Shown here one piece after another: positions 1 through 34,089 of a DNA stretch of 34,089 bases. The DNA comes from Dethiobacter sp. (GTDB taxonomy: Bacteria > Bacillota > Dethiobacteria > Dethiobacterales > Dethiobacteraceae). The stretch is from positions 1-34,089 of the forward strand of contig DYEY01000062.1 in the NCBI GenBank assembly GCA_020725465.1, in the 5' to 3' direction. Position 1 is the first letter of the stretch; each line of letters opens with the position of its first letter. Both the position numbers and the translations under genes were made by a program. The notes below the pieces were generated by a model that was not told the origin of the DNA, ran no database searches, and was given only the letters and a program-made list of their open reading frames with translations.

Positions 1-73
1 CCATTAGCTCAGTCGGCAGAGCACCTGACTTTTAATCAGGGTGTCGGTGGTTCGAGCCCACCATGGCTCACCA
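1..73 (+). tRNA. tRNA-Lys (TTT), 5' end cut by window edge
   Basis: The anticodon stem CCTGA/TCAGG encloses the loop CTTTTAA with anticodon TTT at 31-33. The T-arm GGTGG/CCACC holds TTCGAGC. The 3' acceptor strand ATGGCTC (63-69), the discriminator A70 and an encoded CCA (71-73) are present. The matching 5' acceptor strand would be GAGCCAT, so the first three bases lie before the window. Confidence 0.95.
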
Positions 74-77
74 TTTT

Positions 78-164
78 GCGAGAGTGGTGGAACGGCAGAC
101 ACGCTAGACTCAGGATCTAGTGGGCATTACGCCTGTGAGAGTTCAAATCTCTCCTCTCGCACCA
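78..164 (+). tRNA. tRNA-Leu (CAG)
   Basis: This is an 87-base tRNA with acceptor stem GCGAGAG (78-84) pairing with CTCTCGC (154-160), then A161 and an encoded CCA (162-164). The anticodon stem CTAGA/TCTAG (104-108, 116-120) encloses CTCAGGA, giving anticodon CAG at 111-113. The long variable arm (about 121-136) is the class II hallmark of leucine tRNAs. It starts four bases after the lysine tRNA, so both belong to one tRNA transcript. Confidence 0.96.
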
Positions 165-172
165 ATAAACAT

Positions 173-202
173 AAGCCTCCCGGCTCCGGGAGGCTTCTTG
201 CA
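173..202 (+). terminator. Rho-independent terminator of the tRNA transcript
   Basis: AAGCCTCCCG (173-182) pairs perfectly with CGGGAGGCTT (187-196) around a four-base loop, nine bases after the CCA end of tRNA-Leu. The following T tract is poor (CTTG). The position directly behind the tRNA pair makes termination or 3' processing the likely role. Confidence 0.7.
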
Positions 203-203
203 C

Positions 204-230
204 GTGTCAGGGGGACGGGGGAGGTGACAC
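204..230 (+). repeat. REP-like palindromic repeat, copy 1
   Basis: GTGTCA (204-209) and TGACAC (225-230) form an inverted pair around a G-rich core that reads GGGGGACGGGGGAGG. The same pattern recurs in opposite orientation at 740-764, where the minus strand reads TGTCA, then AGGGGACGGGGGAAC, then TGACA. Two copies of one structured, non-coding unit within 600 bases point to a dispersed REP/RAYT-type element. No transposase is nearby in the window. Confidence 0.65.
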
Positions 231-250
231 CTTGCCAGGAAGATGACTGC

Positions 251-643
251 TTACTTTTGGGAAAGGGCGTTTTCCATAGCCTTAAGCAGTGCCTTGCTGG
301 TGGTGGTGGCACCGCTTATCCCGTCCACCTGCAGTGACTGGGAGGCCAGCACCTGGTCGGCTACCCCTTCAGCCATTTTGGCATAGGAACTCTCCCGGTT
401 CTGTAAAATACGGATTTTGGTTATGCGCCGGTCGGCTACCGCCACCTCAACCTTGTATGTAAAGTTGGCGTAGCTGAATTCGCCCTGATATACACCGTCA
501 TCCACGCGGCTAAGATTCACATCATTAATCTGCATTTCCCTGACCTCTTTATGTTTGTTCATCACCGGGGCTATGCCGAAGGTATACGCGCCGATAACTG
601 CCAGAAAGAGAACAGCGGCCGCAGGCAGAAGCCAACGTCTCAT
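251..643 (-). CDS. FMN-binding domain protein, membrane-anchored or exported
   Basis: The 130-residue protein opens with a hydrophobic segment (residues 3-25, after MRR), which serves as signal peptide or membrane anchor. The rest is one FMN-binding domain of the RnfG/NqrC type, ending in DGISGATTTSKAL. In this family the threonine of the SGAT(S/T)TS motif receives FMN covalently through the flavin transferase ApbE, so an extracytoplasmic redox role is likely. No apbE or other Rnf subunit is visible here, so the electron partner is unknown. The start is supported by AAGGGGG eight bases upstream of ATG. The gene is divergent from the hemZ-like gene and sits between two inverted REP-like copies. 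Confidence 0.85.
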   Translation of the reverse strand: MRRWLLPAAAVLFLAVIGAYTFGIAPVMNKHKEVREMQINDVNLSRVDDGVYQGEFSYANFTYKVEVAVADRRITKIRILQNRESSYAKMAEGVADQVLASQSLQVDGISGATTTSKALLKAMENALSQK

Positions 644-687
644 CAGAATTGCCCCCTTTGTACAAGCTGTAACTTATGTATTCTTCG

Positions 688-712
688 CCACAGACCTTTT
701 TTCCTTCTGTGG
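688..712. promoter_or_regulatory. Inverted repeat in the divergent intergenic region
   Basis: CCACAGA (688-694) and TCTGTGG (706-712) are perfect arms around 11 T-rich bases. The repeat lies between the start of the FMN-binding gene and that of the HemZ-like gene. It could be an operator or an untranslated-leader hairpin. Without a recognised protein motif or a T tract in the right place the role is open. Confidence 0.35.
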
Positions 713-739
713 TTACTTTTTCCATTTATATCTGTATGG

Positions 740-764
740 TGTCAGTTCCCCCGTCCCCTTGACA
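740..764 (-). repeat. REP-like palindromic repeat, copy 2 (inverted)
   Basis: TGTCA (740-744) and TGACA (760-764) bracket a pyrimidine-rich core on the plus strand. Read on minus, it matches the 204-230 unit with few changes. The element ends about 12 bases before the ribosome-binding site of the HemZ-like gene and probably forms part of its leader. Confidence 0.6.
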
Positions 765-788
765 GGAGCGTTCCCGGGAGGTGAGGTT

Positions 789-1955
789 ATGGATGGTTGG
801 GGTAATCTGGAGGGAGTGCGTCCCTCCAAGCAGGTGCACCGGTTGCTGGATGCGGGCCTGGATTACGGTGAGGCCCGTCGAGAGATGTCTCTGCGCCATG
901 GTATAAGTGATGAAAAATTTGACCTGCTCTGGCGCATTGCTGCGGTGGAACGTCCGGTACTGGCGGAAAGTAGCCGCCCCAACCTGTTCAGCGTTTATGT
1001 GGGTATCCCGTTTTGTCCCAGCCGCTGCCTTTACTGCTCTTTCCCCTCCCACTCTCTGAAAGAGCTTGGCAGGTTACGGAAAAAGTTTGTTGCCGCCCTG
1101 CTTTTTGAAATCGAAGAAACCGCTGTCCTGGTGGCCCGGCTTGGTCTTGATGCCTACAGCGTTTATGTGGGGGGCGGGACGCCCACCTCCTTATTACCGG
1201 AGGAACTGGAGGGTGTGCTGGCCGCACTGCGGCAGGCTTTCCCCGGGCAGTGGCGTGAGTTTACGGTGGAGGCAGGTCGGCCGGACACCATTTCCGCCGA
1301 ACAGATTAAAGTGCTGGCTGCCGCCGGCGTGGACAGGGTATGTATCAACCCGCAGACTATGCATAAAGAGACGCTCAGGCTGATCGGCAGGGATCATACT
1401 CCGGCGGAAACGACTTTAGCCGTGGCTGCGGTGCGCCGGTGGCTTTCCCCTGCCAGGGTCAATATGGACCTTATAGTGGGCCTGCCGGGAGAAAACAGGG
1501 AGATGGTGGCCTCTTCAGCGCGGGAGGTGGTTGCCCTCGCTCCTGAGAATATTACGGTTCATGTTTTTGCCCGTAAACGGGCTTCCCGTTTTAACGATGA
1601 AAAGGATAGCTTTATCCTGCCCTCCGCGGAGGAAGCGGTGGCTATGCACCGTGCTGCAACCGGCCTGTTGGAGCCGGTTTATCGTCCCTACTACCTGTAC
1701 CGCCAGCGGGGGATTCCGGGGGGTCTTGAGAATGTGGGTTACTCCCTGCCAGGGTATGAGTCGGCCTATAACATTGCGATGATTGAGGAGCGCCACCATA
1801 TAATCGGCCTTGGCGGCGGCGCAAACAGTAAGTTAATTAACACCGACCTGACGCTGCTTAACCTGCACAATCCCAAAGACGTGCGGATATACCTGGAGCG
1901 GTTCATGGAGCTGGCGGCACGCCGGGCCGTGGAGCTGGCCGGGAGAGTAAAATAG
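789..1955 (+). CDS. hemZ: HemZ-like radical SAM coproporphyrinogen dehydrogenase family protein, N-terminally short
   Basis: The radical SAM cluster motif CPSRCLYC puts cysteines at 76, 80 and 83, preceded by the family sequence VGIPF and followed by VGGGTPTSL. The C-terminal PYYLYRQRGIPGG, ENVGYSLPG and GLGGGANSK stretches are typical of HemZ, the Firmicute HemN-like enzyme. Biochemical proof of coproporphyrinogen oxidation by HemZ is limited, so an anaerobic tetrapyrrole role is the family expectation. I chose ATG 789 because GGGAGGTGAG stands at the right distance. The open frame continues upstream to 555, but that part overlaps the FMN gene antisense and the repeat and resembles nothing. 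The 388-residue product starts at the conserved GVRPSKQVH segment and so lacks the roughly 100-residue N-terminal region of usual HemZ proteins. Confidence 0.82.
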   Translation: MDGWGNLEGVRPSKQVHRLLDAGLDYGEARREMSLRHGISDEKFDLLWRIAAVERPVLAESSRPNLFSVYVGIPFCPSRCLYCSFPSHSLKELGRLRKKFVAALLFEIEETAVLVARLGLDAYSVYVGGGTPTSLLPEELEGVLAALRQAFPGQWREFTVEAGRPDTISAEQIKVLAAAGVDRVCINPQTMHKETLRLIGRDHTPAETTLAVAAVRRWLSPARVNMDLIVGLPGENREMVASSAREVVALAPENITVHVFARKRASRFNDEKDSFILPSAEEAVAMHRAATGLLEPVYRPYYLYRQRGIPGGLENVGYSLPGYESAYNIAMIEERHHIIGLGGGANSKLINTDLTLLNLHNPKDVRIYLERFMELAARRAVELAGRVK

Positions 1956-1982
1956 CAGGGGGGGCTATCTGCCCCCCCTGCT
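1954..1982. terminator. Bidirectional terminator shared by convergent genes
   Basis: AGCAGGGGGGG (1954-1964) pairs with CCCCCCCTGCT (1972-1982) around a seven-base loop. The hemZ-like stop codon (1953-1955) runs into the left arm. The stop of the opposing minus gene (1965-1967) lies in the loop. T-rich sequence follows on the plus side. One compact hairpin serves both transcripts. Confidence 0.75.
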
Positions 1983-2420
1983 TCTCAATATCATTTTTTG
2001 TATATGGTTGTGGACTGCTTCCTGGCTCTGCAACGAAATATATACTTCCCGCCTTTCGTCCTTTTGGGTGCCCTTCACCACCAGAAGCGAGCCATCTTTC
2101 AACAGCATGATTTTGTGAGCGTCACTGCGCCCCCCGGTAAATTTAAGTTCGGTTGCGCCGATGGTTTTTCCCTGTTTCAGCACCAGATCCAGCTCTTCTT
2201 CCACTGATAGCGGCCTGACTTTAACATTGTTAAGGAGTTGCATCAGTTCCCTGATTTCGGCCCTTTCCTGTATTGAGACCGGGTAATAGCCCTCTGCCTC
2301 AATCCGGACGGCATCCGGTTTGCCAAGGTGCGCGGCGGCGGTGTCCTTGCGCCCGCACCCGCTCCGGGTCAGGCAGAGGACGAGCAGTATAACTGCGAGC
2401 AGCAGTCCACTTTTTTTCAT
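1965..2420 (-). CDS. Small exported protein of unknown function
   Basis: I do not recognise this 151-residue protein with certainty. It starts with MKKSGLLLAVILLVLCL, a clear signal peptide or anchor. A cysteine follows at 22, but the preceding RSG is not a standard lipobox, so lipidation is doubtful. The mature part is charged and looks like an alternating strand and helix fold, with KIMLLKDGSLLVV and EVYISLQSQEAVHNHIQ near the end. It faintly resembles small DUF5301-like secreted domains of Firmicutes, but I would not name it on that basis. GGGAG sits nine bases before ATG. It lies behind the ndk terminator, so it is probably transcribed on its own or by read-through. Confidence 0.7.
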   Translation of the reverse strand: MKKSGLLLAVILLVLCLTRSGCGRKDTAAAHLGKPDAVRIEAEGYYPVSIQERAEIRELMQLLNNVKVRPLSVEEELDLVLKQGKTIGATELKFTGGRSDAHKIMLLKDGSLLVVKGTQKDERREVYISLQSQEAVHNHIQKMILRSRGGR

Positions 2421-2440
2421 GTGTCTTCGCTCCCGGCAGA

Positions 2441-2466
2441 AAAAAGCGCCTTAGGCGGCGCTTTTT
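2441..2466 (-). terminator. Terminator of the speD-speE-ndk operon
   Basis: AAAAAGCGCC (2441-2450) pairs with GGCGCTTTTT (2457-2466) around a six-base loop. On the minus strand this gives a GC stem followed by five T, three bases after the ndk stop codon. Confidence 0.9.
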
Positions 2467-2468
2467 GG

Positions 2469-2921
2469 TTATTTTCCGTAAATCCAGATATCGTTTGCCC
2501 TGGTGTACCTGACCAGCTCTTCTTCTTTGAAAAAAAGCGAGATCTCCCGGTTTGCGCTTTCCAGTGAGTCGGAACCATGCACAACGTTGTTGCCCATGAA
2601 CATTGCCAGGTCGCCGCGGATGGTACCAGGCTGGGCGTCAACGGGGTTGGTCCTGCCCATCATGGTACGGATGACTGAAACGGCGTTTTGCCCTTCCCAG
2701 ACCATGGCAACCACCGGTCCCGAGGTTATGAAGGAGAGAAGGTCGCCAAAAAAGGGTTTGCCCTCGTGTTCGGCATAATGCCTGGCGGCCAGTTCCTCTG
2801 GTATCTGCATCATTTTCAGCGCCACCGGCCTGAGGCCTTTCTTTTCAAAACGGTTAATTATTTCTCCCACCAGGCCGCGCTGCACACCGTCGGGCTTTAC
2901 CATTACGAAACTTTTCTCCAT
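2469..2921 (-). CDS. ndk: Nucleoside diphosphate kinase
   Basis: This cytoplasmic enzyme moves the gamma phosphate of ATP onto nucleoside diphosphates through a phosphohistidine. The full-length 150-residue protein begins with the family sequence [18 protein letters not shown] and carries the active-site motif NVVHGSDS with the catalytic histidine at 115. AAGGAG lies eight bases before the ATG. It is the last gene of the operon with speD and speE, 15 bases after the speE stop, and is followed at once by a strong terminator. The link to polyamine genes is positional; no direct biochemical coupling is implied. Confidence 0.98.
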
Positions 2922-2936
2922 TGTAATTCTCCTTGA

Positions 2937-3851
2937 TCAGTACGTTATCAGGGGGCACCCGTCCTCGATTATCCTGGTTTCGGACTCTTTGGCCAGGCGG
3001 ATGTCCTTGGGGACCGCAAACATCCCAATGTGAGTCTCGCCGTCGTAGTACTTAAGCTTTGTGATTCCTCGGGAAGCGATACGCCTGTCCACCTCGGCCG
3101 GCGACAGTAAAAGCGGGTCGTACCCGGCCGAGGCCAGGGCAAACCCCCAGACAGCATCGTAAGACGGGATATAGGAAGAGTAGGAACGGACAACCGGGAA
3201 AGCTGTGGCCAGGGTGTTGCAGATGGCGGCATGGCATTCTATCAGCCTTGGGTTAAAAGAACCGGCCTGCAGCGTTATAATGCCGTCCGCTGAAAGCCTG
3301 TCCGATACCGTCCGGTAAAATTCACGGGTAAACAGCAGGTAGGACGGCCCATCGTCCACCGGCTCGGTCAGGTCCATAAAGATTACATCAAATTTTTCCC
3401 CGGTGCCTTCCAGGTACCTGCGGGCATCCATGTGCAGCACTTCCACCCGGGGATCGTCAAATGCTCCCTGGTGCCAGCCCGGCAGGTACTTTTTGCAAAG
3501 TTCAACCACTTCCCGGTCGATGTCCACCATAACCACCCGCTGGACACCAGGATGCCGCAATATTTCGCGCAGGACGGCACCTTCGCCGCCGCCTACCACC
3601 ATCACCTTTTCCGGTTTCGGGTGGAGTACCATGGCAGGCTGAATCAGCGTTTCATGGTAGATATACTCGTCATATTCGGCAGACTGTATCTTGCCGTCCA
3701 GGACAAGACACCGGCCGAAAAACTCCGTGTCAATCACCTCGACCACCTGGTACTCGGTTTTACCGCTGTATATGAACCGCCGAACCCCGTGCATATGCGC
3801 CTGAGTCGGGTGGGTATACTCGATGAACCACTTCCAGGTTGGTGCTCTCAA
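2937..3851 (-). CDS. speE: Spermidine synthase family aminopropyltransferase
   Basis: The enzyme transfers an aminopropyl group from decarboxylated S-adenosylmethionine to a polyamine acceptor. It has the SAM-binding motif VVGGGEGAVLREILRH (GGGEG at 87-91), the substrate-lid sequence YDEYIYHE at 60-67, and an acidic strand end MDA at 141-143. Its active-site stretch reads DLTEPVDDGPSYLLF (160 onward) where spermidine synthases usually have DSTDP. The exact acceptor (putrescine, agmatine or spermidine) is therefore uncertain. The start is TTG at 3851, supported by AAGGAGG eight bases upstream; no ATG competes. It follows speD by 16 bases, and speD supplies its decarboxylated SAM. Confidence 0.93.
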   Translation of the reverse strand: MRAPTWKWFIEYTHPTQAHMHGVRRFIYSGKTEYQVVEVIDTEFFGRCLVLDGKIQSAEYDEYIYHETLIQPAMVLHPKPEKVMVVGGGEGAVLREILRHPGVQRVVMVDIDREVVELCKKYLPGWHQGAFDDPRVEVLHMDARRYLEGTGEKFDVIFMDLTEPVDDGPSYLLFTREFYRTVSDRLSADGIITLQAGSFNPRLIECHAAICNTLATAFPVVRSYSSYIPSYDAVWGFALASAGYDPLLLSPAEVDRRIASRGITKLKYYDGETHIGMFAVPKDIRLAKESETRIIEDGCPLITY

Positions 3852-3867
3852 AGCGTCAACCTCCTTA

Positions 3868-4248
3868 TCAGAAGTTTACCGCTTTGCGGGAGGCTTCAAA
3901 GTCAAAATTTCCGCGTAGGATTTCCTGTGCCGTCAGGCGCTCGGCAGCAAAATGCTGCTTTAAATAGTTACAGGAAACCCAGGGGTCCACTGTGTCTCCG
4001 CAGGTGAAAACATCCACCGCGGCGTAACCCAACTCAGGCCAGGTGTGGATAGCCAGGTGCGATTCGGAAATAACCACAACCCCGCTGACACCCTGCGGAC
4101 TGAATTTATGGAATGCTACTTCCCGGATTTCCGCGCCTGCTTCCAGCGCGGCATCGACCATGGTCCGTTCGATACGTCTCATGTCGTTTAATATCTCCGG
4201 GGGACAACCATAGAATTCGGCCAGAATGTGACGGCCTAATGCGCTCAT
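3868..4248 (-). CDS. speD: S-adenosylmethionine decarboxylase proenzyme (prokaryotic class 1B)
   Basis: The protein cleaves itself to create a pyruvoyl cofactor and then decarboxylates SAM for polyamine synthesis. The self-cleavage site lies in [18 protein letters not shown], between Glu62 and Ser63; His68 and Cys83 complete the processing and catalytic set. These positions equal those known for the Thermotoga maritima enzyme. I moved the start from the longest frame (4359) to ATG 4248, which has AAAGGAGG eight bases upstream. This gives 126 residues beginning [15 protein letters not shown], the normal family start. The sequence before it is the untranslated leader. It heads the speD-speE-ndk operon. 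Confidence 0.96.
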
Positions 4249-4319
4249 TTTCTGAAGCCTCCTTTTTGGTAATTTTTTGCTCATAAGGAGCAGATACCGC
4301 CCCTTGAACATCAAGTTAA

Positions 4320-4347
4320 ATTGTAACAAATTCAGAGCAAAAGTCAA
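4320..4347 (-). promoter_or_regulatory. Sigma-A type promoter of the speD operon
   Basis: On the minus strand TTGACT (4347-4342) is followed after 16 bases by TACAAT (4325-4320). Transcription would begin near 4313, leaving a leader of about 65 bases before the speD ATG at 4248. No riboswitch fold was recognised in that leader. Confidence 0.7.
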
Positions 4348-4489
4348 TGTTTTTTGCAAAAATATTTTTCTTTCCCCGGTTATTCTCGGTTTTTCTCCGG
4401 ATTTTACAGCAAAATAATTGTTTTCCTCCGTATTTTATGGCCAGCCGAATATTTTTGCCACTTCCGGACCCTGCATTTTTGACTTTGGC

Positions 4490-4522
4490 ACAAAAAGAAA
4501 AGCCCCCCCATAAGGTTGGGCT
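4490..4522 (-). terminator. Terminator after the TAXI TRAP permease gene
   Basis: On the minus strand AGCCCA (4522-4517) pairs with a C-rich partner at 4501-4510 in an imperfect hairpin (CCCA/TGGG plus AG/CT with a bulge). It is followed by TTTTCTTTTTG. It lies 12 bases after the stop of the permease gene. Confidence 0.6.
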
Positions 4523-4534
4523 GTGGCGCTTTTT

Positions 4535-6526
4535 TCAGGCGGTTGATGGTGCTTCTTTCTTTTTGAAAAATGGCAGGTTATGGGATAAAAACACCAGGGC
4601 AATAAGGGCGAAGCCCATTGCGTCAAATATTTCATTGGGTGTAACCAGGCTGAGAGCAGCCACAAACATCAGCACCCGCTGTATTATTACCAGGTGGCCG
4701 CGGAAATAACCCTGAACCGCCGAGGCCAGAGCGAAGATACCAACCAGAGCTGTGCCCGTTCGCAGCGCAATCATCGGCAGGGTGCCGATGGCCAGTATTT
4801 CCGGGGCGTAGAAAAACATGAAAGGGACAATATAAGAGGCAATCCCCAGGCGGAAGGACATAACGCCAGTCTTCATGGGGTCGCTTCCCGATATGCCCGC
4901 ACCGGCATAAGCAGCCAGGGCCACCGGCGGAGTGATTGCCGATACGCAGGCAAAGTAGAAAATGAACATATGGGGCAAAAGCACAATGACATCGCTTGGG
5001 ACGTGGGCGAAGGCCGGGTTCATCAGGGTGATGCGCACAAGACCCGGCGCCATGACCGACGCGGCCACGGCATAAGCAGCCGTGGTGGGCATCCCCATAC
5101 CAAGCAGGATACACACCACCATGGTGAAGGCCATGGCCAGGAGCACGTTGGTGTCAGCGATTGTCATCAGCACGTTGGCAAACTTATTACCGATACCGGT
5201 AAGTGCGATCACACCCATGATGATGCCGGCGGCAGCACAGACAGACATCAACTGAACCGAACCACGTGCGCCTTTTTCCAATGCTTCCAGGATTTTGCGC
5301 GGCCCCATGCGGGTATCCTTGGCAATGAGGCTGACCAGGAAGCAGGAGGTAATACCAAAGAAACCGGCCATAATCACCGAATAGCCGGTCATCAGGGAAT
5401 AAATCAACACAAACACCGGTATGAAAAGGTAGGCCTTTTTCAGTGTCGTTTTGATGCCGGGCAACAGGTGGCGCGGCACGCCGAAAAGTCTGAGCTTGAT
5501 TGCTTCGTAGTCCACCATCATGTAGCAGGAGAAAAAGTATAGGATGGCCGGTATAATGCCGGCTAACATGATTCTCTCGTACTTGATGCCGGTGATTTCT
5601 GACATGATAAAAACACCGGCGCCCATAATGGGAGGCATGATCTGGCCGCCGGTGGAAGCCACCGCTTCTGTGGCGGCGGCGAAGGTGGGGCTGTAACCCA
5701 CCCGCTTCATAAGCGGTATGGAAAGGCTGCCCGTGGCCACCACGTTTCCGGCGGAAGTGCCGTTCATCATGCCCATGAGGGCGCTGGAAATAACCGCAAC
5801 CTTGGCCGGACCGCCCCGGGCAAAACCGCTGACGGCAAAGGCGAACTCCACAAAGTATGTGCCCACACCGGAGACGGTAAGAAACGAGCTGAAAATGATA
5901 AACAATATAATGTATTTGGCAGAAATGGCGATAGGGGCGCTGAAAATACCGTTGGTTGTGAACATATAGGTGATAATGCGCTTGGCCGTGTAGGCGGAAG
6001 TATTAAAAATCCCGGGCATATACTTACCGACGAAAGGATAGATAAAAAAAACCAAGGCCAGCAACGGCAGCGAGTTGCCGCTGGTGCGCCGTGCCAGTTC
6101 CAGCACCAGCACCACCCCTATGAAGCAGACAACTGCGTCCATCTGGGTGACACGGTTGGTACCGAACAAGAACTGGACACGGCTGAAATTGGTATATATA
6201 TAAACGAAAACAAAAACCAAGGCGGCTATGCCCACATAATCGGTCCAGTGAATTTTGGCCTTGGCCCTGGTCCAACCCGGAAAAAAGGCAAAGCCCAAGA
6301 TACCGAGCAACATCAGGTGGTAATTGCGGAACATCAGCGGCTCCATGGGGCGGAATACCAGGTAATATATATGGAAAACAGAAACAAAGGCGGCGAAATA
6401 GACAAATATCAGGCCTAGCGAGCCTTTCAGGCTTCTTTGCACCGACACCTCGGCTTCGGTGTCAGGCGCCAGTTCCATTGGCAGCCCTGCTGCTTCTTCC
6501 GCCTGGCTTGTTTTCTCTTCAGTCAC
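4535..6526 (-). CDS. TRAP transporter permease, fused small and large subunits (TAXI type)
   Basis: This roughly 663-residue inner-membrane protein joins the small four-helix DctQ-like part (about residues 30-170, after a charged cytoplasmic start) to the large DctM-like part (about 180-640). The DctM signature region GTSAGNVVATGSLSIPLMKRVGYSPTFAAA lies near residue 260-290, and a second glycine- and proline-rich MGMPTTAAYAVAA stretch lies near 480. Such fusions work with TAXI-type binding proteins in ion-driven uptake of small acids. Its partner gene is directly upstream. The longest frame opens at TTG 6532, only three bases after GGAGG. GTG 6526, nine bases after it, is the better start. 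The substrate cannot be read from sequence. Confidence 0.93.
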   Translation of the reverse strand: MTEEKTSQAEEAAGLPMELAPDTEAEVSVQRSLKGSLGLIFVYFAAFVSVFHIYYLVFRPMEPLMFRNYHLMLLGILGFAFFPGWTRAKAKIHWTDYVGIAALVFVFVYIYTNFSRVQFLFGTNRVTQMDAVVCFIGVVLVLELARRTSGNSLPLLALVFFIYPFVGKYMPGIFNTSAYTAKRIITYMFTTNGIFSAPIAISAKYIILFIIFSSFLTVSGVGTYFVEFAFAVSGFARGGPAKVAVISSALMGMMNGTSAGNVVATGSLSIPLMKRVGYSPTFAAATEAVASTGGQIMPPIMGAGVFIMSEITGIKYERIMLAGIIPAILYFFSCYMMVDYEAIKLRLFGVPRHLLPGIKTTLKKAYLFIPVFVLIYSLMTGYSVIMAGFFGITSCFLVSLIAKDTRMGPRKILEALEKGARGSVQLMSVCAAAGIIMGVIALTGIGNKFANVLMTIADTNVLLAMAFTMVVCILLGMGMPTTAAYAVAASVMAPGLVRITLMNPAFAHVPSDVIVLLPHMFIFYFACVSAITPPVALAAYAGAGISGSDPMKTGVMSFRLGIASYIVPFMFFYAPEILAIGTLPMIALRTGTALVGIFALASAVQGYFRGHLVIIQRVLMFVAALSLVTPNEIFDAMGFALIALVFLSHNLPFFKKKEAPSTA

Positions 6527-6555
6527 GTACAACAGCCTCCTTTCATGCGCGAAGG

Positions 6556-6590
6556 ATTCCCTGCCGCCCCTTCCGGAGGCGGCAGGGAAT
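6556..6590 (-). other. Intercistronic stem-loop between TRAP binding protein and permease
   Basis: ATTCCCTGCCGCC (6556-6568) pairs perfectly with GGCGGCAGGGAAT (6578-6590) around nine bases. On the minus strand no T tract follows. It is therefore more likely an mRNA-protecting or differential-expression hairpin than a full terminator. It falls 28 bases after the binding-protein stop and 29 bases before the permease start. Confidence 0.75.
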
Positions 6591-6618
6591 TTATGGCAGC
6601 GCCTGGTGCTTTTTCCGG

Positions 6619-7674
6619 TTATTCGGCGTACTCGGGTGGGATCAGGTGAGCCGGAATGGTAAGGCCTTTTTCTTTATAGTAGCGGATAGCACCCGGGTGC
6701 AGCGGGATAATATCCAAATATTTGAAGTTTTCAATCAGGGTTTCCTTAGCCGCGGCGTGTGCGGCCCTCATTTTGTCGTTGTTTTCCAGGACAGCCTTGA
6801 CCATCTTGTAGACATAGTCGTCATCCAGGTACTTGCTGGCAATGGCGATGTTCCATACGCCGATGGTTTCCAGGTCGCTGGTCAGCGCGTCATAAGTGCC
6901 CTTGGGGATAACGGCGTTGGAGAAATAGGGGTATTCGGCCTTAATTTTCTCGCGGTCCGCGCCGTCCACACCGATAAAGACAACGTTGGCAGGGCCCTTG
7001 GTCACTTCATACTGCTTGAAGGCTGAAACGGGGATACCGGCGGCAAAGCCGTTGGCATCCAGCAGGCCGTCACCCTGGTTTTCGACCAGGTCGCCGATAC
7101 CGCCATAAACGATTTCCCTTGGGTTAATACCAAGGATCTGAAAGAAACGCTCGCCGTAGGTACCGATGGTACCGGCTCTGGGGCCGCTGCCAACCCGCTT
7201 GCCTTCCATGTCGCGCAGGCTGTTGATGCCTTTGCCGGCGTCGGCTATCCAGTGGAAGTAGGTGTTATACATGGGGAACAGGGAGCGGACATTTTTGTGT
7301 TCAATGCCGCCGGTCCAGGCTTCCAGGCCTTCCCAGGCCTCATAGGCGGGCCCCATGGTTGTCATGCCCAGGTAGATGTCCCCGTCCTGGATAAGAATAA
7401 GGTTGTGGTTGGGACCATCGGTCTGTTCAACGGACACCGGGATACCCAGCGCTTCCTGGGACAGTGCTGCCCAGCCGCCGGCATACAGGTAATACGTGCC
7501 ACCGACGGAGGCGCTGCCGATAACCAGGGAACTGGGTGCAACTTTTTCAATCTTTTCGGGTTGCGGCGCAACCGGGCCGGGCTCCGGCGCTTTTTTGCCG
7601 CAGCCGGCCATAGCCAGCGCCAGCACCAAAGCCATGCAAATTACAACCAAAACAGTTTTCTTTTTCAACACCAA
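6619..7674 (-). CDS. TAXI family TRAP transporter solute-binding lipoprotein
   Basis: The 351-residue protein carries a lipoprotein signal: a lysine-rich start, a hydrophobic core, and the lipobox LAMAGC. A proline-rich linker follows. The mature part fits the TAXI fold: SSLVIGSASVGGTYYLYAGGWAAL at the start, then VEQTDGPNHNLILIQDGDIYLGMT, and GKRVGSGPRAGTIGTYGERF in the middle. It captures the substrate outside the membrane and delivers it to the fused permease encoded next. Start choice: TTG 7674 is seven bases after GGAGG, and GTG 7671 is also possible. As the first gene, in front of a hairpin, it probably makes more product than the permease. Confidence 0.93.
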   Translation of the reverse strand: MVLKKKTVLVVICMALVLALAMAGCGKKAPEPGPVAPQPEKIEKVAPSSLVIGSASVGGTYYLYAGGWAALSQEALGIPVSVEQTDGPNHNLILIQDGDIYLGMTTMGPAYEAWEGLEAWTGGIEHKNVRSLFPMYNTYFHWIADAGKGINSLRDMEGKRVGSGPRAGTIGTYGERFFQILGINPREIVYGGIGDLVENQGDGLLDANGFAAGIPVSAFKQYEVTKGPANVVFIGVDGADREKIKAEYPYFSNAVIPKGTYDALTSDLETIGVWNIAIASKYLDDDYVYKMVKAVLENNDKMRAAHAAAKETLIENFKYLDIIPLHPGAIRYYKEKGLTIPAHLIPPEYAE

Positions 7675-7809
7675 AATTTCCCCTCCTGGTTTTTTGTTTT
7701 CAATTACGGATTTTCAACGTTTACCCTTTCCAATCATCCCTTTCCCTGGTGTTCTGTATTTACCGTCAAGGCGGCAAATAACAGTTTTCTAAATATTTAT
7801 ACTATTGAC

Positions 7810-7838
7810 ATTAAAACATACCTGTTGTAACCGGACAA
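7810..7838 (-). promoter_or_regulatory. Possible promoter of the TAXI operon
   Basis: On minus, TTGTCC (7838-7833), 17 bases, then TTTAAT (7815-7810). The surrounding 7675-7933 region is strongly AT-rich and otherwise without genes. The match is moderate; a TATAAAT motif a few bases downstream is an alternative -10 element. Confidence 0.35.
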
Positions 7839-7893
7839 GTTTTTGTTCATATTGTTCTGTAAATTTAAAAATTTTGGATTAAATAAAAGAATT

Positions 7894-7911
7894 GTAATAA
7901 TGCATTATTAC
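7894..7911. promoter_or_regulatory. Perfect 18-bp AT-rich palindrome, candidate operator
   Basis: GTAATAATGCATTATTAC is its own reverse complement. It lies 22 bases after the stop of the iron-transporter ATPase gene and about 55 bases upstream of the possible TAXI promoter. It could be a regulator site for the TAXI operon. It could also be a weak attenuating structure behind the ATPase gene, but a loop-less AT stem is a poor terminator. Confidence 0.5.
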
Positions 7912-7933
7912 TTCGGCCACTTCTGTGTTCTGA

Positions 7934-8989
7934 CTAGTTTCTGATGACCGCCACAAAATCCGGCAGTATCCTGAAGCGAACGGTCTCGCCCTTTACAGTA
8001 CCGGCCTCAGGGTGCAGGTGAACCATCAGTGTTTTCTTTACCCCCGGCGTAACCTCCACCAGGATTTCGGCCTCCACGCTGTCCCCGCCGTACACCGTGG
8101 TGGTTATCAGTCCGGTCAGCCTGCCGTCCGGATCCGGTTCAAAGCTGTCAGGCCGGATGGATATCATAACCCGCTCTCCGGGGCGGGCCCCGTGGGTGTG
8201 GGGACACAAAACCGTACCCACCTCGGTTATGACAGAAATTCCATCCCCGGCCATTACTCCTTCCATTATGTTTGAGCGGCCCACAAAAGAAGCCACGAAT
8301 ACTGTGTCCGGATACTGGTAAATCTCCCTCGGAGTTCCCACCTGTTCCAGCCTGCCGTCTTTCATCACCGCAATCCGGTCCGATACCGCCAGGGCATCTT
8401 TCTGGTCATGGGTCACTAACACAGCGGCGGCGCCGGCCTCCTTCAGGATGGTCACCACTTCACGGCGCATCTGGTTTTTCAGGTCGGCGTCCAGATTGGA
8501 GAAAGGCTCATCCAGCAGCACCACTACCGGGTTGCGGGCAAGAGCCCTGGCCAGGGCCACTCGCTGCTGCTGGCCGCCGGAAAGCTCTCCCGGGAAACGC
8601 GCTTCCATGCCCTCCAGTCCTACTAGCGCCAGCGCTTTTTTGACCGCTTCTTCCCGGCCTGATTTGCTTTTCAGGCCAAAACCCACATTCCGTGCCACGT
8701 TAATATGGGGGAAAAGGGCGTAATCCTGAAAGACCATCCCTACCCCTCTTCGTTCCGGCGGGACCCAGGAGCCCCTCCCCGCCACCTCGCGACCCCTTAG
8801 CAGGATACAGCCGCTGTCAGGCGCTTCAAACCCGGCAATCAGGCGCAGGGTAGTGGTCTTGCCACATCCGCTTGGCCCAAGCAGTGTCAGTATTTCTCCC
8901 GGCTTAACCGTAAGGGAGAGGCCGCTGACCGCCGGCTTTGCGGTGCGGGCGTAGGTTTTGGTCACATCTATAATCTGTATGGCGTCCAT
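7934..8989 (-). CDS. fbpC: Iron(III) ABC transporter ATP-binding protein
   Basis: The 351-residue ATPase has Walker A GPSGCGKTT (38-46), Q-loop glutamine 88, signature LSGGQ (136-140), Walker B VVVLLDEP (155-162) and switch histidine 193. About 110 C-terminal residues form a TOBE-like regulatory domain, as in FbpC, PotA and MalK. The family alone does not fix the substrate. The neighbouring FutA/FbpA-like lipoprotein and Fur-like boxes make ferric iron the best reading. AGGAG lies six bases before the ATG. It is the last of three genes; the permease stop is 12 bases upstream. Confidence 0.93.
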   Translation of the reverse strand: MDAIQIIDVTKTYARTAKPAVSGLSLTVKPGEILTLLGPSGCGKTTTLRLIAGFEAPDSGCILLRGREVAGRGSWVPPERRGVGMVFQDYALFPHINVARNVGFGLKSKSGREEAVKKALALVGLEGMEARFPGELSGGQQQRVALARALARNPVVVLLDEPFSNLDADLKNQMRREVVTILKEAGAAAVLVTHDQKDALAVSDRIAVMKDGRLEQVGTPREIYQYPDTVFVASFVGRSNIMEGVMAGDGISVITEVGTVLCPHTHGARPGERVMISIRPDSFEPDPDGRLTGLITTTVYGGDSVEAEILVEVTPGVKKTLMVHLHPEAGTVKGETVRFRILPDFVAVIRN

Positions 8990-9001
8990 CTCGTTCTCCT
9001 T

Positions 9002-10642
9002 TTAGTATTTATCCAGCAGAAGTTTTAGCGGCAGCAACGAAACCAGCACCATCAACAGCGCCGGCACCGAGGCCTCGGCGTAAAAGCCTTCGTGCGCCTG
9101 CAGCCAGACCCGGACTGCCAGGGTATCAAAACCGGCCGGACGCAAAAGCAGGGTAGCGGGGAGTTCTTTCAAAGCGGACACAAAAACCAGCGCGCCGCCG
9201 GCCAAAACGCCGGGCAGTATCAGCGGCAGGATCACTCCCCAAAGGACGCGTCCGGTCGGGGTGCCAAGGCCGCGCGCCGCCTCATCCAGCCTGGGCGATA
9301 CCTGGGCCAGCGCCGCTTCGCTGGCCTGCATGCTCTGTGGCAGAAAACGAATCAGGTATGCCGCCGTAATCATGCCCGGTGTGGCATAAAGCCAGGGCAG
9401 GTACCGGTTAAAGAGAAAAATTATACCCAGGGCAACAATGACGCCGGGCAGGGCATACCCGGCAAATATTATCCTGTCGGCCGCGGCGCTGAATTTAGAC
9501 GGATACCTGGACTTAAGGTATACCACCGGCAGCGCCAGCGCCATTGCCAGCAGCGAGGCGGGCAGCGCAACCTTCAGGCTGTTGGTGGCATAGCCGACAA
9601 ACCTGGCGTCCAGGACGCCACGGGCTATACCGTCTGCCGCCCACACCGACAGCACTGCCAGGGGCAGCAGTATGGACAGGGCCACCACCACCAGCACGAA
9701 CAAAAGGGCCGGCAGTTTAAGTTTACCCAGTGGTATCACCAGGGGTTCACGGTATGTCCCTACCGTCTGGTAGTACCTGCCACGCCGTCTCGTCCACACC
9801 TCCAGCCATAACACCGCCAGCGTTATGGCTATCAGTATGCTGCTCAGCACCGCAGCGCCGGCTCGGTCGAACCGGCCGGTCATCTGAAAGTAGACGGCAC
9901 GGGTAAAAGTGTCATAGCGCAACATGGCCACGGCGCCGAAATCGGACAGCACATAAAGTATGACCAGTATAGCTCCGGCGCCGATGGCCGGCCGCAGCAG
10001 CGGTACCACCACTTTAAAAAGTGCCTGAAACGTTGTGAATCCGCAGGAAACCGCGGCCTCCTCATAGTTCCGGTTAAACCGGCGCAATGCTGAAGCCACT
10101 GTAAGGTAAACATACGGGTATGTGAAGACGGTTAAAACCAGAACTGTGCCGCCCAGGGAATAAAGGGGAAAGGGCGGTCTGCCCAGGACGTCGCGGGCCC
10201 AGCCGGTCGGCCCCAGCATAATAATATAGGCAAGGGCGCCCACGTAAGGTGGCATTACCAGGGGGACAGCCAGCAGCCAGCGCCAGTAGCGGTGCCCCGG
10301 CAGGTCGGTTCTTTCCACCAGCAGCGCCAGCGCTGTCCCCAGCACTGTGGCCAGCGCCGCCACCCAAGCGGTCAGGGAGAGGGTGCTCCAAAGCAGCTGG
10401 GGGATGCGGGCGTTCCAGAGCCGAAGCCAGCGTTCTCCGCCCGCTTCCGCCGCCCTGACCGCCACGTAGACCACCGGTGATGCCATCATAGCCGCCACCG
10501 CCAGTGTCAGTAACGGCAGTTCCGGGGAGGGCGCATTGCCGCGCCGGAGATATGCCGCCCGGAAACGGGTAACGGCCCGGACAAATATCCGGGCCTCACC
10601 ATGTCTGACCGGGGGAGAGCAGTTGCAACCGTTGTCTTTCAT
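9002..10642 (-). CDS. fbpB: Iron(III) ABC transporter permease, two fused domains
   Basis: This is a 546-residue membrane protein with two permease halves, each of about six helices, as in FbpB/FutB/HitB. Both halves show the cytoplasmic EAA loop that docks on the ATPase: EEAAVSCGFTTFQALFKVVVP in the first half and DEAARGLGTPTGRVLWGVILP in the second. The N-terminus is polar and contains two cysteines, an unusual but probably minor feature. AGGTGA lies six bases before the ATG. The gene starts 8 bases after the binding-protein stop, so the three genes are one transcript. Confidence 0.93.
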   Translation of the reverse strand: MKDNGCNCSPPVRHGEARIFVRAVTRFRAAYLRRGNAPSPELPLLTLAVAAMMASPVVYVAVRAAEAGGERWLRLWNARIPQLLWSTLSLTAWVAALATVLGTALALLVERTDLPGHRYWRWLLAVPLVMPPYVGALAYIIMLGPTGWARDVLGRPPFPLYSLGGTVLVLTVFTYPYVYLTVASALRRFNRNYEEAAVSCGFTTFQALFKVVVPLLRPAIGAGAILVILYVLSDFGAVAMLRYDTFTRAVYFQMTGRFDRAGAAVLSSILIAITLAVLWLEVWTRRRGRYYQTVGTYREPLVIPLGKLKLPALLFVLVVVALSILLPLAVLSVWAADGIARGVLDARFVGYATNSLKVALPASLLAMALALPVVYLKSRYPSKFSAAADRIIFAGYALPGVIVALGIIFLFNRYLPWLYATPGMITAAYLIRFLPQSMQASEAALAQVSPRLDEAARGLGTPTGRVLWGVILPLILPGVLAGGALVFVSALKELPATLLLRPAGFDTLAVRVWLQAHEGFYAEASVPALLMVLVSLLPLKLLLDKY

Positions 10643-10650
10643 ATCTTCAC

Positions 10651-11703
10651 CTACTGTGTATAACCGGCTTTCTCCATCAGGTCAATAGTGCCTTCCCAGG
10701 CTGCTCCCAATTGAGACAGTTTAATGTCAACCCGGCGGTAGGTATCAATGGGACGGGCAATTTCGTGCACCGGGATACCGGGCAGCACCGGTGTTTCATA
10801 GTTCAGGATGGCAAACATTTCCTGCTGCTCTGGCTTTAGCATGAACTCCACAAATTTGCGGGCGCTTAGCGGGTTCCTGCCTCCCTTCACCAGAGCGACA
10901 CCGGCCACATTGACGAAGGTTCCCATCTGGTCGCTTCCCTGATCGGGATAAATCACGCCAACGTTATTGTCTTTATCTTCCAGCAATTGCAGGTGATAGT
11001 AATAGTTGTTAACCAGGCCGAACTTAAATTCTCCGGCACCCACAGCTTTTCTGATGTCGGTGTGACCCTTAAGTACAGCCGGCTTGTTGGCCAGCATCCC
11101 CTTAATGAATTCTTCCGTCTTTTTGTCTCCGAAAAGCAGTCGGATAGCCGTAAGATGAGAGATCATCGCTTCACTGCCGGGCACAGTAATGGCAAACTGT
11201 CCCTTCCACTTGCTGTCGGCCAGGTCAAATATGGATTTGGGCATTTCCGCTTCACTGATCAGGTCCTTGTTGTAAATAAACACGCGGGAACGGGCAGATA
11301 AACCAACCCAAGAATTATCTTCAGCCCGGAAATCGGCGGGGATGGCGGCAAAAACGGCAGGGTCACCCGGCTGCAATACCCCATCCAGCCTTAGCTTTTC
11401 CATGACGCCAGCGTCGTTGGCAAAAAAGATATCAGCCTGCGGGTTATTACGCTCGTCCAGGATTTTCAGCGCGTACTCCGCCGCGCTTCCGGACAGAAGC
11501 TGCACTTTTATACCGGTCTCGGCGGTAAATTTTTCAATCAGAGGCATAATGAACTGCTCCCGGCGGCCAGAATAAATCACCAGCTCCCCGGTTTCCTCTC
11601 CGGCAGGCGGTGCGGAAGACTGGTTGGGAGCAGGTTTTGGGTTGCATGCCGCAAGGGCAAGAGCAATAAGTACCGTGCCAATAATCAGAAAAATTTTTTT
11701 CAC
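10651..11703 (-). CDS. fbpA: Iron(III) ABC transporter solute-binding lipoprotein
   Basis: The mature part begins ELVIYSGRREQFIMPLIEKFTAETGIKVQ, the standard opening of FutA/FbpA ferric-binding proteins. GLVNNYYYHLQLL holds the tandem tyrosines that ligate Fe(III) in this family. A lipobox (ALAAC) follows the signal helix KKIFLIIGTVLIALAL. The longest frame begins at ATG 11775, but that would place a charged 24-residue tail before the signal sequence. GTG 11703 has GGGAGG ten bases upstream and gives a normal signal peptide, so I use it. The product is about 350 residues. Tandem Fur-like boxes at 11776-11806 predict repression when iron is plentiful. Confidence 0.93.
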   Translation of the reverse strand: MKKIFLIIGTVLIALALAACNPKPAPNQSSAPPAGEETGELVIYSGRREQFIMPLIEKFTAETGIKVQLLSGSAAEYALKILDERNNPQADIFFANDAGVMEKLRLDGVLQPGDPAVFAAIPADFRAEDNSWVGLSARSRVFIYNKDLISEAEMPKSIFDLADSKWKGQFAITVPGSEAMISHLTAIRLLFGDKKTEEFIKGMLANKPAVLKGHTDIRKAVGAGEFKFGLVNNYYYHLQLLEDKDNNVGVIYPDQGSDQMGTFVNVAGVALVKGGRNPLSARKFVEFMLKPEQQEMFAILNYETPVLPGIPVHEIARPIDTYRRVDIKLSQLGAAWEGTIDLMEKAGYTQ

Positions 11704-11775
11704 GTTTTTTTTGCCTCCCTGTGTTTTCTCCGGTTGTTTTTGTTTGTTCATACGTTTCTGTACTCCGCCCTTCAC

Positions 11776-11806
11776 TGAGAATTGTTATCTATGATATTGA
11801 TTCTCA
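11776..11806. promoter_or_regulatory. Two tandem Fur-like boxes upstream of the iron transporter
   Basis: Box 1 (11792-11806) reads TGATATTGATTCTCA. It matches the 7-1-7 Fur pattern TGATAATnATTATCA at 12 of 14 defined positions. Box 2 (11776-11790) reads TGAGAATTGTTATCT and matches at 11 of 14. They are 16 bases apart, centre to centre. Together they cover the predicted transcription start just downstream of the -10 element. Confidence 0.75.
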
Positions 11807-11834
11807 TTCTATATTTGTTTTCAGATTTTTGCAA
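11806..11834 (-). promoter_or_regulatory. Promoter of the iron transporter operon
   Basis: On minus, TTGCAA (11834-11829), 17 bases, then TAGAAT (11811-11806). The -10 element abuts the first Fur-like box, the geometry expected for repression by Fur. The leader to the GTG start at 11703 is about 95 bases. Confidence 0.6.
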
Positions 11835-11911
11835 TTCTTTTCTGCTCCCCTGTCAGGAGATTGACCCGGTTTTTCTCTGGTTTTCTTGTTGTTTCGCTGA
11901 TTTACGCCCAA

Positions 11912-11942
11912 ACAAAAAAAGCAGGGTGCTTTCTCCCTGCTT
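11912..11942 (-). terminator. Terminator after the DUF2207 gene
   Basis: AAGCAGGG (11919-11926) and CCCTGCTT (11935-11942) form a perfect stem. On the minus strand a run of T follows. It is placed 39 bases after the DUF2207 stop and closes the AtuA-DUF4387-LemA-DUF2207 cluster. Confidence 0.88.
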
Positions 11943-11981
11943 GCAGGTATCAGGTATATTATGGTACCGGCAGGCCGCGCT

Positions 11982-13787
11982 TTAGCGTGCCCGCCCGCCG
12001 CCACCACCGAAGCCACCGCCACCACCGCGGCTAAAACCACCACCTTTACCGCTCCCGGAAGATTGTGGGCTGGTGGCGGCGGTAATGGTCTTCCGGAAAC
12101 TGTCAGTGAGGGAAAGCAGTCCGTCTCCGCGGGCGGTGTCGCCCGTAGAGCCGCGCACATACCAGCCACGCCCGAAGCTGTGGGACTCCTCTCTCAATTC
12201 CGGGTAAACCAGTGACAATTGCTTCATAACCTCTTTGGCGACCCCCAGGGTGATGGCATAAACCAGGTAATGTTCCCAGATAACCAACGACGGCAACTGG
12301 TGGCGCTCCATCTGGGAAAAATGCAGCAGGAAACGTCGGAAAGCCCGCCAGCGGGCGAAATCCAAAGCCCCCTGATGGCTGCGCCGGCTGAGGAAAATAC
12401 TGAAAGCTCCGATTACGGCGGCCGCCAGCAGCATTCCGGAGCCCGCCACCACCAGCCCCATATAAAGGAAGCCAAAGGAAACAAACAATATTGCCGACGC
12501 CAGCATAACTGCCATTTTCTGCACCCGCCCTGATTCCCGGTCAAAAAACCCCAGCTCTTCTCCTCTCTTTTTCAACCCCCGCTGCCAGTGATGCCAGAAG
12601 CGGGAAAAAGCAGTGCGATTGCGGCGGGAAAATTCCTCCAGCGCGGAAAAGGTCAGTTCCTTTCCGGAAAAGGCTACTTCCCCGAATAAAAAATTAAGAA
12701 GGTGTTGCTCATGACTCTCCAGCCCGCCCTCTTTATCCGTCCGGATTATACGGTAATCGGTCTTTCTCTTGGACGGCAGGCCCCGTACTTCAGTCACCAA
12801 TTCTTCCAGGCGTAGGAAACCTTTCCTGGCCAGGTCCACCAGTGTGGCGGTCAGGTCTTCTGGTCCGGTGCGGGAAAAACGCCAGAGCTGTCCCAGCTCG
12901 GCCGGGGTATAGGCAGCAGGCAGTTCCCGGTAATATTCGCCGTCAAACTCCGGCCTAAACTCCCTCCCGTAGCGCCGGTAGAGCCACAGGCCAAAAGCCA
13001 GTCCCAGCAGCAGTACAAGCAGGCCGAAGCCCACCTGAACTCTGGCCAACAGGCGCTGCCGGTTGGCGTTCCGGGCAAAGCTTTTTTCTTCAGTCAAAAT
13101 GACATCCAGCGCCGTCAATCCGGTCCGGTGTTCTGCCAGAGGCAACAGGCTGGCAGGGAAAAGCACCCGGCCTTCCAGGAAAGTCCAGGCCGGCAGAGGA
13201 GCTGCCTCCCACTTTACCAGCTGCCCGCTGTCTATGCTGACCACACCGTTTGCCGGGCCGTGGCCGAAGGCCATGATTTCTTCCCGCTGTACCCCTGCTG
13301 GCAGTATCAGCTGTACCTGTACTTTGTCTGTTTTTACCTCCCAGTCGTCACCGACAAACTGGAAATATAGCTCCGCGGTGTCTTCATGCACCTTAACCGC
13401 ACCCATTACCCGGTAGCGAAGCGTGAAAGTGCGTTCGGTGTCGGCGGCATCAAAGCTCCAGTCCACCAAGAGGCGATCTGCTTCACTAACAAGGTAATAG
13501 GTGCCGGCGGGACCGATGGCCGACCCGGGGTTAAAACGGTAAGGATTACCTCCTTCCTCCACCGCAACCTCCACGATGTCAAAGCCAGGCACCTTGTTGA
13601 TCCACTGGGTAAATCCGTGAAACCGTCCCCGGAACCTGAAAGTCCGGTGCTCCACTACCCGTAGCGACCCGTCAGACAATACTTCAGCCGTGATTTGCAG
13701 GTCGGACACCGTATAAGAACGTGCCAGCACCGGTTTCCCGGGCAAAAGTAACACAGCCAGCAGGAAGAAAAAGGCCAACCGCCTCAT
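11982..13787 (-). CDS. DUF2207 membrane protein with glycine-rich tail
   Basis: The 601-residue protein has a signal peptide (1-23) and an exported beta-rich domain to about 245. A transmembrane helix follows at 250-270, then a cytoplasmic region, and two or more hydrophobic helices near 425-465. The tail is very rich in glycine and serine (KGGGFSRGGGGGFGGGG). This is the layout of DUF2207 proteins, which often travel with LemA. Their biochemical function is not known. GGAGG is eight bases before the ATG. The gene follows lemA by 15 bases, and the pair probably acts together at the membrane. Confidence 0.9.
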   Translation of the reverse strand: MRRLAFFFLLAVLLLPGKPVLARSYTVSDLQITAEVLSDGSLRVVEHRTFRFRGRFHGFTQWINKVPGFDIVEVAVEEGGNPYRFNPGSAIGPAGTYYLVSEADRLLVDWSFDAADTERTFTLRYRVMGAVKVHEDTAELYFQFVGDDWEVKTDKVQVQLILPAGVQREEIMAFGHGPANGVVSIDSGQLVKWEAAPLPAWTFLEGRVLFPASLLPLAEHRTGLTALDVILTEEKSFARNANRQRLLARVQVGFGLLVLLLGLAFGLWLYRRYGREFRPEFDGEYYRELPAAYTPAELGQLWRFSRTGPEDLTATLVDLARKGFLRLEELVTEVRGLPSKRKTDYRIIRTDKEGGLESHEQHLLNFLFGEVAFSGKELTFSALEEFSRRNRTAFSRFWHHWQRGLKKRGEELGFFDRESGRVQKMAVMLASAILFVSFGFLYMGLVVAGSGMLLAAAVIGAFSIFLSRRSHQGALDFARWRAFRRFLLHFSQMERHQLPSLVIWEHYLVYAITLGVAKEVMKQLSLVYPELREESHSFGRGWYVRGSTGDTARGDGLLSLTDSFRKTITAATSPQSSGSGKGGGFSRGGGGGFGGGGGRAR

Positions 13788-13802
13788 AAATACCGCCTCC
13801 GG

Positions 13803-14393
13803 TTATTTGTTAAAACTTACCTTAACCGCTTCCCGCTCTTCTCCGGAAGCCACGGCAAAGTAATCGGCCGGTTTGAAGCCCAGCCTTGATGCCACTATGT
13901 TAGTGGGAAACAGGCGCAGGCGGGTGTTGTATCTCTGCACGATATCATTGTAAAACTGGCGGGCGAAAGCTATTTTGCCCTCAGTATTGGCCAGCTCGTC
14001 CTGCAGCTTCTGAAAACTGCCGTCAGCTTTCAGCTGAGGGTAGTTCTCCACCACCGCAAACAGGGTTTTAAGGGCACCGCTCAGCATAGTCTCGGCCCCG
14101 GCCTGCTCGCTTATGCTGCCGGCAGCCATGGCCCGGGTCCGGGCCTCTGTAACTTTTTGGAGGGTTTCACGCTCGTGTGCAGCGTAACCCTTTACCGTCT
14201 CCACCAGGTTGGGGATCAGGTCATACCTTCTTTTTAACTGTACATCCACCTGGGACCAGGCATTAAGGACCCGTTCACGCAGCACCACCATTTTGTTGTT
14301 GGTCACCACAACAAAGAATAACAGGAAAACAGCAACTCCCACCAGTGTATATACAAGACCCACAATCAACCACCCTTTACTTTTTTTATTCAC
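13803..14393 (-). CDS. lemA: LemA family membrane protein
   Basis: This 196-residue protein has one N-terminal transmembrane helix (about 9-30) and then a long helical domain. Family markers are VLNAWSQVDVQLKRRYDLIPNLVETVKGYAAHE, NYPQLKADGSFQKLQDEL, and IAFARQFYNDIVQRYNTRLRLFPTNIVA. The start is GTG 14393, with only a weak AAAGG upstream. It is likely translated by coupling, because the DUF4387 stop lies 10 bases before it. LemA proteins have no settled function. The partnership with DUF2207 is recurrent in bacteria. Confidence 0.95.
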   Translation of the reverse strand: MNKKSKGWLIVGLVYTLVGVAVFLLFFVVVTNNKMVVLRERVLNAWSQVDVQLKRRYDLIPNLVETVKGYAAHERETLQKVTEARTRAMAAGSISEQAGAETMLSGALKTLFAVVENYPQLKADGSFQKLQDELANTEGKIAFARQFYNDIVQRYNTRLRLFPTNIVASRLGFKPADYFAVASGEEREAVKVSFNK

Positions 14394-14403
14394 CGGGACG
14401 CCT

Positions 14404-14730
14404 TTAGCCGGTCAGCAAAATTTCCAGGTCAAGCAGGGGACCGTGCTGCTGCGCCCCGTAAACATCGGTCTCGCCCGGACTGCCCGACGGCCGGGGCCGG
14501 ACCATGGTTATTTTTACCGCCCTGGCCGGGGGATAGGGCAAAACAGCAACATTATCCACAGGTACACCGTAAAGCAGAGCAAACAGTTCCCGGGTCAGGC
14601 TGCCGCCGCGCAGCACCCGCTCAAAAATATTGTCGTCTTTAAATATGATATCAAACGTCCACTGGTAGGGCCCGGCATTCTTGCTGCGGATAACCAGGGC
14701 CAACTCACGGAGCAGCATTTTTTCAGCCAC
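14404..14730 (-). CDS. DUF4387 family protein
   Basis: This small cytoplasmic protein (about 108 residues) has the family opening LRELALVIRSKNAGPYQWTFDIIF and the sequence LTRELFALLYGVPVDNV. DUF4387 is known mainly as the neighbour of AtuA-like (DUF1446) proteins, and some family members are fused to them. No reaction is assigned. The longest frame begins at GTG 14742, but that codon lies inside the GGAGG itself. I therefore prefer GTG 14730, eight bases after GGAGGTGA and overlapping the upstream stop by eight bases, which points to translational coupling. ATG 14718 is a further option. Confidence 0.88.
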   Translation of the reverse strand: MAEKMLLRELALVIRSKNAGPYQWTFDIIFKDDNIFERVLRGGSLTRELFALLYGVPVDNVAVLPYPPARAVKITMVRPRPSGSPGETDVYGAQQHGPLLDLEILLTG

Positions 14731-16090
14731 TTCCCGGCTCACCTCCCACCTGCCTGATTTCCACCGGAAAATGTGTAAGCGCGTCAGCGCCGTTTAACAA
14801 ATGATAAATTGAAAACTCAAAAACCTCTCCCGCTTCAAAATCCGACGGCGAGTAAGGGAAGGCCAGGTTACCGGCGGTGCTTAGCCGTCCCGGGTAACCA
14901 AAATGTAGCAGCGTGGAGCGGGCGAAACTGAGCAGGGCATTGGCCTCCTCCTGGCTTCCAGCCACCACTTCCATAACAATGCCCAGCTCATGGGCGGTTC
15001 TCTGAAGCGGTTCTTTCTCCCCCATCACCCCGTTTTTGCCGTACAGGTGAAAATTAAGAAAATAGTCTCCCTTCCTGCCAAAATTGTCGGCCACACTGTT
15101 CTTTACCCCGTCCAGTATTTCTTCAATCAGGCCAATCATTACCGGGTCACGCGTCCCTGCTACAGACACCGAGCGGTAGCCGGCGCGCCTGACTCCTTCC
15201 AGCTTGATGGTATACGGGGCATGAACAAAACGTGTCCCGGTTACCAGTACTGTGCGGTCATCATGGCGGCTGTAGGCGGTTGCCGTGAGATCGAGGCTGC
15301 CGCCCGGACCGTGCAGGTGGAACGGGTCAGACTTTTCATAGAGGGAATGAGCAGCCACCGACACCGGGGTACAGGCCCGGTCCGGGTTAGTGGGCCGGAC
15401 CAGGAAATGGTCTTTTCTCAGTACCCCCAGCATGCAATCGCGGCCGCTGCCGGGTACGGCGGCAATGGCGGCGCATTCCAGTATCTTGCCAAGGTGCAGC
15501 GCCAGCCCTGGGTCAAATCCCTTCCATACCGGCAGGGCAGCAAAACAGACCGGGTCATAAGCGCGGCCGGCCACCACCACCTGTGCCCCCCGTTCCAGGG
15601 CCAGCATCACCGGCTCCAGCCCCATTTGCCCCACTATCCTGGCAGATGACAGCACATCATCCTCCGTGATTGGCGGTACACCGGGAAGGGGAAGGATATT
15701 GCCCTCTCTCAGCTCTTTGGCCACATAATCCCGGTTGAACTCCGCTTCTATTCTGGCCATGGTAAATACCAGCCCCAGCTCCCGGGCAACCTCCTCTACA
15801 ATAGCCACCGTCCAGTCCAGATGCATATTGCCACCGCTGCCGCCGGCACTGCCGATAACAACCGGAATACCAGCCGGCACAGCAACCTGCAGAATTAAAA
15901 GCAGGTCCCTCTTAACCGCCACCCGGTCGGTGAATGATTTACCGCTGCCCAGATAATACGGGCCGGGGTCGGTAGAGCCGGCGTCCACCCCAATAAGATG
16001 CGGCTTCTCTGCCATCCCCCGTTGCAGTGAATCGGCAGGAAAGCCATAACCAAGGATGGCGGTTGGCGCGAGCAACCTGATCTCTTCCAT
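14723..16090 (-). CDS. AtuA family (DUF1446, acyclic terpene utilisation-like) protein
   Basis: The 456-residue cytoplasmic protein has the glycine-rich family segments GVDAGSTDPGPYYLGSG, VIGSAGGSGGNMHLDW and VVAGRAYDPVCFAALP. The name comes from AtuA of Pseudomonas citronellol/geraniol breakdown. That pathway is not visible here, so the substrate is unknown; CoA-ester or small-acid metabolism is a fair guess. The longest frame begins at TTG 16159 with no ribosome site. ATG 16090 has AAGGGGGG seven bases upstream and starts MEEIRLLAPTAILGYGFPADSL, as usual for the family. It overlaps the DUF4387 gene. Confidence 0.9.
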   Translation of the reverse strand: MEEIRLLAPTAILGYGFPADSLQRGMAEKPHLIGVDAGSTDPGPYYLGSGKSFTDRVAVKRDLLLILQVAVPAGIPVVIGSAGGSGGNMHLDWTVAIVEEVARELGLVFTMARIEAEFNRDYVAKELREGNILPLPGVPPITEDDVLSSARIVGQMGLEPVMLALERGAQVVVAGRAYDPVCFAALPVWKGFDPGLALHLGKILECAAIAAVPGSGRDCMLGVLRKDHFLVRPTNPDRACTPVSVAAHSLYEKSDPFHLHGPGGSLDLTATAYSRHDDRTVLVTGTRFVHAPYTIKLEGVRRAGYRSVSVAGTRDPVMIGLIEEILDGVKNSVADNFGRKGDYFLNFHLYGKNGVMGEKEPLQRTAHELGIVMEVVAGSQEEANALLSFARSTLLHFGYPGRLSTAGNLAFPYSPSDFEAGEVFEFSIYHLLNGADALTHFPVEIRQVGGEPGSG

Positions 16091-16185
16091 GAATAGTCCC
16101 CCCTTCCCTGACAGTTCCCTTATTCGTGAAAAATGCTTAATATCCTCTGTCTTAGCCAAATAATAGGAATAAGGGAAAGATGATT

Positions 16186-16232
16186 AACCGCCGACCTTTC
16201 CCGCTGTGCAAGCCAGTGGGCATACGGCGGTT
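16186..16232. other. Long-range inverted repeat upstream of the AtuA-family gene
   Basis: AACCGCCG (16186-16193) and CGGCGGTT (16225-16232) are perfect arms 31 bases apart. They may fold the leader of the minus-strand AtuA-family transcript or form an operator. No promoter of good quality was found in 16091-16296, so the transcription start is not placed. Confidence 0.3.
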
Positions 16233-16284
16233 TGTCAGAATTAACGTACTCATGGTTCCCAGACCAGGCATCGCCCATGCCGGG

Positions 16285-16325
16285 CACGCAAAAGAAAATC
16301 CCGCCGTGGCTCTCGCGGCGGGATT
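16285..16325 (-). terminator. Terminator of the cstA gene
   Basis: AATCCCGCCG (16297-16306) pairs with CGGCGGGATT (16316-16325) around nine bases. On minus the stem is followed by TTTTCTTTT. It lies 12 bases after the cstA stop. Confidence 0.92.
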
Positions 16326-16337
16326 CCTGTTATTTAG

Positions 16338-18053
16338 CTATTCTCTGGACAGCCCGGCCCAGCTGTCCCTGCGAATAGCTTCTTCCATCCGGTAAGCGGG
16401 ACCTTTGCCGGGGTTGGAAAGGACGATTACAGCTTCGATGATAACCCATACTTCCAGCAGAATAATAATTACACTGAGAAAACTAAGCAGCATGTTCCCC
16501 TGCTTCAGGTAATTCATTAGGCTGGCCACCATCGCCCAGGTGGTCATGGCAATCATGAAAACCATGGGAATGGCCGTGTACAGGGAGGGTTTTCGTAGTC
16601 TTACCAGCCAGACGGTGATAACCAGGAGCGCCAGGCCTGCCATCAGCTGGTTAGAGGCGCCAAACAATGGCCAGAGAATCATGCCGCCGCGACCTTGATT
16701 GATGGAAGCCAGCACAAATGCAGTGACAATTGCAAACAGGGCGGCTCCGGTAGGCGTGGCAAGCGGCTTAATCTTAAAGCTCTGCGCCAGTTCAGCAATA
16801 ATATAACGCTGGATTCTGGTGGCTGAATCCATGGTGGTGGCGGCGAAACTTACCACCATAACCGCTACGATGGTAAAGGCAATTTGCTGCGGAATGCCAA
16901 GGGCGGTCAGGAAAGACCCTCCTCCGTTGACAAAGGCTCCAACCTTTGCCCCCAAGCCGTCAGCCACGGTCCAGCTAACGTAGTGGGCCGACCAGGCAGA
17001 AAGACTGCCAAAACCGGCGGTACAGGCCAGAATAACCATGGTGGCAAGAAAACCCTCGGTCAGCATCCCACCGTAGCCGATCAACTTGGCGTCGGTTTCC
17101 TTATCCAGCTGTTTGACAGTAGTGCCCGAAGCCGCCATGCTGTGGAAACCGGAAATGGCGCCGCAGGCTATAACCACAAACAGGAACGGTATAAACATGG
17201 GTGCGTCAGCAATGCCCATCCGGAAAGCGGGTGCCACGATGGTGGGCCTTGCCACGATTACACCCAGCACCATCAGTATGAGTACTATAAAAAGCTGGTG
17301 CGAGTTGATGTAGTCGCGGGGCTGCAGCAGCACCCAAACCGGCAGGGTGGAAGCGATATAGGAATAAATGAGCAGAATTACAACCCAGGTGTAAATGGGG
17401 TTGCCCATAATCAGTCCAGGCATTTTCAGAGGCACATAGGTGCCGATAACCACAAAGATATAAAGCAGAATTACTGCTACGGTTCCGCCCACCACGTGGT
17501 TGCCCGACTTCCGGTAAATCCAGTAACCCACGGCAATGGCTACCGGGATTTCAAGCCAGATGGGAAGGACACTACCGGGGAACATATTAAAGAGCAAAGC
17601 AATAATCAGAGCAAACACCGCCAGCACTATTAGCAGGGCAAAAGCAGTCAGGAGCAGGAAAAGCGTCCTGGCACGGGGGCCGATCAGTTCCTCTGTGATG
17701 GCGCTGACCGACTTTCCCTGGTGCCGCGCGGACAGCACCAGCGAACCGAAATCATGAATGGCGCCGAGGAAAATCGTCCCGAAAACCACCCAGATCAGGG
17801 CGGGCACCCAGCCCCAGATTACCGCGATGGCAGGGCCCACTATGGGTCCGGCCCCGGAGATGGTGGTAAAGTGGTGTCCGAACAGTACCCACTTATTGGA
17901 GGGAACGAAATCTTTGTCGTCCTTATACCGGTGGGCCGGTGTCAGCCGGTCCGGATCAAGACCGAATATTTTCTGACTAATAAAGGTACCATAGGTACGG
18001 TAAGCAATAAGATAGGCAAAAAAGACCAGTACGGCTATTACCAGCGAATTCAT
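16338..18053 (-). CDS. cstA: CstA family carbon starvation / pyruvate-type transporter
   Basis: The 571-residue inner-membrane protein has many helices. It shows the CstA openings FLIAYRTYG-like YLIAYRTYGTFISQKIF, FVPSNKWVLFGHHFTTISGAGPIVGPAIAVIWG and the conserved SGFHSMAASGTTVKQL. CstA and its relative BtsT take up peptides or pyruvate in enteric bacteria, and this shorter form is common in anaerobes. GGGGAGG lies six bases before the ATG. A LytS/LytT-type pair lies upstream on the same strand. E. coli controls a CstA relative with BtsS/BtsR, which has the same design, so regulation of this transporter by the pair is likely but inferred. Confidence 0.94.
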   Translation of the reverse strand: MNSLVIAVLVFFAYLIAYRTYGTFISQKIFGLDPDRLTPAHRYKDDKDFVPSNKWVLFGHHFTTISGAGPIVGPAIAVIWGWVPALIWVVFGTIFLGAIHDFGSLVLSARHQGKSVSAITEELIGPRARTLFLLLTAFALLIVLAVFALIIALLFNMFPGSVLPIWLEIPVAIAVGYWIYRKSGNHVVGGTVAVILLYIFVVIGTYVPLKMPGLIMGNPIYTWVVILLIYSYIASTLPVWVLLQPRDYINSHQLFIVLILMVLGVIVARPTIVAPAFRMGIADAPMFIPFLFVVIACGAISGFHSMAASGTTVKQLDKETDAKLIGYGGMLTEGFLATMVILACTAGFGSLSAWSAHYVSWTVADGLGAKVGAFVNGGGSFLTALGIPQQIAFTIVAVMVVSFAATTMDSATRIQRYIIAELAQSFKIKPLATPTGAALFAIVTAFVLASINQGRGGMILWPLFGASNQLMAGLALLVITVWLVRLRKPSLYTAIPMVFMIAMTTWAMVASLMNYLKQGNMLLSFLSVIIILLEVWVIIEAVIVLSNPGKGPAYRMEEAIRRDSWAGLSRE

Positions 18054-18143
18054 TTCAATCCTCCCCTTGTCATTTCTTTTGAGTCACTCGGATTTCGTTT
18101 TTTTTTTTTGCGGCCACCCCCTTTCCCATACAAAGCCAGTTAA

Positions 18144-18149
18144 ATTATA
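18144..18149 (-). promoter_or_regulatory. Candidate -10 element of cstA
   Basis: TATAAT stands on minus at 18149-18144, about 90 bases before the ATG. The segment 17 bases upstream (ACCCTA) bears no resemblance to TTGACA, as expected for an activator-dependent promoter. The minus-strand sequence AACGGGTTA (18156-18148), overlapping the -10, nearly repeats ACCGGGTTA at 18224-18216. These may be regulator half-sites, though the 68-base spacing is unusual for LytTR pairs. Confidence 0.4.
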
Positions 18150-18231
18150 ACCCGTTAACCGCTTCTTAGGGTACAGACGGCGACCAAGAAGCCATAACGA
18201 CACCACAAAATGCAGTAACCCGGTGCAAGAC

Positions 18232-18265
18232 GCAAAAAAAAATAACCCCCTCAGGCGTGAAGGGT
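18232..18265 (-). terminator. Terminator of the lytS-lytT pair
   Basis: On minus, ACCC (18265-18262) pairs with GGGT (18248-18245). An inner TCA/TGA stem closes a four-base loop, with one bulge. A long T run follows (18244-18232, one A). The stop codon of the response regulator (18253-18251) lies within the hairpin, so the pair is separated from cstA. Confidence 0.75.
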
Positions 18266-19003
18266 ATTGATACCTATCCTGCTTTTTAGCTCTTTGGCGT
18301 AGTGGCGGCTGACCGGGACTTCAGATTTCTGGGAGTCGTTCATTACCAGGTTAAAACTGCCGTTAAACCAGGGAATCAACTCCTTGATATGGGCCAAGTT
18401 GACGATGTAGGCCTTGTGTACCCTGATAAAATTACGGTTACCCAGCTTTTTGTGTATTTCCTGGAGCGTCTGGTGGACATGGAAGGAATCCCGGTCCAGT
18501 TTGACCAGAGACTTTCGTTCCTCAGTAGTGATGTATACTATTTCGCGGCAGTCGATTACCATCCAGCGATCACGGGCTGACACACACAACCTGTCCAGTG
18601 TCTCCGGCACCATTTGGGGCGCAGGCTGGTTTTGCTTCTGTGCAAGGACAGAGCGTACTTTTTCCAGTGTCTTGGCAATACGGTGTTCATCAAAGGGTTT
18701 GACGACATAATCAAACGCGTCCAGTTCAAAAGCTTTTACAGCATAATCATCGTAGGCGGTGGCAAAGACAATTAACGCATCCCTGTTTTGGCAGATCAGC
18801 TTTTCAGCCAGTTCCAGGCCGCTCATACCGTAAAGCTGAATGTCCACGAATATTACTTCCGGTTTAAGTTCTTCCGCCATTCGTAGCGCTTCCTGGCCGT
18901 TGCCCGCGGCACCTGATACCACGAAACCGGGATGCCGGTCGATTATATATATAAGTTCTTTCTGTGCCGGTATCTCGTCGTCAACCAGAAGAACTTTTAT
19001 CAA
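18251..19003 (-). CDS. lytT: LytTR family response regulator
   Basis: The 250-residue cytoplasmic regulator has a receiver domain (1-120) with the acidic pair DD (8-9), phospho-acceptor Asp54 in FVDIQLYGMSG, and the conserved lysine of VVKPF. A linker follows, then a LytTR DNA-binding domain (about 140-245), marked by ITTEERKSLV, FHVHQTLQEIHKKLGNRNFIRVHKAYIVNLAHIKEL and a PVSRHYAKELK end. The start is TTG 19003, nine bases after GGAGGTGA. It overlaps the kinase stop by four bases, so the two are coupled. The best target candidate is cstA, immediately downstream. Confidence 0.94.
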   Translation of the reverse strand: MIKVLLVDDEIPAQKELIYIIDRHPGFVVSGAAGNGQEALRMAEELKPEVIFVDIQLYGMSGLELAEKLICQNRDALIVFATAYDDYAVKAFELDAFDYVVKPFDEHRIAKTLEKVRSVLAQKQNQPAPQMVPETLDRLCVSARDRWMVIDCREIVYITTEERKSLVKLDRDSFHVHQTLQEIHKKLGNRNFIRVHKAYIVNLAHIKELIPWFNGSFNLVMNDSQKSEVPVSRHYAKELKSRIGINTLHA

Positions 19004-20706
19004 CTGGCCAGTTCACCTCCCCGACCGGCTTCCAGCGGGAGCGACATGGAAAAGACAGTCCCTTTTCCCGGTGAACTTCTCACATTAAGGACAACCCCCG
19101 GCCCATACATTGCCTTAAGTCGCTCGCTGACATTCGCCAGCCCAATACCGCTGTTTTTGGTTCGGTTCCTGCTCAGAACATCAGTCAGGCTTCCTTCCGG
19201 CATACCAATGCCATCGTCCTCTACGGTAATATGTACCGCTTCTTCCCTGCAGCAGGCGCTAATCAGCACCCTTCCCCCTTCCGGTACAGGCAGTATGCCA
19301 TGCTTGATGCAGTTTTCTACCAGTGGCTGCAGAATAAAGGGTGGTAGCAAGTAATTAAGCGCAGCAGGGTCGATATCCCTGTAAATGCGCAGGCGTGAAC
19401 CAAAGCGTGCCTGTTCAATACTGAGATAAGCGTCAATCCTTTCCATCTCTTCGGCCAAGGTGATTACCTTACGGTCTTTCAGGATGGACTTGCGGAACAA
19501 TTCCCCCAGCTGCCTGAGCAGTTTGCGTGAAAGTTCAACGTCGGAACGGGAGAATGAAATTACTGTATTTAAAGCATTAAAAAGAAAGTGGGGGTTGATT
19601 TGGGCCTGCAGCGCTGCCAGCTCGGCCTCTTTGAGCATTTGGCTCTGTTGCTCCAGAGCAGCGATTTCAAGTTGGGTGGAAAACAGATGTGCCAACCCGC
19701 ATGCGAACTCCACATCCAGCGGAGATATGCTGTCCTCCCTGCGGTGATAAAGCTTTAGGGTACCGATGACCTGTCCACGGGAAAGGAGAGGTACCACTAC
19801 AGCCGACTTCAGGGGACATCCGGGATTCACACAGGCAATTTCAGACCTGCTGTTAGCCACTATGACAGACTTGTGGATCATCACCCGCCTGGTTGCATCG
19901 GTCATCAATGGCTGCCCCGGCAGATGGTGGTCATCACCCGCCCCGACGTGAGCCAGTATTTCGCTGGTATTGGTAATAGCCACAGCGTCGGCGTCGGTAT
20001 GTTGCCTGATTACATTACATACTGCCTTTGCTGTCTCGTGGCTTAACCCCCCGCGCAAATACTTGGTGGCCGCCTCCGCCGCTGCCAGGGCTTTCTGCGC
20101 CTGAATCGCTCCGATTCTCTTTTCCTCTTCCTGGGCATTGCGTACAATCAACATAAATATACCGATACCGACTGAGTTCACTATTATCATAGGAAGGCCG
20201 ATGATCTGAACCAGCGCCAGTGCCGCCCGAAAAGGCTTGGCCACCAGCAGTATTATCAACATCTGCAGGCTCTCGGTAAAAATGCCGGTCAGGATGCCCA
20301 CCTCCCAACCTATATGCCTGCCTTTCAGTGCGCGCCGGACGATACCGGCAATTAGTCCGGCTGAAAAAGTAGACAGCCCGCAGGCAAAGCCGGTAAACCC
20401 CCCCATTGACCAGCGGTGTAATCCGCTGATTAAAGCTGCCGCCCCACCCATGAAAGGTCCACCCAGCAAGCCGGCAACCACAGCACCGATAACCCGGGAA
20501 TTGGCCAAGGCCCCCTGGATCCTGATGGCTGAATAGGACCCAAAGATACCAATAGCTCCGAATATAAGTATCAGTACTATTTTTTCCCGGAAATTATGTT
20601 CATCCTGCAATAGTCGCCGAAAAAGACGTAGCCTGGTCAACAGAAAAGCAATGGTGACAACCAGGGACATTTTCTCTGTCATCTGAAAAAAAACAATACT
20701 CTGCAA
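19000..20706 (-). CDS. lytS: LytS-type sensor histidine kinase
   Basis: The 568-residue membrane kinase has the 5TMR-LYT sensor region with several helices (about 10-190). The conserved SALANSRVIGAVVAGLLGGPF-like ALANSRVIGAVVAGLLGGPF segment is in it. A GAF domain (about 215-350) and a His_kinase domain follow, with phospho-acceptor His373 in QAQINPHFLFNALN. The C-terminal ATPase has N-box LVENCIKHG and G-boxes DDGIGMP and GIGLANVSERL. The start is TTG 20706, seven bases after GGGGAG. LytS relatives sense pyruvate or membrane state in other bacteria; the ligand here is not known. Confidence 0.94.
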   Translation of the reverse strand: MQSIVFFQMTEKMSLVVTIAFLLTRLRLFRRLLQDEHNFREKIVLILIFGAIGIFGSYSAIRIQGALANSRVIGAVVAGLLGGPFMGGAAALISGLHRWSMGGFTGFACGLSTFSAGLIAGIVRRALKGRHIGWEVGILTGIFTESLQMLIILLVAKPFRAALALVQIIGLPMIIVNSVGIGIFMLIVRNAQEEEKRIGAIQAQKALAAAEAATKYLRGGLSHETAKAVCNVIRQHTDADAVAITNTSEILAHVGAGDDHHLPGQPLMTDATRRVMIHKSVIVANSRSEIACVNPGCPLKSAVVVPLLSRGQVIGTLKLYHRREDSISPLDVEFACGLAHLFSTQLEIAALEQQSQMLKEAELAALQAQINPHFLFNALNTVISFSRSDVELSRKLLRQLGELFRKSILKDRKVITLAEEMERIDAYLSIEQARFGSRLRIYRDIDPAALNYLLPPFILQPLVENCIKHGILPVPEGGRVLISACCREEAVHITVEDDGIGMPEGSLTDVLSRNRTKNSGIGLANVSERLKAMYGPGVVLNVRSSPGKGTVFSMSLPLEAGRGGELAS

Positions 20707-20735
20707 GGGAACTCTCCCCTTTTGGCTTTATCAAT

Positions 20736-20753
20736 ACAGGTATTACGACCTGT
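20736..20753. promoter_or_regulatory. Inverted repeat upstream of lytS, candidate operator
   Basis: ACAGGT (20736-20741) and ACCTGT (20748-20753) are perfect arms separated by six bases, 30 bases upstream of the lytS start. It could be a site for autoregulation or a leader hairpin. No firm promoter was assigned in this 82-base gap. Confidence 0.45.
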
Positions 20754-20787
20754 TTTTTGAAATACCTTTTTTTTAGCATATTAATAC

Positions 20788-20818
20788 ATAAAAAAAACGG
20801 CTGCTTTTGTTGCTGCCG
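20788..20818 (-). terminator. Terminator after the CC-motif protein gene
   Basis: On minus, CGGCAGC (20818-20812) pairs with GCAGCCG (20804-20798) with one A-A mismatch and a seven-base loop. A run of eight T or more follows. It stands 16 bases after the stop and closes the MerR-to-CC cluster. Confidence 0.85.
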
Positions 20819-20833
20819 CCTTCCTCTTTCCAG

Positions 20834-21115
20834 TCAAATATCAAGTCCTGTAACTTGTAGCATTTTAAACCAGAGCAATTTGTTTAAGGTGATGGATATA
20901 CCACCTGGCAACACCCTCATGCTGTCATGTACATAAAGTTGCACCCCGTCTGCTTCTATCAGCCGGTAGTTATCTTTATCCTGATTATGTGGCCGGCCAG
21001 TTATGGTAACGGGAGATACTGTGGCACAGCAGCCACCTCCCGCCACCAGGCGGACCGTAACAGCGCCGCCCTTTTCCATAATATATCGCTTTGCTTCAGG
21101 CGAAATTGTGAGCAT
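20834..21115 (-). CDS. HesB/IscA-like small protein with CC motif (CC/Se-motif type)
   Basis: This 93-residue protein begins MLTISPEAKRYIMEKGGAVTVRL, as in the HesB/IscA-type fold. It has two adjacent cysteines (29-30) in AGGGCCATVSPV. I recall related clostridial proteins in which one of these is selenocysteine; here both are plain TGC/TGT-coded cysteine. It lacks the usual C-terminal CGC pair of true IscA proteins, so a simple scaffold role is doubtful, and a redox or metal-binding role is possible. AAGGGG lies ten bases before ATG. It follows the activase gene by 43 bases and precedes a terminator. Confidence 0.72.
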   Translation of the reverse strand: MLTISPEAKRYIMEKGGAVTVRLVAGGGCCATVSPVTITGRPHNQDKDNYRLIEADGVQLYVHDSMRVLPGGISITLNKLLWFKMLQVTGLDI

Positions 21116-21158
21116 AGCTTTAATCCCCTTTTTTTTTGATGACTAAGGTCGTTCAGTG

Positions 21159-21929
21159 TCAATTTTCAGCGGCGAGGAGGGCAGCGCCAAGAGCGCCGGC
21201 GATTTGCGGTTCGGGGGGGACGTGGATCGGGCAACCCAGTTTACGCTCCAGGGCCCGCACCACGCCGCGGTTTTTGGCAACACCGCCGGTCATGGCCACC
21301 GGCGCCTCCAGACCCACCCGGTGCACCATGCCCGCCGTACGGTCGGCGATAGCTTCGTGGAGCCCACGGATAATCTGTTCCCTGGCGTTGCCAGCAGCCA
21401 GCAGCGATACCACCTCCGACTCGGCAAATACAGTGCACATACTGCTGATGGGGACGGAAGCGGCAGTTTTTTCACTGAGTTCCGCCATTTCTGCCAAATC
21501 CACTTCCAACGCCCCGGCCATTACCTCCAGGAAACGGCCGGTGCCGGCTGCGCATTTGTCATTCATGACAAAGTCCAGAACCTTGCCGGCGGAATTGAGC
21601 CTGATGGCCTTGCTGTCCTGCCCGCCGATGTCGATAACGGTCCGGGCGGAGGGATAAAGATAAAAAATACCCCGGGCGTGACAGGTTATCTCGGTTACCC
21701 GTTTATCGGCGAACTCTATGTTTATGCGGCCGTAGCCGGTAGCTACGCTGGCCTGCACCTGGCCAAAACTTACTCCCGCGCTTAGCAGTGCCTGCTCCAG
21801 GGCCGTCTCCGCCGCACGCCGGCCATTCACCCCGGTGGGGACTATGCTATAGGAAAGCATTCCTTTATCACTGTGGTAAATCACCACGTCGGTGGACAGG
21901 GAGCCCACATCTATACCCGCTGTAATCAT
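21159..21929 (-). CDS. 2-hydroxyacyl-CoA dehydratase activase (ASKHA, HgdC-like)
   Basis: This 256-residue ATPase has the acetate/sugar kinase fold: phosphate-1 loop AGIDVGSLSTDVV, VIDIGGQDSKAI, and adenosine loop MTGGVAKN. Cys126 (NDKCAAGTGRF) and Cys165 (SSMCTVFAES) match the pair that binds the shared 4Fe-4S cluster at the dimer interface of HgdC. Such activases use ATP to inject one low-potential electron into 2-hydroxyacyl-CoA dehydratases or benzoyl-CoA-type reductases. No such dehydratase lies in the window. The start overlaps the MaoC-like gene stop as ATGA, so the two are translated together. The partner enzyme must be encoded elsewhere or is atypical. Confidence 0.93.
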   Translation of the reverse strand: MITAGIDVGSLSTDVVIYHSDKGMLSYSIVPTGVNGRRAAETALEQALLSAGVSFGQVQASVATGYGRINIEFADKRVTEITCHARGIFYLYPSARTVIDIGGQDSKAIRLNSAGKVLDFVMNDKCAAGTGRFLEVMAGALEVDLAEMAELSEKTAASVPISSMCTVFAESEVVSLLAAGNAREQIIRGLHEAIADRTAGMVHRVGLEAPVAMTGGVAKNRGVVRALERKLGCPIHVPPEPQIAGALGAALLAAEN

Positions 21930-22834
21930 TTTTCTTCTCCCCCGTTTTGTTCCGTGTTTTGGCAGCCGAGGAGAGCGTAACCGGCGCTTACCGCCTTTTC
22001 CCCCCTGCTGTTCAGGGCGACGAACCGCAGTTCGTGGTTTTCAGTATTAAACTTCTTTTGTGTCAGCCGGACTCTGATGGTGTCCGGCGGAATCACCATG
22101 CCGGAGAACCGGGCAAAAACCGTTTTCAGCCGGGTCGAATCACCGCCGGCTTCGCGGTTTACGATTTCCCGCACCGCCAGGGCCAGGGTGGCCGAACCGT
22201 GCAGGATAAGGTCAGGGAGCCCCACTGAACGGGCAAAAGACACCGAGGTGTGGATAGGATTATGAATATCGGCACAGCCGTCATAGATAAAGGAGGTTTC
22301 CCTGCCAACAGGGATTTGGGACTCCCACAGGAACTCTTCCCCGTCTTTATACGGGGGCACGTAAGGAAGCGAGCAGGAGCCCTTTCCTTCATCCGTACAC
22401 CCCACTCCGCGCAGCAGGCAACCCATGTGCTCGGTAAACACCGGTTGCTCCTCCCTGTCCCGGGCCAAAAACCTGACCACCAGCTGTGTGCCCGCCCGGT
22501 GCGGGATGACCGCCGCTATTTCTCCCAGTACGGCCAGCCGGTCTCCCGGCCGCACCGGACGGAAAAACTGCAGGTGCTCGGTATAATGCACCAGACGGTG
22601 GAGTATTTCCTCCGGATAGGGGAGAGCGGCAAACCAGGTTAACCTGCCCATAACCTGCCAGGTAACCGCGGCAGCAATGCCCGGCGGTGCAATCAGCCCA
22701 CCTGCCCTGGAATCGTCCAGGTAGGCTGGGTTGCAGTCGGCAATGGCGGCGGCATAATTGGTGGTCTGACGCCAGGTTATTTCGGTAGTGTGCTCTTTCA
22801 GCTTCAAGCCAACGATGTCAGAACCGACCTCCAT
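21926..22834 (-). CDS. Double-hotdog MaoC-like acyl-CoA hydratase/dehydratase
   Basis: The 302-residue protein has two hotdog halves. The N-terminal FAS1-like half (about 1-150) contains IADCNPAYLD and FRPVRPGDRLAVLGEIAAV. The C-terminal MaoC half (about 165-295) contains FIYDGCADIHNPIHTSVSF and VGLPDLILHGSATLALAVREI. MaoC hydratases interconvert enoyl-CoA and (R)-3-hydroxyacyl-CoA. The usual catalytic motif is DxNPxH. Here the aspartate (189) is one residue further from NPIH, so activity is likely but not certain. AAGGAAG lies eight bases before ATG. It is coupled to the activase gene and 59 bases below the VIT-VWA gene. CoA-ester chemistry fits both partners. Confidence 0.82.
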   Translation of the reverse strand: MEVGSDIVGLKLKEHTTEITWRQTTNYAAAIADCNPAYLDDSRAGGLIAPPGIAAAVTWQVMGRLTWFAALPYPEEILHRLVHYTEHLQFFRPVRPGDRLAVLGEIAAVIPHRAGTQLVVRFLARDREEQPVFTEHMGCLLRGVGCTDEGKGSCSLPYVPPYKDGEEFLWESQIPVGRETSFIYDGCADIHNPIHTSVSFARSVGLPDLILHGSATLALAVREIVNREAGGDSTRLKTVFARFSGMVIPPDTIRVRLTQKKFNTENHELRFVALNSRGEKAVSAGYALLGCQNTEQNGGEEK

Positions 22835-22893
22835 GGGCTTTCTTCCTTCCCCACAAAAACTCTTTCGTCATAAGGAGCTAATTCGCTCAAAAC

Positions 22894-25338
22894 TTAAAAT
22901 AACCTGCCGGCTTTTATTCCCTGGTGTCTTATTTCTGCTCCCGGAGGCATTATTTTAGCCAGGGCGGCTTCTGTAAGGCCATCCCTGTCAGCGATAACCG
23001 CAGCGATATCGTCCAGTGAGAGCCGGCCGGCCAGGTAATCGGCAGCAGGGCCGCCACCGGAACAGGCGGCCAGTACCTGCTGCTTCAGTTCAGCCAGGGC
23101 CAAACCGGTTTCCCGCCGCATCTCTCCCCTGAGCAGCCCCCGGTCCAGGACCGTCTGGATGGCCAGGACGGCCACCAGCAGCGGTGGCAGGTCCTTTGTA
23201 TCTGCTTTTGATTGGGCATATTCCAGCAGGTATAAAGCCGCTTTGCGCAACTGGCCGCTGTACGGCGCCAGGTGACCGCTGTCCAGGGTGAAAGCAAGTA
23301 CTGCCATGCCGGTAGCCAGGATTTTCTGCCGTAGCGGATCGTCTTTTTTGCCAAAAGAGCCGTCAGCCAGCTGCTTCTGTGCCAGCTGCCGCAGGTTGCT
23401 CCCTGTACTGCTAGCTCTTCTTCCGATGGGCCCACCCTGTAGGTGCTTAGACGGTACCAGTTGGCTTTCACAGACTATTGGCAGGTAGTTATCGGTTTTC
23501 CTGCTGATATCCTCGCCCAATGATAAAGTCAGACTGTTGTAATTCATTCCCCACCCTGCGGGTGGCGCTATCGGAACCACCACAGTTTCGGGCAGTCCAC
23601 CTGCCTTATCCTGTCTTTCCAGCACCGCTACGAAGGAGGTATAGTCTGAAGTCAGGCTGAACGCCTTACACAGCTCAATTATTTCCGCTCTTACCGCTTT
23701 TTCTCGTCTGGGGTTCACCCGGTAGAGGGTGTTTTTCAGCGCTTCCATCTTTCTTTTAGCAAACAGCTTCTCCAGAAAGCTGTAGCGTTCATCGCAAACC
23801 AATGAGGCCAGGTCAGGCGAGAGCGCCAGTTGCTGCCGGTTGCAGTTGAGGAATGCGTTGCCGGACGGCACACCGCTGAAGGAGGCTATGAATGACACCG
23901 GTTCCAGGTCAAAAACAGGGCCCACTGCAGCAGGATAAACCTCCCCCACCTGCAATGTCCCCCAGTTCACCTCAGCCCCGGTTACCGCAGGCGAAATTAT
24001 TCGCGCAAATTGCCTGAGCACCTTGTCTTCCAGCCGTTCGCCGGGGTACACGAATTCACCGGACCCGTTGCCCGCTTCGGCCAGGCTGTTTATGAAATGC
24101 TCATTGACCGTGGTGTCGATACCAAAGGGAAATAGCCGCCCATCGCCAATGCAATCCCGGACTAAAGCTGTTATTTCCGCCTCGTTGCCCACCTGGCCAT
24201 CGGTAAAGAGTAGCGTTACTCTCTGCCTCCCGGCAGGGAGGCACAGGGCGAAGGCTACCGGTTCCAGTATTTCCGTGCCACCCTGTGACTGCAGGCGGTC
24301 AATCCAAGCCTCTGCCGCCTCCAGGCCGGCCTGGTCAAAAGGCAGGCTGGCGGGCGAAAAGAAATGGCAGTTGCTCTCAAAGGCCACAATATTGAAGGTA
24401 TCCTTGCCGGTCAGGTTGCGCAGGCACAGCTTCAGAGCAGTTTTTGCCTGTTCCAGCTTTTCTCCGTCCATGGAACCGGATATGTCAAGGAGGAAGATAT
24501 ACTCCCTGCCCCCGTCCGCTTGCACCGGGGGCAGCTCCGGTATAAATTCCAGGTAAAGGTATCCTTTTCCCTCCCGTCCGGCTATTACGCCGTAAGCCCC
24601 GGCTTCATAGGAATGACGGCAGATGATGACAATATCTCTGTCTGCTGCTGTCTCTCCCGCTGCCAGGCAGACCCTGTACCTGCCGTCGGCCAACAGTTCT
24701 GCCCGGATTGCGTGCGACGGCGATACAATCTCAGTCGTTTCAGCAAAAGGGCGGATCAACAGCTCCATGCTTATTGCATAGCCAGCATCACCCACTGGGG
24801 GTGTAATAAAATCGGCGTCGGGAACCCGGTCGGTAGGCGGTCTTGTGCCCGTACCGTGCTTTTTCCCCTGCCCTTGTCCCGGTATATATCTGGGAGCAAC
24901 AACGGTAGGTATGGTTATTCTCAGTTCACTTTCGCAGCGGCGGAATTCCTGCAGGTAGCTGATTTCCACCTCCGCCTCCTCCTCTGGTCCCAGCTGTCCC
25001 AGGGAAACCTGAAAGACATTGGGGCGATACTGCTCTATAATAAAGGCGCTGTCACCTTTTAGCAGCGAATCGTCATAGAGGGCGAAAGCCTCTTCTTTTG
25101 ATTTCACCTCTCCCCTGGCCTGCAGCGACCCGGTGCGGGCCGCAAACCCGGTTACCGCCGCCCTATCCGGCAGGGGAAAAGTATAGACCACCTCCAGGTT
25201 ACGGGAGGTGTTGTTCCTGTATTTCTGGGTCAGCCTGAATTCACCGAAGAGCCCGGTAACTTCCCCACTGATCTCAATGCTTTGCAGCGGTACACCGGCA
25301 ATCTTCCGCCTGTCTTTGGTTAACAGTCCGCTAAACAT
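22894..25338 (-). CDS. VIT and VWA domain protein with helical C-terminal domain
   Basis: The 814-residue protein has no clear signal peptide. A VIT domain (about 1-132) shows the family sequence YRNNTSRNLEVVYTFPLPDRAAV, then KSKEEAFALYDD. A linker rich in GKK and proline follows. The VWA domain (about 278-450) has the metal-binding MIDAS motif DISGS near 286, later TDGQVGNE. The C-terminal part (about 635-790) is helical, with LRQLAQKQLADGSFG, like the alpha/alpha toroid repeats of complement and cyclase-type domains. VIT-VWA proteins usually bind other proteins. ATG is nine bases after GGAGG; TTG 25341 overlaps the MerR stop and is the alternative. Function unknown. Confidence 0.86.
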   Translation of the reverse strand: MFSGLLTKDRRKIAGVPLQSIEISGEVTGLFGEFRLTQKYRNNTSRNLEVVYTFPLPDRAAVTGFAARTGSLQARGEVKSKEEAFALYDDSLLKGDSAFIIEQYRPNVFQVSLGQLGPEEEAEVEISYLQEFRRCESELRITIPTVVAPRYIPGQGQGKKHGTGTRPPTDRVPDADFITPPVGDAGYAISMELLIRPFAETTEIVSPSHAIRAELLADGRYRVCLAAGETAADRDIVIICRHSYEAGAYGVIAGREGKGYLYLEFIPELPPVQADGGREYIFLLDISGSMDGEKLEQAKTALKLCLRNLTGKDTFNIVAFESNCHFFSPASLPFDQAGLEAAEAWIDRLQSQGGTEILEPVAFALCLPAGRQRVTLLFTDGQVGNEAEITALVRDCIGDGRLFPFGIDTTVNEHFINSLAEAGNGSGEFVYPGERLEDKVLRQFARIISPAVTGAEVNWGTLQVGEVYPAAVGPVFDLEPVSFIASFSGVPSGNAFLNCNRQQLALSPDLASLVCDERYSFLEKLFAKRKMEALKNTLYRVNPRREKAVRAEIIELCKAFSLTSDYTSFVAVLERQDKAGGLPETVVVPIAPPAGWGMNYNSLTLSLGEDISRKTDNYLPIVCESQLVPSKHLQGGPIGRRASSTGSNLRQLAQKQLADGSFGKKDDPLRQKILATGMAVLAFTLDSGHLAPYSGQLRKAALYLLEYAQSKADTKDLPPLLVAVLAIQTVLDRGLLRGEMRRETGLALAELKQQVLAACSGGGPAADYLAGRLSLDDIAAVIADRDGLTEAALAKIMPPGAEIRHQGIKAGRLF

Positions 25339-25822
25339 CAAGCCGCGCCTCCTTTATCCCGGATAAAACCCTTTTGGCATAAGCCAGTATGTTCATGACA
25401 GCAGCGCGTTCCCGGTCACTCAGGTCTTTTGGGCACAACAGTTCCACTCCCGCTCCCAGTTGGTATTTTACATAGCAAGTGCCGGCGGAATACTTCGCCC
25501 GGTATGCCGACGGCTCAACCGCCTCAGAAACCATGGCCGGATATGCTGCTGCCTGCGCTCCTTTTTCTTCCTGCTCCAGTAATGACCGTACCCCGCTGGT
25601 GTCGAGTTCAGCAACTATGTTCCGGATCCGCTCAAGCGGCAGGTATTTTTCCTGCAGCTTTTTAATCAGCATGATTCTTAGCAGGTGGTCCTCGCTGTAG
25701 GTGCTCATAATACCGGTGCCGTGGGCGGGAGGCAACAGACCCCTGTTGATATAATAATGAATGGTTCTTTTGGTTACACCAGCCTTGGCGGCCAGGTCAC
25801 CTATCCTGAACTGTTCAGCCAT
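25331..25822 (-). CDS. MerR family transcriptional regulator
   Basis: This 163-residue regulator has the MerR winged-helix at the start (FRIGDLAAKAGVTKRTIHYYINRGLLPP, then YSEDHLLRIMLIKKLQE) and a long helix. The C-terminal effector region (about 90-163) resembles no metal-binding type; its two cysteines are far from a MerR metal site. AGGAG lies eight bases before ATG. It is the first gene of the run MerR to VIT-VWA to MaoC to activase to CC protein, and its stop overlaps the next gene. Its promoter holds a short dyad in the spacer, so it probably regulates itself and the cluster. Confidence 0.9.
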   Translation of the reverse strand: MAEQFRIGDLAAKAGVTKRTIHYYINRGLLPPAHGTGIMSTYSEDHLLRIMLIKKLQEKYLPLERIRNIVAELDTSGVRSLLEQEEKGAQAAAYPAMVSEAVEPSAYRAKYSAGTCYVKYQLGAGVELLCPKDLSDRERAAVMNILAYAKRVLSGIKEARLDV

Positions 25823-25850
25823 GCAGATCTCTCCTAAGACTTTTGAGTAT

Positions 25851-25879
25851 ATAATAACACTATTACGTTACGATGTCAA
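25851..25879 (-). promoter_or_regulatory. Promoter of the MerR-led operon with spacer dyad
   Basis: On minus, TTGACA (25879-25874), 17 bases, then TATTAT (25856-25851). A TAAC/GTTA dyad occupies the spacer and -10 region, the usual MerR binding position. An alternative -10 two bases further would give the 19-base spacer typical of MerR-activated promoters. Confidence 0.65.
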
Positions 25880-25927
25880 GTTATAAAAAAGCAGACGTTA
25901 ATTTTCCCCACCCTTAACATTCTGGCC

Positions 25928-25960
25928 ATCAAAAAAAGGAGTAACCATGGTTACTCCTTT
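25928..25960 (-). terminator. Terminator of the keto-acid operon, perfect 26-bp palindrome
   Basis: Bases 25935-25960 are a perfect palindrome centred on CCATGG, with arms AAAGGAGTAACC and GGTTACTCCTTT. On minus it is followed by seven T in all. It is 80 bases after the stop of the AtoE-like gene. The T tract favours a terminator; a protein-binding role is not excluded. Confidence 0.7.
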
Positions 25961-26040
25961 AAAGCATAAAACCGTTACGCCGACCTTCCAGCCGGCAAAA
26001 AATTAACCATACCCCTGCTTTCTCCCGATTGGAAAAAAAT

Positions 26041-27417
26041 TTACGGTACGATCAGGAGTACCGCACTTATTATAAAAATAAAAATTATGCACACCACAGC
26101 AGTGTAGCCCATAAAATCCCTGGCTTTTATGTTCATCAGTTTAACCATAACCGGCAGAAATGTCAGAGTCCAAAACGGGTTAATCAGATTTGTTACCGCG
26201 TCTCCATAACCAAAGGCTATGATAACTTTCTCCAATGGCGCTCCCAGAGTCTGAGCGGCTGGCAGAATTGAAGGCGCCAGCACTATCCACTCGCCACCGC
26301 CGGAGGGGATAAACAGGTTAACCAGCGCCGCGGTGATAAATGTAAAAAGCGGGTAAGTATAAGCGGTGCTGATGTTGACAAACCACTGTGCAACTACAGC
26401 GGAAAGCCCTGAAAACATGAAGATTCCCATGATGCCGGCATAAAAAGGAAACTGAATCAGAAGGTCGCCGATACCCTTAACCGCCTCTTTCATTGCATCA
26501 ATATATTTAATTGGTGTGCCGTGTAACAGAAGTCCAAGAATCAGGAAAAAAAAGTTTACTGTGTTCAAATTCAGACCGTTTATGCCGGTACGTGCAAAAT
26601 AGGGCAGTATATAGATAAAGCCGGATATAACGATAATAAGGGTGAGTATTCTGCTATTGTTAAGCCTGTCGGAGATGCTGACTGGAGCTACCGGGGTTTT
26701 GGTCAGCTGAGTTTCGGCTGTAGCAACAGTTTCTACCCCACCATTCCTTTCCCATTGCAGAGCAGCATCAAACCTTTCTTCTACTCTCCTCGGAACCAAA
26801 AACAGGATAATTATGGGAATTAAAACGAAGCTGGTTATCAGCAACACTATGTTGACTGTGCTCCCCAGTGTCGCACCAGTGGGAATTACGTCATTCACCA
26901 GCCCCATTTTAATAAATTGGTTGCCTGGGGTGTTCATCATCAGCGGTGCTGAAGCAGACAGGCCGCCATGCCAAGGGATTATGGCCGTGTATATGGCAGC
27001 ACAGGCCAACCTAAAATCTATCCCCTTTATCCTGCGACATATTTCCACAGTAAAAACCGCTGCAACAGGTATCAATCCCCAGTTTATCGTAATCAGAACC
27101 AGAGAAACCAGAGAGATAGACAAATAAGCTGCGATAGGTTTGTTAATTTTCCTGGCAAGAGCATCAAAACCGCGTCCCACAGGTCGTGAGATTCCAACGC
27201 AATAGCCCAATGTAATAATCAGAGCCATTTGCATGGAAAACTCCAGCATGTTCCAGAAGCCTTTGTACCAGTGAGAAAAGATATCAATGAATTTGGTCGG
27301 TGTCAGTGCCAACGCGAGAATAGCTGCGATAATTGTCAGTAAAAATGCAAATACCAAAGAGTCGGGCAGCCATCTGCTAAATCTGTCAGCAAAAAAAGCA
27401 CCGATACTTCTGAGCAT
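26041..27417 (-). CDS. atoE: AtoE family short-chain fatty acid transporter
   Basis: This 458-residue membrane protein has about ten helices. AtoE family sequences are WYKGFWNMLEFSMQMALIITLGYCVG, AAIYTAIIPWHGGLSASAPLMM, and near the end NLFIPSGGGEWIVLAPSILPAAQTLGAPLEKVIIAFGYGDAVTNLINPFW. AtoE of E. coli brings in short-chain fatty acids such as acetoacetate precursors. The longest frame opens at TTG 27438, inside the Shine-Dalgarno stretch. ATG 27417 lies nine bases after AAAGGAG and is taken. The keto-acid cleavage gene is 56 bases upstream on the same strand and is probably cotranscribed, suggesting uptake of a beta-keto or short acid. Confidence 0.92.
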   Translation of the reverse strand: MLRSIGAFFADRFSRWLPDSLVFAFLLTIIAAILALALTPTKFIDIFSHWYKGFWNMLEFSMQMALIITLGYCVGISRPVGRGFDALARKINKPIAAYLSISLVSLVLITINWGLIPVAAVFTVEICRRIKGIDFRLACAAIYTAIIPWHGGLSASAPLMMNTPGNQFIKMGLVNDVIPTGATLGSTVNIVLLITSFVLIPIIILFLVPRRVEERFDAALQWERNGGVETVATAETQLTKTPVAPVSISDRLNNSRILTLIIVISGFIYILPYFARTGINGLNLNTVNFFFLILGLLLHGTPIKYIDAMKEAVKGIGDLLIQFPFYAGIMGIFMFSGLSAVVAQWFVNISTAYTYPLFTFITAALVNLFIPSGGGEWIVLAPSILPAAQTLGAPLEKVIIAFGYGDAVTNLINPFWTLTFLPVMVKLMNIKARDFMGYTAVVCIIFIFIISAVLLIVP

Positions 27418-27473
27418 CCGCTGTCTCTCCTTTCCCAAAATCGAACTATTTTCTTTTTCCTCTTGTTCTTGTG

Positions 27474-28394
27474 CTAAAACCCTACCTTTTCCAATCCTTT
27501 CAGCTCCAGCATCGATCGGGCGTCGTCGGGAGTGGCGATTTCCAGGCTTAATTCCCTGGCTATGTTCACCACCTTTCGTACCTGGTCAGCGCTGCTGGTA
27601 GCCAGAACACCTTTGCCGGCGTAGAGGCTGTCTTCCAGGCCGACCCTCACATTGCCGCCCATGGCTAAAGCCGCTGCGCAAATGTTCAGCTGGTGGCGGC
27701 CGGCGGCACAGACAGACCAGTTGAATTTACCGATGAGTTCCCTGGCTGTACCAAGCAGGGTTACCAGATTGGGCACTGATGCCGGCAGCCCACCAAGTAT
27801 TCCCAGCACAAACTGCATATAAACCGGAGGCTTCAGATAACCCTCGGCTATTAACTGGGCGGCGTTGTTGATCATGCCAAGGTCATAAATCTCCAGTTCC
27901 GCCCTTGTTCCATGTGCGTTCATGGTCTGCAGGAAATACTTCATGGTGGCAAAGGTGTTGCTGAACACAAAATCTTCGGTAAACTCAAGATATTTCTTTT
28001 CCCATTCGAACTTATAATCTTTGATTTTCTCCACCACCGGGTACAGTGCAAAGTTCAGAGAACCCATGTTAAATGATGCCAGTTCCGGTTTAAAAACAGT
28101 TACAACCTTAATACGGTCCTCCTTGGTCATGCCAAGACCTCCGCCAGTGGTGGTGCATACCACCACGTCGCACCGCTCCCGGATTTTCCGCAGTATTTCA
28201 CCGTAGTGTTCCATGTCGGCCGAAGGTTGACCGGTCTTGGGGTCACGGGCATGAATATGTACCACTGCTGCGCCCGCTTCATAAGCTTTAACGGCGTCGT
28301 CGGCGATCTGCTGCGGGGTGATGGGCAGGTATGGCGACATGCTGGGTACGTGAATTGCCCCGGTTATGGCCGCGGTAACGATTACTTTAGACAC
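27474..28394 (-). CDS. BKACE family beta-keto acid cleavage enzyme (DUF849, Kce-like)
   Basis: Enzymes of this family combine a beta-keto acid with acetyl-CoA, giving acetoacetate and a new CoA ester; the founding member cleaves 3-keto-5-aminohexanoate in lysine fermentation. The 306-residue product has the zinc ligands His46 and His48 in VVHIHARD and Glu254 in NVRVGLEDS. The start region lacks the Glu at position 14 seen in Kce, so the natural substrate is probably not the lysine intermediate. I use GTG 28394, ten bases after AAAGGAG; TTG 28403 lies only two bases after it. An AtoE-like carrier follows in the same operon. No other lysine-fermentation gene is in the window. Confidence 0.92.
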   Translation of the reverse strand: MSKVIVTAAITGAIHVPSMSPYLPITPQQIADDAVKAYEAGAAVVHIHARDPKTGQPSADMEHYGEILRKIRERCDVVVCTTTGGGLGMTKEDRIKVVTVFKPELASFNMGSLNFALYPVVEKIKDYKFEWEKKYLEFTEDFVFSNTFATMKYFLQTMNAHGTRAELEIYDLGMINNAAQLIAEGYLKPPVYMQFVLGILGGLPASVPNLVTLLGTARELIGKFNWSVCAAGRHQLNICAAALAMGGNVRVGLEDSLYAGKGVLATSSADQVRKVVNIARELSLEIATPDDARSMLELKGLEKVGF

Positions 28395-28448
28395 AAATCC
28401 CAATCTCCTTTCATAACTACTACTAACGTAGTGATAGCTTTATTTGAT

Positions 28449-28477
28449 ATTGTATTGCACTTTAATAACTATGTCAA
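28449..28477 (-). promoter_or_regulatory. Near-consensus promoter of the keto-acid cleavage operon
   Basis: On minus, TTGACA (28477-28472), 17 bases, then TACAAT (28454-28449). The leader to GTG 28394 is about 45 bases. It holds a small inverted repeat ACTAC/GTAGT (28419-28423, 28428-28432). TACGTTA within it also occurs in the MerR promoter spacer, but on the opposite side. Confidence 0.82.
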
Positions 28478-28526
28478 TATTGGAAAGATTTGAAATGCTT
28501 TTGCTGTGGCAGGGAAATCAGCACTC

Positions 28527-28548
28527 TTGTGGAATAAATTTGTGGAAT
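28527..28548 (+). repeat. Direct repeat upstream of the CBS gene
   Basis: TTGTGGAAT occurs at 28527-28535 and again at 28540-28548, 13 bases apart. It may be a regulator site or a chance duplication. No convincing promoter was located for the CBS gene. Confidence 0.35.
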
Positions 28549-28609
28549 GAAAACAAAGAAATTTACAGGCAGGCATCAATCGTCAAACTGCGGAAAGGGG
28601 TAATATCCC

Positions 28610-29032
28610 ATTAACGTTGCGTTCTTTCTTGTACCGAAAAAAGAGGTTGCTTTTTTGCAATCGTCGTGTACCATGCGCCAGGCCATCGAGAAAATGGAAT
28701 TCCACCGCTATACCGCCATACCCATAATTGACCAGGATGGCAAATACGTCGGCACCATCACCGAGGGCGACCTGCTCTGGGCTTTGAAGAACATCCCCGG
28801 CCTGACCCTGGAAAATACGGAAAAATTTCCGCTTAAAGACATCCCCCGTCATATTGAGAATGCCCCGGTCCGGATTGAGGCCACCATTGACAGCCTCCTT
28901 TCCCTTGCCATTACCCAGAACTTCGTGCCGGTAGTGGACGATGATGGTATTTTTATCGGTATAGTGAGAAGGCGGGAAATAATTGAGTACCTGGCCGGTC
29001 AGCTTAAAGGCAACCAAGGGGAAAAAGAATAA
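28610..29032 (+). CDS. CBS-domain protein, apparent ATT start
   Basis: The 140-residue protein has two CBS motifs; HRYTAIPIIDQDGKYVGTITEGDLL is the first. The second is FVPVVDDDGIFIGIVRRREIIEYL. CBS pairs usually bind adenine nucleotides and act as energy sensors. Clostridial homologues open with sequences like MNxxFFLxPKxxVAxL. Here the frame reads (ATT)NVAFFLVPKKEVAFLQSS, preceded by an in-frame stop at 28601-28603. ATT 28610 lies nine bases after AAAGGGG. The only conventional start downstream is TTG 28655, which drops the conserved opening and lacks a ribosome site. The gene stands alone on plus. Confidence 0.82.
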   Translation: MNVAFFLVPKKEVAFLQSSCTMRQAIEKMEFHRYTAIPIIDQDGKYVGTITEGDLLWALKNIPGLTLENTEKFPLKDIPRHIENAPVRIEATIDSLLSLAITQNFVPVVDDDGIFIGIVRRREIIEYLAGQLKGNQGEKE

Positions 29033-29060
29033 GCGGGTAAAGCCCGCTTTGTTTGTGTTT
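29031..29060. terminator. Terminator between CBS and zinc-ribbon genes
   Basis: AAGCGGG (29031-29037) and CCCGCTT (29043-29049) pair around five bases. TTTGTTTGTGTTT follows on plus. The hairpin starts within the CBS stop codon. On minus the sequence after the stem is also T-rich, so it may serve the opposing gene as well. Confidence 0.75.
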
Positions 29061-29253
29061 ATCCGGTTTCCGCCCGCTTAAACCAAAACATGCCGCACAG
29101 GCAGCCGATGTCTTCATCCCAGGTTTCGGTGAAACAAAGTTTAAGCTCGCTCTCACAGTAAGGACAGCAGATAATGTTACGGTTGAGGTTCCCTTCTGTG
29201 GCAAAATGGCTGAGGTCTTTTTTGCAAACAGGACAATCGGCATAATAAAACAT
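29059..29253 (-). CDS. Small zinc-ribbon protein
   Basis: This 64-residue cytoplasmic protein has three cysteine pairs: CPVC at 7-10, CPYC at 30-33 and CLCG near 51. The first two CxxC knuckles would hold one zinc ion. I do not recognise a named family; such proteins are common in anaerobic Firmicutes. AGGAGG lies five bases before ATG 29253, supporting translation. A longer minus frame from 29270 in another phase has no such support and is a shadow. It faces the CBS gene convergently. Confidence 0.72.
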   Translation of the reverse strand: MFYYADCPVCKKDLSHFATEGNLNRNIICCPYCESELKLCFTETWDEDIGCLCGMFWFKRAETG

Positions 29254-29343
29254 GGCAGCCTCCTGTACAACGTCCGGGCATGCCCCGGTTTTTATATTTT
29301 TTCTCCGTACAGTTTACTTTTACCTGCCGGCACATTTCGATTC

Positions 29344-29375
29344 ATAAAATAAGTCCGCGGCTGTAGGCCGCGGAC
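29344..29375 (-). terminator. Terminator of the YjiH-like gene
   Basis: GTCCGCGGC (29353-29361) pairs with GCCGCGGAC (29367-29375) around five bases. On minus, TTATTTTAT follows. It starts 25 bases after the stop codon. Confidence 0.9.
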
Positions 29376-29399
29376 ACCGGTTCAACGGGACCAAGTCTG

Positions 29400-30716
29400 C
29401 TAGAACAGTATCAGGGCCAGTGGTGCCGCCAGTATAATGGACAGAATGGTCCGCTCCAGCCAGATAACAACCATTTCGGTAACCGAAATCTCAATGTCGG
29501 TGGCCATAATGCAGGGAATGGAGGCGGAGAAGAACAGGATTGAAGATACGCAGGTGATGCCGATGACGAACTTGGTGACCATGGGCGCTCCGGTAACCAA
29601 CAGGGCAGGGAGAAACATTTCGGCAATGCTCATGGAGGCGGCTTTGGCGGCCAGCATGGCTTCGGGCAACCGGAAAAGGGCAGTGAAGGGGTAGAAGATA
29701 TAGCCAAGTACGTCAAAAACCGGAGTAAATTCCGCCAGCACCAGCCCGATTAAGCCCACGGACATGATGGAAGGAAGGATGCCCATGGCCATCTGAAAAC
29801 CTTCTTTCAAGGTCCCCTGTACACTCTGCACCAGGCCGGGAGCTTTGTCGGTAGCGGCCAGGCCTTCGGCCCAGGCGTTTTTCAAAATATCGCCCTTGTA
29901 TTCGGGTTCGGGCTGGCCTACACCGTCGAAATACCGGTCCGGTTTTTTGGCCAGAGGCCAGATCCGGACGGTAATGGCGGTTACCAGGAAAGTAACCACC
30001 AGGGTAGACCAGAAATAGGTGTTCCACATTTCCATCAGGCCCAGTGTCCTGGCCACGATAATCATGAAGGTGGCGGAGACGGTAGAGAAACCGGTGGCAA
30101 TGATTGCCGCTTCCCGGTTGGTGTATTTACCGGAGCGGAACACCCTGTTGGTGATGACCAGGCCCAGGGAATAGCTGCCCACAAAGGAAGCCACGGCGTC
30201 GATGGCGGACCGACCCGGTGTTTTGAAAACGGGCCTCATGACCGGCCTCATGATGACACCGATGAATTCAAGCAGTCCGTAACCTACCAGGAAAGCGAGG
30301 AAGACAGAGCCAATTGGTACGATCAGGCCGACGGGAACAACCAGGGAGTTATACAGGAACGGCCCCATGTTTTTGGCCATCATCCATCCCGGGCCGGCGG
30401 AAAAGTAAACCAAAAACGCGATTACGATACCAAGTAGCTTCAGCAAGGAGAACACAATGCTGACAGTGGTCTTGTTCCAGGTTTTTTTGTAAAACGGCCA
30501 CAGGCCACCCAGAGTGATGACAATCAGGGCATAAATTCTGGCATACGGCAGCAGGTTCGCCCTGATCTCGGAGACGATATGATCCAGGGGTATAGATGTC
30601 CTGGCGTTAAAAGTAACGGGTATGAAAAACATAAATATACCGATGGCGCTGAAGAAAAGGAACTTAAATACATTGGCGGAATTCACTGCTGTCTGTTGTC
30701 TTGGTTCAGTTTTCAT
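29400..30716 (-). CDS. YjiH family membrane protein (nucleoside recognition/gate domains)
   Basis: This 438-residue protein has about ten helices and two gate-type repeats. The first holds VGYGLLEFIGVIMRPVMRPVFKTPGRSAIDAVASFVGSYSLG-like sequence (GRSAIDAVASFVGSYSLG near residue 170). The second holds FQMAMGILPSIMSVGLIGLVL and, later, MSIAEMFLPALLVTGAPMV. YjiH and SpmA/B-like proteins are assumed to be transporters, substrate unproven. ATG 30716 lies nine bases after GGAGG, with TTG 30719 directly before it. It follows the large regulator gene by 79 bases on the same strand, without an obvious terminator between, so cotranscription or control by that regulator is plausible. Confidence 0.88.
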   Translation of the reverse strand: MKTEPRQQTAVNSANVFKFLFFSAIGIFMFFIPVTFNARTSIPLDHIVSEIRANLLPYARIYALIVITLGGLWPFYKKTWNKTTVSIVFSLLKLLGIVIAFLVYFSAGPGWMMAKNMGPFLYNSLVVPVGLIVPIGSVFLAFLVGYGLLEFIGVIMRPVMRPVFKTPGRSAIDAVASFVGSYSLGLVITNRVFRSGKYTNREAAIIATGFSTVSATFMIIVARTLGLMEMWNTYFWSTLVVTFLVTAITVRIWPLAKKPDRYFDGVGQPEPEYKGDILKNAWAEGLAATDKAPGLVQSVQGTLKEGFQMAMGILPSIMSVGLIGLVLAEFTPVFDVLGYIFYPFTALFRLPEAMLAAKAASMSIAEMFLPALLVTGAPMVTKFVIGITCVSSILFFSASIPCIMATDIEISVTEMVVIWLERTILSIILAAPLALILF

Positions 30717-30795
30717 CAAAAAAACCTCCTTCTTTTTTTATCCGGCAACTAACCCGATATTCTTTAAAAGCACCTCCCCGGCATATTTCGTCATT

Positions 30796-33700
30796 TCAAT
30801 TATATTCATCTTTCGTCACCAAAACGTCTATTTGCTTAGGGGTGGTCAACCGCTGTCCCAGTTTTTTCAGGGTTTCGCTTTCGTAGCAGTAAGGGACTGC
30901 TGCCAGCGCTTTCAATCCCATATTGCAGTAAAAGGACACCGTTTTATTCAGTTTCTGCCTGAATACAGCGGCTAATTCCGGATTATGGTTCATTTGAGCC
31001 CTGATTTGTGCCCTGACCAGGCTCACCAGCCCGGATTCATAGGGACTTTGCATTTTGGCGGCATACTTTTCCGCGCTTTCCAGGTACCTTAAAGCTTCAT
31101 TGTACTTGTTTTGTCGCACCAGGAGCAGGGACAGGTACGCTTCAGCCACCGACCGGCGCCAGGCCAGGTCCGATTGCTCGTACTGTTCGACTGCCCGCTT
31201 CAGGTAACAGAAGGCTTTTTCATACTCCCCCATATCCAGGGCGGCCTGACCGGCACAGGTATTGAAAAAACTGTACGACCGGTAAACTTTTTTATCCTCA
31301 CTGATGGCAAGGGCTTTGGCGTAATAAGCCAGGGCCGGGGCAAACTTTTTGCTGTAGCGCCGGATTTCCCCCAGGTAGTTGTAACAGGCTGCTATATTTA
31401 AAGCATACTTATCCCTGGTCTTTTTGTCACCGCCAAAATAACGGATGGACTGGCAAAAAAAGTCTTCGGCTTTTGCCAGTTCGCCCGACATCAGGTAATA
31501 CAGGCCGGTCAACCGTAGCAGTATGCCGGTGGTTTCTGATGACTGGTCATCGCCGTTGACCCGGGCAGCGGCAGACAGGTACTCTTTCATTTCCTCCGTG
31601 CGGTGTGTCTGGATACAGTAATAAATAAGCTGCAGGCAGGCCTTGATTGTATAGTCTTTATCCTGCAGCTTATCCGCCAGCCAGGCCAGTTCCCTGATCA
31701 GGCGGACACCTTCTTCGTAGTCGCCCTGCCGGATCAGGTGACGCCCCTTCATGTGCAAAAACGTCATCCTGTCTGCCAGAGCCTCTTTGTCATCGCTGCC
31801 AACGTCAAGGTGGGAGAGTAGGTTTTCAATCTCCCGGAAATATTTAAACAGCTGGGCATTGCTGACTGTAAAGCTCTTTTCCGGCTTACCGGAAAAATCG
31901 ATCACCTCGGGAAACAGTTCATGGCAGTAATCCAGGTAAAAATTAAGGTTTTTCAGCCGGTACCTAAGAGCTTTGGCGGTGTTGCCGGCTTCAGAAAAGT
32001 GATGAATCAGTTTGGAATACTGCATAATGTCACGGTGCTCGTTTCTTAGTGTCCGTTCCAACATCAGGGCCACTTTCTCGTGCAACAGCCTTCTTTTGAA
32101 GCCGGACTGTCTGGTATAAATAAATTCCCTTAACTTCTGGTGGGTAAACTCCACGCTTACCTTGCCGGGCCGGGCCACTTCCCTGACTATACCTTTAAGC
32201 TCCAGCTCCTCCAGGGTCTCCATGATTTCCTCCCTGTTTTTGCCGGTGACAGCCATAAGGGTATCCACGGGCACACGGTGAAAAAACAGCGAAAGCAGGT
32301 TAAGAAGCTTCATACCTTCCTGGCTCACGCCCACAAAACGGCTCTGCAGTATGTCCAGCGCCTTGGTGGACATTTCCCCGAACCGTCCCTTCTCCCTGAT
32401 ATTGTTCAGGTACTCGACCAGAAAGAATGTGTTGCCCTCGGTATCATCGTATATTCTCCGTATCTGCTGCTGTTTTAAACGCATTTCCGGCAGATACACT
32501 GCGGCAAATTCACCCGCCTCCTCCAGGGTGAAACGGACCAGCTTAATTCTTTCCAGGCGGTCCTCCCTGGCCAAAGGCGATAGCCAGCTGTCTGCCCCCC
32601 AGCCAAAGCCGCTGCGGCTGGTGCCGACAAAAAATATTTTCAGGTCTTTGGCCAGGAGGATGTTTTGAAGCAGGTTCCGGCTCATGGTGTCCATCCACTG
32701 CAGGTCTTCAAAAGCCAAAACCAGTGTCCTTCTTTTGTCAAAACAAGCCAAAACGCTGAGAATGGCTTCAACAGCATGATGGTAATCAAAGGTTCCCGGC
32801 TTCTCCGTTTCCATTTCCGGATGCTTAAGGGCGAGGGCAAAAGACGGGAAAAAGCCGGTTATGCTGTGCACCCAAGCCGCAGGGAGTTTTAGCCCCTCCT
32901 CCTTTACCAGCGTAACCAACCGTGAAAATATAGGTTGCCACGGTTTAAGCAGGAACTCTTCCTCCGCCTGGTAGCAGTTTGCCTCCAGCAGGCAGCAATC
33001 CAGGCACAGGTCTTTTAAAAATTCTTCTTTAAGGCGGGTTTTGCCGATTCCCGCCTCCCCGGTAATGATTACCGCCCGGGTTTGACCAGTGGCCAGGAAA
33101 GCTTTAAAAGCGCCATGCAGTCTGTTCAGTTCCTTCTGCCGACCGAAAAAGAAGGCATCACGCTCCGCCTTGGCCGATTTGACCGCCTGGTTCCTGCTGC
33201 TTAATATTTCCTGGTGCAGCGCCACTGTCAGGCCTTCAGGCTGCACGCCCAATTCCCTCTCCAGAATGCGGCACAGCCGCTCATACAGCTCCAGCGCCTT
33301 ATTATATGAACCGGCTGAGGCGTAATGCTGCATAAGAATCCGGTAAGCTCTCTCATCAAACTCATCTGCTTCAATCAGCCGCAGTGCATGCTCAGCCACG
33401 GGGAGACCAGCGGCAATTCTCGCTTCAATTTCGTCATAGAGGAGTTTGATGTACCGTTCCTGGTACTGGTCTCTTTTCTTCAGCATCCACTCCTCGAAAG
33501 CGTCCCCGTCCCGGACCAGGAACCCTTTGAGGAACGGTCCCCGGTAGGCGTCAATGGCTGCCTTACCCCTCCCGCTGAAATGGTCCAGGTCTGTTTCCAG
33601 TTCTATGTCAGGGTTAAGCATAACCATCGCCTTGCGGGGAGAAACCAGCACGTCGGCGTTAAAAGCCTTCTTTATCTTGTAAATGGCGTTGCGCAGGTTC

Positions 33701-33882
33701 TTTTTTGCTGTTTCCTCGTCCAGCTCCCCCCAGAGGATGTTCACCAGTTCATCGCGGCTTGCCTGCCGGTTAACCACCAGGTAATAAAACAGCGCCTCCG
33801 CCTTGCGGAACGGGAAAAGGACTTTGGTATTGTCAATAAATACAGCAGGGGTGTCGAACAGCCGGACTTTAACATTAAACAT
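30796..33882 (-). CDS. SARP/BTAD-type transcriptional activator with AAA ATPase and TPR repeats
   Basis: This very large regulator (1028 residues) has a winged-helix OmpR/SARP domain (about 1-95, with FPFRKAEALFYYLVV and RDELVNILWG). A bacterial transcriptional activation domain follows (about 100-235). An ATPase of the MalT/STAND type has Walker A GEAGIGKT (275-282) and LVLAFEDLQWMD near 395-405. The rest is an array of helical repeats of TPR type to the end. Such proteins switch on genes on binding a ligand. The longest frame begins at ATG 33903; ATG 33882, ten bases after GGAGG, is the better start. The target may be the YjiH-like gene downstream, but no DNA evidence proves that. Confidence 0.92.
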   Translation of the reverse strand: MFNVKVRLFDTPAVFIDNTKVLFPFRKAEALFYYLVVNRQASRDELVNILWGELDEETAKKNLRNAIYKIKKAFNADVLVSPRKAMVMLNPDIELETDLDHFSGRGKAAIDAYRGPFLKGFLVRDGDAFEEWMLKKRDQYQERYIKLLYDEIEARIAAGLPVAEHALRLIEADEFDERAYRILMQHYASAGSYNKALELYERLCRILERELGVQPEGLTVALHQEILSSRNQAVKSAKAERDAFFFGRQKELNRLHGAFKAFLATGQTRAVIITGEAGIGKTRLKEEFLKDLCLDCCLLEANCYQAEEEFLLKPWQPIFSRLVTLVKEEGLKLPAAWVHSITGFFPSFALALKHPEMETEKPGTFDYHHAVEAILSVLACFDKRRTLVLAFEDLQWMDTMSRNLLQNILLAKDLKIFFVGTSRSGFGWGADSWLSPLAREDRLERIKLVRFTLEEAGEFAAVYLPEMRLKQQQIRRIYDDTEGNTFFLVEYLNNIREKGRFGEMSTKALDILQSRFVGVSQEGMKLLNLLSLFFHRVPVDTLMAVTGKNREEIMETLEELELKGIVREVARPGKVSVEFTHQKLREFIYTRQSGFKRRLLHEKVALMLERTLRNEHRDIMQYSKLIHHFSEAGNTAKALRYRLKNLNFYLDYCHELFPEVIDFSGKPEKSFTVSNAQLFKYFREIENLLSHLDVGSDDKEALADRMTFLHMKGRHLIRQGDYEEGVRLIRELAWLADKLQDKDYTIKACLQLIYYCIQTHRTEEMKEYLSAAARVNGDDQSSETTGILLRLTGLYYLMSGELAKAEDFFCQSIRYFGGDKKTRDKYALNIAACYNYLGEIRRYSKKFAPALAYYAKALAISEDKKVYRSYSFFNTCAGQAALDMGEYEKAFCYLKRAVEQYEQSDLAWRRSVAEAYLSLLLVRQNKYNEALRYLESAEKYAAKMQSPYESGLVSLVRAQIRAQMNHNPELAAVFRQKLNKTVSFYCNMGLKALAAVPYCYESETLKKLGQRLTTPKQIDVLVTKDEYN

Positions 33883-33961
33883 ACCCCCACCGCCTCCAGT
33901 CATTGTTTACAGGTAAATTCTCGGCCGGCCTCCGGAATTCCTTTTAACAGTAGCAGCAAAG

Positions 33962-33999
33962 AAAATGGAAAATGGCAGGCTTTTAATCAGCCTGCCATT
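33962..33999 (-). terminator. Terminator of the gene entering from the right edge
   Basis: AATGGCAGGCT (33971-33981) pairs perfectly with AGCCTGCCATT (33989-33999) around seven bases. On minus, TTCCATTTTC follows. It precedes the regulator gene by about 60 bases and contains the stop codon of the partial frame described next. Confidence 0.7.
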
Positions 34000-34089
34000 G
34001 TTGCCGTTTATTTACTTTTGGAATGCTTCCTCTACCTGAGTTTGTCAGTTCATCCTTCATAAAACCCGAAAATAATGGCTTTTCGGGCA
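33983..34089 (-). CDS. Possible C-terminal end of a further minus-strand gene (partial)
   Basis: An open frame enters from the right edge with no stop. It reads PEKPLFSGFMKDELTNSG, continues basic and polar (KVNKRQQWQAD) and ends at TAA 33985-33983 inside the terminator stem. Stop codons inside terminator hairpins occur elsewhere in this window, which supports the reading. Only 35 residues are visible. No family is recognised. An internal hairpin CCCGAAAA/TTTTCGGG (34065-34072, 34080-34087) could instead mean that this stretch is non-coding. Confidence 0.4.
   Translation of the reverse strand, partial: PEKPLFSGFMKDELTNSGRGSIPKVNKRQQWQAD

Follow-up and report, generated by a model that had tools for sequence, protein, structure and literature searches.

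Conserved non-canonical start codons are already known from bacterial genes such as infC, ccpN, cvfC1 and sigR. A 1987 paper reportedly found that mutating the AUU start of Escherichia coli infC to AUG led to loss of autocontrol. In Staphylococcus aureus, non-canonical starts gave about 10% of the output of an AUG reporter in poor medium, while the ccpN AUA codon reached up to 30% in rich medium and the cvfC1 AUU codon showed no medium-dependent change; the AUA start of ccpN is kept between S. aureus and Bacillus subtilis (PMC13009471, excerpts). The GTC start of Streptomyces sigR is repressed by IF3, as was shown with extra infC and with infC alleles (PMC5472188, excerpt). In ancestral reconstructions, AUU was gained once from 61,358 ancestral AUG codons and once from 5,080 ancestral GUG codons, and changes from ancestral GUG or UUG to AUG were far commoner than the reverse (PMC5622118, excerpt). 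DarB, the solved fold nearest to that of the protein considered here, is a c-di-AMP receptor that activates Rel (PMC9848473, excerpt). In B. subtilis, too much DarB retards growth by way of Rel when potassium is at 0.1 mM and leaves growth unaffected at 5 mM (PMC7900238, excerpt), and the harm at low potassium provides a reason for keeping such a protein scarce.

The window, by which we mean the whole stretch of 34,089 nucleotides analysed here, encodes at 28610-29032 on the forward strand a CBS-pair protein of 140 residues with a DarB/CbpB-like fold, as assigned by Pfam, AlphaFold2 and fold comparison. The locus reads, in order, AAAGGGG, TAA, TAT CCC, ATT and AAC GTT GCG TTC TTT CTT GTA CCG, and translation from 28610 gives INVAFFLVPKK.... 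The initial annotation had placed the start at this ATT (28610-28612, forward strand), and the local features it named are found on the same strand: a TAA at 28601-28603 closes the frame upstream, in the sequence as in the open-frame listing; the Shine-Dalgarno-like AAAGGGG at 28594-28600 lies nine bases 5' of the ATT; and the nearest ordinary start is a TTG at codon 16 (28655-28657), the next being an ATG at codon 22 (28673-28675), which encodes the methionine of TMRQ. The open frame (28604-29032) comprises 142 codons, and codons 2-15 (28613-28654) belong to the protein only with the ATT start.

Other open frames touch this region. An 18-codon frame, in frame with the CBS gene, runs from an ATG at 28547 to the TAA at 28601 (28547-28603) and ends at the Shine-Dalgarno block. 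L034 and L035 share the TAA in this frame, but L025 and L029 do not, and the small frame is therefore probably due to chance. On the minus strand, an antisense frame of 144 codons starting with TTG (28583-29017) covers nearly the whole CBS gene and gave no match in a Pfam search. It exceeds the CBS frame as counted from TTG 28655, and a gene finder could thus pick the wrong strand.

The product contains two stretches of the Pfam CBS domain (PF00571, E 1.3e-19) and no other domain was found in it. The best NCBIfam model is CbpB (NF041630), and since its 73.9 bits lie below the cut-off of 125 the protein was not filed as CbpB. An AlphaFold2 model built from 22 sequences reached a mean pLDDT of 91.6; Foldseek ranked DarB with c-di-AMP first (E 3.3e-11), and DarB/YkuL and CbpB were the nearest solved folds among the matches listed. 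In VIA-align, model residues 1-135 superposed on 1yav_B (YkuL/DarB) with Z 19.2, rmsd 2.2 and 133 aligned residues, the alignment beginning at DarB residue 12 with an identity of about 21%; other CBS pairs among the matches listed (best 50) had Z of 14 to 16. The residues around c-di-AMP in DarB are named in PMC9848473 (excerpt). Placed from the terminal aligned residues (offset 11 at the N-terminal end and 10 at the C-terminal end) rather than from a printed alignment, these contacts would fall on V8, V13, A14, Y34, T35, I37, P38, F105, I118, R120, R121 and R122. By the end-offset placement, 10 of the 12 contacts from this excerpt would be identical in the window protein; within the bacterial family, Y34, P38, F105, I118 and R121 are kept in 15/15 orthologues and R122 in 14/15, and positions 14, 35 and 37 vary. 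DarB T130 corresponds to an arginine. The position of DarB A25, which is A14 in the window protein, is Val or Ile in 14/15 family members, and changing A25 to Gly abolished Rel binding by DarB (PMC7900238, excerpt). As this position is not Ala in most family members, Rel is the less certain part of the comparison as a target. Fold and contact residues together make c-di-AMP or some other adenine nucleotide a likely ligand.

Alignment of homologues, which the initial annotation had suggested as a check, was carried out on 19 genomes of the bacterial family, taking as orthologue any match at E up to 1e-20. An orthologue was found in 15 of them, representing nine of 11 genera, and the Met position is ATT in all 15; in L031 and L036 the ATT lies one codon earlier and is followed by an extra Asn codon. 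The start codon is never ATC or ATA. Codon 3 of the same sequences is ATT in seven, ATC in seven and GTT in one, and the remaining counted Ile codons of the 15 genes are ATT (107), ATC (65) and ATA (49). By naive chance, with relatedness ignored, 15 ATT codons would have a probability of 1.9e-5. Together with the selection on codons 2-15 reported below, this conservation strongly supports the annotated start, and judged from sequence a small sensor-like CBS protein is very probably translated from ATT. That every family relative with the gene has kept the codon suggests that the cell deliberately holds the protein scarce. The four genomes with no orthologue at E 1e-20 are G001, G003, G004 and G018; two of them belong to genus g5, in which the gene is present in two further species. 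Either the gene is dispensable there or the assemblies are incomplete.

Orthologues outside the family present a different picture. The outside set consists of 153 distinct loci rather than genomes, as some genomes contribute two, and was drawn from all 35 class genomes with a match beyond the family (50 of the 97 class genomes match in total), from the matches in an even phylum sample (104 of 398 genomes) and from named genomes. G292, a fragment lacking the N-terminus, was omitted, and copies of other loci (L001, L002, L019, L003, L004, L005 and L006) as well as L023, of only 19 residues, were removed before counting. An ordinary start was accepted if it coincided with the Met position or lay no more than six codons 5' of it. 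By script, 152 of the 153 loci had one (ATG 120, TTG 16, GTG 16), and L201, whose N-terminus does not align, was scored 'none'. The corrected count is 151 of 153, since in L042 the script's GTG falls within the Shine-Dalgarno and the Met position is ATA. The same rule applied to the family scores 14/15 as having no ordinary start and L030 as ATG. The 15 family proteins group together in a 77-protein tree, with a support of 88/84 that is under the tool's mark for firm support, and adjoin L166, a TTG starter; a single origin of the ATT start is the simplest reading of this tree. L042 (G019:C177, class family f2) carries its ATA after GGGAGGTG, 3 bases before the match, and was seen in one genome only. 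Being placed away from the ATT family in the tree, it may represent a second, independent shift to a non-canonical start.

The block 5' of the ATT is AAAGGGG in 12 of the family orthologues, AAAGGAG in one and AAAAGAGG in two, and in the 12 carrying AAAGGGG the gap from GGGG to ATT measures 7-9 bases. The predicted duplex with the 16S tail amounts to -7.0 to -8.2 kcal/mol over the 15 orthologues, compared with -9.8 to -15.7 kcal/mol for infC and a median of -8.7 kcal/mol for 63 ATG-starting orthologues elsewhere. While infC thus offsets its AUU by strong pairing, the CBS gene does not, and low CBS output would be expected. Single-sequence folds paired the AAAGG with U-rich Phe codons in several orthologues. 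A conserved hairpin masking the Shine-Dalgarno was nevertheless rejected: randomisation of synonymous codons gave a mean z of 0.03 (15 sequences) and RNAalifold returned no structure. Rfam had no match at gathering level within 28380-28720 and one sub-threshold match (E 0.57). We also searched 59 genomes for the block AAAGGGGTNATN5ATTAAY, tolerating one mismatch. It occurred at 28 places in 21 genomes, with the CBS gene accounting for four of these places (G000, G012, G014 and G016), and the reversed control at eight places; because the block, with its spacing fixed, overlooks 11 of the 15 family orthologues, we do not take it as evidence.

The textbook sigma-H consensus served as the starting lead for a promoter motif. 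AGGRW-N16/17-GAAT was present within 150 nt 5' of the start in 11 of the 15 family orthologues, where first-order Markov resampling predicts 0.107, and in six of the 94 other loci listed (1.08 expected). Five permuted -10 words gave 0, 0, 0, 3 and 0 hits in the 15 orthologues, the three stemming from TGAA. In the window, the motif scan places the element at 28511-28535 on the forward strand, with AGGGA on the -35 side, GAAT on the -10 side and a span of 25 bases, 74 bases 5' of the ATT. It is absent in L025, L027 and L028, which belong to one genus, and in L029, where a near match was judged by eye. Clostridioides difficile promoters listed as SigH-dependent have similar spans of 25-26 (PMC7438776 Table 3, in excerpt). 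The motif suggests that the CBS gene is probably transcribed from a sigma-H-type promoter. Its flanking genes, BKACE and a Gate-domain membrane protein, lie on the other strand. No neighbour was common to more than seven of the 23 loci compared, which ruled out operon structure or synteny as an explanation, and as the neighbours are not shared across the family we regard the gene as standing alone. Further along the minus strand (26041-28403), a short-chain fatty acid transporter gene (PF02667) adjoins that of the beta-keto acid cleavage enzyme (PF05853), and the two may belong to a cluster for the fermentation of amino acids or keto acids.

We posit, with a probability of roughly 0.7, that this is a single-gene unit with a sigma-H-type promoter encoding an ATT-started, DarB-like nucleotide sensor that is held scarce via IF3. 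The reading builds on the ATT codon, its conservation, the selection on the N-terminus, the promoter motif and the predicted fold. Transcription from the promoter at 28511-28535 would occur at transition phase, and the initiator tRNA, guided by AAAGGGG, would start the protein at ATT 28610. The product would be a CBS-pair (Bateman) module built like DarB/CbpB that binds c-di-AMP or another adenine nucleotide. Rejection of AUU by IF3, combined with an only moderate Shine-Dalgarno, would keep the protein level low, and this level would rise under relaxed IF3 discrimination. The ATT was probably fixed once in the ancestor of the family and kept since because an excess of the sensor would be harmful, like that of DarB in B. 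subtilis at low potassium.

An unlikely but serious alternative is that the ATT is indeed the start, yet a neutral relic: an ATG was lost by one change and the weak start has been tolerated ever since, without dosage or IF3 control. The tree is compatible with one origin, absence of the gene from four of the 19 family genomes indicates that low output may be tolerable, and the leader has no conserved structure that would suggest tuned control. However, the codon has been retained in all orthologues across nine genera and has never returned to ATG, one base away. Drift would predict otherwise, as switching is mostly toward AUG and gains of AUU are very rare in the excerpt of PMC5622118.

Another possibility is that some species initiate upstream at an ordinary start, which would give a variable N-terminal extension. 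Five orthologues (L025, L027, L030, L036 and L037) do have an in-frame ordinary codon between the upstream stop and the ATT, but in the other ten the frame is closed before any ATG, GTG or TTG. The upstream codon lies at least 12 codons before the ATT in L025, L027 and L037, and in L036 it is a TTG immediately 5' of the AAAGGGG; L030 has an ATG just two codons 5' of its ATT, yet only 2 bases 3' of the GGGG. Computed from every pairwise comparison among the 15 family orthologues, pN/pS of the nine in-frame codons 5' of the ATT is 0.801, resembling non-coding DNA, and in 15/15 a Shine-Dalgarno-like block is suitably spaced from the ATT. Upstream initiation is accordingly very improbable.

Still a little harder to believe is a start at TTG 28655 or ATG 28673, with the ATT codon belonging to the leader. 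These are the nearest ordinary starts and the ATG is kept in 15/15 orthologues, as codon 22 or, in L031 and L036, codon 23. The TTG, however, is found in L024, L029 and L041 only (3/15), and the ATG has no Shine-Dalgarno, with duplex energies 5' of it between -2.6 and +1.9 kcal/mol over the 15 orthologues; we judge the former not to be a start and the latter to be internal. Moreover, pN/pS is 0.088 for codons 2-15 and 0.154 for codons 16-61, so that by this measure the stretch in question is under purifying selection and more constrained than what follows. The N(V/I)AFFL opening is common to the family proteins and to ATG-starting orthologues outside the family, and the first ten residues, with a pLDDT of 89, are part of the predicted fold. 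Starting at codon 16 or 22 would cost the protein 15 or 21 residues and with them a portion of its probable ligand pocket, and the TTG start would delete V8, V13 and A14 of the contact set. With codons 2-15 constrained and the N-terminus lying within the fold, neither codon is credible as the sole start. A sequencing or assembly error masking an ATG at 28610, conceivable in a 78-contig draft assembly with ATT one base from ATG, is excluded for practical purposes by the recurrence of the same ATT in fifteen genomes of nine genera.

To gauge how widely ATT starts are used in the window genome, we scanned 356 kb of it (the window and 20 further stretches, about 12% of the genome) with 317 open frames. 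A strong Shine-Dalgarno followed by ATT occurred in frame nine times, and only infC had it within the first 30 codons; the infC stretch had been deliberately included and serves as a positive control rather than as a find of the sampling. An ordinary start with the scan's Shine-Dalgarno words was recovered for only 105 of the 317 frames. A duplex-energy scan of those frames that lacked a good ordinary start (69 of 337) showed no excess of ATT (4/65 for ATT, like other codons). The CBS gene was flagged by neither scan, and given this and the 105/317 recovery the scans show only that ATT starts are uncommon. One ATT candidate, L158, was a low-complexity frame taken for antisense and was dropped.

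infC itself was matched in every family genome but G013 (18 of 19) and has an ATT start in all 18 (L118-L135), so such a start is in use in the family; gene callers limited to ATG, GTG and TTG would misplace it in these genomes. The copy of the window genome lies at G000:C63:1627-2121 (L134), apart from the CBS gene. The parallel that the initial annotation drew to infC holds for the codon and its family-wide use but does not extend to feedback, as the CBS protein is not IF3 and has a weaker Shine-Dalgarno. Literal infC-type autocontrol is not supported because the protein cannot close the loop itself, and the ATT more likely signifies low expression, perhaps tuned by IF3.

More speculatively, the AUU start might couple a DarB-like sensor to the translation machinery and thereby link initiation fidelity with the stringent response in a loop, an idea that we consider improbable. 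When free IF3 per initiating 30S falls, perhaps at the stationary-phase transition with the sigma-H-type promoter firing, AUU initiation would go up and more sensor would be made, Rel and (p)ppGpp would be adjusted and ribosome production would be set. If true, the loop would have been kept through a bacterial family, and IF3 would act as a regulator of second-messenger signalling.

A limited literature search, with most subscription journals outside it, found no report of an ATT start for this CBS gene, nor any paper joining 'CBS domain' with 'noncanonical start codon' (in the unhyphenated spelling only). What appears to be new is the gene, the conservation over nine genera, the moderate Shine-Dalgarno, and the combination of such a start with a DarB-like sensor and a sigma-H-like promoter. 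The protein carries ordinary starts outside the family and ATT within it, and the two groups thus lend themselves to a natural comparison.

Set against the known systems, the locus shares features with each. DarB/CbpB provides the best fold match, and by the end-offset placement most of the published c-di-AMP contacts would be identical in the window protein; the differences are the identity of about 21%, a score short of the CbpB cut-off and the changes at the T130 and A25 positions. With infC the gene has in common the AUU start codon within the same bacterial family, but infC encodes IF3, and hence regulates itself, and has GGAGG with strong pairing where the CBS gene has AAAGGGG. S. aureus ccpN (AUA) and cvfC1 (AUU) likewise combine a conserved non-canonical start with a conserved Shine-Dalgarno in Firmicutes, although theirs is described as strong and extended (PMC13009471, excerpts) whereas that of the CBS gene is moderate. 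The ccpN product also carries CBS domains (PDB 3fv6, titled CBS domains of the B. subtilis CcpN repressor); CcpN is, however, a repressor with an AUA start, and the window protein a bare CBS pair with an ATT start. Streptomyces sigR resembles the CBS gene in that a rare start, GTC, sets the level of a regulatory protein (PMC5472188, excerpt), and differs in codon and in protein, its IF3 dependence being demonstrated and that of the CBS gene proposed. By analogy, the CBS gene together with sigR and ccpN suggests that bacteria may use IF3-discriminated starts to hold signalling proteins scarce.
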